Assembly: GCA_902524345.1 (NCBI GenBank)
Contig: CABZCX010000001.1
Span: 253,001 to 317,000, forward strand
Direction: 5' to 3'
Length of the DNA: 64,000 bases
DNA from: an uncultured Pelagibacteraceae bacterium
GTDB taxonomy: Bacteria > Pseudomonadota > Alphaproteobacteria > Pelagibacterales > Pelagibacteraceae
In this document: positions 1-64,000 of the stretch, piece by piece
How the letters are laid out: each line of letters starts with the position of its first letter
How positions within the stretch are numbered: position 1 is the first letter of the stretch
The notes under the pieces: model-generated
What the model saw: the letters and a program-made list of their open reading frames with translations, nothing else
The model's database searches: none
Told to the model about the DNA's origin: nothing
Program-made: the position numbers and the translations under genes

Positions 1-1
1 T

Positions 2-646
2 TCTTTCTTACCTTTGTTTTCTTTAATAATTTTAGTTCTAGGTACAATTTTAGCTGGAATTGCAACACCCGCTGAAGCTGCAGCAGTCGGGGCATTTGGT
101 TCATTAGTGCTCTCATATTTCTACAAAACTCTTAAATGGAAAAATTTCAAAGAGTCTGTCTTTCTAACAGCTAAAACAACTGCAATGATTATGTGGTTAT
201 TCATAGGATCGTGGACATTTGCCTCTGTATTTTCTTATCTTGGTGGTCACGAAGTTTTTGAACATTTTTTTAAGTCTCTAAATTTACAGCCTTGGCAATT
301 TTTAGTAATTACACAATTGATTATATTTTTATTAGGTTGGCCATTAGAGTGGACAGAAATATTAATTATTTTTGTGCCGATATTTTTACCATTAGTTGAA
401 TTTTTTGGAGTTAACCCATACTTCTTTGCAATGTTAATTGCTTTAAATTTGCAAACCTCATTTTTAACACCCCCCATGGCAATGTCTGCCTACTACTTAA
501 AGGGAGTTCAATCAAAGAATGTTGAATTAATGCAGATCTTTGGTGGAATAATGCCATTTTTAGGTATTGTAATTTTAGCGATGGTTTTAATGTATTTATT
601 TCCAGGTATAGCACTTTGGTTACCAGAGACATTATTTGCAAATTAA
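2..646 (+). CDS. TRAP transporter large permease (DctM family), 3' part only
   Basis: This is the C-terminal half of an integral inner-membrane permease of a TRAP transporter, which uses an ion gradient to import organic acids or related solutes delivered by a periplasmic binding protein. The reading frame is open to the left edge, so the true start lies outside the window; about 214 residues are visible against about 430 for the family. The motif GIATPAEAAAVGAFGSL is the DctM signature, and several hydrophobic helices follow, including a second conserved block TSFLTPPMAMSAYYLKG. The binding protein and small permease are probably upstream, outside the window. An amidase gene starts 8 bases after the stop. 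The substrate cannot be read from the sequence. Confidence 0.9.
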   Translation, partial: SFLPLFSLIILVLGTILAGIATPAEAAAVGAFGSLVLSYFYKTLKWKNFKESVFLTAKTTAMIMWLFIGSWTFASVFSYLGGHEVFEHFFKSLNLQPWQFLVITQLIIFLLGWPLEWTEILIIFVPIFLPLVEFFGVNPYFFAMLIALNLQTSFLTPPMAMSAYYLKGVQSKNVELMQIFGGIMPFLGIVILAMVLMYLFPGIALWLPETLFAN

Positions 647-653
647 TTTTTAA

Positions 654-1982
654 ATGACAGATATATTTTCTTTAAGTCTCGAAGAACTTGCAGCCAAGAT
701 TAAAGATGCCCAACTCACTTCAGTTGATGTTTGTGAAAAGTATATTGAAAGAATAAACAAATTTGACAAAGATATAAAGGCATGGGCCCATTTTGATAAA
801 AAAGTTTTGTTGGAAAAAGCCTCTGAGGCTGATGATCATAGAAGATCTGGAAAACCAACTGGTCCACTTCACGGTGTACCCATTGCGGTTAAAGACATTA
901 TTGGCACAGTTGATATGCCAACAGAATGTGGAACAGTTATAAGAAAAGGTAAATCATACTCACAAAATGCAGAAATAATAGATTTGCTTCATGCATCCGG
1001 AGCAATTGTAATGGGTAAAACAGCAACCTCAGAACTTGCTTACTTAGGACCTCCGGCAACTACAAATCCGCACGATAAAACAAGAACACCAGGTGGTTCC
1101 TCAAGCGGATCTGCCGCATCTGTGGCTTCTTTTATGGCACCTGCATCAATTGGATCTCAAACTGGTGGATCCATTATTAGACCAGCATCTTATTGTGGAG
1201 TAGTGGGATATAAGCCTAGTTACGGATTAATATCTAGAAATGGTGTTTTGAGAACATCTTATAGTCTGGATCATATAGGAATTTTTGGACGAAAAGTTGA
1301 AGATGTAGCTATGTTGGCAAAAGTTCTCATAAAAAAAGATAAATTTGATCCAGCGACCATACATTACTCAACAGAAAATATTTTATCTGAAACAAAAAAA
1401 GGACCTCTTTTCGATCCCAAATTTATTTTTTACAAAACTGAACATTGGAAATTAATAGATAAAAAGTCTAGAGAGTCTTTTGAATATTTCATTAAATCAT
1501 TTAAAAAGAATATTGAGATTTTTGATACTCCTTCTTATTTTAAGGATATACATAAATACCATCAAATTATTCATGAGACTGATTTAGCTAATAATTTTTC
1601 AGTTTATTTTAAAAAATTTAAAAAAAAATTGTCTAAGTATATGCAAGATGCAATTACAAGAGGAAATAAATATTCGGCCAAAGAATATGCAGAGGCAATT
1701 GATTTTATAAAAAGAAGTTATGAGTCATACCAAGAAGTTTTTGAGGATTATCATGGAGTATTGTCGCCAGCTAGTCCGGGTGTTGCGCCCACAGGTTTAA
1801 AAAGTACAGGAACAGCGGAATTTAATAAAGTTTGGTCTTATCTTGGGACGCCATGTATTTCGTTACCTTTACTTGAGGGGGAAAATAATTTACCATTAGG
1901 TGTTCAATTAATTGGCAATAAATATGATGATCATAGATTTTTAGGAATTGCTAATTGGTTAGAGAAAGAATGTCAGGAATAA
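654..1982 (+). CDS. Amidase of the amidase-signature family (GatA-like)
   Basis: The 442-residue protein carries the amidase signature Ser-cisSer-Lys triad: Lys80 in GVPIAVKD, the Ser149 region in TPGGSSSGSAA and nucleophile Ser173 in GSQTGGSI. It should hydrolyse a carboxamide to acid and ammonia in the cytoplasm. It is not likely to be GatA, because no gatC or gatB is adjacent and the C-terminal half is divergent and lysine-rich. Its position 8 bases behind a TRAP permease suggests that the transporter brings in the amide or a related compound, but this is inference from context. The start ATG at 654 fits the gap well and gives a normal N terminus. Confidence 0.85.
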   Translation: MTDIFSLSLEELAAKIKDAQLTSVDVCEKYIERINKFDKDIKAWAHFDKKVLLEKASEADDHRRSGKPTGPLHGVPIAVKDIIGTVDMPTECGTVIRKGKSYSQNAEIIDLLHASGAIVMGKTATSELAYLGPPATTNPHDKTRTPGGSSSGSAASVASFMAPASIGSQTGGSIIRPASYCGVVGYKPSYGLISRNGVLRTSYSLDHIGIFGRKVEDVAMLAKVLIKKDKFDPATIHYSTENILSETKKGPLFDPKFIFYKTEHWKLIDKKSRESFEYFIKSFKKNIEIFDTPSYFKDIHKYHQIIHETDLANNFSVYFKKFKKKLSKYMQDAITRGNKYSAKEYAEAIDFIKRSYESYQEVFEDYHGVLSPASPGVAPTGLKSTGTAEFNKVWSYLGTPCISLPLLEGENNLPLGVQLIGNKYDDHRFLGIANWLEKECQE

Positions 1983-1983
1983 A

Positions 1984-2160
1984 ATGAATAAAATTACTAC
2001 AATCATAGGATTATCTTTTGCAGTTTTCTTTTTAATTGGTTTAGCAACAACTCTAACGAGATCAATGATGATAGGTTTTTTGGATGTTATCCCAGTTTAT
2101 CTTTTAATGGGTGCAGCTATCATCATGATGATATACGAAGCCTTCTTTGATAAAGATTAG
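1984..2160 (+). CDS. Small membrane protein, 58 residues, unknown
   Basis: A short open frame starts with ATG one base after the amidase stop and ends in TAG at 2160. The product has two hydrophobic stretches, about residues 4-24 and 35-51, joined by a short loop TTLTRSMM, and ends in the acidic tail EAFFDKD. I do not recognise a family. Reasons to think it is real are the tight spacing on both sides (1 base before, 11 bases after), the two-helix hairpin pattern and the lack of any competing gene in this stretch. It could be an accessory subunit of a neighbouring transporter, but nothing shows that directly. Confidence 0.6.
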   Translation: MNKITTIIGLSFAVFFLIGLATTLTRSMMIGFLDVIPVYLLMGAAIIMMIYEAFFDKD

Positions 2161-2171
2161 TATCAATTAAA

Positions 2172-3077
2172 TTGAAAAATATTAAGACAGATATATTCTC
2201 ATTCTCATTATTATTGATACAACCAATCTTTATGGCTAGTAACCTAGTTGTAGCTAGGGGTGGTGTTGAATTTGTTCCACCTATTTCACTCGCATTTTGG
2301 CGTTGGACAGTTGTTTTTTTAATTTTGTTACCATTCACTTATGTAACTTTAAAAAATAATTTTCATATAATTAAAAAGGAATATAAAAAATTATTTTTTT
2401 TAGGATCAATGGGATGTGGTGTATGTGGCGCCTTCCCTTTTTTAGCTGGTGAGACAACAACTGTTATCAATATGGGAATAATTTACACATCCTCTCCAGT
2501 TTTTATTATTCTAATCTCATATTTTTTTTTTCATGAGAAAATAAATGCAACAAAGATAATTGGCTTAATTACTTGCTTGATCGGAGTACTTATCATCATT
2601 ATTAAAGGTGACTTTGACTTATTGATTAATCTAAAATTTACAATTGGTGATTTGTGGATGTTGGCTGCTGCAATTGGATGGGCTTTATATTCAATTTATT
2701 TATTCTATTGGAAATCTAAATTAAAAATTTTTGATAGATTTACTATGATTTCTTTTTTTGGTGCATTGAGTTTGTTACCTTTTTATATTGGTGAGGAATT
2801 ATTTTATAAAGAGACAATTTTTGCGACAGAATTTTATTTATGGGTAATTTTTGCAGCTATATCACCGGGGATAATTGCTTTTACTCTTTATACTATAGCT
2901 CAGAAAAAATTAGGCGCATCATTGACTGGCTTTACACTTTATGTTTTTACAGTTTATGGAGCAATTTATGGATACTTTTTATTTGACGAAAAATTTGAAA
3001 ATTTTCATATTATGGGAACCATTTTAGTTTTCTTTGGCGTATATTTAGCTAAGAAAAATAATGTTAAAAAAGTTTAG
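2172..3077 (+). CDS. EamA/DMT family transporter (drug/metabolite permease)
   Basis: The 301-residue protein is almost wholly hydrophobic, with about ten predicted membrane helices in two EamA repeats. The second repeat begins near residue 155 (GDLWMLAAAIGWALYSIYL). The N-terminal block NLVVARGGVEFVPPISLAFWRW is typical of the family. Members export or import small metabolites; the substrate here is unknown. The start is a TTG at 2172, which gives the usual N terminus, and no nearby ATG fits as well. The 3' end overlaps the next gene by 17 bases, so translation of the two is probably coupled. Confidence 0.85.
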   Translation: MKNIKTDIFSFSLLLIQPIFMASNLVVARGGVEFVPPISLAFWRWTVVFLILLPFTYVTLKNNFHIIKKEYKKLFFLGSMGCGVCGAFPFLAGETTTVINMGIIYTSSPVFIILISYFFFHEKINATKIIGLITCLIGVLIIIIKGDFDLLINLKFTIGDLWMLAAAIGWALYSIYLFYWKSKLKIFDRFTMISFFGALSLLPFYIGEELFYKETIFATEFYLWVIFAAISPGIIAFTLYTIAQKKLGASLTGFTLYVFTVYGAIYGYFLFDEKFENFHIMGTILVFFGVYLAKKNNVKKV

Positions 3078-3879
3078 GAATAATTTGTTATCATTTTTAC
3101 AACTAATAATTTTAGTTTACCTTTTTCTTTTGGCATTTCTTTATTTTTATCAAAGAAATTTAATGTACCATCCCCATGAAAATAATTATTTTAACGATAA
3201 ACTTTCAGTTAATATTGAGGAGGTTGAAATATCAACACAAGACGGATTAGTCTTGTTAGGCTGGTATCATGAAAAAGATATAAGAAAAAATAAAACAATT
3301 TTATTTTTTCATGGGAATGCTGGATCTTTAGAAAATAGAATTCATAAATTGAATCATTTTAGAGACATGAGCGTTAATTTTTTAATAGTTGCCTGGAGAG
3401 GTTTCAGTGGCAATGAGGGCAAACCATCAGAAACTGGATTATATGAAGATGGTGAAAGTGCAATTAGATGGTTGATAAAAAAAGGTGTAGATGAAAAAAA
3501 TATAGTAATTTATGGAGAATCATTGGGAACAGGCGTTGCAACACATTTATCCCAAAATAGAAATTTCGCGGGTGTAATTTTAGAAACTCCATTTACGTCA
3601 ATGATTGACGCCGCTAAAAAATTTTATCCATATATCCCTGTTGGTCTTTTACTTAAAGATAAATTTGAAAATAAAAATAAAATTAAAAATATTAAGTTGC
3701 CAATTTTGATAATGCACGGTGAAAAGGACCAAATAGTCCCTTTTGAGATGGGTAAAAAGATGTTTGAAATAGCTAATGAACCTAAATATTCTTATTTTAC
3801 CAAATATGACAATCATATGATGGAGTATGATGAGAATCTTATAAAAACATTAAATTCATTTTTAATCAATTTAAATTAG
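3061..3879 (+). CDS. Alpha/beta hydrolase with N-terminal membrane anchor (BEM46-like)
   Basis: Residues 9-30 form one hydrophobic helix, so the enzyme is probably anchored to the inner membrane. The hydrolase fold shows FFHGNAGS (oxyanion region, residues 82-89), nucleophile Ser154 in GESLG, and likely acid and base Asp223 (GEKDQ) and His252 (YDNHM). This layout matches the bacterial BEM46/YfhR-type hydrolases, whose substrates are poorly known. It overlaps the 3' end of the preceding permease gene by 17 bases. The full triad is present, so the enzyme should be active, probably as an esterase or lipase-like enzyme; that specificity is a guess. Confidence 0.85.
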   Translation: MLKKFRNNLLSFLQLIILVYLFLLAFLYFYQRNLMYHPHENNYFNDKLSVNIEEVEISTQDGLVLLGWYHEKDIRKNKTILFFHGNAGSLENRIHKLNHFRDMSVNFLIVAWRGFSGNEGKPSETGLYEDGESAIRWLIKKGVDEKNIVIYGESLGTGVATHLSQNRNFAGVILETPFTSMIDAAKKFYPYIPVGLLLKDKFENKNKIKNIKLPILIMHGEKDQIVPFEMGKKMFEIANEPKYSYFTKYDNHMMEYDENLIKTLNSFLINLN

Positions 3880-3928
3880 GCCATATTCTAAACAAATATT
3901 TTTCAAGATTTAATTTTACACTTAAAAA

Positions 3929-4495
3929 GTGAATAATTTTTTTTTAATTACAATTTTATTAGTAACTTTAAATGGTTTCGCATTTTCAAAAGATAATTCA
4001 TTCTATCCTGATGATTTATTTCACATAGATCACATGGACTCACATAATAAAAAATTTGCACTATATTTTAAGACACGAGAGAAATCTATTTTGGCCAGAG
4101 GTGAAGAAAGTAATTATATAAATGATTACCCAAAAGATCTTTATATCTATAATTATTCAACAAAGTCCTCTTCACCATTGATCTCCCATGATTGGTTTCC
4201 TTCTCAAGCTAAGTTTCATTTAGAGGAATATGACTTTCCTGTATTTCCAGATGATTTCGCCTATTACCTATTAAAAGATGATAAAACGCTAGTAATGATA
4301 AGTGCAGTTAAAAGTTTAAATGCTAATTTCAAATACGATATTTTAAATAAGAAACTTGAACTTTACCCTACTACAGGAAAATTTGATTTTATTATTTCTT
4401 CGATAGCTAAAAATTGTGGACACTATGAATTTAAAGAAAATTACAAATGTAGTTTTTATAAACCTTTAATTTCAAGTTCTTTAATTAGTTTTTAA
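3929..4495 (+). CDS. Predicted secreted protein of unknown function, 188 residues
   Basis: The protein begins with a clear Sec signal peptide: a short N terminus, a hydrophobic core (residues 4-16) and a likely cleavage site after AFS near residue 20. The mature part is rich in Tyr, Phe, Asp and Lys, has two cysteines near the C terminus (in KNCGHYE and YKCSF) that could form a disulfide, and shows no motif I know. The start is a GTG chosen because it gives the whole signal peptide. Its stop overlaps the stop of the convergent methyltransferase gene by 4 bases. Function unknown. Confidence 0.7.
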   Translation: MNNFFLITILLVTLNGFAFSKDNSFYPDDLFHIDHMDSHNKKFALYFKTREKSILARGEESNYINDYPKDLYIYNYSTKSSSPLISHDWFPSQAKFHLEEYDFPVFPDDFAYYLLKDDKTLVMISAVKSLNANFKYDILNKKLELYPTTGKFDFIISSIAKNCGHYEFKENYKCSFYKPLISSSLISF

Positions 4496-5271
4496 ATTTT
4501 AAGACCCTCTGATAAATCAACAATACCTGTTCCAGACCAGTGGCCAAAAGATGATATATCAAATTTAGGAGATTTAATACTTCGCCATAAATCAATCATA
4601 TTTATAAATTTTATATCATCTAAAATTAATAATTTTCCGATTTTAGGCTTAAGTTTTAAAAATTGTTTTAACATTTTGTATTCGAAGTTATCATCTTTAG
4701 ATGCATCCATAAATATTATATCTGATCTATTTAGTGTCTCTAAGTTTTCTTCAAAAAAAATGTTTTCAGATAGGTCACCTAAAATTTGCTTAATCGATCC
4801 ATCTTTAAAATCGTCTTTAGTAAAATGACTCTCAAAACCTAATTTATCCCAACCAATCAAATCATACGTGGTAATTTTTCCAGGTGGATTTATGCCCTCC
4901 TTAATAGACAGTGTGCCAAGACCAGTATATGTTCCTATTTCTACAACTTCTTTTGCATTAGTAGCTTTAACAATTGAAGATAAAATCTTGTAATGTTCAC
5001 CTGGAAATTCGTTTAAAAATTTACTATCACTAAGATTTTTTTTTCCACATTTTAATTCTAGCTTGTATGCTATTTTTATTGCATCTGATATTATAGAAAA
5101 TAAATAATCAGACGATTCAGCATCATCGAGTGAGTATATAAGACTTGGCCTAATATCTCTTATATTATTATCACGAAGTAACTTTTTGGATAATGTCTCA
5201 TTAATCATTCTAGAATATTCTTTATTTAAAGATATTATTCTAAAAATCTTTTTTAATATATTTTTCATCAT
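4492..5271 (-). CDS. Class I SAM-dependent methyltransferase (O-methyltransferase-like)
   Basis: The 259-residue protein has the SAM-binding loop EIGTYTGLGT (residues 111-120) and a motif-IV-like acidic segment IIFMDASKDD (residues 185-194), as in the CmcI / catechol O-methyltransferase-like group in which MDA-x-K-x-x often contributes to metal binding. Residues 1-90 form an added N-terminal region with little similarity that I can name. The target molecule is unknown. The gene runs convergent to the secreted protein gene at 3929-4495, sharing four bases at the stops, and lies 39 bases beyond the end of ftsY on the same strand, so it may be co-transcribed with ftsY. Confidence 0.75.
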   Translation of the reverse strand: MMKNILKKIFRIISLNKEYSRMINETLSKKLLRDNNIRDIRPSLIYSLDDAESSDYLFSIISDAIKIAYKLELKCGKKNLSDSKFLNEFPGEHYKILSSIVKATNAKEVVEIGTYTGLGTLSIKEGINPPGKITTYDLIGWDKLGFESHFTKDDFKDGSIKQILGDLSENIFFEENLETLNRSDIIFMDASKDDNFEYKMLKQFLKLKPKIGKLLILDDIKFINMIDLWRSIKSPKFDISSFGHWSGTGIVDLSEGLKI

Positions 5272-5310
5272 TTTAAAATTTTTTCTATTTACAATTTTTA
5301 TTTTCCATAT

Positions 5311-6228
5311 TTAGTTTTCATTAACAAATGCTTTAGCAAATTTTTCAGCATCGAAAATTTGTAAATCATCCTCTTTCTCACCAAGTCCGAGGGCAATAAT
5401 TGGCAATTTATATTTTTTAGCAACAGCTAAAAGAATACCACCTTTGGCAGTTCCATCCAATTTGGTCATGATCAGACCAGTTAAAGGAATAATTTTGTTA
5501 AATTCCTCCACTTGATTAATCACATTTTGTCCTGACGTTGCATCTAAAACTAAAATAATATTGTGAGGAGCATTTTGATCAATTTTTTTTGTTACATTGG
5601 CTATCTTTTTATATTCTTCCATTAAATTTTTTTTATTTTGTAGTCTTCCAGCAGTATCGATTAAAACTTGGTGAAAATTATTTTTGATTGCTTCCTTAAC
5701 TGCTTTGTATGCCACCGATGCTGGATCAGACCCTTGATATGATTTAGTTAATTTAACATCAATTTTATTTGCCCAATTTTCTAATTGTTCAATTGCAGCT
5801 GCTCGAAAAGTATCAGAAGCAGCAAACATAACTTTGTTGCCATTAGTTTTTAATATTTTACCTATTTTACCAATAGTTGTTGTTTTACCAACACCATTTA
5901 CTCCTGAGATTAAAGTTGCATTAAGTTTATCTTTTTTTTCAAAAAAAGAATTATTTTCTAAAGGCTTCATTAAATTAACAATGTACTCTTTTAAAATAAT
6001 ATTTATCTCAGTTGATAGATCTTTGTTGGGATCAATCTTTTTATTCGAAATGATTTCTTTAATTTCAGATGCAGCCTCTACACCAACATCAGATTCAATT
6101 AAAAACTCTTCGATTTTATCTAAATTTTTATCGTCTATCTCTTTTTTTATTATTATTTCTTTTAATCCAGATGTCAGTGCTGAAGCACTTTTTTTAAAAC
6201 CTATCTTAAATTTGTCAAAAATTCCCAT
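5311..6228 (-). CDS. ftsY: Signal recognition particle receptor FtsY
   Basis: FtsY is the membrane-associated GTPase that docks the SRP-ribosome complex at the Sec translocon. The NG domain is complete: P-loop GVNGVGKT (residues 109-116), DTFRAAAIEQL, DTAGR, TKLDGTAKGG and a C-terminal GLGEKEDDLQ. At 305 residues it is a short form without the long acidic A domain of Escherichia coli FtsY; the lysine-rich N-terminal helix MGIFDKFKIGFKKSAS may provide the lipid contact. Its ATG overlaps the dapF stop codon by one base (TAATG), which fixes the start. The partner gene ffh is transcribed away from it on the other side of dapF. Confidence 0.97.
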   Translation of the reverse strand: MGIFDKFKIGFKKSASALTSGLKEIIIKKEIDDKNLDKIEEFLIESDVGVEAASEIKEIISNKKIDPNKDLSTEINIILKEYIVNLMKPLENNSFFEKKDKLNATLISGVNGVGKTTTIGKIGKILKTNGNKVMFAASDTFRAAAIEQLENWANKIDVKLTKSYQGSDPASVAYKAVKEAIKNNFHQVLIDTAGRLQNKKNLMEEYKKIANVTKKIDQNAPHNIILVLDATSGQNVINQVEEFNKIIPLTGLIMTKLDGTAKGGILLAVAKKYKLPIIALGLGEKEDDLQIFDAEKFAKAFVNEN

Positions 6229-7052
6229 TATAGTTTGATCTCAATTTCTTTTATTTCTGAAACGGGTCCTTTCATGTGGATTGAATTTCTATCATCTATA
6301 AGAATTGATAACTTACCTGTTTGAAATTCTATGTCTGTTTTATTTTCATTAAGATTGTTTAATTTACCGGCAAATGCAGTTGCGCATGCAGCTGTTCCAC
6401 ATGCTTTGGTTAGCCCAGCCCCTCTCTCCCATACTTTCACTTTAATCAAATTTTTATTAATTATTTTAGCAATTGTAACATTACATTTTTCTGGAAATAT
6501 TTTATGATTTTCAATTTTGGGTCCAATTTTTTCAATACTAAAATTTTCAATTTCGTTTACAAAAAAAACAATATGTGGATTTCCAACATTAACAGCTGTA
6601 CCACCAAAATGTTCTTTATTATTTAAATCAGTGATCCCTATATTCAAATTTTTAGTATCTAATTTTTCCGATAAAGGAATTTCGTTCCATTGTAATTTAG
6701 CTTTACCAATTTCGGTTGTAACAATATTTTTATCCAAAATTTTTGACTCTAAGTTTCCATTTAAAGTAGATAAGATGATCTTTTCAGCTTTTGTCTCATC
6801 AGAGATTAATTTTGCAACACATCTAGTGCCATTTCCACATGCACCAGACTCCCCTCCATCAGAATTAAAAAATTTTAAATTCGCATCACTTGATTTGCTA
6901 GTCTCAATAAATATTAATTGATCACAACCAATAAAATTTCTATCACAAATCTTTATAATCTGATCTTTAGTTAAATCGGTAATTTTTTGTCTATTATCAA
7001 TGATGACAAAATCATTACCTAATCCATCCATTTTAAAAGCTCTTATCTCCAT
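6228..7052 (-). CDS. dapF: Diaminopimelate epimerase
   Basis: DapF converts LL- to meso-diaminopimelate in lysine and peptidoglycan synthesis. The two catalytic cysteines are visible as Cys72 in SGACGNGTRC and Cys218 in LTKACGTAAC, and the length (274 residues) is normal. The ORF ends in the TAATG overlap with ftsY. In many alphaproteobacteria a MiaB-like methylthiotransferase gene (mtaB) sits between dapF and ftsY; it is not here. The gene reads away from the ffh leader region and probably has its own promoter there. Confidence 0.96.
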   Translation of the reverse strand: MEIRAFKMDGLGNDFVIIDNRQKITDLTKDQIIKICDRNFIGCDQLIFIETSKSSDANLKFFNSDGGESGACGNGTRCVAKLISDETKAEKIILSTLNGNLESKILDKNIVTTEIGKAKLQWNEIPLSEKLDTKNLNIGITDLNNKEHFGGTAVNVGNPHIVFFVNEIENFSIEKIGPKIENHKIFPEKCNVTIAKIINKNLIKVKVWERGAGLTKACGTAACATAFAGKLNNLNENKTDIEFQTGKLSILIDDRNSIHMKGPVSEIKEIEIKL

Positions 7053-7094
7053 ATATATAGTTATTTAACTTATTTATTGACTTTTTGAACCTCT

Positions 7095-7123
7095 ATTATA
7101 GTTTGTGGAAGTTTCCGCAAAAA
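7095..7123 (-). promoter_or_regulatory. Possible promoter for dapF-ftsY
   Basis: On the minus strand the hexamer TATAAT (7100 down to 7095) matches the sigma-70 -10 box exactly. Seventeen bases further upstream is TTTTTG (7123-7118), a weak -35 box. Transcription would start about 37 bases before the dapF ATG. The same bases lie at the 5' edge of the ffh leader, so the two divergent promoters would overlap. Only the -10 box is convincing. Confidence 0.4.
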
Positions 7124-7200
7124 CGTTAAATTTGCGGTGTCTTTGGAAACAAAGAGATCGACACTAGTCAGCGAGGGTTCGCCCACTAGTGCGGTTACTG
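7101..7200 (+). promoter_or_regulatory. Structured ffh leader RNA (ffh motif, putative cis-regulator)
   Basis: Between dapF and ffh lies a stretch visibly richer in G and C than its surroundings and full of inverted repeats. Stems I can read by eye are CCGCAAA (7115-7121) with TTTGCGG (7131-7137); CTTTG (7141-7145) with CAAAG (7150-7154), closed by a GAAA tetraloop of the GNRA type; and CACTAGT (7162-7168) with ACTAGTG (7185-7191), holding an inner GCGA/TCGC stem with loop GGGT. A structured RNA upstream of the gene for the SRP protein has been reported in Candidatus Pelagibacter ubique as a likely cis-regulator, and this matches by position and character. The SRP RNA signature itself is not present, so I do not call it 4.5S RNA. 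Confidence 0.8.
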
Positions 7201-7215
7201 CTGTGTGAAATAAAT

Positions 7216-8574
7216 ATGTTTGAAAATTTGACAAATAAATTTGAGGAAGTCTTTTCCTCTTTAAAAAAAGCACCTTCGCTTGATGAGCGTCAAGTTGATG
7301 AAGGTCTTAGATCCATTAGACAAGCTTTATTAGAAGCTGACGTATCACTTGATGTTGCAAAAGAGTTTATTGAGAAAGTTAAACCTAAAGCTTTAGGACA
7401 AGAAATCATCAGATCTACATCTCCTGGCGATATGGTTGTTAAGATTGTTTACGACGAATTAGTATCTTTATTAGGTGAAAAAAATAATGATGTAAATCTT
7501 AATGCCGTACCACCAGTACCTATGATGTTAGTTGGTCTACAAGGTTCTGGTAAAACTACAACTACCGCTAAACTCGCAAAATATTTGGAAAATAACAAAA
7601 AAAAAAGAGTTATGATGGTGAGTTTAGATATTTATAGGCCAGCCGCCCAAGAGCAATTAAAATCTTTAGGTGAACAAAATAATATTTTAACTCTGCCAAT
7701 AATTGAAGGACAACAACCAGCTGATATTTGTCAAAGAGCAATTAGTGCTGCAAATCTAAATGGTGCTGATGTAATTTTATTTGATACAGCAGGTAGAACA
7801 CAAATAGACTTGCAAATGATGAGTGAAATTAAACAAATCGAGAATATAATTAAACCTGCTGAAACCTTTTTAGTTGCTGACTCTTTGACTGGTCAAGTAG
7901 CAGCATCCGTAGCAAAAGAATTTAAAGATACTGTAAATCTCTCTGGTATAATTTTAACAAGAGCTGATGGTGATGCAAGAGGTGGAGCCGCAGTTAGTAT
8001 GAAATTTATCTCACAAGTACCAATTAAATTTTTGGGTATTGGAGAAAAAATTGATAATCTTGAGGTTTTTCATCCAGATAGAATTGCTAATAGAATTTTA
8101 GGGATGGGAGATATTATTTCTCTAGTAGAGAAAGCGGCTCAAGATCTTGGAGAAGAAAATATTAAAAAGGCAGAAGAGAATTTAAAAAAGGGACAATTCT
8201 CTATGGAAGATTATTTAGCGCAACTAAGACAAATGAAAAAAATGGGTGGAATAGAAGGCATCATGTCTTTTATGCCTGGTGTTTCAAAAGTTAAATCACA
8301 AATGGATGCGGCTGGAATTGATGAGAGTATTATTACAAAGAATGAAGCCATAATATTGTCTATGACAAAAAAAGAGAGAGAGAACCCAAAGATAATTGAT
8401 GGTTCTAGAAAAAAAAGAATTGCTAATGGTTCTGGCACAGATCCAGCCACTATCAATAAGTTGTTAAAACAATTTAAAATGATGTCTGAAATGATGAAAA
8501 AGATGTCAAAGGGTAATTTGAAAGGTATGACTGACAAAGGAATACCTCCAGAATTATTTAATCAATTAAAATAA
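7216..8574 (+). CDS. ffh: Signal recognition particle protein Ffh
   Basis: Ffh binds signal sequences and SRP RNA and, with FtsY, targets membrane proteins co-translationally. The 452-residue protein has the N domain, P-loop GLQGSGKT (residues 107-114), DTAGRTQID, TRADGDARGG and a methionine-rich M domain near the C terminus (MMSEMMKKMSKGN). I place the start at ATG 7216 (MFENLTNKF), which is the family's N terminus; an in-frame GTG at 7189 would run through the leader RNA stem and is unlikely. The gene opens a co-directional run with rpsP, trmD and rplS. Control is probably through the structured leader. Confidence 0.97.
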   Translation: MFENLTNKFEEVFSSLKKAPSLDERQVDEGLRSIRQALLEADVSLDVAKEFIEKVKPKALGQEIIRSTSPGDMVVKIVYDELVSLLGEKNNDVNLNAVPPVPMMLVGLQGSGKTTTTAKLAKYLENNKKKRVMMVSLDIYRPAAQEQLKSLGEQNNILTLPIIEGQQPADICQRAISAANLNGADVILFDTAGRTQIDLQMMSEIKQIENIIKPAETFLVADSLTGQVAASVAKEFKDTVNLSGIILTRADGDARGGAAVSMKFISQVPIKFLGIGEKIDNLEVFHPDRIANRILGMGDIISLVEKAAQDLGEENIKKAEENLKKGQFSMEDYLAQLRQMKKMGGIEGIMSFMPGVSKVKSQMDAAGIDESIITKNEAIILSMTKKERENPKIIDGSRKKRIANGSGTDPATINKLLKQFKMMSEMMKKMSKGNLKGMTDKGIPPELFNQLK

Positions 8575-8577
8575 AAG

Positions 8578-8583
8578 AAGGAG
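8578..8583 (+). promoter_or_regulatory. Strong Shine-Dalgarno site of rpsP
   Basis: AAGGAG lies 5 bases before the rpsP ATG at 8589. It is one of the few textbook ribosome binding sites in this window, where most genes have only A-rich sequence before the start. Confidence 0.75.
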
Positions 8584-8588
8584 AGTGA

Positions 8589-9038
8589 ATGTTAAAGTTA
8601 AGATTATCAAGAGGCGGAACTAAGAAAAGACCCGTTTATAAAGTAGTTGTTGCAGATAGTCGTTTTGCAAGAGATGGTAGATTTATAGAGAAAGTGGGAT
8701 TTTTTAATCCACTATTGCCAAAGGAAAAAAAGGAAAGAATTGGATTAGAAGCAGAACGAATAAAGTATTGGTTGGGTCAAGGTGCACAACCAACAACCAG
8801 AGTAGCAAGGATTTTAGGTGAAAATGAATTAATGCCTATGCCGGCGAATGGAAATAATCCTCAGAAAGCTATTCCAAAAAAAGATCGAAAAAAAGAAGGC
8901 AGTGAGGACGCTAAAAAAGAAGAAGCTCCAAAAGCAGAGGCTCTAAAAGCAGAGGCTAAAAAAGAAGAAGCTCCAAAAGCTGAAGCTAAAAAAGAAGAAG
9001 CTCCAAAAGCTGAAGCTAAAAAAGAGGAAAAGAAATAA
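8589..9038 (+). CDS. rpsP: Ribosomal protein bS16 with a repetitive charged tail
   Basis: Residues 1-80 are a normal bS16 (MLKLRLSRGGTKKRPVYKVV at the start), a 30S assembly protein. The full length is 149 residues, against roughly 80-90 in most bacteria. The extra part after about residue 95 is a low-complexity tail of Lys, Glu, Ala and Pro built from a decapeptide KKEEAPKAEA. The start follows a strong Shine-Dalgarno site. The trmD gene starts 14 bases after the stop; rimM, which usually sits between rpsP and trmD, is missing here. Confidence 0.96.
   Translation: MLKLRLSRGGTKKRPVYKVVVADSRFARDGRFIEKVGFFNPLLPKEKKERIGLEAERIKYWLGQGAQPTTRVARILGENELMPMPANGNNPQKAIPKKDRKKEGSEDAKKEEAPKAEALKAEAKKEEAPKAEAKKEEAPKAEAKKEEKK
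8913..9035 (+). repeat. In-frame 30-base tandem repeat in rpsP
   Basis: Three 30-base units encode the decapeptide KKEEAPKAEA at 8913-8942, 8958-8987 and 8988-9017. They are interrupted by a half unit (LKAEA) at 8943-8957 and followed by a partial unit KKEEKK. The second and third units are identical base for base, which points to recent duplication by slippage or unequal exchange. The repeat keeps the frame and lies wholly in the bS16 tail. Confidence 0.85.
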
Positions 9039-9052
9039 TACAAAGATTATTT

Positions 9053-9739
9053 ATGATGCAAGCTCAAGTATTTACACTTTATCCAGAAGTTTTCCCTGGG
9101 CCTTTAAATAAAGGTATTTACAGTAAAGCAATGGTTAAAAAGTTATGGAGCTTAAAAGTAATTAATATTAGAGACTCTGCTCAGGATAAACATAAAACAG
9201 TTGATGACACCCCTTACGGCGGTGGTACAGGTATGTTAATTAAACCAGATGTCTTGGCGGATTCTATTGATCAAAATGTGAATAAGGGAGATAAAATTTT
9301 TTATCTTTCACCAAAAGGTAAAAGATTTGATCAAAAATTTGCACAAGATTTATCTAAAGAAAAATCATTTTCTTTGATTTGCGGACAGTTTGAGGGTGTT
9401 GATGAAAGAGTTTTGGGTACAAGAAATATTGAAGAGGTGAGCATTGGAGATTATGTATTGTCGGGTGGGGAAACAGCAGCTTTGGTTATTCTAGATAGCG
9501 TTTTAAGACTTTTACCTGGAGTTTTAGGAAATGATAAATCTCCAGCTGATGAAACTTTTGAAAATGGCCTTTTAGAGTATCCGCAGTTCACAAAACCTCA
9601 AATATGGGAAGAAAAAGCAGTGCCAGAAGTGTTATTATCTGGAGATCACAGTAAAATTAAAGACTGGCGTTTATCTCAATCTGAGGCTATAACACGCGAC
9701 CGAAGACCAGATTTGTGGCAAAAATATAAGAAAGATTAA
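9053..9739 (+). CDS. trmD: tRNA (guanine-37-N1) methyltransferase
   Basis: TrmD methylates G37 of tRNAs that read CNN codons and prevents +1 frameshifting. The SPOUT-fold trefoil knot is recognisable in [15 protein letters not shown] and [18 protein letters not shown], and the active-site Asp lies in the C-terminal [19 protein letters not shown] block. The length of 228 residues is normal. Two ATGs in tandem (9053 and 9056) could start it. It sits between rpsP and rplS as in most bacteria, except that rimM is absent. Confidence 0.97.
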
Positions 9740-9755
9740 ATTGATAAATACTGAA

Positions 9756-10331
9756 ATGAAAACAATAGAAGAAATTAACCAAAACAACGTTAAAAAGATA
9801 CTCTCTGAAAAAAAGATACCTGAATTTTTCCCAGGAGATGTTGTAAAGGTTGGAGTAAGAATTACAGAGGGTAAAAAAGAAAGAATTCAGTATTTTGAAG
9901 GAGTATGTATTGCAAAAAAAAGTAGAGACTTAAACTCCTCGTTTACTGTAAGAAAAATATCATTTGGCGAGGGGGTTGAGAGAACATTTCCATTGTTTGG
10001 AACTGTAATTGACTCAATTAAAGTAATTAGATCTGGAAAAGTAAGAAGAGCAAAACTTTACTATTTAAGAGACAGAACTGGGAAGTCAGCAAGAATTGCC
10101 GAAAAAATTAGAAAAAAAATTGGTATCGATGTTGATGTTAAACCAGAAACAGTAACTGAGGAAAATTTAGCTCCAATCACTAAAGAAAATACTTCAGAAA
10201 TTAAAAAAGAGGCCGAGCCAGCGGTTGAGCCAAAAAAAGACGAAACTTCAAAAAATGAAGTTAAAAAAGATGCCCCTAAGGCCGAAACTATTACAGAAAA
10301 AAAGCTTGAAAACTTACAAGAAAAAAAATAA
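9756..10331 (+). CDS. rplS: Ribosomal protein bL19 with a long charged tail
   Basis: The first 120 residues or so are a standard bL19 of the 50S subunit ([52 protein letters not shown]). I prefer ATG 9756; an in-frame TTG at 9741, just after the trmD stop, would add five residues. After about residue 125 the protein carries a Lys/Glu/Pro/Ala/Thr-rich tail of some 65 residues not found in most bL19 proteins. It resembles the bS16 tail in composition but is not a clean repeat. The leuC gene follows after 11 bases. Confidence 0.95.
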
Positions 10332-10342
10332 TTTTTTTCTCA

Positions 10343-11746
10343 ATGCCTAATACTCTTTACGATAAAATTTGGAATGACCATTTAGTTCATCAACAAGACG
10401 ATGGAACAGCATTATTATTTGTTGATCGACATTTGGTCCATGAGGTTACTAGTCCACAAGCTTTTGAAGGACTTAGAAATACTCAAAGAAAAGTCAGGCA
10501 CCCAAAATTAACTTTAGCTGTAGCAGACCATAATGTGCCAACAACCGATAGATCAAAGGGTATTTCAGATCATGAATCTAAAATTCAGGTAGAGACCTTA
10601 GAGGAAAATTGCAAAGAATTTGGTATTAAACTTTTTGGCATGAATGATAAGCGACAAGGTATTGTTCATGTAACTGGTCCAGAGCAGGGTTTTACGCAAC
10701 CCGGAACGGTTATTGTTTGTGGGGATAGCCATACCGCAACCCATGGAGCATTTGGTGCTTTAGCCTTCGGAATTGGAACTTCAGAGGTAGAACATGTTTT
10801 AGCAACTCAAACACTTGTTCAAAAAAAAGCAAAAAATTTTAGAATAAATGTTAATGGTAAACTTCCAGTAGGTGTCACTTCAAAAGATGTTATTTTACAA
10901 ATAATTGGAAAAATTGGAACCGCAGGTGGCACAGGTTGTGTTGTTGAATATGCAGGTGATTTAATAAGATCGCTAAGCGTTGAACAAAGAATGACGATAT
11001 GCAATATGACAATAGAAGGTGGCGCAAGAGCTGGATTAATAGCACCAGATGAAAAAATATTTAAATATTTAGAAGGAAAACCAATGTCACCAAAAGGTGA
11101 AAAATGGAATAAAGCTTTAGAACATTGGCAAAGTTTAAAAACTGATGATGATGCAAGCTTTGATAAAGAAGTAAGTTTGCAGGCTAACGAAATTTTGCCA
11201 ATGATAACTTGGGGAACTTCGCCTCAAGATGTAATTACGATTGACGGCAAAGTTCCAAATCCAAGTGAAGAAAAAGACGAGGACCGTAAAAATTCCATAG
11301 AGAGATCCTTAAAATATATGGGTCTTAAACCTGATATGTCAGCCAGAGATATCAAAATAGATAAAGTTTTTATAGGTAGTTGCACAAATGGTAGAATTGA
11401 GGATCTAAGAGAAGCAGCAAAGATTTTAAAAGATAAAAAGATAGCTTCCCATGTTCATGCAATGGTAGTTCCAGGATCTGGATTGGTAAAACAACAAGCA
11501 GAACAAGAGGGATTAGATAAAATCTTTGTTAATTCAGGATTTGAATGGAGAGAACCAGGTTGCTCAATGTGTTTAGCCATGAATGCAGACAAGTTGAAAC
11601 CTGAAGAGAGATGTGCCTCTACCTCAAATAGGAATTTTGAAGGAAGACAAGGAAGAGGTGGAAGAACTCATTTAGTTAGTCCTGGAATGGCTGCAGCCGC
11701 TGCAATATCAGGAAGTCTTGATGATGTGAGAAAGTATCAAAATTAA
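10343..11746 (+). CDS. leuC: 3-isopropylmalate dehydratase large subunit
   Basis: LeuC with LeuD isomerises 2- to 3-isopropylmalate in leucine synthesis. The aconitase-type 4Fe-4S ligands are Cys347 in FIGSCTNGR and Cys407 and Cys410 in EPGCSMC. The 467-residue length is typical. The block [20 protein letters not shown] is also diagnostic. leuD starts at the very next base after the stop, and leuB overlaps leuD, so leuCDB form an operon that continues the ffh-rplS run. Confidence 0.97.
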
Positions 11747-12352
11747 ATGCAAAAATTTAGCACATTAAGAAGTATCCCAGCTTATTTACCGATAGTAAAT
11801 ATTGATACAGATATGATTATTCCAAAACAATTTCTTAAAACAATTAAGAGAACTGGATTGGGTAAAAATTTATTTTTTGAGATGAGATATGATGATAATG
11901 GTAAAGAAATAAATGATTTCATTTTAAATAAAAATCCATTCAATAATTCAAAAATTTTAATTGCAGGAAAAAATTTTGGCTGTGGCTCATCAAGAGAGCA
12001 CGCGCCATGGGCATTATTAGATTTTGGTATTACTTGTGTTATAAGCTCAAGTTTTGCTGATATTTTTCATAATAATTGTTTTAAGAATGGAATTTTACCA
12101 ATCACACTAGATGATGAAAAAATAAAAGAGTTATCAGAGTATACCAACAGAAAAGAGGAAATTTTTGTGGATCTCAACGAGGAGAAAATTGTTTACGGAA
12201 ACAACGAGGTTAAATTTAAAATTGACCCATTTAAGAAAAAATGTCTTTTAGAGGGATTAGATGACATAGCTTTATCTTTAAAAAAATCTGACAAAATTGA
12301 AAACTTCGAAAAAGATCTAAAAAATAAAAAGCCTTGGATCTTTAATGATTAA
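11747..12352 (+). CDS. leuD: 3-isopropylmalate dehydratase small subunit
   Basis: This is the swivelling small subunit that completes the LeuCD dehydratase. Typical motifs are [16 protein letters not shown] near the N terminus and [17 protein letters not shown] around residues 74-90, where the Ser-Arg pair contacts substrate. The length of 201 residues is normal. It starts directly after leuC with no gap and overlaps leuB by 8 bases, so the three are translated from one message. Confidence 0.97.
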
Positions 12353-13451
12353 AGTTAAAAAAAGAAAAATCCTTTTATTGCCGGGGGATGGGATTGGACC
12401 AGAAGTTATTGGTGAAGTTAAAAAAATAATAAATTGGTTCAATGATAAAAAATCTTTAGATTTTGAAATCGATGAAGATTTAGCAGGAGGTTGTTCTTAT
12501 GATAAACATGGGACACCAATTACTGATGAAGTTTTTTATAAAGCCTTGGAAAGTGAAGCTGTTATGCTTGGTGCAGTTGGAGGACCTAAATGGGATAATG
12601 TTGAATTTTCAAAAAAACCAGAGAGAGCACTTTTGAAATTGAGAAAAGAATTAAAATTATTTGCAAACTTAAGACCCGCTATATGTTTTAAACAATTAGT
12701 TGAAGCATCTACATTAAAACCTGAGATCGTCTCAGGATTAGATATTATGATCGTGAGAGAGTTGACCGGTGGAATTTATTTTGGTGAACCCAGAGGTATT
12801 AAACCAATTGAAAATGGTGAAAGAAAAGGAATAAATACTCACACTTACACAAGTAGTGAAATTACAAGAGTAGCAAGAGTAGCTTTTGATTTAGCAAAAA
12901 AAAGATCAAATAAAGTTACATCTTGTGAGAAATCTAATGTAATGGAGGCTGGACAATTATGGAGAGAGGAGGTTCAAGCACTTCATGAAAAGGAATATAA
13001 GGATGTGGAATTAAGTCATATGCTTGCCGACAATTGTGCAATGCAGTTATTAAGAAATCCGAAACAATTTGATGTCATTGTTACAGATAATCTTTTTGGG
13101 GATATGCTTTCAGATCAAGCTTCAATGTTAACAGGTTCATTAGGATTATTACCTTCAGCTTCATTAGGTGCAAAAAATAAAGATGGAGAAATGAGAGCGA
13201 TGTATGAGCCTATTCATGGGTCTGCACCTGATATAGCAGGGAAAGGTCTAGCAAATCCGATAGCAACAATTTTAAGCTTTGCAATGGCTTTAAGGTACTC
13301 CTTGGATCTTGATAAAGAGGCAGAGGGCTTAGAAAAAGCTGTTCAGGATGTCTTAAATGATGGTTTAAGAACCAAAGATATTCTATCCAAGGGAATGAAA
13401 GAAATATCAACATCTAAAATGGGTGATGCGATCATTTCAAAATTGCAATAA
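12345..13451 (+). CDS. leuB: 3-isopropylmalate dehydrogenase
   Basis: LeuB oxidises and decarboxylates 3-isopropylmalate to 2-ketoisocaproate using NAD+. Recognition is by [11 protein letters not shown] at the N terminus, the substrate-binding [15 protein letters not shown] segment and the cofactor region [18 protein letters not shown]. The length is 368 residues. Its ATG lies inside the end of leuD (8-base overlap). In many alphaproteobacteria asd lies close downstream of leuB; here a three-gene DMSP cassette stands between them. Confidence 0.97.
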
Positions 13452-13477
13452 TTAATTAATTATTTTAAACTTTAAAT

Positions 13478-15244
13478 ATGCCAAGCTATATAGCACCAGT
13501 TGATGATATGATGTTTCTTTTTGAGAAATTAAGGGACAATAAGAATTATAATGAACTGGAAAAATATAAAGATGTAAGTCCAGAGCTAGTAAAAGATATT
13601 TTAGAAGAAGCCGCAAAAATCAATCAGAATTTGATTTTGCCACTCGCAAAAGCTGGAGATGAAAATCCTGCAATTCTAGAAAACGGAGTCGTAAGAACTC
13701 CACCAGGATACAAAGAGGCTTATCAAAAATATATTGAGGACGGTTGGACTTCATTATCTTGTGATCCAAAATACGGAGGACAAGGCATGCCTCGAACTGT
13801 TAGTGCATTTTTTGATGAAATGATATCATCTGCAAGTCTAGCATTTAAACTTTACAGCGAATTAACTTTAGGAGCTTACAATTGTATTCATCACCATGCC
13901 ACAGATGAAATAAAAAACAAATACCTTCCTAAAATGGTTGAAGGTAAATGGAGTGGTACAATGTGTTTAACCGAACCAGTCTGTGGAACAGACTTAGGTT
14001 TATTAAAAACAAAGGCGGTAGAACAACCAGACGGAACATATAAAATCACAGGGCAAAAAATATTTATTACCTCTGGTGATCATGATTTAACAGAAAATAT
14101 TATACATTTGGTAATAGCAAGAGCAACAGATTCGCCTAAAGGGACTAAGGGAATAAGCTTATTCTTAGTTCCAAAATTTATTGTAAAAGAAGATGGAACT
14201 GTTGGCTCAAGAAATGGGATTTCTACTGGATCAATAGAAACAAAAATGGGTATTAAGGGTTCAGCTACATGTGTATTAAATTTTGATGAGGCCACAGGAA
14301 TAATGATTGGCCCTAAAAACAAGGGATTGAGTCAAATGTTTACAATGATGAATCTAGAGAGAATCGTTGTAGGTATTCAAGGTTTAGGAATTTCAGAAAT
14401 TGCTTATCAAAATTCTCTTAATTATGCAAAAGAGCGAAAACAAGGAAAAAGCAATAACAATAAGTCTGAAAATGGAAAAGTAGATTCAATTATTGAGCAT
14501 GCTGATATAAGAAAAACTTTGTTGAACATGAAGTCTATAATTGAGGGAGAAAGAGCGTTATGTTTCTGGTTGTCTCAACAAACTGAAGTTAGTTTAAATC
14601 ATGATAATCAAAAGATCAAACAGGAGGCCTTGGATATGGTCTCGTTAATGACACCAGTTGTTAAATCGTTATTTTCTGATTTAGGAATGGAAATAACAAG
14701 TGATGCAATGCAAATATTTGGTGGATACGGTTATACAAAAGATCAAGGCATAGAGCAATTGTATAGAGATAACAGGATTACTCCGATTTATGAAGGAACT
14801 AATTCAGTACAAGCGGCTGATTTAGTTTTTAGAAAACTGTCAAATAAGAATGGAAACATAGTCGATAAATTTATGAATTTAATTAAATCTGAAACTAATT
14901 CAGATGATGAAAAAATGAAGCCGTTTGTTGATACATTAAATTATAATTTAGGAATCTTAAAAAAATTTAGTGATTGGACAATTGATAAAATAAAGACTAA
15001 TAAAGATGATGTCAGTGCAGCCGCCAATGATTATTTGAAGACACTTGGTTATATATCTTTAGCTTTTTCTTGGGTAAAAGTTTTAACTGTAAGTTTTAAA
15101 GATTTCGAGGAAAATAAAAAGTTTCATGAAGATAAAATAAATACTGCAAAATTTTATTTTGAAAAAGTTCTACCGAGAGCTGAACAACATTATAAATCTG
15201 CCATCTCGGGAAGTTCAAATATCATGAATTTTAAATTTAATTAA
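13478..15244 (+). CDS. dmdC: Acyl-CoA dehydrogenase, probable methylmercaptopropionyl-CoA dehydrogenase
   Basis: The 588-residue FAD enzyme has the acyl-CoA dehydrogenase core (MCLTEPVCGTDLG, KIFITSGDHD, FGGYGYTKDQ) and the N- and C-terminal extensions of the DmdC group. The likely catalytic base is Glu439 in IYEGTNSVQ. DmdC forms methylthioacryloyl-CoA from methylmercaptopropionyl-CoA in the DMSP demethylation pathway. The assignment rests mainly on context, because a DmdB-like ligase follows after one base and dmdA comes next. The hydratase DmdD/AcuH is not in the cluster. A general long-chain acyl-CoA dehydrogenase is the alternative. Confidence 0.83.
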   Translation: MPSYIAPVDDMMFLFEKLRDNKNYNELEKYKDVSPELVKDILEEAAKINQNLILPLAKAGDENPAILENGVVRTPPGYKEAYQKYIEDGWTSLSCDPKYGGQGMPRTVSAFFDEMISSASLAFKLYSELTLGAYNCIHHHATDEIKNKYLPKMVEGKWSGTMCLTEPVCGTDLGLLKTKAVEQPDGTYKITGQKIFITSGDHDLTENIIHLVIARATDSPKGTKGISLFLVPKFIVKEDGTVGSRNGISTGSIETKMGIKGSATCVLNFDEATGIMIGPKNKGLSQMFTMMNLERIVVGIQGLGISEIAYQNSLNYAKERKQGKSNNNKSENGKVDSIIEHADIRKTLLNMKSIIEGERALCFWLSQQTEVSLNHDNQKIKQEALDMVSLMTPVVKSLFSDLGMEITSDAMQIFGGYGYTKDQGIEQLYRDNRITPIYEGTNSVQAADLVFRKLSNKNGNIVDKFMNLIKSETNSDDEKMKPFVDTLNYNLGILKKFSDWTIDKIKTNKDDVSAAANDYLKTLGYISLAFSWVKVLTVSFKDFEENKKFHEDKINTAKFYFEKVLPRAEQHYKSAISGSSNIMNFKFN

Positions 15245-15245
15245 A

Positions 15246-16862
15246 ATGAGTCATTACGACACAAATTTAGATAAAAACGAGGCTAATTATATACCCTTAA
15301 CACCCCTAACTTTCTTAAAAAGAGCTAAAGATATATATCCAGCCTATGAGGCAGTTATTTATGAGGATCGTAAATACTCTTGGACTGAAGTCTATAAGCG
15401 TACTGTAAAATTTGCAAGTGCTCTCACTAAAATTGGTGTCAAAAAAGGTGACACTGTCTCATTTTTAGCTTTTAACACTCCAGAAATTTTTGAAGGTCAT
15501 TACTCTGTACCAATGACTGGTGCAGTTTTAAACACAATCAATATTAGATTGGATGCTAAGACTATTGCATACATTTTAAATCATAGCGACGCAAAAGTAT
15601 TAGTCGTTGATAGGCAGCTTCATGGTGAAGTTAAGAAAGCATTGAACACATTAAATAAGAAAATAATCATTATTGATATTGTAGATAAATTTGCCGATCA
15701 ATCAAAGTGTGAAAAAATTGGAGAGTTAGAATATGAAAGTTTTCTAAATACTGGAGATGAAAATTTTGATTGGAAAATGCCCGAGGATGAGTGGCAGGCG
15801 ATTTCATTAAGTTATACATCTGGAACCACTGGAAATCCAAAAGGTGTTGTTTATCATCACAGAGGATCTTATTTGATGTCTACTGGAAGTGCAGTTGCTT
15901 GGAATATGCCAAATAGGTTAAATTTCTTGACTATCGTCCCAATGTTTCATTGCAATGGTTGGGGTTACCCGTGGACCGTGCCTATGTTAAATGGAAGAAC
16001 TATTTGTTTAAGAAACATTGATGTGAAGAAGATATTTGAATTAATAGACAAACACAATATAACTCATTTTGGCGGAGCACCGATTGTATTAAACATGATC
16101 ACTGGCGCACCTGAGTCTGAGAGAAAAAAATTAAAACAAAAAGTCTTTGTTTTAACTGCTGGAGCCCCCCCGCCCAGTATAATATTTAAAAAAATGAAAG
16201 AACTCGGATTTGAAGTTATGCATGTTTATGGATTAACAGAAACTTATGGTCATGTCACTCAATGCGCATGGAATGAATCTTGGAATAAATTTGATGAAGA
16301 AAAACAGAATGAAATTAAAGCAAGGCAGGGAGTTAGATATCCAAACACCGAGGGAATAGCTGTTATGGATCCTAAGACCATGAAAGAAGTACCAAAAGAT
16401 GGAAAAACTATTGGTGAGATTATGATTAAAGGGAATGTTGTGATGAAAGGATATTTTAAAGATAAAGATGCTACCAACAAAGCAATGGATGGAGGATGGT
16501 TTCATTCAGGTGACTTAGCGGTAATGCATTCAGATGGCTATGTAAAAATCCAAGACAGGTCCAAAGATATTATTATTTCAGGCGGTGAAAATATTTCTTC
16601 AATCGAGATAGAAAATACTTTAGCTAAGCATCCTTCAGTGTCCATTGCAGCTGTAGTTGCTAAACCAGATGATAAGTGGGGAGAGGTACCTTGCGCATTT
16701 ATTGAAATGGTTAAGGACAAACCAGTGACTGAAAAAGAACTAATTAGTTTTTGTAAAGAAACTTTAGCAGGGTTTAAGGTCCCAAAACAAGTAGTTTTTT
16801 GCGATTTACCCAAAACATCAACAGGAAAAATTCAAAAATTTGAATTGAGAAAAAAATTTTAG
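15246..16862 (+). CDS. dmdB: Acyl-CoA synthetase, probable methylmercaptopropionate-CoA ligase
   Basis: This 538-residue AMP-forming ligase has the P-loop-like signature SYTSGTTGNPKGVVY, the HVYGLTET block, the hinge region GWFHSGDLAVMHSDGYV and the C-terminal acyl-activation lysine in KTSTGKIQKF. It would activate 3-methylmercaptopropionate with ATP and CoA. It lies between dmdC (1-base gap) and dmdA (8-base gap), matching the DMSP demethylation clusters of SAR11 bacteria. On sequence alone it could be a medium-chain fatty acid ligase, so the name depends on the neighbours. Confidence 0.85.
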   Translation: MSHYDTNLDKNEANYIPLTPLTFLKRAKDIYPAYEAVIYEDRKYSWTEVYKRTVKFASALTKIGVKKGDTVSFLAFNTPEIFEGHYSVPMTGAVLNTINIRLDAKTIAYILNHSDAKVLVVDRQLHGEVKKALNTLNKKIIIIDIVDKFADQSKCEKIGELEYESFLNTGDENFDWKMPEDEWQAISLSYTSGTTGNPKGVVYHHRGSYLMSTGSAVAWNMPNRLNFLTIVPMFHCNGWGYPWTVPMLNGRTICLRNIDVKKIFELIDKHNITHFGGAPIVLNMITGAPESERKKLKQKVFVLTAGAPPPSIIFKKMKELGFEVMHVYGLTETYGHVTQCAWNESWNKFDEEKQNEIKARQGVRYPNTEGIAVMDPKTMKEVPKDGKTIGEIMIKGNVVMKGYFKDKDATNKAMDGGWFHSGDLAVMHSDGYVKIQDRSKDIIISGGENISSIEIENTLAKHPSVSIAAVVAKPDDKWGEVPCAFIEMVKDKPVTEKELISFCKETLAGFKVPKQVVFCDLPKTSTGKIQKFELRKKF

Positions 16863-16870
16863 AAAAATAA

Positions 16871-17980
16871 ATGAAAGGTTTTCCTATAGTAAAATCTAGA
16901 AGAGTAAGAAGTTCGCCTTATACTTCAAGGATTGAAAAGCAAGGTGTAACAGCTTACACAGTATATAACCATATGCTTTTACCCGCAGCATTTGGATCTT
17001 TAGAAGATTCTTGTAATCATCTAAAAAAAAATGTTCAAGTTTGGGATGTTGCCGCAGAAAGACAAGTTGAAATTTCAGGAAAAGACGCCTCAAAACTTGT
17101 TCAATTAATGACCTGTAGAGACTTATCTAAATCAAAAATAGGAAGATGTTATTATTGTCCTTTAATTGATGGTGACGGTAACTTAGTAAATGATCCAGTA
17201 ATTTTAAAATTGGCAGAGGATAGATGGTGGATTTCTATTGCAGATTCAGATGTAATTTTTTTTGCAAAAGGACTAGCTTCTGGAAATAATTTTGATGTAG
17301 AAATATTTGAGCCCAATGTAGATATTTTAGCAATTCAAGGCCCAAAATCTTTTGATTTAATGGAAAAAATTTTTGGTAAAAAAATAAAAGAATTGAAATT
17401 TTTTGGTTTCGATTATTTTGATTTTAAAGGGATAAAACATTTAATTGCTAGGTCGGGATGGTCAAAACAAGGCGGTTTTGAAGTTTATGTAGAAAATACT
17501 AAATCTGGTTTAGATCTTTATGATGAATTGTTTAAAGTAGGAAAAAAATTTGATGTTAAACCAGGATGTCCAAATTTGATTGAGAGAATTGAAAGTGGCT
17601 TACTTTCTTACGGTAATGATTTTGATAATCAAGATAATCCATTTGAATGTGGATTTGAAAAATATGTTCATCTAGATTCTGATGTTAATTTTTTAGGAAA
17701 AGAAAAATTAATCAAAATAAAAAAAGATGGTATCAAAAAAAAATTAATGGGTATTCAATTAGATACTAATAAAATTAATTTAACTAAATCTTTAGATATT
17801 AAAGATGAAAACGGAAATTTTATTGGCGAACTTAGGTCAGCCTGTTATTCACCTCATTTTAAAAAAGTTATAGGTATAGCAATGATAAATGAGCCATATT
17901 GTAAAGCTTCTATGGCTGGAAAGCTGGAAATTGAGGGAAATTCATTTACTGTAAAAGTTTGCGATTTACCTTTCATCTAG
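16871..17980 (+). CDS. dmdA: Dimethylsulfoniopropionate demethylase
   Basis: DmdA moves a methyl group from DMSP to tetrahydrofolate, giving methylmercaptopropionate. The protein is a GcvT-fold enzyme of 369 residues, the length known for Pelagibacter DmdA. It has the family block [13 protein letters not shown] (residues 195-207, including Trp197, Glu204 and Tyr206) and Tyr95 in GRCYYCP, positions I recall as lining the folate and DMSP sites. It lacks the typical glycine-cleavage T-protein context (no gcvH or gcvP nearby). With dmdC and dmdB directly upstream, the demethylation branch through methylmercaptopropionyl-CoA is covered up to the hydratase step. Confidence 0.93.
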
Positions 17981-17995
17981 TATAAAACTTAAATC

Positions 17996-19003
17996 ATGAA
18001 TATCGTAATAGTAGGAGCCACAGGAAATGTAGGCAGAAAAACTCTCGAAGTTCTTGAAAAAAAAGAACTGTCTATCGATAACTTATATTTGGTGGCTTCA
18101 TCAAAAAGTGCAGGAAAAAAAATGAATTTTAAAGGTAAAGAATTAGAGGTCTCTGATTTAGAGAGTTTTGATTTTTCAAAAGTTAAAATTGCTTTTTTTG
18201 CAGCTGGAGGAAAAATTTCAGAAAAATTTGCATTAAAAGCTGCAAAAGACTGTATTGTAATTGATAACTCAAGTTTTTTTAGAATGGATCCTGACGTACC
18301 TTTAATAGTTCCTCAAGTAAATCCTAATCATTTAAACGACATAAAAAAAAATATTGTCGCAAATCCAAACTGCTCAACAGCTCAATTGGTAATCGTTTTA
18401 AAGCCTTTACATGACTTATTTAAAATTAAAAGAGTAGTTGTATCTACATATCAATCAGTTTCTGGGGGTGGGAAAGCTCCTATGGATGAATTGATTGAAC
18501 AAACAAAGTTAATCTTACAAGGCAAAAACGTTGTATCAAAAAATTTTACCAAACAGATAGCATTTAATGCAATTCCTCACATTGATGTTTTTTCTGATGA
18601 TGGTTACACGAAAGAAGAACTTAAAATGAGCAATGAAACAAAAAAAATTTTAGATAATAAAATTGATCTAACAGCAACCTGTGTAAGGTTACCAATTACT
18701 GTTTCACATTCAGAATCTGTAAATTTAGAATTTGAAAAACATTTTTCGCTTGAAGAGGTAAGAGGAGCATTAAATAACTTTGAAGGTTGTAAAGTTATTG
18801 ATGAAAGAAAGGATGGCGGATATTCAACACCTTTAGAGGCAGAGGGAAAAGAAGAAACTTTTATTTCAAGAATAAGAATGGATAAATCTATAAAAAATGG
18901 ATTAAATCTTTGGATTGTTTCCGACAACTTATTGAGAGGTGCGGCTTTGAATGCTGTAGAAATAGCTGAAACGTTGATAAAAAATAATTATTATGGAAAA
19001 TAA
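17996..19003 (+). CDS. asd: Aspartate-semialdehyde dehydrogenase
   Basis: Asd reduces aspartyl phosphate to the semialdehyde, feeding lysine/DAP, threonine and methionine synthesis. The Rossmann start VGATGNVGRKTLEVL, the catalytic Cys126 in NPNCSTAQ and the SVSGGGKAPMDEL block are diagnostic. The length of 335 residues is normal. It starts 15 bases after dmdA and overlaps sdhC by 11 bases at its 3' end, an unusual junction between an amino acid gene and a respiratory operon. Confidence 0.97.
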   Translation: MNIVIVGATGNVGRKTLEVLEKKELSIDNLYLVASSKSAGKKMNFKGKELEVSDLESFDFSKVKIAFFAAGGKISEKFALKAAKDCIVIDNSSFFRMDPDVPLIVPQVNPNHLNDIKKNIVANPNCSTAQLVIVLKPLHDLFKIKRVVVSTYQSVSGGGKAPMDELIEQTKLILQGKNVVSKNFTKQIAFNAIPHIDVFSDDGYTKEELKMSNETKKILDNKIDLTATCVRLPITVSHSESVNLEFEKHFSLEEVRGALNNFEGCKVIDERKDGGYSTPLEAEGKEETFISRIRMDKSIKNGLNLWIVSDNLLRGAALNAVEIAETLIKNNYYGK

Positions 19004-19376
19004 AAGACCATTATCCCCACATATTCAAATTTATAGATGGCATGTCTCATCTTTAGTATCCATATCACATAGAATCACAGGAATTGTAAATATCATTGCT
19101 ATCACTCTAATTTGTTTGTGGGTATCATTAATTTTTATTAGTGAAAATAATCACGAGATGATTAATTTATTCTTCAGTTCCAAAATTGGTAAATTTATTA
19201 TTTTAGGTCTAACATGGTCTTTTTCATTTCAAATATTAAGTGAAATAAGACATTTAATCATGGATTTGGGCTATGGATTTGAGTTAAAGACTTCTAAAAT
19301 TACAGGTTTGTTAGTTATGTTTGGTTCTTTAATATTAACAGTGATATTTTATATAATTGGGAAAAATTTAATTTAA
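18993..19376 (+). CDS. sdhC: Succinate dehydrogenase cytochrome b subunit
   Basis: SdhC is a three-helix membrane anchor of complex II. The N-terminal signature RPLSPHIQIY and SISHRITG (His26-Arg27), plus the heme-ligand histidine His87 in EIRHLIMDLG, identify it. The 127-residue length is normal. The gene starts inside the end of asd (11-base overlap) and is followed by sdhD after one base. Confidence 0.95.
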   Translation: MENKRPLSPHIQIYRWHVSSLVSISHRITGIVNIIAITLICLWVSLIFISENNHEMINLFFSSKIGKFIILGLTWSFSFQILSEIRHLIMDLGYGFELKTSKITGLLVMFGSLILTVIFYIIGKNLI

Positions 19377-19377
19377 C

Positions 19378-19695
19378 ATGATAAATGCAACGAAGAAGTG
19401 GATTTTTTTAAAAATAAGTGGTGCATTACTAGTTCCACTGATGTTGTGGTTCATTTTAAACTTTATAAAAATCTATGACCAAGATTACTTAAATTTTGTA
19501 AGTTTTTTTTCAAACCCTTTAACTAAGTTTTTGTTTAGTATATTTATTGTTAATGCTTATTTCTTTTCTGCATTAAGTATAAGTGAGGTTTTTGAGGATT
19601 ATATTAAGGAGGATAAAATCAAAAATGTCGCAAATAGGCTTTTATATATTTCGGCAGTGGTAATTCCTCTAATTACAATTATATTAATTAATTAA
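19378..19695 (+). CDS. sdhD: Succinate dehydrogenase membrane anchor subunit
   Basis: This 105-residue protein with three hydrophobic helices lies between sdhC and sdhA, which gives its identity; the conserved VFEDYI motif (residues 71-76) corresponds to the quinone-side motif of SdhD. The histidine that in E. coli SdhD (His71) is the second axial ligand of heme b should stand ten residues before this motif's first acid; here that position is Phe63, and the whole protein has no histidine. Heme in this complex II may be bound differently or lost. The assignment by position is firm. Confidence 0.88.
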
Positions 19696-19697
19696 AT

Positions 19698-21473
19698 ATG
19701 AGTTCTTATAAAATAGTTGATCATGAGTATGACGTTGTTGTTTTAGGTGCGGGTGGGTCCGGACTAAGAGCTGCAGTAGGTTTAAGTGAAGTAGGATTAA
19801 AAACTGCATGTATTTCTAAAGTGTTTCCTACCAGAAGTCATACTTCTGCTGCGCAAGGAGGAATATCAGCTGCGCTTGGTAACATGGGAGAAGATGATTG
19901 GCGTTGGCATATGTATGACACAGTCAAAGGTGCAGATTGGTTAGGCGATCAAGACAGTATCGAATACCTATGTAAAGAAGCTCCAAAAGCAGTAATTGAA
20001 TTAGAAAAATACGGTGTACCGTTTAGTAGAACGGAGGATGGAAAGATTTATCAGAGACCGTTTGGTGGTATGACCAAAGATTATGGAAATGGAATCGTCC
20101 AAAGAACTTGTGCGGCTGCTGATAGAACCGGACATGCAATTTTGCATACTCTGTATGGACAAGCTTTAAAACACAAAACAGAATTTTTTATTGAATATTT
20201 TGCATTAGATTTGTTGATGAAAGATGGAGCATGTAAAGGCTTAATTGCTTGGAATTTGAATGACGGAACGATCCATAGATTCAGAGCCCATACAGTAATT
20301 ATTGCAACAGGTGGTTATGGAAAAGTTTATTATTCAGCAACCTCAGCACACACATGCACTGGAGATGGAAATGCTATGGTTTTAAGAGCAGGTTTGCCAC
20401 TTCAGGATATGGAATTTGTTCAATTTCATCCTACAGGAATTTATGGACATGGTACATTAATAACCGAAGGTGCTAGAGGTGAAGGAGGCTACCTAACAAA
20501 TTCTAAAGGTGAAAGGTTTATGGAGAGATATGCACCTAAAGCAAAAGATTTGGCATCAAGAGATGTTGTAAGTAGATCAATGTCAATTGAAATAAATGAA
20601 GGAAGAGGCGTTGGAAAAGATCAAGATCATGTTCATTTGAATTTAAGCCACTTAGATAAAGATATAATTGAAAGTAGGTTGCCAGGTATTACTGATGCTG
20701 CGCGATTATTTGCAAATGTTGATGTTACAAAAGATCCAATTCCTGTAGTACCTACTGTTCATTACAATATGGGTGGCATTCCAACGAATTACAAAGCAGA
20801 AGTACTGACTGTTAACGGTTCAGAAAAAACTGTGCCTGGATTAATGGCAATAGGAGAAGCTGCATGCGTATCAGTGCACGGAGCTAATAGATTAGGTTCC
20901 AATTCGTTAATTGATTTAGTTGTTTTTGGAAGAGCAGCAGCAAAAAGAGCAGCAGAATTAATTAAACCAGGAACGCCTCATGAACAAATTAGTGAGACGG
21001 AAACACAAAAATGTTTGGATCGATTTGATAAATTAAGGAATGCAGAAGGAGATATTGGTACAGCAGAATTGAGACAATCAATGCAAAAAACAATGCAATC
21101 AAAATGTGCAGTTTTTAGAACAGAGAAAACTTTAAAAGAAGGTGTTAACGAAATTAGAAAGACCTACGATGGATTAGGCTCTGTATCAGTAAAAGATAAA
21201 TCTTTAATATTTAACACAGATTTAGTAGAGACACTTGAATTTGATAATTTAATAAGACAGGCAGTTGTAACAGTAGATTCAGCGTATAACAGAAAAGAGA
21301 GCCGAGGAGCTCATGCGAGGGAGGATTACCCAAAAAGAGATGACGAAAAATTCATGCAACATACTCTTGCTTGGTGCAACGGAAAAGATACTAAAATAAG
21401 TTATAGAGAAGTTCATAAGTCTACTTTAACTAACGATGTTCAATATTTTCCACCTCAGGAAAGAGTATATTGA
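19698..21473 (+). CDS. sdhA: Succinate dehydrogenase flavoprotein subunit
   Basis: SdhA oxidises succinate to fumarate with covalently bound FAD. The Rossmann motif [14 protein letters not shown], the FAD-linking His48 in [10 protein letters not shown] and the active-site region [14 protein letters not shown] are present. Its 591-residue length is normal. It starts 2 bases after sdhD, and its stop overlaps the sdhB start by 4 bases (ATGA type). Confidence 0.98.
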
Positions 21474-22252
21474 TGGTACAAATTAATTTACCTAAAGATT
21501 CAGAGATAAAAAAAGGTAAATATTTTAAAGATAAAACTGGCTCAAAAAATTTAAGAAAAGTAAATATTTATAGATGGGACCCATCAACTGGCGAAAATCC
21601 TCGTATTGATACCTATGAGGTTGATATGGATAATTGTCCATCCAAAGTTTTAGATATTTTAAATAAAATTAAAAATGAGATAGATCCAACATTAGCTTAT
21701 AGGAGATCCTGTGCCCATGGGGTTTGTGGTTCATGTGCAATGAATATGGGTGGCAAAAATGGTTTGGCATGCACAAAACCACATGAAGAAATAGATGGCG
21801 ATATAGATATTTATCCATTACCACACTTAAAAGTTAAAAAAGATTTAATCGGAGATTTAGATGGATTGTATAAACAATATCAGTCAATCGAGCCTTGGTT
21901 AAAAAATAATTCCAAATCCGAAACAAATGAAATTATTCAATCTAAAGAAGATAGGGCTAAACTAGATGGTGCATATGAGTGTATTATGTGTGCTTGTTGT
22001 TCAACATCATGCCCAAGCTATTGGTGGAATGGTGATAAATATTTAGGTCCTGCAGTTCTTTTACAGGCATATAGATGGATAGTTGATAGCAGAGATGAGG
22101 AAAGAAATTCCAGACTAAAAAAAGTGGCAGATGAGCTTAAACTTTATAGGTGTCATACAATTATGAACTGTACTAGTGCTTGTCCTAAAGGTTTAAATCC
22201 CGCAAAAGCTATTGCTGAAATAAAAAAAATGTTAGCAACTGCCAATATTTAA
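21470..22252 (+). CDS. sdhB: Succinate dehydrogenase iron-sulfur subunit
   Basis: SdhB carries electrons from SdhA to quinone through three clusters. The 2Fe-2S ligands are in [15 protein letters not shown] and the later NGLAC; the 4Fe-4S and 3Fe-4S ligands are in [33 protein letters not shown]. The length is 260 residues. It is the last gene of sdhCDAB; a 43-base gap without a recognisable terminator separates it from mmsA. Confidence 0.98.
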
Positions 22253-22295
22253 ACAATAGACTAATAAGAGTTTTTAATCTAAAACACCCCTATTC

Positions 22296-23789
22296 ATGAA
22301 ATTAATTGAACATTTCGTTGGTGGAAAAATAATTCCTGGCACTTCAAATAAAAAAGGCAAAGTTTTTAATCCGGCTACAGGTGAACAAGAAAAAGAGGTA
22401 AAGTTAGGCTCCAAAGATGATCTGGATAAAGCAGTTTTAATTGCTAGAGAGGCCTTTAAAGAATGGTCTTTAAAACCTCCACTCCAAAGAGCTAGAATAA
22501 TGTTCAAATTTAAGGAACTTATAGAAAAAAATTCAGATGAGTTAACAAAACTAATAGTTTCGGAACATGGAAAGGTTTATGAGGATGCAAGAGGTTCTCT
22601 TACTAGAGGTCTAGAAGTTGTAGAATTTGCGTGCGGTATTCCTCATTTGCTTAAAGGAGAATTTTCAGAAAATGTCGGAACCAACGTTGATAGTTGGTCT
22701 ATGAGACAGCCTTTAGGAGTTGTTGCTGGTATCACACCATTTAATTTTCCCGCAATGGTTCCTATGTGGATGTTTCCAATAGCAATTGCTTGTGGAAATA
22801 CTTTTATTTTAAAGCCATCCGAAAAAGATCCATCATGCTCGATTAAGTTAGCTGAATTATTAAAAGAAGCTGGACTTCCTGATGGAGTTTTTAATGTTGT
22901 AAATGGTGATAAAGAAGCGGTTGATGCAATTTTAACAAACAAAGATATTAAAGCTGTAAGTTTTGTTGGTTCTACTCCTATTGCTAAATACATTTATGAA
23001 AATTCAGCTAAAAATGAAAAAAGAGTTCAAGCACTTGGTGGTGCAAAAAATCATTTAGTTGTTATGCCTGATTGTGACTTGGATGGTGCAGTAAATGGGT
23101 TAATGGGGGCTGCTTATGGGTCTGCAGGAGAACGATGTATGGCTCAATCGGTGGCAGTTGCAGTGGGTGATATTGGGGATGAATTAGTGTCAAGATTATC
23201 AAAAAAAGCCGAAGCTTTAAAGGTTGGTCCTGGGATGGATAAGGACTCTGAGATGGGCCCATTAGTTACAAAAGAACATCTTGAAAAAGTAAAAAGTTAT
23301 GTAGACCTGGGTGAAAAAGAAGGTGCAAAATTAATAGTTGATGGAAGAAATTTAAAATTACAAGGATATGAGAATGGTTTCTATATTGGTGGCTGTTTAT
23401 TTGATCATGTTAAAAAAGATATGAGAATTTATAAAGAAGAAATTTTTGGGCCTGTTTTATCTGTTGTGAGAGTTAAAACTTTCGAAGAAGCAGCAAAATT
23501 AATCAATGATCATGAATATGGAAATGGAGTAAGTATTTACACAAGGGATGGTGATGCCGGAAGAACTTTTGCAAGTAAAATTCAAGTAGGTATGGTTGGT
23601 ATTAATGTGCCTATTCCTGTGCCAATGGCTTTTCATAGTTTTGGTGGATGGAAAAGATCTTTATTTGGCGATAGTGCAATGCATGGCATGGAAGGAATAA
23701 AATTTTATACAAAATTAAAAACAATAACATCTAGATGGCCTTCAGGTATTCGGTCTAATGCCGAATTTGTGATGCCAACAATGAAATAA
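22296..23789 (+). CDS. mmsA: Methylmalonate-semialdehyde dehydrogenase (CoA-acylating)
   Basis: The 497-residue aldehyde dehydrogenase has the nucleophile Cys281 in SAGERCMAQSVAV and the block QALGGAKNHLVVMPD, in which the usual ALDH general-base glutamate is replaced, the mark of the CoA-acylating MmsA branch. It would turn methylmalonate or malonate semialdehyde into propionyl- or acetyl-CoA in valine, inositol or beta-alanine breakdown. Its place between sdhB and mdh (3-base gap) suggests co-expression with the TCA genes. Confidence 0.92.
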   Translation: MKLIEHFVGGKIIPGTSNKKGKVFNPATGEQEKEVKLGSKDDLDKAVLIAREAFKEWSLKPPLQRARIMFKFKELIEKNSDELTKLIVSEHGKVYEDARGSLTRGLEVVEFACGIPHLLKGEFSENVGTNVDSWSMRQPLGVVAGITPFNFPAMVPMWMFPIAIACGNTFILKPSEKDPSCSIKLAELLKEAGLPDGVFNVVNGDKEAVDAILTNKDIKAVSFVGSTPIAKYIYENSAKNEKRVQALGGAKNHLVVMPDCDLDGAVNGLMGAAYGSAGERCMAQSVAVAVGDIGDELVSRLSKKAEALKVGPGMDKDSEMGPLVTKEHLEKVKSYVDLGEKEGAKLIVDGRNLKLQGYENGFYIGGCLFDHVKKDMRIYKEEIFGPVLSVVRVKTFEEAAKLINDHEYGNGVSIYTRDGDAGRTFASKIQVGMVGINVPIPVPMAFHSFGGWKRSLFGDSAMHGMEGIKFYTKLKTITSRWPSGIRSNAEFVMPTMK

Positions 23790-23792
23790 AAA

Positions 23793-24755
23793 ATGAGTAA
23801 AATATCTTTAATTGGAGCAGGACAAATTGGTGGAACTCTTGCACATTTAATAGGAACAAAAGAACTAGTTAATGAGGTGGTTTTATTTGATGTGGCTAGT
23901 GGTATTGCTAAAGGAAAGGCATTAGACATTGCACAATCTTCATCTGTAGATGGATTTAACGTCAAGTTTTCTGGAACTGATAATTATGAGGATATAAAAA
24001 ATTCAGATGTAATTATAATTACTGCAGGTGTCCCAAGAAAACCTGGAATGAGCCGAGATGATCTTCTAGGAATTAATTTAAAAATTATTAAACAGGTTGC
24101 TGAGGGGGTAAAGAAAAATGCACCAAACGCCTTTGTAATTTGTATCACTAATCCTTTAGATGTTATGGTTATGGCATTCCAAAAATTTTCAGGTTTGCAA
24201 TCAAATAAAGTTGTTGGTATGGCAGGTATTTTAGATAGTTCAAGATTTAAATTATTTTTATCACTAGAATTAAATGTGCCGGTAAGAGAAATTGAGGCAA
24301 TGGTTATGGGTGGTCATGGTGACACCATGGTTCCTATGCCAAGATTTACAAAAATTTCAGGTAAACCATTGTTAGAGTTTGTAAAGGATGGAAAGATCTC
24401 TTTAGAGAGAATTGAGGAAATTAATCAAAGAACACGAGATGGTGGTGCGGAGATAGTTAAATTTTTAGAGAAAGGATCAGCCTTTTATGCACCAGCAGCT
24501 TCAGGTGTTCAAATGGCAGAAGCATATTTGAATGATCAGAAAAAATTATTACCTTGTGCTGTACAATTAAATGGAGAATATGGTGTGAAAAATGTTTATG
24601 CAGGTGTTCCTGTTGTAATTGGAAAAGATGGAGTAGAAAAAATTCAAGAGATTGATTTAGATGAAAAAGAAAAAAAAGAATTTATGCATTCAATAGATGC
24701 TGTGAAAGCTTTATGGGAAGCTGCATCTAAAATAGATCCTGACTTATCTAAATAA
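23793..24755 (+). CDS. mdh: Malate dehydrogenase (LDH-like type)
   Basis: Mdh interconverts malate and oxaloacetate with NAD. Key features are the Rossmann loop [10 protein letters not shown], substrate arginines in [12 protein letters not shown] (Arg82, Arg88) and catalytic His175 in GGHGDTMVP. Its length of 320 residues and motif set place it in the LDH-like MDH group common in alphaproteobacteria. The gene stands directly ahead of sucC (2-base gap), the usual alphaproteobacterial mdh-sucCDAB order. Confidence 0.97.
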
Positions 24756-24757
24756 TA

Positions 24758-25918
24758 ATGAATATTCACGAGCACCAAGCGAAACAAATATTAAAAAAAT
24801 ATGGAGCTGTAGTTCCTAAAGGGGTATTTGCGCTCAGTGTTGATGAGCTTATTGAAAAAGCAAAAGCGTTAAAAACTGATAAATATGTTCTTAAAGCACA
24901 AATTCACGCAGGTGGTAGAGGAAAAGCTGGTGGTGTAAAAATTTTAAAATCTATTGAGGAATTGACTGTAGCAGCTAAAGAATTAATTGGAAAAATATTA
25001 ATAACTCATCAAACTGGCCCTGAAGGTAGAGAGGTAAAAAGATTATACGTAGAGGAATCTTCAAACATAGATAAAGAGTTTTATTTATCGTGTCTAGTTG
25101 ATAGATCAAGTTCTAAAATTGCATTCATATCAAGCGATCAAGGAGGAATGGATATCGAAGAAGTTGCAAGCAGCTCACCTGAAAAAATTATAACCACAAA
25201 AGTAGATATGGATAACGAAATTTCCAATTCAGATTGTGAAAAAATAATTAAAATTTTTAATTTAAAAGAGGACTTAAAAAAACAAGCAGTATTACTAATA
25301 AAATCAATATATAAAATGTTTATAAGCACGGATGCAAACATGGTTGAAGTAAATCCATTGATTTTGACAAAAGAAAAAAAAATTGTTTGTTTAGATGCAA
25401 AAGTTAATTTCGATTCAAATGCTTTATTCAGACATCCAGAAATTGTTGAATTAAGAGATTTAAATGAGGAAGATCCTACCGAAATAGAAGCTAGCAAGCA
25501 TGATCTTGCATATATCAAGCTAGATGGAAGTATTGGCTGTATGGTGAATGGAGCAGGATTAGCAATGGCTACGATGGATATAATTAAATTATATGGAAAA
25601 GAGCCAGCAAATTTTTTAGATGTAGGTGGTGGAGCATCTAAAGAAAAAGTATCTGCTGCATTAAAGATAATTCTATCAGATAAAAATGTTAAAGGTATTT
25701 TAATAAATATTTTTGGGGGAATTATGCGATGCGATGTTCTTGCTCAAGGAGTAGTTGATGCAGCTAAAGAAATGAATATTAATGTTCCTTTAGTTGTTAG
25801 ATTAGCAGGTACAAATTTTAAAGAAGGCAAAGAGATTCTTGATAATTCTGGATTAAAATTAATTTCTGCAGAAAATTTAGATGATGCGGCTAAAAAAATT
25901 GTTGAGGCAATAAAATAA
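24758..25918 (+). CDS. sucC: Succinyl-CoA synthetase beta subunit
   Basis: SucC is the ATP-grasp subunit of the enzyme that makes ATP (or GTP) from succinyl-CoA. It begins [16 protein letters not shown] and has the nucleotide-binding [15 protein letters not shown] and the C-terminal [13 protein letters not shown] block. The length is 386 residues. It is one base from sucD. Confidence 0.98.
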
Positions 25919-25919
25919 T

Positions 25920-26795
25920 ATGTCAGTTTTAGTAAATAAGAATACCAAAGTAATTTGTCAGGGATTTACTGGCGCACATGGAACTTTCCATTCTGAGCAG
26001 ACCATAAAATATGGAACTAATCTTGTTGGTGGAGTTACGCCAAAGAAAGGCGGACAAAAACATTTAGACAGACCAGTTTTTAATAGCGTTTTAGAGGCAA
26101 AAAACGATGTAGGTGCAGACGCAACTATGATTTATGTACCTGCTAAATTTGCAGCAGCAGCAATTATTGAAGCAATTGATGCATCAATTGAACTTATTGT
26201 TTGTATTACGGAAGGAATTCCAATTCAGGATATGATTAAGGTCAGACAAAAATTAAGCGGATCTAGTAGCAGATTGATCGGACCTAATTGTCCAGGAATA
26301 ATTACACCAGATGAATGTAAAATAGGAATTATGCCAGGCAATATCCATAAAAGAGGAAGTGTTGGAATTGTATCAAGGTCAGGCACATTAACATATGAGG
26401 CAGTGGCTCAAACTACTGAAAATGGACTTGGTCAATCAACTTGCATAGGAATTGGTGGAGATCCTATAAACGGTACAAATTTTATAGATTGTTTAGATTT
26501 ATTTTTAAATGATGATGAAACAGAGTCTATTTTAATGATTGGTGAAATTGGAGGAACTGCTGAAGAAGAAGCTGCTGAATTTATAAAAAATCACAAAATC
26601 AAAAAGCCTATAGTTGGGTTTATTGCAGGAATTACTGCCCCTCCAGGCAGAAGAATGGGGCATGCTGGTGCTATAATTTCAGGTGGCAAAGGTGGAGCCA
26701 AAGATAAAATTAAAAAAATGGAAGAAAGTGGCATTACTGTTGCTAAATCACCATCAATTATTGGAAAAACTTTATTTAATAAACTGTCTAATTGA
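25920..26795 (+). CDS. sucD: Succinyl-CoA synthetase alpha subunit
   Basis: SucD binds CoA and carries the phosphohistidine, His248 in [14 protein letters not shown]. The N-terminal [15 protein letters not shown]oA-binding loop and [10 protein letters not shown] are standard. The length is 291 residues. A 35-base AT-rich gap separates it from sucA. Confidence 0.98.
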
Positions 26796-26830
26796 AAAAT
26801 AATATTAGAGAGATATATTGAATTAAAAAG

Positions 26831-29749
26831 ATGTCTTCATCAAAAAATCTTGATTTCGAAAAAACTTCATTTTTAAATAAGTCTAACAGTGCGTTCATAG
26901 AAGAGATGTATTTAAAATTTATTAATAAAGATTTAGATCTTCCAGAAAGTTGGACAAATTATTTTGAGGAGATTGGTGAAGAATTAAATGTAATTGCAAA
27001 AGAAATTAATGGTCCATCTTGGGGACCAACCAAAAAAAAGATAAATCTAGACGAATTACAAAAGAAAATAGAAGATCAAGATAAAAGTTATGTTAAAAAT
27101 ACCAAACCAGATTCATCAGAAAAATTTAATTTTCAATTACTTGCTGACTCAAACAAAGATTCTATAAGTGCTGTAGCATTAATTAGAGCATATAGATTAA
27201 GGGGCCATTTATTAGCAGATCTTGATCCTTTAGAAATGAGAGAGTCAGAATATTTGGATGAACTTCACCCAGAATTCTATGGCTTTAAAAAAGAAAATTA
27301 TGAAAAGAAAATTTTTCTAAATGGAGTGATCAATCGTAAATATGCAAATATAAGAGAGATACTTAAATTTATGAAGAGAACCTATTGTGGAAAAATAGGT
27401 TATGAGTTTATGCATATTTCAAATCCAGTTGAAAGAAAGTGGTTTAGAGACAGAATAGAGCAAGATAAGAATGCACTTCAGTTTACAAAAAACGGCAAGG
27501 AGGCAATTTTAAATAAATTAGTTCAGGCAGAGGGATTTGAAAAATTTTTAGCTACTAAATATGTTGGCACAAAAAGGTTTGGTTTAGATGGTGGAGAAAG
27601 TTTAATTCCTGCCCTTGAACAAATAATAAAAATTGGAGGGCAAAACAATATAAAAGAAGTTAAGATAGGCATGTCTCATAGAGGTAGACTGAATGTTTTG
27701 GCAAATGTTTTACAAAAATCTTATAAAAGAATTTTTAATGAATTTGCTGGTGAGTTTAGTTCTGATACTAAAGATAGTGCTGGAGATGTTAAATATCATC
27801 TTGGAGCATCATCAGATAGAGAGTTTGACGGAAATTCAGTTCATGTAAGTTTAACAGATAACCCTTCTCATTTGGAGGCTGTCAATCCAGTGGTTTTAGG
27901 ACAAACAAGAGCTAAACAATTTTTTCATAAAGACAAAGAGAGAAATAAAGTAATACCTATTCTCATTCATGGAGATGCAGCTTTTGCAGGTCAAGGCGTT
28001 GTAGCTGAATGTTTTGCTATGTCCGGATTACCAGGTCATAACACTGGTGGAACAATCCATATTATTGTTAATAATCAAATAGGATTTACTACTAGTCCAA
28101 GATTTGCCAGGTCCTCGCCTTATCCATCAGATGTTGCAAAAATGGTAGAGGCACCGATACTTCATGTTAATGGAGATGATCCAGAAGCTGTTGTTTATGC
28201 GACCAGAATAGCTGCAGAATTTCGATTAAAGTTTAACAGAGACGTAGTGGTGGACTTAATTTGTTACAGAAGGTTTGGACATAATGAAGGAGACGAGCCT
28301 TCATTTACCCAACCTTTAATGTATAAAAAAATAAGATCGCATCCTAGTGTTTATAAAATTTATGGAAGTAAACTTGTAAATGAAAACTCAATTACACAAG
28401 AATTGTTAGATCAAAACGTCAAATCATTTAAGAATTTGCTTGATGAACAATATAAAAGTGCAAAAGATTATAAACCTAAAATAGAATGGTTTGAGGGAAC
28501 ATGGTCAAGATATAAGCCTGAAAAAGGTAAAGATAAGAGGGGTATAACTGGTTACGACGAAAATAAACTAAAAACAATTTCAAATAAAATTAATGTCATT
28601 CCTAAGGAAAAAAATATTCACAAAACTATTTCTAAAATATTCAATGTCAGAAAAGAAAGGATTGAAAAAGGAACTGGAATTGATTGGTCTTCTGCGGAGG
28701 CTCTTGCGTTTGGATCTTTGCTTGAGGAAGGATATCCAGTCAGACTTGTAGGCCAAGATTCTGGTAGAGGGACATTTAGTCAACGACATTCTGTTTTAAG
28801 AAATCAAATAGATAATACTAGGTATGTTCCTCTTAATAATATTTCTAAAAATCAAAAGCAATTTGAAGTAGTGGATAGTTTTTTATCAGAACTTGCGGTT
28901 TTAGGTTTTGAATATGGTTACAGTCTTGTAGAACCAAATACTCTCACTCTTTGGGAGGCTCAATTCGGTGATTTTGCAAACGGTGCTCAAGTAGTAATTG
29001 ATCAATTTATTGCATCAGGAGAGAGAAAATGGAATAGAGCATCTGGGATAGTTATGTTATTACCTCATGGGTATGAAGGACAAGGACCAGAGCATTCATC
29101 AGCAAGGTTGGAAAGATTTTTACAATTATGTTCAAATGATAATTTGCAAGTTATGAATTGTACAACTCCAGCAAACTATTTTCATGCCTTAAGAAGACAA
29201 ATGCATAGAGATTTTAGAAAACCTTTAATAATTATGACACCTAAATCTTTATTAAGACATAAACATTGTATTTCGGATTTAGATGATTTTAATAAAAAAA
29301 ATTCTTTTCATAGAGTTTTATGGGATCATGCTATAGATCCAAAAACTAAAGGGTTTATAAAATTAAAGAAATCCAAAAAAATCAAAAAAGTGATTATTTG
29401 CTCTGGAAAAATTTATTTTGATTTACTTGAGGCTAGAGAAAAATTTAAAAAAGATGATATTGTATTTTATAGAATTGAGCAACTTTATCCCTTTCCAGTC
29501 AAAGCTCTTGCAAAGGAACTAAAACCTTATGCCAAGAATGCTAATTTTTACTGGTGTCAGGAGGAACCAAAAAATATGGGGGCTTGGTTTTCAGTTAGAG
29601 ACTATATCCAATGGACATTAGATAATATAAAAGCTAATAATAATCATGTTTCTTATATTGGCAGAAGTCCTGACGCATCGCCCGCTACAGGATATGTTAA
29701 AAGACATATTATGCAACAACAAGAAATTATTAAAAAAGTTTTTGATTAA
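26831..29749 (+). CDS. sucA: 2-oxoglutarate dehydrogenase E1 component
   Basis: SucA is the thiamine-diphosphate decarboxylase of the 2-oxoglutarate dehydrogenase complex. Recognisable blocks are the N-terminal E2-binding helix (FIEEMYLKF), GMSHRGRLNVLANVL, HGDAAFAGQGVVAE and the ThDP motif with NNQIGFTTSP, and in the C-terminal half LLPHGYEGQGPEHSSARLER. The length of 972 residues is normal. sucB follows after 6 bases. Confidence 0.98.
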   Translation: MSSSKNLDFEKTSFLNKSNSAFIEEMYLKFINKDLDLPESWTNYFEEIGEELNVIAKEINGPSWGPTKKKINLDELQKKIEDQDKSYVKNTKPDSSEKFNFQLLADSNKDSISAVALIRAYRLRGHLLADLDPLEMRESEYLDELHPEFYGFKKENYEKKIFLNGVINRKYANIREILKFMKRTYCGKIGYEFMHISNPVERKWFRDRIEQDKNALQFTKNGKEAILNKLVQAEGFEKFLATKYVGTKRFGLDGGESLIPALEQIIKIGGQNNIKEVKIGMSHRGRLNVLANVLQKSYKRIFNEFAGEFSSDTKDSAGDVKYHLGASSDREFDGNSVHVSLTDNPSHLEAVNPVVLGQTRAKQFFHKDKERNKVIPILIHGDAAFAGQGVVAECFAMSGLPGHNTGGTIHIIVNNQIGFTTSPRFARSSPYPSDVAKMVEAPILHVNGDDPEAVVYATRIAAEFRLKFNRDVVVDLICYRRFGHNEGDEPSFTQPLMYKKIRSHPSVYKIYGSKLVNENSITQELLDQNVKSFKNLLDEQYKSAKDYKPKIEWFEGTWSRYKPEKGKDKRGITGYDENKLKTISNKINVIPKEKNIHKTISKIFNVRKERIEKGTGIDWSSAEALAFGSLLEEGYPVRLVGQDSGRGTFSQRHSVLRNQIDNTRYVPLNNISKNQKQFEVVDSFLSELAVLGFEYGYSLVEPNTLTLWEAQFGDFANGAQVVIDQFIASGERKWNRASGIVMLLPHGYEGQGPEHSSARLERFLQLCSNDNLQVMNCTTPANYFHALRRQMHRDFRKPLIIMTPKSLLRHKHCISDLDDFNKKNSFHRVLWDHAIDPKTKGFIKLKKSKKIKKVIICSGKIYFDLLEAREKFKKDDIVFYRIEQLYPFPVKALAKELKPYAKNANFYWCQEEPKNMGAWFSVRDYIQWTLDNIKANNNHVSYIGRSPDASPATGYVKRHIMQQQEIIKKVFD

Positions 29750-29755
29750 TAAGAT

Positions 29756-31051
29756 ATGAGTGAAAAAATTATAGTTCCAGTTTTAGGTGAGAGTATAACT
29801 GAGGCAACAGTTTCAAAATGGTTAAAAAATGAGGGTGATGAAGTTAAAATTGATGAGCCAATTGTTGAGCTAGAAACTGATAAGGTAAATTTAGAGGTTC
29901 CATCACCTATATCAGGTAAATTGACAGAAATTATTTCAAAAAATGGATCTGTTGTAGAAGTTGGAGCACATTTAGGATCGATAGAGGAAATTGGGACAAG
30001 TGAGGAAAAGAGTCAAAAAATTGAGAAAATTAAGCCAACTGTAAAGAGAGAAAATATTGAAAATTCAGAACCTGAGCAAAATGAGCCTCAACTGTTAGAA
30101 ACTGAGTTAGTTGATAAATTAGACGAACAAGAGCAACCACTTGTTTTAACGAAAGAAGTAAAGGCTAAACCAATTATAAATGAAAAGCCAAATGATCAAG
30201 TTTTGTCTCCCGCAGTAAGAAAAATTGTTGCTGAGAACAAAATTAACTTAGAGACTATAAAAGGGTCTGGAAAAGATGGAAGATTATTAAAGGGAGACTT
30301 AATTAATTTAATGAGCAAGAATCCCTCACCATCAGAAAGAAAAATAAAATATGGTCAGGAAGAACGAATAAGAATGACCAGATTGAGACAGACTATTGCT
30401 AAAAGATTGAAACAAGCTCAAGAGAATGCTGCATTACTAACTACTTTTAATGAAGTTGATATGACTAACATAATTGAGATGAGAAAAAATAATCAGGACG
30501 ATTTTCAAAATCGATTTGGAATAAAGTTAGGAATGATGTCTTTTTTTGTAAAGGCCTCTATCGTAGCACTAAAAAACTTTCCAGCTGTAAATGCTGAAAT
30601 TGAGGGTGACGAGATTATTTACAAAAATTATTACAACATAAGTTTTGCAGTCGGAACAGATAAAGGTCTTGTTGTTCCTGTTTTAAAAGATGCTGACGTT
30701 ATGTCATTTGCAGAAATTGAAAAAAATATTAAAGAAATTTCGGATAAAGCAAAAAGTGGAAAACTTACTATTGAAGATCTTCAGGGTGGAACCTTTACAA
30801 TTAGTAATGGAGGGGTCTATGGTTCTATGCTGTCAACACCAATTTTAAATTTACCACAATCAGGCGTTTTAGGTATGCACAATATAGTTGAGAGACCTGT
30901 TGTTATAGAGGGTGAAATTATGGTCAGACCAATTATGTATTTAGCTTTGTCTTATGATCATAGAATTATTGATGGTAAAGAGTCTGTTTCTTTTTTAAAA
31001 ATGATAAAAGAAAATTTAGAGGATCCAAGAAGGTTATTTTTAGATATTTAA
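29756..31051 (+). CDS. sucB: Dihydrolipoamide succinyltransferase (2-OGDH E2)
   Basis: SucB has one N-terminal lipoyl domain with the lipoyl-lysine Lys43 in [11 protein letters not shown], a flexible Glu/Pro-rich linker, a peripheral subunit-binding domain ([18 protein letters not shown], around residues 149-166) and the acyltransferase domain ending in [16 protein letters not shown] with the catalytic histidine. The length is 431 residues. It is followed without a gap by lpd, the E3 component. Confidence 0.97.
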
Positions 31052-32452
31052 ATGCCAGATAAATTTCAAGCAGTAGTAATTGGAGGAGGCCCTGGGGGTT
31101 ACGTGTGTGCAATTAGACTTGCACAATTAGGTCTAAAAACTGCATGCATAGAGTCAAGAGGATCTCTTGGTGGTACTTGTTTGAATGTTGGATGTATTCC
31201 ATCGAAAAGCTTACTAAATTTATCAGAAGAATTTCATAAAGTAAAAAATTTATCTAATAAAGGAATTGAAGTAGGTGAGGTCAAACTCAATTTAGATAAA
31301 ATGATGAAAAGTAAAGAAAAGGCAGTGACAGTTTTGACAAAAGGTGTTGAATTTTTACTAAAAAAAAACAAAGTGACTTATTACAAAGGTGTCGGAAGTT
31401 TTAAATCTAAAAATGAAATTTCTATAATAGATAAAGATAATCATGAGACTTTGATATTTTCTGAAAAAGTAATAATTGCGACTGGTTCAGTTCCAGTAGC
31501 TTTACCAGGAATTAGTTTTGATGAAAAAATAATAGTCTCATCAACAGGTGTATTAAAACTAGATAAAGTTCCAAAAAAACTAATGGTCGTAGGTGGTGGT
31601 TATATCGGTCTAGAAATGGGATCTGTTTGGTCTAGGCTAGGATCTGAAGTTCACGTTGTTGAATTTTTAGATCATATTACACCAGGGATGGATAAAGAAA
31701 TTTCTAATGAATTTATGAAAATTTTAAAGAAGCAAGGAATAAAATTTCATATGCAACATAAAGTTGAAAAAATTACAAAAAAAAATTCTAGTGCAAATGT
31801 TTTAACAATTGATAAAGATGGGAATAAAAAAGATTTTGATTGTGACGTTGTTCTAGTCTCTGTAGGAAGAAAACCTAACACTGAAGAACTCAATTTAGAA
31901 AAGATTGGTTTAAATTTAGATGATAAGAACAGAATCCAAACCGATAAAAATTTTAAAACAAATTTAGAAAATATTTATGCTATCGGCGATGTTATCACAG
32001 GACCAATGCTTGCACATAAGGCTGAAGATGAAGGTATTGCCGTTGCAGAAAATATTGCAGGACAATCAGGACATGTTAATTATGATACTATACCAGGTGT
32101 AATTTATACGACACCTGAAGTTGCATCAATTGGCAAAACCGAGGAACAATTGAAAGAGTCTAATATTAAATATAAAATTGGAAAATTTTCATTCATGGCA
32201 AATTCAAGGGCAAAAGCAATAGATGATACTGAGGGTTTTGTTAAAATTTTAGCAGATGAAAAAACAGATAAAGTTTTAGGAGCTCATTTAATTGGGCCTC
32301 ATGCTGGTGAGTTAATTGCTGAAATTGGAGTTGCAATGGAATTTGGAGCTAGCTCAGAAGATATAGCAAGAACATGTCATGCACACCCCACATTTTCGGA
32401 AGCAGTTAAAGAAGCGGCTTTATCTGTTGATAAAAGAGCAATACACTCTTAA
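31052..32452 (+). CDS. lpd: Dihydrolipoyl dehydrogenase (E3)
   Basis: This FAD-dependent disulfide oxidoreductase reoxidises lipoamide. The redox pair is Cys43 and Cys48 in GGTCLNVGCIPSKS, there are two dinucleotide folds (VIGGGPGGYVCA; VVGGGYIGLEMG), and the C-terminal His-Glu dyad lies in CHAHPTFSEAVKEA. The length is 466 residues. Its place after sucB suggests it serves the 2-oxoglutarate complex; it may also serve other complexes whose genes are not in this window. Confidence 0.97.
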   Translation: MPDKFQAVVIGGGPGGYVCAIRLAQLGLKTACIESRGSLGGTCLNVGCIPSKSLLNLSEEFHKVKNLSNKGIEVGEVKLNLDKMMKSKEKAVTVLTKGVEFLLKKNKVTYYKGVGSFKSKNEISIIDKDNHETLIFSEKVIIATGSVPVALPGISFDEKIIVSSTGVLKLDKVPKKLMVVGGGYIGLEMGSVWSRLGSEVHVVEFLDHITPGMDKEISNEFMKILKKQGIKFHMQHKVEKITKKNSSANVLTIDKDGNKKDFDCDVVLVSVGRKPNTEELNLEKIGLNLDDKNRIQTDKNFKTNLENIYAIGDVITGPMLAHKAEDEGIAVAENIAGQSGHVNYDTIPGVIYTTPEVASIGKTEEQLKESNIKYKIGKFSFMANSRAKAIDDTEGFVKILADEKTDKVLGAHLIGPHAGELIAEIGVAMEFGASSEDIARTCHAHPTFSEAVKEAALSVDKRAIHS

Positions 32453-32474
32453 AAAAAATTCATATTATCTAAAA

Positions 32475-34430
32475 ATGAAATTTCCGATTCTGTTGCCGAA
32501 CGTGTTTAATCATCCGTTTACTTATGAGAGTGATATCAAATTAAAAGTTGGCGATTTTGTTGAAGTTCCTTTTGGTAAAACTAAAGTAACAGGTGTTGTA
32601 TGGGATGAATTTGAAAAAAATAATTCAAAAAAATTTAAGATAAAAAAAGTTATTAATAAATTAGACGTTCCAAGTTTAAAAAAGAACACGTTAGATTTTT
32701 TAAATTGGTTTTCAGAATACAACATTGTTCCAAAAGGTATGACTTTAAAGCTTGTATTAACAGGTGGTAAAGAGCTAAAAGGTATTGATCAAAAATTTTA
32801 TGATAGTTTAACATTTAACTGTTATGACAATCTTATTGAATTAACAAATGATCAAAAAAAATCTCTGGAGCAAATAAATAGTTCTAATAAGAGTTTTAAT
32901 GTACATGTTTTGCAGGGCACAACAGGATCTGGTAAAACATTTGTATATTTTGAGGCTTTAAAAAATGTTTTGGTAAAGGGTTTTCAAGGTTTAATTCTTT
33001 TACCAGAAATTGGTTTGACCACTCAATTTGAAAAAAAATTCATAGAATTTTTTAAGTTTAAACCTGCAATTTGGCATTCTGGTATTACAAAAAAAAATAA
33101 AAAAATTATATGGGAAGGTATCATTAGAGGAAAAATAAGTGTTGTAATTGGAGCGAGATCATCTCTATTTCTGCCTTTTAAAAATTTAGGATTAATAATT
33201 GTTGATGAAGAACATGACCAATCATATAAACAAGATGAAGGAGTAATATATAATGCTAGAGACATGGCTATCTCTAGGGCATTATTTGAAAAAGTTCCAA
33301 TCAATTTAATAACATCTGTTCCTTCTTTGGAAACATATGTAAATATAAAAAAAAAGAAATACAAATTTTCAAGACTTGAGCAGAGGTATCAAAATGCTTC
33401 TTTGCCAAATTTTGAAATTATAAACTTAAATCATGTTAAATTGCAAAAGCAATCTTGGCTTTCAAAAGAAATAATTCAGAAAGTTAATTTTCACTTAGGA
33501 AAGAAAGATCAAGTTTTATTTTTTTTGAACAGAAGGGGTTTTTCACCAAATGCTTTATGTAAAAAATGTTTAAATAGTTTTTCATGTCCAAAATGTTCAA
33601 TAAATTTAGTTTACCATAAGATTAAAAATAACTTATTGTGTCACTATTGTGGTTTTAAAACCTCTTTAATTAGAAACTGTTCTCAAGGTGGAAATTGTGA
33701 TTTTATATTTAGTGGACCGGGTGTAGAAAGAATTTCAGAGGAAGTCAAAAAAAACTTTCCACATAAAAAAATTGAAATTTTTTCAAGCGACACTATGAAT
33801 AAAAAAAATTCAAAGGAAAAACTTGAAAAAATTATCAATAATGAAATTGAAATACTGATTGGAACACAATTAATTTCTAAAGGATTTCATTTTCCACATC
33901 TCAATTGTATAGTTGTTGTTGATATTGATTTATCATCCTATGGTCATGATTTAAGAGGAGCAGAAAAAAACTTACAACTATATCATCAATTATCTGGAAG
34001 AGCTGGACGTACAGGACAACCCTCAACCGTTTATTTTCAGACTTATAGTCATAATTCAATAATGATTAACGACATCACCAATAAAAATCCAAATATTTTT
34101 TTAGAAAAAGAAGTAGAAATAAGAAAAAAAAACAACTTACCTCCATTTCAAAGATTTATCTCTCTAATCCTATCAGGAGAAAATGAAATTAAATTGGAGA
34201 AAGAAGCTACTAAATTCAAATTATTTTTGGAAAACAAAATAATTGGTAAAGTTTTAGGACCTGTAAATGCACCAATATTTAGATTAAAAGGTAAGTACAG
34301 AATTAGATTGTTAATTAGAGGACCTAAGAATTTAAAATTACAGAAAACTCTGTCTACTTTAATAACAAAATATAAATTTCTACCAGGAATAAAACTTTCA
34401 GTTGATGTTGACCCAATAAGCTTTAATTAA
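32475..34430 (+). CDS. priA: Primosomal protein N' (replication restart helicase PriA)
   Basis: PriA reloads the replisome at stalled forks. With the start at ATG 32475 the protein has 651 residues: an N-terminal DNA-binding domain (FEVPFG-type segment VEVPFGKTKVTGVVWDE), Walker A GTTGSGKT (residues 148-155), DEEHD box, and a cysteine-rich zinc insertion (CKKCLNSFSCPKC, CHYCG, NCSQGGNC). It is shorter than the E. coli protein (about 730), mostly by trimming of the N-terminal half. A longer in-frame start at 32379 lies inside lpd and is not needed. Confidence 0.94.
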   Translation: MKFPILLPNVFNHPFTYESDIKLKVGDFVEVPFGKTKVTGVVWDEFEKNNSKKFKIKKVINKLDVPSLKKNTLDFLNWFSEYNIVPKGMTLKLVLTGGKELKGIDQKFYDSLTFNCYDNLIELTNDQKKSLEQINSSNKSFNVHVLQGTTGSGKTFVYFEALKNVLVKGFQGLILLPEIGLTTQFEKKFIEFFKFKPAIWHSGITKKNKKIIWEGIIRGKISVVIGARSSLFLPFKNLGLIIVDEEHDQSYKQDEGVIYNARDMAISRALFEKVPINLITSVPSLETYVNIKKKKYKFSRLEQRYQNASLPNFEIINLNHVKLQKQSWLSKEIIQKVNFHLGKKDQVLFFLNRRGFSPNALCKKCLNSFSCPKCSINLVYHKIKNNLLCHYCGFKTSLIRNCSQGGNCDFIFSGPGVERISEEVKKNFPHKKIEIFSSDTMNKKNSKEKLEKIINNEIEILIGTQLISKGFHFPHLNCIVVVDIDLSSYGHDLRGAEKNLQLYHQLSGRAGRTGQPSTVYFQTYSHNSIMINDITNKNPNIFLEKEVEIRKKNNLPPFQRFISLILSGENEIKLEKEATKFKLFLENKIIGKVLGPVNAPIFRLKGKYRIRLLIRGPKNLKLQKTLSTLITKYKFLPGIKLSVDVDPISFN

Positions 34431-34451
34431 CGCCTAAAAAAAAACATTTTT

Positions 34452-34480
34452 TTGTCAACGTGTTACTTGAAGAGTATTAT
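34452..34480 (+). promoter_or_regulatory. Sigma-70-type promoter of the atp operon
   Basis: TTGTCA (34452-34457), a 17-base spacer and TATTAT (34475-34480) make a good vegetative promoter in the 110-base gap before atpH. The predicted start is near 34487, leaving a leader of roughly 55 bases. Confidence 0.7.
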
Positions 34481-34540
34481 GGCATGTGTTAATTAAATCC
34501 TGATTTTTTAAATTAATCACGTACATTAAAAGGTAATAAA

Positions 34541-35098
34541 TTGAGCAAAGATAAAGGTTTTTCAAGCACTTCAGCTAACAGATATTCTCTAGCTTTGTAC
34601 GAATTAGCAGTGGAGGCAAATGTGCTTTCTCAAATAGAAACAAATGTATTATCAATAATTAATTTAATTGAAAAAAGTAACGATTTTAAAAACTTAATCA
34701 AAGACCCTACAGTAAGTCAGAACGATTTAAGTAATGCAATTGATAAAATTTTTGATTATTTGAAAATTGAAAATTTACTAAAAAATTTCACAAATTTTTT
34801 AGTAATAAAAAGGCGATTTTTTTTTGTGGAGCAAATATTGAATAATTTTATTGAGATTTGCTCAGAAAAAAGAGGTGAGTTAAAGACAGAGATAAAATCA
34901 GCAAAAAATCTATCAAAAGATGAAATTAATAAGATCAAAGATGAATTATCAAAACATTTCACTTCAAAAATAAAACTTAATTATAAATATGATGAAAGTT
35001 TAATAGGAGGACTGATAGTGCAAGTGGGCAGCATGATGATTGATACTTCTATTAAAAATAAATTACAGAAAATAGAAAATAAAATGATGAAGGTATAA
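34541..35098 (+). CDS. atpH: ATP synthase F1 delta subunit
   Basis: The delta subunit joins the F1 head to the peripheral stalk. It is recognised by its N-terminal helical domain ([13 protein letters not shown]), the C-terminal [21 protein letters not shown] block and its place before atpA. Its 185-residue length is normal. The start is TTG at 34541, preceded by AAGG; no ATG fits. The operon order HAGDC with the F0 genes elsewhere is the alphaproteobacterial pattern. Confidence 0.95.
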
Positions 35099-35099
35099 T

Positions 35100-36635
35100 A
35101 TGGAAATAAATCCCTCAGAAGTAACAAAAATATTAAAAGAACAAATTAAAAACTTTGGAGAAAAAGCTGAGGTATCTGAAGTAGGCCAAGTTTTGTCAGT
35201 CGGAGATGGTATAGCTAGAATTTATGGACTTGACAATGTTCAAGCTGGAGAAATGGTTGAGTTTACCGATGGTTCAAAAGGTATGGCTCTTAATTTAGAG
35301 AGCGAAAATGTTGGAGTTGTTATTTTTGGAGATGATAGAAATATTAAAGAAGGAGATATAGTAAAGAGAACCGGAAGTATCGTTGATACTCCTGTCGGAA
35401 AAGAATTACTGGGACGAGTAGTAGATGGTTTAGGCAATCCTATTGATGGAAAAGGTGCTTTAGATAAAGGTGTTAAGAAAAGTAGGGTAGAGGTAAAAGC
35501 ACCAGGCATAATACCTCGTCAATCTGTTAGCGAACCGATGCAAACAGGTTTAAAATCTATTGATAGTTTAGTGCCAATAGGAAGAGGACAAAGAGAATTA
35601 ATTATTGGAGATAGACAAACAGGTAAAACAGCAGTTGCTGTTGATGCAATCATCAATCAAAAAAAAATTAATGAGTCAGGGGATGAGAAACAAAAGTTAT
35701 ATTGTATTTATGTAGCTGTTGGTCAAAAAAGATCAACTGTAAGACAAATTCAAAAAACTTTAGAAGAGGCTGGAGCAATGGAATATACTACTATTGTTGC
35801 TGCAACAGCATCAGACTCAGCTCCTTTGCAATTTTTAGCTCCATACACTGGTTGTGCTATGGGTGAATATTTCAGAGATAATGGAATGCATGCACTAATA
35901 ATTTATGATGATCTTTCAAAGCAAGCTGTTGCTTATAGACAAATGTCCTTAATTTTAAGAAGGCCACCAGGGAGGGAGGCATATCCTGGTGATGTTTTTT
36001 ACCTTCATAGTAGACTACTTGAGAGAGCTGCAAAACTAAGTGATGAACATGGTGGCGGTTCTTTAACAGCACTACCAATTATAGAAACACAAGGTGGTGA
36101 TGTATCTGCATATATACCCACAAATGTAATTTCTATAACAGATGGACAAATCTTTTTGGAAACTGAACTTTTTAATCAAGGAATAAGACCAGCTATAAAC
36201 GTAGGGCTTTCAGTTTCAAGAGTTGGATCTGCGGCACAAACAAAAGCTATGAAAAAAGTTTCTGGTTCAATGAAACTCGAATTAGCACAATACAGAGAAA
36301 TGGCGGCTTTTGCGCAATTTGGCTCTGACTTAGATGCATCAACTCAACAACTACTTAATAGAGGATCAAAGCTTACAGAGTTACTTAAACAAAAACAATA
36401 TTCTCCGATGACAGTGGCTGAGCAAGTAATTTCAGTTTTTTGTGGTGTTAAAGGTTATCTAGATGACATAGAACTAAAAGAAATTGCAAATTTTGAAAAT
36501 AAAATAATTGAAAAATGTAAATCTGAAAAGCCAGAAATCATAGAGTCTATTTTAAGTTCAGGCAAACTTGAAGAAGACTCAGAACAAAAATTAGTAGAAG
36601 TAATTAAAAAGCTTAAACAAACATTTAATTCATAA
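35100..36635 (+). CDS. atpA: ATP synthase F1 alpha subunit
   Basis: The non-catalytic nucleotide-binding subunit of F1. P-loop [11 protein letters not shown], the [10 protein letters not shown] segment and the signature [17 protein letters not shown] are all present. The length of 511 residues is normal. One base separates it from atpH. Confidence 0.98.
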
Positions 36636-36642
36636 AATATTT

Positions 36643-38935
<2,293 letters not shown>

Positions 38936-38936
<1 letters not shown>

Positions 38937-39325
38937 TGAGCGAAGAATTTAAACTTGAAGTAGTCAACCCAGAAAAATCTTTTCTTTCAAAAGATGATGT
39001 CACTGAAGTGGTAGTTCCAGCATTTGAGGGAGAGATGGGAATACTTAAGGACCATATATCTATAATTTCTTTTTTAAAACCTGGCATAATAAAAATTTAT
39101 TCGAAATTAGGTGAGGAAAAATATTATATTGAAGATGGGATAATTGAATTCAAGAATAACAATCTATCAATTCTTACTAGCTCCATTTTCAACATTAAAG
39201 ATGTAGAAAAAAGCAAGATAGATGAAATGCTGAGAGTTGCCGAAGAGACAGCTAAGGACAACATAAGCGATCAAGCAAAATATTTAATTGATCAGAAAAT
39301 TGAAGTTTTAAAAACTATTAATTAA
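38936..39325 (+). CDS. atpC: ATP synthase F1 epsilon subunit
   Basis: The epsilon subunit couples the rotor and can inhibit hydrolysis. The beta-sandwich domain is shown by VVPAFEGEMGILKDH and YIEDGIIEFKNNNLSIL; the C-terminal helical part is present but short. The length is 129 residues. Its stop and the stop of convergent rppH overlap over the palindrome TTAATTAA (39318-39325). Confidence 0.95.
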
Positions 39326-39803
39326 TAATCTTTTCTAATTTTTTTTGAAGAATTTTGTAAACATTAAGCTTGAAACTTACAACTATCTCCGTAATAGAGT
39401 TTAGTTCAATCCATTTCCATTCAAAAAATTCTGGTTTGCTCGTGTTAATATCAATTTCGTTATCACTACCAAGATGTCTCATTAAAAACCATTTTTGTTT
39501 TTGCCCTCTAAATTTACCTTTCCAAATTTTACCTAGAAGATGTTTTGGTAGTTCATAAGTTGTTATTTCATCTATTTCAGTTATTAACTCTACATTTTTA
39601 ATACTGGTTTCTTCTTCTAGTTCTCTGTAGGCGGCAGATAAAAAATCTTCACCTTCATCTACACCCCCTTGCGGCATTTGCCAAAAACCTTTTGGGTTGT
39701 CAATTCTTTTTGCTACAAAAATTTTATTTTCTTTATTTAAGACAATTATTCCAACACCTACTCTGTAAGGTAGATTTCTATATTTATCCTGAATTTTAAC
39801 CAT
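39318..39803 (-). CDS. rppH: RNA pyrophosphohydrolase (Nudix)
   Basis: RppH removes pyrophosphate from the 5' end of mRNAs and so starts decay. The start YRNLPYRVGVGIIVLN and Nudix box GGVDEGEDFLSAAYRELEEE are typical of alphaproteobacterial RppH. I choose the ATG at 39803, which gives about 161 residues and an 8-base overlap with ctpA; an upstream ATG at 39821 would add six residues and overlap ctpA by 26 bases. The gene ends the minus-strand rplU-to-rppH run and converges on atpC. Confidence 0.92.
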   Translation of the reverse strand: MVKIQDKYRNLPYRVGVGIIVLNKENKIFVAKRIDNPKGFWQMPQGGVDEGEDFLSAAYRELEEETSIKNVELITEIDEITTYELPKHLLGKIWKGKFRGQKQKWFLMRHLGSDNEIDINTSKPEFFEWKWIELNSITEIVVSFKLNVYKILQKKLEKIIN

Positions 39804-40938
39804 TAAGTAATTTGATTGCATAATTTAATTGATTGTCGGTTTCAGTTTTAATTTTAAAATCATCACTTTCCTCATCAATCTCAATGTCAGGTGACACACC
39901 TACTTCAGAAATAGATTTACCTGAAGGCAAATAATACTTAGCTACAGTTAATCTAATGGCCCCTTTATTTTTTAGAGGAATAATAGATTGAACAGATCCT
40001 TTGCCATAACTATTTTCACCAACTAAAATTGCTCTCTTATGATCTTTTAAAGCTCCTGCAACAATCTCTGAGGCTGAAGCTGAACCATAATTAATCAAAA
40101 CAAGAATAGTTTTCCCTTTAGTAAGATCTCCTTTTTTTGCAAACCATTTTCGATTTTCTGATTGTTGTCTACTTTTTGTAGAGACGATCTCACCATTATC
40201 CAAAAAGAAATCAGAAATTTTTATAGCTTGTGATAATAGCCCACCTGGATTGTTTCTTAAGTCTAAAATATAAGCTTTTAAATTTTTGTTTTTTTCAAAT
40301 TTATTTATTTCCTTTTTTATTTGTCTGGCACTATTTTCATTAAAGGAAGTTAATCGGATATATCCAATATTTTTTTCTAATAGGTCTGCTTTTACTGATT
40401 TAATTTGGATTATCTCTCTTGTTACATTAAATGTTATAGCTTTTTTTTCTCCTCGTCTTCGTATTGTCAACTCAATAGCTGAACCAACGGGTCCTCTCAT
40501 TAAATCAACTGCTTCACTCAAAGATTTACCTTGAACCTGGGTGTTATTAATTTTTACAATGTAATCTCCGGCCTTTATTCCAGCTTTTGATGCGGGTGTA
40601 TCATCTATTGGAGTTATCACTTTTACAACACCCGACTCCATTGTTACTTCAATACCAAGCCCTCCAAATTCTCCACTTGTCTCAGTTTGCATCTCATTAA
40701 AAATTTCAGGAGACATGTAGCCCGAGTATGGATCTAAAGATTGAAGTAAACCGTTAATAGCAGAGTCCATACTGTCAGATTGGTTAATTTCATCAACGTA
40801 TTCTTTATTTATTTTTTCTAAAACTTCACCAAAAACATCAATCTTTTTATAAATTTCATTTTCAGATGAAAAAACTTTTTGACTAAGAAAAAATAAAATT
40901 AAAGTACAAGTTAATAAATTTAATATTATTTTATTCAT
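39796..40938 (-). CDS. ctpA: Carboxy-terminal processing protease (S41 family)
   Basis: A periplasmic PDZ protease that trims or degrades envelope proteins. With the start at ATG 40938 it has 380 residues: signal peptide (residues 1-24, cleavage near VFSS), PDZ domain (GGLGIEVTMESG... around residues 92-165) and an S41 core with the Ser-Lys dyad Ser288 in NYGSASASEI and Lys313 in NSYGKGSVQ. The start is supported by the signal peptide and by a TAATG overlap with rsfS; the longer frame from 40977 would hide the signal peptide. Confidence 0.94.
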   Translation of the reverse strand: MNKIILNLLTCTLILFFLSQKVFSSENEIYKKIDVFGEVLEKINKEYVDEINQSDSMDSAINGLLQSLDPYSGYMSPEIFNEMQTETSGEFGGLGIEVTMESGVVKVITPIDDTPASKAGIKAGDYIVKINNTQVQGKSLSEAVDLMRGPVGSAIELTIRRRGEKKAITFNVTREIIQIKSVKADLLEKNIGYIRLTSFNENSARQIKKEINKFEKNKNLKAYILDLRNNPGGLLSQAIKISDFFLDNGEIVSTKSRQQSENRKWFAKKGDLTKGKTILVLINYGSASASEIVAGALKDHKRAILVGENSYGKGSVQSIIPLKNKGAIRLTVAKYYLPSGKSISEVGVSPDIEIDEESDDFKIKTETDNQLNYAIKLLNG

Positions 40939-41288
40939 TATATTATTAATTTTTCCTTTGGTATTAGCTCTGACCACATTTTTTCAAGTTCATAAAACTT
41001 TCTTTTTTCTGGATGAAAAATATGTATTATTAGATCAATGCCATCAACCAGTTTCCACTCAGTGCTATCTTTGCCTTCAATTTTAGAGTCTTTTATTCCA
41101 CTATCTTTAAGTTTTTCTAGAACTTGTTCAGATAAGGCTTGAATATGCCTTGAAGAAGTTCCGCTAGCTATAATCATATAATCGGCCATTGCACTTTTAT
41201 CTTTTAAATCTATACTCACAATATTTTGAGCTTTATTTGTGTCTAGAGTTTCAATGATAATTTTTTTTAAGCCTAAGATTTTGTCCAT
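40938..41288 (-). CDS. rsfS: Ribosomal silencing factor RsfS
   Basis: RsfS (DUF143) binds bL14 and blocks subunit joining when nutrients are short. The conserved block DYMIIASGTSSRHIQALSEQ and EGKDSTEWKLVDGIDLIIHIF identify the 116-residue protein. It follows nadD in the usual order, but the next gene overlaps it by one base and is ctpA, so rlmH and an envC-type gene that often stand here are absent. Confidence 0.93.
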   Translation of the reverse strand: MDKILGLKKIIIETLDTNKAQNIVSIDLKDKSAMADYMIIASGTSSRHIQALSEQVLEKLKDSGIKDSKIEGKDSTEWKLVDGIDLIIHIFHPEKRKFYELEKMWSELIPKEKLII

Positions 41289-41305
41289 TAATTACATCTA
41301 CCTTA

Positions 41306-41824
41306 TCAAATTTTCCTTAATTGAGAAGATGAAATATTAACTTTATTAAATTCAATGAACTTTAAAGTTTTTCCATTTAATCTTTTATATGATACTGAAT
41401 TTAACGATTTTTTTTTATAGCCATGACGATCAAAAACAATAATTTTACATTTTTTTGAAATAGCTTCCCACTTATACCACTTGTGAAAATTAATAAGATT
41501 ATCTGCCCCCATTAGAAAATAAATTTCAGCTTTGGTAGTTCTTTTTAGAAAGTTTATTAAGTCAATAGTTTTATTAGATCTTATTATCTTTTCATAAAAT
41601 TTTATTTTTATAAAATTATTTAACTTTATGATATTTTTACAACTTTGGATTCTTTCAGAAATGCTTGTATTATTCTTTTTCTTCAAAGGATTTTTTAAAG
41701 TAATTGCCCAAATTATTTTATTTAATTTGTATTTTTTTACAGCTTTTTTTGATATTGCTAAATGACCAACATGAGCAGGATCAAATGACCCACCAAGAAC
41801 ACCAATTTTATTTTTAAATCTCAA
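41306..41824 (-). CDS. nadD: Nicotinate-nucleotide adenylyltransferase
   Basis: NadD makes deamido-NAD from nicotinate mononucleotide and ATP. The nucleotidyltransferase motif GVLGGSFDPAHVGHLAIS is at the N terminus and the ISSSQLRK (ISSTxIR-like) motif is at the very C terminus. The protein has 172 residues, short for the family (about 190-215), because it stops right after this motif. One base separates it from proA. Confidence 0.93.
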   Translation of the reverse strand: MRFKNKIGVLGGSFDPAHVGHLAISKKAVKKYKLNKIIWAITLKNPLKKKNNTSISERIQSCKNIIKLNNFIKIKFYEKIIRSNKTIDLINFLKRTTKAEIYFLMGADNLINFHKWYKWEAISKKCKIIVFDRHGYKKKSLNSVSYKRLNGKTLKFIEFNKVNISSSQLRKI

Positions 41825-41825
41825 A

Positions 41826-43075
41826 TTATTTCCTTATTCTCCCATTACTTGATATTTGATACTTATAAGACACTAATTGATTAAGTCCAACAGGGCCTCT
41901 CGGAGGAAGCTTGTTAGTTGAAATACCAACTTCACCGCCAAAACCAAATTCTCCGCCATCTGCGAATTGAGTTGATGTATTATGCATGGCAATTGAGCTT
42001 TTAACTTCATTTAAAAATTTTTTTGCTGATTTCTTATTCATGGTGATAATCGAGTCAGTGTGCATTGTCCCATATTTGTTAATATGATTGATTGCATCAT
42101 TTATATCTCTGACACATTTTACAGAAACTGTAGCTGACAAATATTCTTTTGACCAATCTTTATTAGTAGCTCTAATAATTTTTCCTTTATAATTTTTTTT
42201 GATTCTGTTGTCTCCAATAATTTTACATCCATGATCTTCTAAGTGTTTTAAAATTATGTTACATGATTTTTTTAAGATTTTTTGATGAACTAAAATTGTT
42301 TCTGTAGCTCCACAAATTGCTGTATTCCTTAATTTTGCATTAAAAATAATCTTTTTTGCTGAATTTAAGTTTGCATTCTTATCAACATAAGTATGACATA
42401 CTCCTTCCAAATGACCAATCACTGGTAAGTTAGATAACTTCTGAACTTTTTTTACTAAATTTTTTCCTCCTCTCGGAATAACTACATCAACATATTTATC
42501 CATTTTGCTTAATAGATAATCAACAATATTTCTATTAGTGGAGTCAATAAATTGAACAAAATTTTCGTTAATATTATTTTTTTTTAATGAGTCTCTAAAA
42601 AGTTTTGACAAAATTTTATTTGAAAAAAAAGCTTCTGATCCACCTCTCAAAATTACTGGGTTTCCGGATTTAAAGCATAATGATACGACGTCTGAAGTAA
42701 CATTTGGCCTACTTTCATAAATAATAGCAATTATTCCTATAGGAATTGAGATCTTAGAAATACTTAACCCATTTGGTCTCTTCCATTTCTCCAAAACTCT
42801 ATTTGTTGGGTCTTTAAGTTTTATTACAGATTTTATTGAACTAATAATGTTATCTATTTTTTTTTCATTTAAAATAAGACGTTCAATTAAGTTCTTTTTA
42901 ACTCCCTTATTTATTGATCTATTAACATCTCTCTTATTAGCACTAATGATTAGTTTTTGATTTTTTCTAATAAGTGAACAGTAGTCTATTAATACTTTAT
43001 TTTTCTTTTTAGTATCCACTTGATGTGCCAAAGCGCTTTTTGATTTTTTCCCAATATTAGTTAAGATTTTTTTTA

Positions 43076-43079
<4 letters not shown>
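41826..43079 (-). CDS. proA: Gamma-glutamyl phosphate reductase
   Basis: ProA reduces glutamyl-5-phosphate to the semialdehyde for proline. The catalytic cysteine lies in NTAICGATETILV; other family blocks are GIIAIIYESRPNVTSDV and PRGGKNLV. The length is 417 residues. Its start overlaps the proB stop by 4 bases, in the usual alphaproteobacterial obgE-proB-proA-nadD order. Confidence 0.97.
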
Positions 43080-45164
<2,085 letters not shown>

Positions 45165-45182
45165 CTATTTTAAGTTGTACTA

Positions 45183-45437
45183 TTAATTGGGTTTTACAGA
45201 AACAAAAGTTCTATCTGATTTAGTTTTTTTAAAAACAACTTTGCCCTTAATAACAGAAAAAATTGAATGGTCTTTACCCATACCAACGTTTTCACCGGGA
45301 AAAATTTTTGTTCCCCTTTGTCTTACGATTATGTTTCCTGGCACCACGGTTTCTCCACCATATTTTTTCACACCAAGTCTTCGTCCAGCACTGTCACGTC
45401 CGTTTCTTGATGATCCACCTGCTTTTTTTGTTGCCAT
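45183..45437 (-). CDS. rpmA: Ribosomal protein bL27
   Basis: bL27 reaches the peptidyl transferase centre with its N-terminal tail. The protein starts [20 protein letters not shown] and is 84 residues long, the normal size. It lies 9 bases after rplU and 27 before obgE. Confidence 0.97.
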
Positions 45438-45446
45438 AACCCTACC

Positions 45447-45848
45447 TTACTTTTTATTTTCCTTTGTATCCTTTGCTACCTTTTTTGTTGCTTTAGAAAC
45501 TTCTTTAGCTTCAGATAAGATCTTACCATCTTTTGAAAAAATCTTATTTATTCTGATCATAGAATATTGTTGCCTGTGGCCATTCTTTCTTCTTGAATTT
45601 TGTCTTCGTCTTTTTTTAAAAATTAAAATGGTTCTATTTTTGCTATTTTTTATCAGATTTGCTTCAACTTTCGCACCTTGCACTACAGGAGACCCGATTT
45701 CGATTTCTTTTTCATTTCCGTAAGCTAAAATTTCCTTAAATTCTATTTTAGTATCTGGTTTTGAATTTGGTAGTCTCTCAATTTTTAGGATTTCACCTGA
45801 CACTACTTTGTATTGTTTTCCACCAGTTTGTATTACTGCATAAGACAT
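45447..45848 (-). CDS. rplU: Ribosomal protein bL21
   Basis: bL21 of the 50S subunit. I take ATG 45848 (MSYAVIQTGGKQYKV), the family N terminus, giving 133 residues; the longer frame from 45875 adds nine residues and would include part of the promoter region. The core ends near residue 103, and a Lys/Ala/Thr-rich tail of about 30 residues follows (SKATKKVAKDTKENKK), like those on bS16 and bL19 in this window. Confidence 0.95.
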   Translation of the reverse strand: MSYAVIQTGGKQYKVVSGEILKIERLPNSKPDTKIEFKEILAYGNEKEIEIGSPVVQGAKVEANLIKNSKNRTILIFKKRRRQNSRRKNGHRQQYSMIRINKIFSKDGKILSEAKEVSKATKKVAKDTKENKK

Positions 45849-45873
45849 AAGGATCTCAATTTTTAATAATCGC

Positions 45874-45901
45874 AATATAATCTGAGCGAAACTTTAGTCA
45901 A
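45874..45901 (-). promoter_or_regulatory. Promoter of the rplU-rpmA-obgE operon
   Basis: On the minus strand TTGACT (45901-45896), a 16-base spacer and TATATT (45879-45874) form a strong sigma-70 promoter, followed by a GC discriminator (GCG). Transcription would start near 45867, about 19 bases before the rplU ATG. All genes down to rppH at 39318 are packed tightly enough to be one transcript. Confidence 0.7.
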
Positions 45902-45911
45902 GCTCAATAAA

Positions 45912-46631
45912 TCAAAAATTATCCTTTAAATCTCTCAGTTTTGAAAAACTCTCAATATCCTCAGCTTTTAAAAATATATTACACTCCAATTCATCATCTA
46001 AAACAGAAGGAATAGTTGGCGAATTAACTTTTAGATTATTTTTAATCTTTAAAACTTTCTCTTTTAGCTTCAAGTTGTCTGGATCATTTAGTAAACAGAA
46101 TTCAGAGTTTTTTAGTGTATATTCATGACCACAATAAATCAGAGTATCTTTAGGTAATCTTTTAAATATTTTTAAAGAGTTAAACATCTGTTCATAAGTT
46201 CCCTCGAAAATTCTACCACAACCTAAAGAAAATAAAGTATCACCTGTAAAAATTATTTTTTCTTTGAAAAAATGAAAAGCAATATGGCCTAATGTATGAC
46301 CTGGGGTATGATAAATTTTTGCTTCAAAGTTATCTTTTTGCCAGATTTGATTACTTTCTACAAGAACATCTATTCCTGGAATTCGATCTCTATCATCTTT
46401 GAATCCAATTACATCACAATTATATTTTTTTTTTAGTTCAAGATTGCCACCAATATGATCATGATGGTGATGGGTATTTAAAATATATTTCAGATTTATC
46501 TTATTGTTATCAATAAAATCAATTATCGGTTCAGATTCACTTGGGTCAACTACACAAGCCGATCGATTATTTTCATCAATTATCAAGTAACTATAATTAT
46601 CTTGTAGACATTTAATAATTTGTATTTTCAT
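45912..46631 (-). CDS. gloB: Hydroxyacylglutathione hydrolase (glyoxalase II)
   Basis: GloB splits S-lactoylglutathione in methylglyoxal detoxification. The metallo-beta-lactamase motif THHHHDHIGG supplies metal ligands His54, His56, Asp58 and His59, and later metal-site blocks are HTPGHTLGHIAF, FTGDTLFSLGCGR and CGHEYT. The length of 239 residues is near normal. It overlaps metW by 4 bases, so it is translated with the metX-metW operon. Confidence 0.94.
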   Translation of the reverse strand: MKIQIIKCLQDNYSYLIIDENNRSACVVDPSESEPIIDFIDNNKINLKYILNTHHHHDHIGGNLELKKKYNCDVIGFKDDRDRIPGIDVLVESNQIWQKDNFEAKIYHTPGHTLGHIAFHFFKEKIIFTGDTLFSLGCGRIFEGTYEQMFNSLKIFKRLPKDTLIYCGHEYTLKNSEFCLLNDPDNLKLKEKVLKIKNNLKVNSPTIPSVLDDELECNIFLKAEDIESFSKLRDLKDNF

Positions 46632-47230
46632 TTATTTTCAATTAAAAATATTCCAAGCTCACCTAATAAATTTTTCAAAAAAATATTTGACTTACTTATC
46701 TTTGAAATATTTTTATTTATTAGCGCTAAAGATTTAACAATTTTGAAGTTTATAGTTTCTGAAAATCTTACAAAATCTTTAATAGTACACATATGAATAT
46801 TTGGGGTGTTGTACCATTCATGAGGTAATGAACTTGTAATTGGCATAGTTCCTTTAAAAAGTAAGTCTAACCTTACCTTCCAATTTCCAAAATTTGGAAT
46901 TGTTACTATAGCTTTTTTGCCAACTCTCAAAAGTTCTTTAATGACAATTTCTGGATTTATAAAAGCTTGTAGTGTCTGACCTAAAACAACGTAATCAAAA
47001 GAATTTTTTGGAAATTGTTTTAAGTCAAGCTCTGCATTGCCCTCAATAACCGTCAATCCTTTAGCTATACATATTTGAACTTTTTCTTTAGAAATTTCAA
47101 TTCCTCTTATATTCACATTTTTGTTTTTTCTCAAAAATTCCATCAAAGTTCCATCATCACAACCCACATCTAATACAGTTGAGTTTTTTTCGATTATATT
47201 TGCAATAAAATTATATTCAGCTTTCATCAT
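46628..47230 (-). CDS. metW: Methionine biosynthesis protein MetW
   Basis: MetW is a small methyltransferase-fold protein that works with MetX in homoserine acylation in proteobacteria. The 200-residue protein has the SAM-type loop VLDVGCDDGTLMEFL (residues 19-33) and the family block GNWKVRLDLLFKGTMP. It starts 14 bases inside the 3' end of metX, and the metX-metW pair is the standard arrangement. Confidence 0.95.
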   Translation of the reverse strand: MMKAEYNFIANIIEKNSTVLDVGCDDGTLMEFLRKNKNVNIRGIEISKEKVQICIAKGLTVIEGNAELDLKQFPKNSFDYVVLGQTLQAFINPEIVIKELLRVGKKAIVTIPNFGNWKVRLDLLFKGTMPITSSLPHEWYNTPNIHMCTIKDFVRFSETINFKIVKSLALINKNISKISKSNIFLKNLLGELGIFLIENK

Positions 47231-48347
47231 TACTTTCTATATAAGATTTATCTAAAAAATTTTTGAGTGCATTTAAAAAATCTGGAACTTCTAGTAAAAA
47301 GGAGTCATGCCCTTTATCAGAATCTATTTCAACAAAACCTACATTCGCACCAATTGCGTTTAAAGCAATAACTATATCTTTATTCTCTTGAGTTGGATAA
47401 AGCCAATCTGACGTAAAAGACATAATAAAAAATTTAGTTTTGGTTTTTTTGAAGGCGTTTGATAAATTGCCATCAAATTGTTTAACTAAATCAAAATAAT
47501 CCATTGCTCTAGTTATATAAAGATAACTATTAGCATCAAATCTATCTACAAATACTGAACCTTGATAACGTAAATAGCTTTCTATTTGAAAATCAGCATC
47601 AAATCCAAATTTAAGATCATCTCTTTCCTGGAGATTCCTACCAAATTTTTCTTGAAGCCCCTTTTTAGATAAATAGGTAATATGAGCAGCCATTCTTGCT
47701 ACAGCTAACCCTTTATCTGGCAAAGTGCTTTTAGAATTATATTTTCCATCCATCCAATTATGATCAGCAGTTATTGCTTGTCTACCAAGCTCATTGAATG
47801 CAATATTTTGCGCTGAATGGCTAGATGTACAAGCAATAGGGACAGCTGTTTTAGCTTTGTCTGGAAAATTACTCACAAATTGTAAGACCTGCATTCCTCC
47901 CATTGATGCACCAACTACAGAAAAAAGCTTTTTAATATTAAAAAAATCTAATAAATTTACTTGGGCGTTTACCATATCATTGATCGTAATAACTGGAAAA
48001 TCTGTTCCATATATTTTTTTTGTTTCAGGATTTTCGTGACTTGGACCAAAAGACCCCATGCAACCACCAATCACATTAGCACAAATTACAAAATATTTAT
48101 CTGTGTCGATAGATTTCTTTGGGCCTACTGCATAAGACCACCACCCATCTTTTTTAGTTACTGGATTTACACCTGTTACAAATTGATCGCCTGTTAAGGC
48201 GTGAAAGACTAAAATTGCATTATCCTTATTTTCATTTAACTTACCATAGGTCTCATATGCTAGAGGAAATTTACTAATAGTTCGACCACAGTCTAACTTA
48301 AGTGGTTTTTCAATTATCAATGTTTTTATATTTTCTTTTATATTCAT
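47217..48347 (-). CDS. metX: Homoserine O-acyltransferase MetX
   Basis: MetX activates homoserine by acylation (usually acetyl-CoA) as the first committed step to methionine. The alpha/beta hydrolase triad is Ser148 in GASMGGMQ, Asp314 in TSDWLYPT and His347 in DKGHDSF. The length is 376 residues. The message begins with a SAM-II-type riboswitch and has a good promoter, so it should be shut down when SAM is plentiful. No clear Shine-Dalgarno site precedes the ATG. Whether it uses acetyl- or succinyl-CoA cannot be settled by eye. Confidence 0.95.
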   Translation of the reverse strand: MNIKENIKTLIIEKPLKLDCGRTISKFPLAYETYGKLNENKDNAILVFHALTGDQFVTGVNPVTKKDGWWSYAVGPKKSIDTDKYFVICANVIGGCMGSFGPSHENPETKKIYGTDFPVITINDMVNAQVNLLDFFNIKKLFSVVGASMGGMQVLQFVSNFPDKAKTAVPIACTSSHSAQNIAFNELGRQAITADHNWMDGKYNSKSTLPDKGLAVARMAAHITYLSKKGLQEKFGRNLQERDDLKFGFDADFQIESYLRYQGSVFVDRFDANSYLYITRAMDYFDLVKQFDGNLSNAFKKTKTKFFIMSFTSDWLYPTQENKDIVIALNAIGANVGFVEIDSDKGHDSFLLEVPDFLNALKNFLDKSYIESNDES

Positions 48348-48380
48348 AATTATTGCTGAAAATTGAATTGTGAGAAAAAA

Positions 48381-48432
48381 ACTTTTTTAGCGGTTTTTTT
48401 AAAGCGCTCGCAATTCAGATAAATCAGCGCAA
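48381..48432 (-). promoter_or_regulatory. SAM-II-type riboswitch in the metX leader
   Basis: Read on the minus strand, the leader has the SAM-II order: GCGCTGATTT (48430-48421), a loop ending in GAATTGCG, the returning strand AGCGC (48408-48404) that closes a five-pair stem with GCGCT, then a linker and CGCTAAAAAAG (ending at 48381), the 3' strand that forms the pseudoknot. This agrees closely with the known metX SAM-II aptamer from marine metagenomes. The related SAM-V class shares this core, so the class is not fully certain. The ATG lies 33 bases further on and no Shine-Dalgarno site is visible in the pseudoknot strand, so the switching mechanism is unclear. Confidence 0.87.
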
Positions 48433-48436
48433 AAAT

Positions 48437-48465
48437 TTTGTACAAGAAGTTTTGAGCTATGTCAA
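48437..48465 (-). promoter_or_regulatory. Promoter of metX-metW-gloB
   Basis: On the minus strand TTGACA (48465-48460) is a perfect -35 box, followed by a 17-base spacer and TACAAA (48442-48437). The predicted start near 48430 is also the first base of the riboswitch stem, so the RNA would begin with the aptamer. The rest of the divergent gap up to hisC at 48551 is almost pure A+T; I see no confident hisC promoter. Confidence 0.75.
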
Positions 48466-48550
48466 TTTTAATATATTTTAACTTAAACTATATAAAAAAA
48501 TCTTAATTTATCTATAAAGAGCATAAAAATTAAAAAAAAAAGAAAATATT

Positions 48551-49627
48551 ATGAGATTTAAAAAATTCAATATTGATGCCTATGAGCCAGGTAAATCTAG
48601 CGTTAATAATTTGAAAAAGGTTATTAAATTATCAGCTAATGAATCTGCTCTTGGCATGAGCTCTAAAGTGAAAAAAATAATATCAAATAAAAACCTTAAT
48701 TTTTTTAGATACCCGGATGGAAAATCTAAGTTGCTCAGGTCTCAAATCTCAAAGAAATTTAAATGCGATAAAGACAAAGTTATTTGTGGGGCTGGATCTG
48801 ATGAGGTTATTCAGATGTTATGTCAATTATTTTTAAGACCAAAAGATGAAGTAATTGTTCCCCAATTTAGTTTTTTAATGTACAGAATTTATTCAAAAAT
48901 AGTAGGTGCAAAAGTAGTATTTGCTAAAGAAAAAAATTATAAAATCTTAATTTCAGAAATAATTAAAAAAGTTACAAAAAAAACTAAAATTGTTTTCTTA
49001 GCGAATCCAAATAACCCAACAGGAACTTATTTGACTGAAATTGAACTTATTGAATTAAGAAAAAAACTTAGAAAAGATATTTTACTTGTAGTAGATGATG
49101 CTTATGCAGAATATATGAAAAATCACGATTACAAATCAGGTTTAGATTTATTTAAGAAAAAAGAGAATGTTTTTATTTTAAGGACATTCTCAAAAATTTA
49201 TGGATTATCATCATTAAGAATAGGATGGGGATATGGGTCAAAAAAAATTATAAAGTCCCTCAACGTTATCAAACCTCCATTTAATGTTAACGAGGTAGCT
49301 CAAAAAGCAGCAGTAGAGTCTCTTAAAGATAATAAATTTATATCTCGTTCAATTAGCCATAATATTTTTTATGCAAAAAAAATAAAAAATTTTTTGGAAA
49401 ACTATGAAATTAATTCTAATAAAATTTCAGCTAATTTTTTACTTTTGGATTTTTCAAAATGTAGAATTAAAGCTAAATATTTTTATGAAAAATTAAAGAA
49501 TAAAGGAATAATTTTAAGATCTACAGAGGACGGGTATAAAATAAAAAATATGTTGAGATTAACAGTGGGTTCAAAAACTGATAATATAAAATTTATGAAA
49601 GCAGCTGAAAGTATATTTAAAAGATGA
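48551..49627 (+). CDS. hisC: Histidinol-phosphate aminotransferase family enzyme
   Basis: A fold-type I aminotransferase of 358 residues with LSANESALGMS near the N terminus, ANPNNPTGTYL (substrate/PLP asparagine) and the PLP lysine Lys215 in RTFSKIYGLSSLRIGW. HisC homologues often also transaminate aromatic keto acids. The next gene, tyrA, overlaps it by 4 bases, so it may serve tyrosine or phenylalanine synthesis as well as, or instead of, histidine. The metX-metW / hisC / tyrA neighbourhood is common in alphaproteobacteria. Confidence 0.9.
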   Translation: MRFKKFNIDAYEPGKSSVNNLKKVIKLSANESALGMSSKVKKIISNKNLNFFRYPDGKSKLLRSQISKKFKCDKDKVICGAGSDEVIQMLCQLFLRPKDEVIVPQFSFLMYRIYSKIVGAKVVFAKEKNYKILISEIIKKVTKKTKIVFLANPNNPTGTYLTEIELIELRKKLRKDILLVVDDAYAEYMKNHDYKSGLDLFKKKENVFILRTFSKIYGLSSLRIGWGYGSKKIIKSLNVIKPPFNVNEVAQKAAVESLKDNKFISRSISHNIFYAKKIKNFLENYEINSNKISANFLLLDFSKCRIKAKYFYEKLKNKGIILRSTEDGYKIKNMLRLTVGSKTDNIKFMKAAESIFKR

Positions 49628-50520
49628 AAAATATATTGATTATTGGTTGTGGTTTACTAGGTTCGTCTTTAGTCAGAAAAATTTCCAAAAAAAGAATTTC
49701 AAAAAAAATTTTCATTTACGAAAAATCCAGAAAAAATATTGAAAAAATAAAAAAACTTAAATTAAAAGGTACCATTGTAGAAAAATTAAAGGATGTATTA
49801 CCTCATACAGGTTTTATTATTTTTTGTACACCAATGAGTGAATATAAAAAAATAATTTTAAAAATAAATGATTATCTTTCGTCTGATCATATAATTACGG
49901 ACATCGGTTCAGCAAAATTAAAATCTAATGAAATAATTAGAAAAAATTTAAAAAAAAAAATATTCTGGACTTCAAGTCACCCTATTGCCGGGTCTGAGGT
50001 TAGTGGGCCTGAAAATGGGAAAGAAGATTTATTCGAAAATAAATGGTGTGTTTTAATAAAAGATAAAAAAACTAATATTAAACATTTAAATTTTTTAAGA
50101 TCTTTCTGGAAAAGGGTAGGCTCTAAAACTGTTGTAATGAATTCTGAAAAACATGATAAGATTTTTTCAATGACAAGTCATTTGCCGCATTTAATTGCTT
50201 ATAATCTTGTAAAATCTGCACAAGATTTTGAAAAAAAACAGAGATACAATTTAATTAAATATAGCGCAGGTGGTTTACGAGATTTTTCAAGAATAGCCGC
50301 ATCAAATGAAATAATGTGGAGAGATATTTTTTTTAACAATAAAACAAATGTATCAAAAGCAATTGATATTTTTGTGAAAAATCTTCATTCTTTTAAGAGA
50401 GATATTATCTCAGGTAATAGTAAATCAGTTATTAAAAAATTAACTCAAACTAAGAAAGTAAGATCTAAAATCGTTAAATTGAAACAAGATACTAGCAAAC
50501 CTGATTTTGGAAGAAATTAA
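49624..50520 (+). CDS. tyrA: Prephenate (arogenate/cyclohexadienyl) dehydrogenase
   Basis: TyrA oxidises prephenate or arogenate toward tyrosine. The Rossmann start ILIIGCGLLGSSLVRKI, the block TDIGSAKLKSN and the catalytic SSHPIAGSEVSGPENG identify it. The 298-residue length is that of a monofunctional enzyme without chorismate mutase. The coupling to hisC (4-base overlap) supports an aromatic role for both. Its stop shares the palindrome TTAA (50517-50520) with the convergent NlpC/P60 gene. Confidence 0.93.
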   Translation: MKNILIIGCGLLGSSLVRKISKKRISKKIFIYEKSRKNIEKIKKLKLKGTIVEKLKDVLPHTGFIIFCTPMSEYKKIILKINDYLSSDHIITDIGSAKLKSNEIIRKNLKKKIFWTSSHPIAGSEVSGPENGKEDLFENKWCVLIKDKKTNIKHLNFLRSFWKRVGSKTVVMNSEKHDKIFSMTSHLPHLIAYNLVKSAQDFEKKQRYNLIKYSAGGLRDFSRIAASNEIMWRDIFFNNKTNVSKAIDIFVKNLHSFKRDIISGNSKSVIKKLTQTKKVRSKIVKLKQDTSKPDFGRN

Positions 50521-51269
50521 TATTTTTTAATATTACTAATTTTTATAATATGTAAATTAGCTGTTTTATCAATCAACATAATAGTAAATTTTGTTGGCAT
50601 TATTACAACTTTTTTTCTGGGACCATAAGCATGAATAAATTGATGTTTATTAAGACACATTCCAACATGTCCTTTCCAAAAGACGATATCTCCCTCTGAC
50701 AAATTTTTACTTATTTTTTTTTTACAATATCTCACTTGATCTTTTGAATCTCTAGGAAAAAAAGTTCTATTGTAATAATAGTATATTTGTATTAATGCGG
50801 AACAATCAATACCGTCAGCTGTCTTACCACCCCATTTATATTTAGAATTTAGAAATAATCTTAAAATTTTTTTATAATTTTTTTCAAAATGTGTTATTTC
50901 TCTTAAATCTTTATTTCTCAACCATTTATTATCTTCAAATTGGATAAAAGCTTTATTTTTGCTAATAACAGATATTCCTGAAGCAAAATATAAAAATTGA
51001 TTAGTTGGTAAAAATTTTTTTTTTACTTTTTTGTAAATTTTTGCTTTCAACTTATAAACTTTTTTTGTGGGTCTAAATATTTTCTTAAAATTATTATTTT
51101 TTATAAAGCCTATATAGTTATCATAACTAGTTTTAATTTTTACCCAACTTTTTTTCTTTGATAATATTTTAAATTTTTCTCCGTATATTATTTGTGAACT
51201 AACCTCTGCCTTACTAGATGGTTTAGTATATAAGTTAGATATCGATGTATTTAAGAAATTATATCTCAT
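50517..51269 (-). CDS. NlpC/P60 cysteine peptidase with SH3-like domains
   Basis: The 250-residue protein has two SH3b-like segments (about residues 10-65 and 70-122) and a C-terminal NlpC/P60 domain with Cys156 in ADGIDCSALIQ, His201 in WKGHVGMC and a further His213 in QFIHAYG. No signal peptide or lipobox is seen, so it is probably cytoplasmic. That design and the AmpG-like permease gene one base upstream on the same strand suggest a recycling peptidase acting on imported cell-wall peptides, as YkfC does. A secreted wall hydrolase is the alternative. Confidence 0.82.
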   Translation of the reverse strand: MRYNFLNTSISNLYTKPSSKAEVSSQIIYGEKFKILSKKKSWVKIKTSYDNYIGFIKNNNFKKIFRPTKKVYKLKAKIYKKVKKKFLPTNQFLYFASGISVISKNKAFIQFEDNKWLRNKDLREITHFEKNYKKILRLFLNSKYKWGGKTADGIDCSALIQIYYYYNRTFFPRDSKDQVRYCKKKISKNLSEGDIVFWKGHVGMCLNKHQFIHAYGPRKKVVIMPTKFTIMLIDKTANLHIIKISNIKKY

Positions 51270-52730
51270 TCAATTTTTTATCGGGGCTACTTTACTGATC
51301 CAAATAATCAAAATGAGAACAGGTAATCCTAAAAGAGCAGTTAAAGAAAAAAAATATGGATATCCCATAATATCAACCCAGCTACCAGCATACCCCGCAA
51401 TTAACTTGGGCAAAAACAACATGATAGAGCTGAACAAAGCATATTGTGTTGCAGTAAACTTTATTGAAGTTAAGCCCGATAAATAAATTACAAAGGCAGC
51501 TCCAGCAAATCCACTAGATATGTTATCAGCCGTTATCACCGCAATTAAAAAGTTAATGCTGATTGGAGATACTGCTAACCATGCAAACAATAAATTACTT
51601 AAAGCAGCAATCAAGGCACCAAAGAATAAGCATTTCATTGTACCAAATTTAAATGAGCAATAACCTCCAACAAATCCACCAAATATTGTAGCAAAAACCC
51701 CAAAAAATTTTGAATAAGTTGCAATGTCTGAAATTTTATAACCTTTTTCTAAATAGAATATATTTGCCATAACTCCCATTACGATATCAGCAATTCTATA
51801 TAGCGAAATTAAAATAAGTATTAAAAAGGCAAATTTTCCATATCTTTGAATAAAATTTAAAATTGGACCCATATAACTCTTTGAAATTTTATTTTTGGGA
51901 GCAAATTGAATCAATACAAGCAAAGAAATTATCAAATACGAAAAAACAAAACAGATTATTAATCTTGATAATGAAAATAAAAAATTTATTAAAACATCCT
52001 TTTTTTCAAAAGGACTATCTATAACTGAGTACAAATAAATAAAACCTATAACAGCAATAAAAATAGTTATTAGAAATTTTACATGATTTTCAGAATTTAA
52101 ATTTCTTTTTAATTTTGGCTCATCTGAGATGAAAGTTGCAAAAACTCCAACAAACATGAACAAAGACATAATTAGATAAACTTTTTTCCATACATTTTGG
52201 TTATAGATCTCTGTCCCGAAAAAGGATGCTAACCATAAACTTCCAGCACCTGCAACAAGCATCGCAATTCTATAACCAGCGATATACATAGATGATAACG
52301 GACCTTGCAAAGATTGTGGAGCGGACTCAATTCTAAAAGCATCAATGAGAATATCTTGAGTTGCACTAAAAAAGGCTAGAATTGTTATGAATAAAGCAGT
52401 AAAAAACAGACTTTCCTTAGGATCTGTAAATGCAGTTAATATTAATGCAGTAATAATTAAAAATTGAGAAAACAAGAGCCAGCTTCTTCTATGACCAAAT
52501 TTTTTAAAGAATGGTAGTTTGTAATTATCTACAAGTGGTGACCATAGATATTTAAATGCATACGCAAATCCTGCCCAGCTGAATAATGTTACAGTGCTCC
52601 TACTTATTCCTGCTTTAACGAGCCAAACTGAAAGGGTTGAAAAAACCAGTAATATCGGAAGCCCAGATGAAAATCCTAGACAAATCATCTTTAAAGGTTT
52701 TTTTTCAAAAAAAATATTAATATTTTTCAT
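51270..52730 (-). CDS. ampG: AmpG-like muropeptide permease (MFS)
   Basis: AmpG imports anhydro-muropeptides released during wall growth. The 486-residue protein matches the family in length (E. coli about 491), in its many membrane helices and in the N-terminal signature GFSSGLPILLVFSTLSVWL followed by KYLWSPLVDNYKLPF and GHRRSWLL. It lies between trkH (3-base gap) and the NlpC/P60 gene (no gap). A generic MFS sugar or drug transporter is less likely given these blocks. Confidence 0.84.
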   Translation of the reverse strand: MKNINIFFEKKPLKMICLGFSSGLPILLVFSTLSVWLVKAGISRSTVTLFSWAGFAYAFKYLWSPLVDNYKLPFFKKFGHRRSWLLFSQFLIITALILTAFTDPKESLFFTALFITILAFFSATQDILIDAFRIESAPQSLQGPLSSMYIAGYRIAMLVAGAGSLWLASFFGTEIYNQNVWKKVYLIMSLFMFVGVFATFISDEPKLKRNLNSENHVKFLITIFIAVIGFIYLYSVIDSPFEKKDVLINFLFSLSRLIICFVFSYLIISLLVLIQFAPKNKISKSYMGPILNFIQRYGKFAFLILILISLYRIADIVMGVMANIFYLEKGYKISDIATYSKFFGVFATIFGGFVGGYCSFKFGTMKCLFFGALIAALSNLLFAWLAVSPISINFLIAVITADNISSGFAGAAFVIYLSGLTSIKFTATQYALFSSIMLFLPKLIAGYAGSWVDIMGYPYFFSLTALLGLPVLILIIWISKVAPIKN

Positions 52731-52733
52731 AAT

Positions 52734-54173
52734 TTAATTTCTCCAGAATGAGGGTAAAAATAAAACCAATATTGCAAATAATTCTAGTCTTCCTAAAATC
52801 ATTCCTAAACACAATATCCATTTTGATATGTTTGGTATTGAGGAAAAATCCCCATTGGGACCTATAGTTGAACCTAAACCTGGTCCAACATTGGATATTG
52901 ATGTAGCTGCTCCAGAAATTGAAGTCACAAAATCTAGTCCAGTTAAAGATAGCATAACAGCCAAAAGAAAAAATATAATTAGATACAAATAAATAAAAGA
53001 AATTATTGACGAAATAAATTTATTATCGATTGGGTTTTGATCATATTTAAGAATAAAAACTCCTTTTGGATAAATAATTTTCCTTAAATTATTAATCACA
53101 AAAGAGTATAAAATTTGGATTCTAAATATTTTAACACCACATGTTGTCGAACCTGCACAACCACCTATAAACATTAATATTAAGAATAATACTAGTGAAA
53201 AACTTCCCCAACTATCAAATTGAGCATTAACATAACCTGTACCAGTTAATATTGAAATTACATTAAATAACACTGCAATAAAATCAAATTCAATTGACCC
53301 ACTAAAATTCAGATAAATGGATAAAATTACTATTGAAAAAAAAATTATTTTTAAAAAAGTTTTGATTTGTATATCTTTGAAAAAAATTTCTCTATCTCCA
53401 TTTAAAAATTTTATGTAGGAAATAAAAGGAATACTCCCTAATAATATAAAAATTATTGCTGCACTTTCGATAAATCTACTATTAAAGAAACCTAACGACT
53501 CATTATAGTTCGAAAATCCACCAGTAGCTATTGTAGTCATAGAATGAGTTATACTATCGAAGAAATTCATCCCAAAGATTTTGTAAGACGTTGCGCAAAA
53601 TATTGTTAGTGTTGTGTAAACAAGTATTAATCTTAATGCTATTTCTTTTGATTTAGGTAGGATTTTTTCAGATGAGTCATTATTTGAAATTTTAAAAAGC
53701 TGCATACCACCAACATTCATAATTGGCATCAATGTGATTGCCATTACAATGATACCAATGCCACCTAACCACTGAAGTAACGCTCTCCATAATAAAATAC
53801 TCCTAGGCATATTCTCAAGGTTAGAAATAATAGTAGAGCCAGTAGTAGTGATACCAGACATGCTCTCAAAAAATGCATTTGTAAATGAAAAATTAATACT
53901 TGAGAACAAAAATGGAAGTGAACCAAATATAGCAATACTTAACCAAGACAAAGCTGTTAACAAAAAGGCCTGTTGAAGATTTAATTTTTTATTGTGATCT
54001 AGGTTTGATAGAAAAAATAAAATTCCAAAAATAATTGTTACTATTGAAGCACCAAAAAAAGAGGAATCAATTTCATTATATAAAAATTGCACACCAACTG
54101 GAATTAACATAAAAATTCCGAGTATTATTTGCAGAATTCCAAGTGTAAAAAAAACAGTTTTATAATTAGACAT
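52734..54173 (-). CDS. trkH: Potassium uptake protein TrkH/KtrB family
   Basis: A K+ (or Na+-coupled) transporter with four pore repeats. The selectivity-loop glycines are visible in SGITTTGSTI, TIATGGFSN, ILTGTGYVN and SISNVGPGLG. The length of 479 residues is normal. The regulatory subunit TrkA is not in the window. The gene heads a minus-strand run with ampG and the NlpC/P60 gene; an 88-base AT-rich gap to lysS must hold the divergent promoters, but I could not pick them with confidence. Confidence 0.94.
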   Translation of the reverse strand: MSNYKTVFFTLGILQIILGIFMLIPVGVQFLYNEIDSSFFGASIVTIIFGILFFLSNLDHNKKLNLQQAFLLTALSWLSIAIFGSLPFLFSSINFSFTNAFFESMSGITTTGSTIISNLENMPRSILLWRALLQWLGGIGIIVMAITLMPIMNVGGMQLFKISNNDSSEKILPKSKEIALRLILVYTTLTIFCATSYKIFGMNFFDSITHSMTTIATGGFSNYNESLGFFNSRFIESAAIIFILLGSIPFISYIKFLNGDREIFFKDIQIKTFLKIIFFSIVILSIYLNFSGSIEFDFIAVLFNVISILTGTGYVNAQFDSWGSFSLVLFLILMFIGGCAGSTTCGVKIFRIQILYSFVINNLRKIIYPKGVFILKYDQNPIDNKFISSIISFIYLYLIIFFLLAVMLSLTGLDFVTSISGAATSISNVGPGLGSTIGPNGDFSSIPNISKWILCLGMILGRLELFAILVLFLPSFWRN

Positions 54174-54261
54174 TTTGAAAGAACATTATTTTATGGTAAA
54201 TAAATTTCAACTCTATAAGAATTAAGTTGTTCGTAATTAAGAGAATTTATTAAGTTTATTA

Positions 54262-55824
54262 ATGATAAAAAAAGAAAATTTAGACAAAACAAGTGCATGG
54301 CCTTTTGTTGAGGCAAAAAAAATGCTTCGAGAAAGAAAGTCTATAATCGAAAAAAAAGGTAAAATTACTCTACAAACAGGTTACGGCCCTAGTGGACTTC
54401 CTCACATAGGAACGTTTGGTGAAGTTGCTAGAACCTCAATGATTGTTAATGCTTTAAAACATCTTACCGATCTTCCTACTGAAATTATTACTTTTTCTGA
54501 TGATATGGATGGACTTAGAAAAGTTCCAGATAATGTACCGAATAAAGATTTGCTTGAAGAAAACTTACATAAACCGTTAACTAAAGTTCCAGACCCGTTT
54601 AAAAAGTTTGATAGCTTTGGAGAACATAATAATCAAATGCTTAAAAATTTTTTAGATAATTTTAACTTTAAATATAGTTTTAAAAGTTCAACAAAACTCT
54701 ACAAGTCAGGTTTTTTTAATTCATCACTTCAAGAAATTTTAAAAAATTATGATGGAATTATGAATATCATATTGCCCACCTTGGGAAAGGAGCGTCAGAA
54801 AACATATTGTCCTTTTTTACCTATTTGTCCCGATACAGGTCATGTTTTAGAAATTCCGATGAAAGAAATAAATAAAGAAAAATCGACAATAATTTTTGAT
54901 AATAATGGGAAAGATTTAGAGATGAGTATTCTAGATGGCAATTGCAAGCTTCAATGGAAAGTAGATTGGGCGATGAGATGGTATGCTTTAGATGTAGATT
55001 TTGAGATGTATGGAAAAGATCTTATTGAGAGCGCAATTCTATCCTCAAAAATAATAAAACTAATAGGAAAAACAAACCCATCTGGATTCGCTTATGAATT
55101 ATTTTTAGATGAAAAAGGGGAGAAAATTTCTAAATCAAAGGGAAATGGAATTACGATTGATCAATGGCTAAAATATGCTTCACCAGAAAGTCTTTCTTTA
55201 TATATGTATCAAAATCCCAAAAGAGCTAAAAAACTTTATAAAGAAATTGTTTCAAAAACTGTTGATGAATATCTAGAATTATTGGAAAAGGCGAAAAATC
55301 AAGATGATTTCAAGTTGTTAATGAATCCTGTATGGCATGTACATGATAGTAAAGTTCCTGAAGAAAAAATGATAATGTCCTTTTCAATGCTTTTAAATCT
55401 TGTTGAAACAAGTAATGCTGACAGTGAAGAGCTTCTATGGAAATTTGTAAAGAAATATAAAAAAGATATTGAGGAAAAAGATTATCCAATTTTTAATGAT
55501 TTAGTAGGATATGCAATTAAATATTTTAACGATGTCATAAAAAAACAAAAAAAATATAAAATACCCAATAATGATGAAAAAATTGCACTTAAGGCTTTAG
55601 TTAGTACATTAGATAATTGTAATGATAAAATGTCACCAGAGGATATCCAAACATTGATTTATTCAACTGGTAAAGAAAATGGATACTCAAAAAATTTAAG
55701 AGACTGGTTTAAATTAATTTATGAAGTTGTTTTCGGTGACCAAAATGGACCACGAATGGGATTTTTTATAAGTTTTTTTGGTGTCCAAGAAACAAAAGAT
55801 CTTATACAAAAAAGAGTAAAATGA
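54262..55824 (+). CDS. lysS: Class I lysyl-tRNA synthetase
   Basis: This is the archaeal-type class I LysRS found in most alphaproteobacteria, not the class II enzyme. The class I motifs are PHIG (residues 47-50, HIGH motif) in GPSGLPHIGTFGEV and KISKS (288-292, KMSKS motif). Cysteines in CPFLPICPDTG resemble the zinc-binding insert. The length is 520 residues. Its stop overlaps the pyrD start by 4 bases. Confidence 0.96.
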   Translation: MIKKENLDKTSAWPFVEAKKMLRERKSIIEKKGKITLQTGYGPSGLPHIGTFGEVARTSMIVNALKHLTDLPTEIITFSDDMDGLRKVPDNVPNKDLLEENLHKPLTKVPDPFKKFDSFGEHNNQMLKNFLDNFNFKYSFKSSTKLYKSGFFNSSLQEILKNYDGIMNIILPTLGKERQKTYCPFLPICPDTGHVLEIPMKEINKEKSTIIFDNNGKDLEMSILDGNCKLQWKVDWAMRWYALDVDFEMYGKDLIESAILSSKIIKLIGKTNPSGFAYELFLDEKGEKISKSKGNGITIDQWLKYASPESLSLYMYQNPKRAKKLYKEIVSKTVDEYLELLEKAKNQDDFKLLMNPVWHVHDSKVPEEKMIMSFSMLLNLVETSNADSEELLWKFVKKYKKDIEEKDYPIFNDLVGYAIKYFNDVIKKQKKYKIPNNDEKIALKALVSTLDNCNDKMSPEDIQTLIYSTGKENGYSKNLRDWFKLIYEVVFGDQNGPRMGFFISFFGVQETKDLIQKRVK

Positions 55825-56867
55825 TGTTTTCAAATTTAAGATCTTTGATTTTTAAATTAGATCCAGAGACAGCCCATAATTTGGCTATAAAATCGCTAAA
55901 ATTTAATTTTATTCCAAATATTTTAGATCGTGAAAAAAATAATCCCTTGTTTGAAACAAAATTATTTAATAAAAAATTAGAAAATCCTATTGGTATGGCG
56001 GCAGGTTTTGATAAAAATGCTGAAGTATATAATTCATTATTTAAATTGGGGTTCGGATTTGTAGAGGTAGGTACCATAACTCCTTTAAAGCAATACGGAA
56101 ATCCTAAACCAAGAGTATTTAGATTAGAAGAGGATGAGGCATTAATAAATAGACTTGGCTTTAATAACTCTGGTGCAGAAAATATAGTCCGTAGAATTAA
56201 ATCTAATAAACAGATTGGTTTATTGGGTATAAATATTGGACCAAATAAAGATTCTGAAAATAGACTTGAGGACTATTTAAAGTGTCTTAAAACTTTCCAT
56301 AATGTTGCTGATTATATTACTATAAATATTTCTTCACCAAATACTGAGGATCTAAGAAATTTTCACGATCAATCAAAATTAAATGAATTGTTAAAAGAAA
56401 TAGAGAATGAAAAAAAAGAATTAAATTCAACAATTCCATTAGCAGTAAAAGTTTCTCCTGATATAGATGATAAAGAAATTAATAACATTTCAGATGTATT
56501 ATTAAATAATAACATTGAGGTTGTTATTATTTCAAATACTTCAGACTCAACTAGGGATAGTTTAAATAATATACAAAAGCACCAAAAAGGGGGTCTATCT
56601 GGAAAACCAATTGAAGAAATATCTACTAATTTAATTAATAAATTTTACAAAATTCTCAATGGAAGAATTAAAATTATAGGTGTTGGTGGAGTTGATTCAG
56701 GAAAAAGCGCTTATGAAAAATTTTTAGCGGGTGCTAATTATGTTCAACTTTACACAGGAATGGTTTATAGAGGGCCTAATATTGTAAATTTAATTAAAAA
56801 AGAGCTTAAAGAATTACTGATAAAAGACGGTGTTAAGAATTTCTCAGAAATTATAGGAAAAAAATAA
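55821..56867 (+). CDS. pyrD: Dihydroorotate dehydrogenase (quinone), class 2
   Basis: PyrD oxidises dihydroorotate to orotate at the inner membrane and passes electrons to quinone. The N-terminal helices (DPETAHNLAIKSL) that dock to the membrane, GMAAGFDKNAEV, the catalytic-serine region INISSPNTEDLRNF (Ser171/172) and VGGVDSGKSAYEKFLAGA mark class 2. The length is 348 residues. It follows lysS with a 4-base overlap. Confidence 0.96.
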   Translation: MMFSNLRSLIFKLDPETAHNLAIKSLKFNFIPNILDREKNNPLFETKLFNKKLENPIGMAAGFDKNAEVYNSLFKLGFGFVEVGTITPLKQYGNPKPRVFRLEEDEALINRLGFNNSGAENIVRRIKSNKQIGLLGINIGPNKDSENRLEDYLKCLKTFHNVADYITINISSPNTEDLRNFHDQSKLNELLKEIENEKKELNSTIPLAVKVSPDIDDKEINNISDVLLNNNIEVVIISNTSDSTRDSLNNIQKHQKGGLSGKPIEEISTNLINKFYKILNGRIKIIGVGGVDSGKSAYEKFLAGANYVQLYTGMVYRGPNIVNLIKKELKELLIKDGVKNFSEIIGKK

Positions 56868-56885
56868 AATTTAAATTTTATAAAC

Positions 56886-56914
56886 TTGACGCAAGCATTT
56901 TCTAATCTTATATA
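56886..56914 (+). promoter_or_regulatory. Promoter of rpmB with an almost absent leader
   Basis: TTGACG (56886-56891), a 17-base spacer and TATATA (56909-56914) form a near-consensus promoter in the 58-base gap before rpmB. The -10 box ends only 11 bases before the ATG at 56926, so the mRNA leader would be about 4-7 bases, too short for a Shine-Dalgarno site. Confidence 0.7.
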
Positions 56915-56925
56915 GTCGATTTATT

Positions 56926-57240
56926 ATGTCAAAAAAATGTGAACTTACTGGGAAAATTCCAATGAAAGGTCATAATGTTAGTCACGCTAACAATAAGACA
57001 AAAAGAAGATTTTTACCAAATTTAAAAAAAGTTAAGTTCACCAGTGAACTTTTAAAAAGAAGTTTAAAATTAACAGTCAGTAATGCTGGAGTAAGATCAG
57101 TCGACAAGAAAGGAAGCTTTGACGAATTTTTAAAGACTGTAAAAAACAAAAATTTATCACCAAGATTGAAAAAATTAAAAAAAAACCTTTTGATTAAGTC
57201 ACCATTTCAAAAAAAAATAATCCAATCTAAAAACGCCTAA
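56926..57240 (+). CDS. rpmB: Ribosomal protein bL28
   Basis: bL28 of the 50S subunit, 104 residues, starting [20 protein letters not shown] and containing [11 protein letters not shown], both family hallmarks. The length matches the longer alphaproteobacterial form. Its last base is the first base of the next gene (TAATG overlap), so the queuosine transporter is translated from the same message. Confidence 0.97.
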
Positions 57241-57788
57241 TGAATAAATTATTTTTGTTACTCTCATTTATTATGGGGGTTGTAGTTTTAGCTTCAAACT
57301 ACTTAGTTCAGTTCCCAATTAACTATTATGGTTTAGAAGAGTTATTAACTTACGGTGCTTTTAGTTATCCTATTGCCTTTTTAATCACAGACTTGGCCAA
57401 TAGATCTTTTGGAAAAATTGTGGCTAGAAAGATTGTATATATTGGTTTTACGATTGGAATTTTATTTACATTGGTGTTCTCGACAAATTTTACCGATCTT
57501 ATTTCAATTAGAATTGCAATAGGATCAGGGACGGCATTTATAATTGCTCAACTTTTAGACGTTCAAATTTTTGATCAGTTGAGAAAAAGAAAATGGTACA
57601 TAGCTCCTTTAACATCGTCTTTAATTGGCTCAACAGTAGATACATTTCTGTTCTTCTCGATTTCGTTTTATGGAACAGGAATACCTTGGACCACTCTTTC
57701 ATTAGGAGATTTAGCAGTAAAAATTTTTGTCGCTTTAATAATGTTAATACCTTTTAGAATGTTACTCGGTACTCTTAAAGCTGCTTAA
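57240..57788 (+). CDS. Queuosine precursor transporter (VUT/YhhQ family)
   Basis: The 182-residue protein has about five to six membrane helices and the family block LITDLANRSFGKIVARKIVYIGF, plus RIAIGSGTAFIIAQLLDVQIFDQLRK. YhhQ-type proteins import 7-cyano- or 7-aminomethyl-7-deazaguanine for tRNA queuosine. It is coupled to rpmB by a TAATG overlap. Its stop codon abuts that of agmatinase in TTAATTAA (57785-57792). Confidence 0.88.
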   Translation: MNKLFLLLSFIMGVVVLASNYLVQFPINYYGLEELLTYGAFSYPIAFLITDLANRSFGKIVARKIVYIGFTIGILFTLVFSTNFTDLISIRIAIGSGTAFIIAQLLDVQIFDQLRKRKWYIAPLTSSLIGSTVDTFLFFSISFYGTGIPWTTLSLGDLAVKIFVALIMLIPFRMLLGTLKAA

Positions 57789-58664
57789 TTAAGTTAGGAA
57801 TTTATAAGATAAAATTTTGTAAGCTAACTTTGCGACTAAAAAATTGTAAGAGTTAAATCCTTTAATTGGCGCAAGCTCATTAATATCTGCTCCAACAATG
57901 TTTGAATTTTTTGCAGCAATTTTTAATATTTCTAAAGTTTCATCCCAAAATAGACCACCTGGCTCAGGGGTTCCAGTTGCCGGCATTAGGCTTGAGTCAA
58001 ATCCATCAACATCAAATGTTAAATAGACGGTTTTATTAGAAATTATTCTTTTGAATTTTTTTAAATTCCATTTTTTTTTATCTTTAGCCCAAAAAATTTC
58101 TATCCTATTTGAATTTTTTTTAAGATATGGGACTTCTTCTTTTGATATATTTCTTATACCAAATGATACTAAAGATACGTTTTTATGATCTAAACACCTT
58201 CTAATTGCAGACGCATGAGAAAACTTCTGATTATTATAACTGTTTCTTAAATCTGCATGTGCATCAAAATGAAGTATTAAAATTTTGTTAAATTTTTTCA
58301 CAAAAGGTTTAATACAACCAGGAGTTATCGAATGTTCACCACCTAGTGTTAAAGGAAATTTTTTTTTACTTAAAATCCTCTCATTTAACTCAGAGATTTG
58401 GTTTAAAGCAATTTTAATATTATTATTAATTTTAAATGGTTTAATTGTTTTAATTCCTATTTTCTTAAATGGTTCACAATTAAATTCCTCATCGTATAAT
58501 TCCACCTGATGAGACGCTTTTATAATTTCTTTAGGACCATTCTTTGTGCCACTTCCATAACTAACAGTTTTTTCAAGCCCAAATGGGATGACTATAGCCT
58601 TTTCATTTATACTAAATTTGTTATCAATTCCTAAAAAACCTTTTTTATTAGACAAATAATTCAA
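57789..58664 (-). CDS. speB: Agmatinase / ureohydrolase family enzyme
   Basis: A binuclear manganese ureohydrolase of 291 residues with metal ligands His111 (GGEHS), Asp134, His136 and Asp138 (HFDAHADLR) and Asp218 and Asp220 (TFDVDGFDSS), and the guanidino-site block ATGTPEPGGLFW. It would release urea from agmatine to give putrescine, or act on another guanidino compound. It is the third gene of a polyamine-type cluster behind a deoxyhypusine-synthase-like gene (3-base gap). The exact substrate cannot be fixed from sequence. Confidence 0.88.
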   Translation of the reverse strand: MNYLSNKKGFLGIDNKFSINEKAIVIPFGLEKTVSYGSGTKNGPKEIIKASHQVELYDEEFNCEPFKKIGIKTIKPFKINNNIKIALNQISELNERILSKKKFPLTLGGEHSITPGCIKPFVKKFNKILILHFDAHADLRNSYNNQKFSHASAIRRCLDHKNVSLVSFGIRNISKEEVPYLKKNSNRIEIFWAKDKKKWNLKKFKRIISNKTVYLTFDVDGFDSSLMPATGTPEPGGLFWDETLEILKIAAKNSNIVGADINELAPIKGFNSYNFLVAKLAYKILSYKFLT

Positions 58665-58667
58665 TTT

Positions 58668-59711
58668 TTATCCAAATATTTTAGAGAAATTTTTTCTATC
58701 TCTATTTTTCCAATCACCTGTGTGATAAGCATCACTTGCAATTAACGGTAAAACAGTTGTTGCTTCAGCAAAAACCATTTGTTCTTTGGTTGTATCGACT
58801 TTACCCCATGAACTTGCCTCTTTAAGTGTTGAGCTGCTACAAGCACCATCTCTTGAATCTGCAACTGTAATTTGTACAGCATATTTATGCATATCTACAT
58901 TTTTACCTAAAAGTTCGGCACATATAACAGTATCCTGAATAAAATTTTTTGGAACTCCACCACCAATCATAAACAATCCAGAACCTTTAGATTTAATCTT
59001 TATTTCAGTTAATTCTCTAAATTCTTTAATAGAGTCTATTGTGATGTGATTATTAGGATTTCTTTCTTGATGCATTACTAGGCCAAAACCTGCACTGGAG
59101 TCTGTAAATGCTGGACAGAATATTGGAACATTATTATCATACGCTGTTTCTATTAAAGAACCTTTCTTCTTTGCATTTGATTTTAAATATTTTCCAATTT
59201 CTTTTATAAACTCTCTTGATGTATAAGCTTTAGGTTCCAACTTGTCAGCTATTTCACCTATTATTTTATCACACATTTGAAGTTCTTCTTCATCAATGTA
59301 AGTATCGTAAATTCTATCTATGTAGTTATTTCTTAATTCATTATCATTTTGGTACTGAGAACCCTGATAATGTTTAAATCCAAGCGCCTCAAAAAAATCC
59401 ATATCAATTATTGATGCACCAGTTGCTACAATTGCATCGACCATATTATACTTCACCATATCTCGGTAAATATGCATGCATCCAGCTGCAGAAGTAGATC
59501 CAGCTAAGGTTAGAAATATTGTGCAATCCTTATCTTTCAACATATCATTATATATCTCAGATGCATTTGCTGTTTCTCTTGAAACAAAAGACATTTTTTT
59601 CATGGAAGAAATAATTTTTCTAGAGTCAAATGAGGTAATATCTATATGTTCAACTGGGCTTTTAAGAAAATCTTTTTTGCTATTATGGCCGAGATTTTTT
59701 TTTTCAGACAT
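58668..59711 (-). CDS. Deoxyhypusine-synthase-like protein (probable aminobutyl transferase)
   Basis: The 347-residue protein is a clear homologue of eukaryotic and archaeal deoxyhypusine synthase: FLTLAGSTSAAGCM, VATGASIIDMDF, the NAD-site block SKGSGLFMIGGGVPKNF and the SSWGK motif, where Lys304 aligns with the catalytic lysine of the human enzyme. Bacteria have no eIF5A, so the amine acceptor must be different; homospermidine or a guanidino-polyamine is likely. It lies between agmatinase (3-base gap) and a PLP decarboxylase (1-base overlap). The gene name is left open. Confidence 0.9.
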   Translation of the reverse strand: MSEKKNLGHNSKKDFLKSPVEHIDITSFDSRKIISSMKKMSFVSRETANASEIYNDMLKDKDCTIFLTLAGSTSAAGCMHIYRDMVKYNMVDAIVATGASIIDMDFFEALGFKHYQGSQYQNDNELRNNYIDRIYDTYIDEEELQMCDKIIGEIADKLEPKAYTSREFIKEIGKYLKSNAKKKGSLIETAYDNNVPIFCPAFTDSSAGFGLVMHQERNPNNHITIDSIKEFRELTEIKIKSKGSGLFMIGGGVPKNFIQDTVICAELLGKNVDMHKYAVQITVADSRDGACSSSTLKEASSWGKVDTTKEQMVFAEATTVLPLIASDAYHTGDWKNRDRKNFSKIFG

Positions 59712-60895
59712 TAAGCAACTAATATGGCTTTATTAGCGTCTTTCCCATATAGACTCATTATTGGATTATCTTCAACTTCATAAATTTCATTAGAGAAGAA
59801 ACCATTAAATTCTGTTCTAAATGTAAGACCATACGCACCAAGCTGACCAAGCTCAATATAATCATTTTCTTTAATATTATTGGGTAAAACAAAAGGACCT
59901 TTCATGTAATCCATACTGTCACAAGTTGGACCATAAAAATCAAAGGCTGTTAACTTTTTAGAAATTATTTTATTAGAACTTTCTTTAATTAATTTTGACG
60001 GGAAAACTATATTTGGTGTTCCAGCATCAAAAAGAGTGCCATAAGTACCATCATTAATATAAAGCTTTTGTTTTTTTCTTAAGTTTACTCTAACAATTGT
60101 TGATCCGCTTTCAGCAACTAATGCTCTCCCTGGTTCACATATGATTTCAGGTAAGTTATTTAATTTTAAGTTATCTAAACTCATTTTTATTTCTTGAAAA
60201 TAATTATCTAATGATTGCGGAATTAAATCTGGGTATATAGTTGGAAATCCTCCACCAACATTTATGTATTCTGGTACAATTTTTGTTTTCTTAATTATAT
60301 TACCTATCTCAGCTATTCCTTTTGCGTAAGAAATTGGATGCATACATTGTGATCCAACATGAAAACTCAAGCCAATTTTTTTTGCATATTGTTTTGCAAG
60401 TCTCAATAATCCAGTAGCCTCATTGTTCATGGCTCCAAATTTTTTTGATAAGTCTATTTCTGCGTGTTCATTTGATACTGCAACCCTTACAAAAATTTCA
60501 AGATCTTTAGCATTTTTAGTACTCTCAATTATTTTTATTAATTCTTCTTTAGTATCTAGTGCAAACGTTTTTACGCCATACTTAAAATAAGCTTCTTCTA
60601 CATCCTCACGACTTTTCACCGTGTGCATAAAAGAACATTTTGCACTCTGGCTAAATTTTCTAACAGACTTAATTTCTGATATTGATGCAACATCAAATTC
60701 ACTGATACCACTTTTTACGAGAGTTTTAATTACTTCTGGATGAGGATTTGTTTTAACGGCATATAAAATTCTACCGGGAAATTTTTTTTGAAAAAACTTT
60801 GATGCAGAAAGAATTGATTTCTTTCTTATACAATAGACCGGTTTATCTGGTTTCAGCTGATTTACTAAATTTTCAACTGATGTAAATTTTTGCAT
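59711..60895 (-). CDS. Fold-type III PLP decarboxylase (ornithine/lysine/arginine-type)
   Basis: A 394-residue decarboxylase with the PLP lysine Lys48 in ILYAVKTNPHPEV, FHVGSQCMHP, the glycine-rich phosphate loop NVGGGFPTIYP and the C-terminal GPTCDSMDY with the active-site cysteine. This is the eukaryotic-ODC-like family. It could make putrescine from ornithine, cadaverine from lysine or, less usually, agmatine from arginine. The start ATG has a G-rich site GAGGGGG (60909-60903 on the minus strand) seven bases upstream. It is the first gene of the polyamine cluster. Confidence 0.9.
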   Translation of the reverse strand: MQKFTSVENLVNQLKPDKPVYCIRKKSILSASKFFQKKFPGRILYAVKTNPHPEVIKTLVKSGISEFDVASISEIKSVRKFSQSAKCSFMHTVKSREDVEEAYFKYGVKTFALDTKEELIKIIESTKNAKDLEIFVRVAVSNEHAEIDLSKKFGAMNNEATGLLRLAKQYAKKIGLSFHVGSQCMHPISYAKGIAEIGNIIKKTKIVPEYINVGGGFPTIYPDLIPQSLDNYFQEIKMSLDNLKLNNLPEIICEPGRALVAESGSTIVRVNLRKKQKLYINDGTYGTLFDAGTPNIVFPSKLIKESSNKIISKKLTAFDFYGPTCDSMDYMKGPFVLPNNIKENDYIELGQLGAYGLTFRTEFNGFFSNEIYEVEDNPIMSLYGKDANKAILVA

Positions 60896-61042
60896 ATAAA
60901 TGCCCCCTCAAAAAAAATTTAACAAAAAAAAAGCTTTTTATTTAAAAAACTTTAATAAATCGAGCAATTAATCCAATAGTAAGGCAATGTAAAGAAAATA
61001 ATACCCTATTGAATCGTGGAAAAAAAACACCATATAAGGCTT

Positions 61043-61606
61043 ATGAGAGTAGACGCTACATTGAAAAATTTGAGTGATTTTGAGAACAAATCACTATTAA
61101 TTGTCGATGATGACAATCCGTTTAGAGAGAGATTGGCTAGGGCAATGGAAAAAAAAGGTTTTGAGGTATTTCAAGCTGAGAGTGTGCAAAAAGGAATAGA
61201 ATCCGTCAAATCTAAAAAACCTGGTTTTGCTGTAGTTGATCTAAGGTTGAATGATGGTAATGGATTAGAAGTAGTAAAAGAAATACAATCAAATAACTCA
61301 TCAAGCAGAATAATAATGTTAACTGGTTATGGAAATATACCAACTGCTGTGGCTGCAATTAAAGAAGGTGCTATAGACTATTTGGCTAAACCTGCAGATG
61401 CAGATGATGTGGAAAAAGCTCTTTTAGCTGATCCAAATAAAAAGGCAGTTCCACCAGAAAATCCAATGTCAGCAGATAGAGTAAAATGGGAACACATTCA
61501 CAGGGTTTTTGAATTATGTAATAGAAATGTTTCTGAAACAGCAAGAAGACTAAAAATGCATAGAAGAACGTTACAAAGAATTTTATCTAAAAGATCTCCT
61601 AAGTAA
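61043..61606 (+). CDS. regA: Response regulator of the RegA/ActR/PrrA type
   Basis: A two-domain regulator: receiver domain with acidic pocket IVDDDNP, phospho-accepting Asp in FAVVDLRLNDG, and Lys in YLAKPADADDV, joined by a linker to a Fis-type helix-turn-helix (NVSETARRLKMHRRTLQRIL). RegA/ActR proteins adjust redox and energy genes in alphaproteobacteria. I prefer ATG 61043, giving about 187 residues; an in-frame GTG at 61016 adds nine residues. No sensor kinase (RegB) gene is beside it. The end overlaps bioY by 8 bases. Confidence 0.92.
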   Translation: MRVDATLKNLSDFENKSLLIVDDDNPFRERLARAMEKKGFEVFQAESVQKGIESVKSKKPGFAVVDLRLNDGNGLEVVKEIQSNNSSSRIIMLTGYGNIPTAVAAIKEGAIDYLAKPADADDVEKALLADPNKKAVPPENPMSADRVKWEHIHRVFELCNRNVSETARRLKMHRRTLQRILSKRSPK

Positions 61607-62150
61607 ATTTCCTAATTTTAAGTAATTGTTTTGATATCACTGTGAGTATCAAGATTTTATAGATTTCTATTAGTAAAAACGGTTTTGCTCCAACTGAGAA
61701 AACATCATTAAAAGTCTTATCGAAACCCATATAATTCCACAGACCTCCTAATCCAAAAATATAAATTAAACTTACCGAAAATAATAAATATAAAAACACA
61801 ATTATTGGGTCTTTATTTTCATTTATATGACCTGCAAAAAATGCAGTAAAAATAAAACCAACTAAGTAACCTCCGGTTGGACCTAAAAGATATCCAATGC
61901 CACCACCTTGAGCAAAAACTGGTAGTCCAAAAGATCCCTCAAGCAAATATAAAATAACAGTTAGTGTTGCTAATTTATATCCCAATATTATCCCAAGAAA
62001 CATAACTACAAAAGTTTGCATAGTTGCAGGCACTAAAGTAAATGGAGTTTGTATCTTAGATGATATAGCTAGTAAAGCTGTCCCAATTATTACCAAAATA
62101 GCTGATTTGATTATTTTCGAATTGTTGATAATGTTTTTAGTAAGTTCCAT
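61599..62150 (-). CDS. bioY: Biotin transporter BioY (ECF S component)
   Basis: The 183-residue membrane protein has six helices and the BioY signature FVVMFLGIILGYKLATLTVILYLLEG-type region and GGIGYLLGPTGGYLVGF. It binds and imports biotin, alone or with an ECF energy module whose genes are not here. It suggests that the cell takes up biotin. It is convergent with regA, and only 46 bases separate its start from polA. Confidence 0.93.
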   Translation of the reverse strand: MELTKNIINNSKIIKSAILVIIGTALLAISSKIQTPFTLVPATMQTFVVMFLGIILGYKLATLTVILYLLEGSFGLPVFAQGGGIGYLLGPTGGYLVGFIFTAFFAGHINENKDPIIVFLYLLFSVSLIYIFGLGGLWNYMGFDKTFNDVFSVGAKPFLLIEIYKILILTVISKQLLKIRKFT

Positions 62151-62196
62151 AAAATAATAATACTGTTATTTTATTAATAATCTATATTAATTTATA

Positions 62197-64000
62197 ATGA
62201 GCAAGATTCAAAAAACAGATCACTTTTACTTGATTGATGGATCCGGCTATATATTTAGAGCTTACTATGCTCTTCCGCCTTTAACAAGAAAAAGTGATGG
62301 TTTACCAACCGGAGCCGTAAGTGGCTTTTGTAGTATGCTCTTCAAACTTCTTGAAGATTCTAAGTCAAAAGAAAATTTACAAAAACCATCTCACTTTGCG
62401 GTTATTTTTGATTCGGCTAGAAAAACATTTCGGAATGAAATTTATAAAGACTATAAAGCTAATAGAGCGGAAGCACCTGACGATTTAGCACCTCAATTCG
62501 ATTATATTAGAAAGTCTGTATTAGCATTTAATTTACCATCAGTGGAGCTAACTAATTATGAAGCAGACGATTTAATAGCAACTTATACAAATATGATTTT
62601 AAAAGTCGGAGCTAAAGTGACAATAGTATCTTCAGATAAAGACTTGATGCAATTATACAAAAAAGGTGTTCGAATTTATGATCCAATGAAAAATAGATTT
62701 ATTAATGATGAGGATGTTCAAAAAAAATTTGGTGTTACAGCTGACAAAGTGATAGATGTGCAGGCATTAGCTGGGGACAGTAGTGATAATGTGCCCGGTG
62801 TCCCAGGAATTGGTGTAAAAACTGCAGCTGAGTTAATAAATAAATATGGAGATTTAGAAACTCTTTTAAAATCTGCAAGTGAGATTAAACAAAATAAAAG
62901 AAGAGAGACTTTACTCGAAAATAAAGATAAAGCGATAATTAGTAAAAAATTAGTAACTTTAAAAAATGATGCTCCAATTGAAAAAAATCTAGAGGAATTT
63001 CAATTAAAGCAAATTAATAAAGAAAAACTCTATAAATTTTTAAGGGAAATGGAATTTAATAGATTACTTAGTTCAGCTATCTCAACTTACGGCGAGCCAA
63101 ATTTTGAGGATAAAAAAGAAGATACTAAAATTATTCAAACTCAAGAAAAGATTTCTAAAAAAAATTATTTTTTAATTAAAGACATAAAAGCAATTGATGA
63201 TTGGATTAAAGAGGCCGAGGAGGTTGGGGAACTTGCTGTTGATACCGAAACAAGTTCATTAGATCCTCATCAAGCAGATTTAATAGGAATTTCTTTAAGT
63301 TCAAAAATCGGTAAAGCTTGTTACATACCTCTTAACCATAATTCTAAAGAAAATATTAATAAGGATCTTGTTTTAAAAAAATTAAAACCTTTATTAGAAG
63401 ATCCTAGTATTAAAAAGATCGGTCAAAATATAAAGTTTGATTTTATAGTTTTACTTAAGCAAGGTATAAAACTTTCCACGATGGAAGATACAATGCTTAT
63501 GTCATATGTTCTTGATGCAGGGAAAAACAGACACAATATGGATACATTGTCTGAAATCCATTTAGGTCACAAAACAATAGCTTTTAAAGATTTAGTAGGG
63601 ACTGGAAAAAAAGAAATAAATTTTAGTGAAGTCGATCTAGAAAAAGCAAAAAATTACGCCGCTGAAGATGCTGATATTACTTATAGGCTTTATAAAAAAT
63701 TTTACAAAAGTCTTAAAGATGAAAAAATGATTAATGTTTACGAACTTTTTGAAAAACCAATGATAACAATTCTTGCAAATATGGAAATTGAGGGAATTAA
63801 AATAGATCATAAATTCCTTAAAATTTTATCCTCAAATTTTGAAAAAAAAATTTTAAGAATTCAAAAAGAAGTTTTTAAAATATCTAAAAAAGAATTCAAT
63901 ATTGCATCACCAAAACAGCTTGGTGAAATTTTGTATAATGAGCTTAAAATTGCTGATCTAAAAAAAACCAAAAAAGGTAGTTTCGCTACTAGTGCAGCGG
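62197..64000 (+). CDS. polA: DNA polymerase I, 5' part (runs off the window)
   Basis: The frame starts at ATG 62197 and stays open to the right edge, giving 601 residues of a protein usually near 900-930. It has the 5'-3' exonuclease domain (LIDGSGYIFRAYYAL, YEADDLIATY, SSDKDLMQL, GDSSDNVPGVPGIG), then the 3'-5' proofreading domain with DTETSSLDP near residue 349, KIGQNIKFDF and the AAEDADITYRL block, and enters the polymerase thumb at the end (ASPKQLGEIL). The proofreading motifs look intact. Confidence 0.97.
   Translation, partial: MSKIQKTDHFYLIDGSGYIFRAYYALPPLTRKSDGLPTGAVSGFCSMLFKLLEDSKSKENLQKPSHFAVIFDSARKTFRNEIYKDYKANRAEAPDDLAPQFDYIRKSVLAFNLPSVELTNYEADDLIATYTNMILKVGAKVTIVSSDKDLMQLYKKGVRIYDPMKNRFINDEDVQKKFGVTADKVIDVQALAGDSSDNVPGVPGIGVKTAAELINKYGDLETLLKSASEIKQNKRRETLLENKDKAIISKKLVTLKNDAPIEKNLEEFQLKQINKEKLYKFLREMEFNRLLSSAISTYGEPNFEDKKEDTKIIQTQEKISKKNYFLIKDIKAIDDWIKEAEEVGELAVDTETSSLDPHQADLIGISLSSKIGKACYIPLNHNSKENINKDLVLKKLKPLLEDPSIKKIGQNIKFDFIVLLKQGIKLSTMEDTMLMSYVLDAGKNRHNMDTLSEIHLGHKTIAFKDLVGTGKKEINFSEVDLEKAKNYAAEDADITYRLYKKFYKSLKDEKMINVYELFEKPMITILANMEIEGIKIDHKFLKILSSNFEKKILRIQKEVFKISKKEFNIASPKQLGEILYNELKIADLKKTKKGSFATSAA

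Follow-up and report, generated by a model that had tools for sequence, protein, structure and literature searches.

The closest described relative of the RNA analyzed here is the ffh motif, discovered by Meyer et al. in 2009 as a single bulged hairpin located ahead of ffh (PMC2704228) and entered in Rfam as RF01793 (type "Gene; sRNA"). As far as the accessible portion of that paper goes, the motif ranges over SAR11 and the sequenced Rhodobacterales, Sphingomonadales and Rhizobiales, but not Rhodospirillales or Caulobacterales, and is assigned no ligand. We found no ligand reported since 2009 in the open literature, where full texts name the "ffh motif" only in PMC2704228, and, at the level of titles and abstract beginnings (which full-text mentions could escape), no report of placement before rpsP or of the SRP loss described below. 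A second described system is the S16 leader of Flavobacteria, proposed by Eckert and Weinberg in 2020 to precede rpsP-rimM (PMC7247131); the word ffh does not occur in its main text.

The locus described here lies in a 64,000-nucleotide stretch of DNA (hereafter "the window") from an uncultured Pelagibacteraceae bacterium. It shares with the known RF01793 family the bulged hairpin, two conserved C residues and the place ahead of ffh. The known model consists of a single hairpin, whereas we add a further hairpin (P2) with class-wide support, and another (P1) is kept in SAR11. The element itself is already known; new here are P2, the covariation, a wider reach and retention in an order apparently devoid of SRP.

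A structured RNA between dapF and ffh

The RNA-bearing gap separates a divergent dapF (6228–7052, − strand; TIGR00652, 239 bits) from ffh on the + strand, which encodes the SRP protein (7216–8574; TIGR00959, 558 bits, with PF02978 and PF00448 matches in frame). The same gene run continues on the + strand with rpsP, the gene for ribosomal protein S16, starting 14 nt past the end of ffh (8589–9038; TIGR00002, 99.5 bits), and then trmD and rplS, encoding L19 (9053–10331; NF000648, 295 bits, and TIGR01024, 141 bits); no rimM frame lies between rpsP and trmD in the window. The likewise divergent ftsY (5311–6228, − strand; TIGR00064, 317 bits) sits beyond dapF. All gene names are those of NCBIfam equivalog models scoring over their cut-offs.

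A search with the Rfam ffh model, the check proposed by an initial sequence-only reading of this DNA, returned a match at 7147–7200 on the + strand (52.9 bits against a gathering cut-off of 35; E = 3.3e-7), and RF01793 is the sole Rfam family above its cut-off in the window. That reading had already named the motif as described in Candidatus Pelagibacter ubique and likely cis-regulatory, an identity that the match and the available text of Meyer et al. (PMC2704228) bear out. Its view of 7101–7215 as a structured, GC-richer RNA also agrees with composition and folding, both of which exceed the window background. The GC content of this segment is 44.3% compared to 30.6% for the window, a value reached by 1.2% of 115-base windows, and its folding energy of −38.2 kcal/mol was equalled by none of 1065 sampled + strand 115-base windows and by none of 37 GC-matched ones. 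Moreover, the fold of 7101–7230 (−39.1 kcal/mol) lies well below that of dinucleotide shuffles (mean −27.6, sd 3.1), with 0 of 200 as low.

The stems that had been read off the letters are all present at their coordinates: CCGCAAA (7115–7121) facing TTTGCGG (7131–7137), CTTTG-GAAA-CAAAG (7141–7154) and CACTAGT (7162–7168) facing ACTAGTG (7185–7191), the last ending 24 bases before the ffh ATG at 7216. One correction concerns the extent of the GNRA hairpin. On the basis of folding and the swap test described below, the GNRA hairpin, here termed P2, extends to 7135–7160 (+ strand; CGGU-G-UCUUUG-GAAA-CAAAGA-G-AUCG) and overlaps the first stem, P1 (7115–7137, + strand), at 7135–7137, so P1 and the outer pairs of P2 cannot both be fully formed together. 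Downstream, the P3 hairpin (7162–7191, + strand; CACTAGT-CA-GCGA-GGGT-TCGC-CC-ACTAGTG) carries a C7169.C7184 mismatch and an adjoining A7170.C7183, and is followed at a fixed distance by a conserved tail, C-N-N-U-N5-U-U-(G/U)-G, which reads CGGUUACUGCUGUG in the window (7192–7205, + strand).

Upstream of these stems, a predicted −35 element (TTGACT, 7077–7082, + strand) places the transcript start near 7110. Although the window shows short spacing between this −35 and its −10 (TATAGT, 7097–7102), and a consensus promoter scan of the window did not list the TTGACT promoter, all 86 diverse loci carry TTGAC at a distance of 72–115 nt ahead of P3, as opposed to 8 of 83 for a control window 320–420 nt upstream. 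Such a conserved position suggests that transcription likely starts just ahead of P1.

Covariation, reach and gene linkage of the element

To describe conservation of the leader, we thinned 117 oriented loci to 83 (<90% identity) and added 11 from the SRP-less order discussed below (94 in total); removal of three (duplicates or containing N) and of five with partial or odd model matches (L072, L090, L102, L106, L111) left 86 diverse loci from 39 families (genus G158 counted within family f1), with 85 distinct P3 sequences. The sequence-only reading had made its case depend on compensatory changes across genomes, and these proved abundant in the stems. Across the 85 distinct sequences of P3, standard pairs fill 99.8% of cells, and both sides have changed at 10 of the 11 pairs; on four measures none of 500 shuffled alignments reached the observed value, a single one did so on the fifth measure (further pair types), and controls with slid positions fell far below the observed covariation. 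The C7169.C7184 position is C.C in all 86 loci, as befits an RF01793 hairpin with two near-invariant bulge C residues. By contrast, A7170.C7183 is A.C in 46 of 86, a standard pair in 23 (C-G 12, G-U 5, G-C 3, U-A 3) and another mismatch (A.A, U.U or A.G) in 17, with A.C spread over 17 families and C-G over 11 (genus G158 merged). Because this neighboring position varies, C.C is the sole fixed irregularity of P3.

Support for P2 came from exchanging hairpin halves between families across the 86 loci: native P2 folds at −12.1 kcal/mol compared to −6.9 when swapped, giving a Z of −12.5 next to −14.5 for P3, while four shifted controls ranged from −3.0 to 0.3. The Rfam model includes only the 3′ strand of P2. 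These comparisons support P2 as a hairpin conserved class-wide across 39 families. The CCG...GCGGT pattern of P1 occurs in 44 of 45 SAR11-side loci, the 45th (L054) carrying a diverged counterpart, while its class-wide swap Z (−4.7 to −5.9) does not stand clearly apart from upstream controls of −4.8 and −3.1; downstream shifts of +40, +60 and +80 for P1 and of +45 for P2 are unclean controls that overlap P2 or P3, the +60 shift of P1 (Z −15.6) being effectively P3 itself. A closing helix (P0) that would join the tail to the 5′ end seemed plausible on inspection of some loci, but its swap Z values of −2.2 and −3.3 did not surpass a control of −3.3, and it was dropped.

The tail was profiled in the 142 of 146 loci in which P3 could be located, with frequencies of 0.73 for C+1, 0.85 for T+4, 0.85 for T+10 (where C is common in AT-rich genomes), 0.92 for T+11 and 0.68 for G+13. 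As a side observation, RNAalifold on an alignment of the SRP-less order (A4) paired the tail with the 5′ half of P2, and in some sequences both partners had changed at two of the four pairs, which hints at a possible switch between P2 and the tail; class-wide, the signal for this pairing is weak (Z of −3.2 against controls of −2.3 to 0.8).

Among close relatives (own genome counted), the Rfam model matches 50 of 61 genomes, and the DNA was read for 43 of these 50 SAR11-side matches. In the 11 non-matching genomes the Ffh domain is absent from 10 and confined to a 128-residue frame in the other, which indicates that those assemblies probably lack the locus or hold it in broken form. SRP RNA went unmatched in the genome of the window itself even at E 10, which prompted the thought that in SAR11 the ffh motif might stand in for SRP RNA. 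This was rejected, as 49 of the 61 genomes carry an SRP RNA match at E 0.001; 38 of these exceed the cut-off, and same-genus genomes are included. For the genome of the window, a complete genome of the same genus scored 33.9 bits; the own-genome copy perhaps falls in an assembly gap or is too diverged.

Across the class, a new model (R1) matched 176 of 289 genomes compared to 75 for Rfam; R1 was built partly from the searched genomes, and matches in those are not independent. Beyond the 2009 range, the element was also seen in a Magnetovibrio-labelled record of the order Rhodospirillales. For the 75 Rfam-matched genomes the first gene after the element is ffh in 69 (within 285 nt), rpsP in three and a contig end in three. 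Reading 60 of the further R1 matches (a subset of those added; one, G067:C595, is a second match in an Rfam-matched genome) placed 59 before ffh and one before rpsP, with none elsewhere; in 58 of the 59 the match ends no more than 75 nt from the gene, and in one the distance is 519 nt. This linkage serves as a check that the added R1 matches are real. The element is not universal, as R1 found nothing better than 10 bits at the ffh locus of seven class genomes that have ffh without a match; in two records labelled Robiginitomaculum (L226 and L235), the ffh start is on the contig and the element was likewise not matched.

The leader precedes ffh and rpsP at nearly every examined site. Viewed from the ribosomal protein gene, 75 of the best 80 named rpsP loci carry this structured leader upstream, 70 in the order motif-ffh-rpsP and five as motif-rpsP without ffh; the latter five are the records closest to the query and belong, where contigs could be matched, to the SRP-less order, and three of the five element-less loci are cut off upstream. 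Spacing between the genes can be looser, with rpsP ~5 kb further on in one genome (G312). In another (G290) the element stands before an ffh that breaks after 137 residues, and rpsP is absent within 15 kb downstream, which makes it the one site that might argue against linkage of element and rpsP.

An order in which SRP was not detected

The first clue to a different arrangement came from three class matches without ffh, in which the element stands directly before rpsP beside the same divergent dapF. These led to an order of 18 genomes (G109, G234, G330 and G349–G363; loci L203–L207), presumably marine bacteria, that we leave unnamed because the labels of its named records disagree: PS1 clade (AH-321-D15), OCS116 cluster (AG-390-A19) or Hyphomicrobiales (AH-657-K06). 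The Ffh M domain (PF02978) was found in none of the 18 genomes, while the same search recovered it in 5 of 5 control alphaproteobacteria and 14 of 14 named controls; these controlled Pfam searches supersede an earlier query with the Ffh protein of the window, run without a positive control, that also gave 0 of 18. Furthermore, no SRP GTPase (PF00448, Ffh or FtsY) scored above the cut-off in any of the 18, a 20.5-bit match in G351 falling below it, and no SRP RNA was listed up to E 10. Given that the genome of the window likewise goes unmatched by the SRP RNA model, this last absence is the weak one of the three. Six of the 18 genomes reach a completeness of 90% or more with contamination of 5% or less, which makes chance loss an unfair account of 18 misses, and from the searches together this order appears to have lost the SRP pathway altogether. 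In AG-390-A19, mtaB follows dapF, and the locus lists no ftsY frame past dapF; in five loci of other alphaproteobacteria (L071, L103, L105, L108, L112), ftsY lies beyond dapF at a distance that fits an intervening gene. Independently of this order, a genome of another family (G114; one contig, 1.7 Mb, 93% complete) yielded no Ffh M domain and is a possible second SRP-less alphaproteobacterium.

Despite these absences, the element is kept in 14 of the 18 genomes and stands directly before rpsP in all 14, the first aligned S16 residue lying 33–40 nt after the element match; unlike in the window, then, it no longer precedes ffh. The divergent dapF is found upstream at 13 of the 14 sites, the 14th being cut by a contig end, and downstream G109 continues from rpsP to a frame read as rimM, then trmD and rplS. 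The order contributes 11 distinct sequences; in P3, seven of them have G-C and four A-U at pair 2, while pair 4 is C-G in five, U-A in five and U-G in one, with pairing kept throughout. These changes arose within the clade and, if the loss was ancestral, post-date it; judged by this substitution pattern, the P3 stem still looks selected where SRP is lacking. A possible, unproved second separation of the element from ffh was noted in G342, where it lies 287 nt before rpsP on one contig and the Ffh domain is on another (C62 and C10; L370 and L379), 925 nt from the contig start, such that ffh starts at or near the contig edge.

Candidate roles of the leader

Taking these observations together, we propose that the RF01793 hairpin and P2 form the 5′ leader of the ffh-rpsP mRNA and predict that it serves feedback control of the rpsP operon, with S16 as the likeliest binder, rather than SRP sensing; we assign this reading a probability of roughly 0.45. 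The leader would be transcribed from the conserved TTGAC promoter, with ffh and rpsP presumably co-transcribed, and would act in cis. S16, or another product of the operon, is predicted to bind P3 with its fixed C.C mismatch and the tail, and such binding would lower translation or promote mRNA decay or termination; in ffh-bearing lineages, Ffh levels would thereby be adjusted along with those of the ribosome. We reasoned that rpsP is the gene that stays with the element after ffh is lost, which favors feedback by an operon product with S16 first in line. By analogy with ribosomal operons, where such feedback is usual, this would be the most economical mechanism, S16 remains its predicted ligand, and the products of trmD and rplS are further effector candidates. 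In 16S rRNA, the site of S16 spans several helices.

The Flavobacteria S16 leader offers the nearest parallel, as both are structured 5′ leaders of an rpsP operon with covarying stems; they are likened here by placement and stem type, as far as the available text of PMC7247131 describes the former, and the first gene in our case is usually ffh. Somewhat more tentatively, and at somewhat less than even odds, RF01793 may be misnamed and represent an alphaproteobacterial S16-type leader, one switch for SRP and ribosome synthesis that the SRP-less order exposes. The sequence-only reading had suggested control of ribosome access, which is possible in SAR11 with its 24 nt between P3 and the ATG; elsewhere the gap from match end to gene start ranges from ~0 to 428 nt, and direct masking of the ribosome site is for this reason unlikely as a general rule.

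Among the alternatives, the most serious rival, though less likely than the operon reading, is a terminator-like or stabilizing element without a dedicated ligand, in which P3 and a U-run stop some transcripts or protect the 5′ end. A run of at least four U within 10 nt of P3 is present in 51 of 142 loci against a background of ~2.5%, and in 43 of 100 GC-rich loci (~2.5% of background windows), and the constancy of the tail at its P3 distance is also in keeping with this role. No such run occurs in any of the 45 SAR11-side loci, a terminator scan listed nothing on the + strand here, and a C.C mismatch fixed in 86 of 86 loci would be unexpected in a plain terminator. Within the SRP-less order itself, five of 14 sites have the U-run and nine lack it. 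In a related vein, retention of the RNA at these 14 sites may reflect a function unconnected to operon products, such as mRNA stability.

Less probable still is a stable small RNA that acts in trans and is released from the leader by cleavage or termination. The Rfam type of RF01793 and an RF01793 entry in a Mesorhizobium sRNA list fit this account, and a free small RNA would equally explain the detection of the transcript in small-RNA metatranscriptome surveys, as cited in the accessible portion of Meyer et al. (PMC2704228). Against it, none of the 60 further matches that were read stands apart from ffh or rpsP, and action in trans would need no linkage to rpsP once ffh is gone.

Finally, the sequence-only reading had suggested Ffh itself or SRP RNA as the ligand, an autoregulation in which ffh translation would be repressed once free Ffh, or else SRP RNA, is bound to the leader. 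Helix 8 of SRP RNA carries an invariant A.C pair in the Ffh site, and the 5′ GUCAG stretch and A.C pair of our element look, to our eye, like that helix (RF00169). The RF00169 model does not match the site, an Rfam search of 6900–7400 up to E 10 listed no SRP RNA family, which agrees with a remark by Meyer et al. (PMC2704228), and the A.C position, kept in just over half of the 86 loci, is replaced by standard pairs in many families. Although the element precedes ffh in nearly all examined lineages, its retention ahead of rpsP, together with compensatory changes, in an order where Ffh, FtsY and SRP RNA went undetected, disfavors such a ligand and makes this the least probable of the explanations weighed.

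Loss of SRP by a bacterial order, if true, would rank among the few exceptions to a pathway generally described as universal. An SRP-less clade that carries the element also makes the question of its ligand directly testable, with S16, L19 and other downstream products as candidates beyond Ffh. If S16 is the binder, the supply of SRP and that of ribosomes would be coupled through a single RNA across much of the Alphaproteobacteria.
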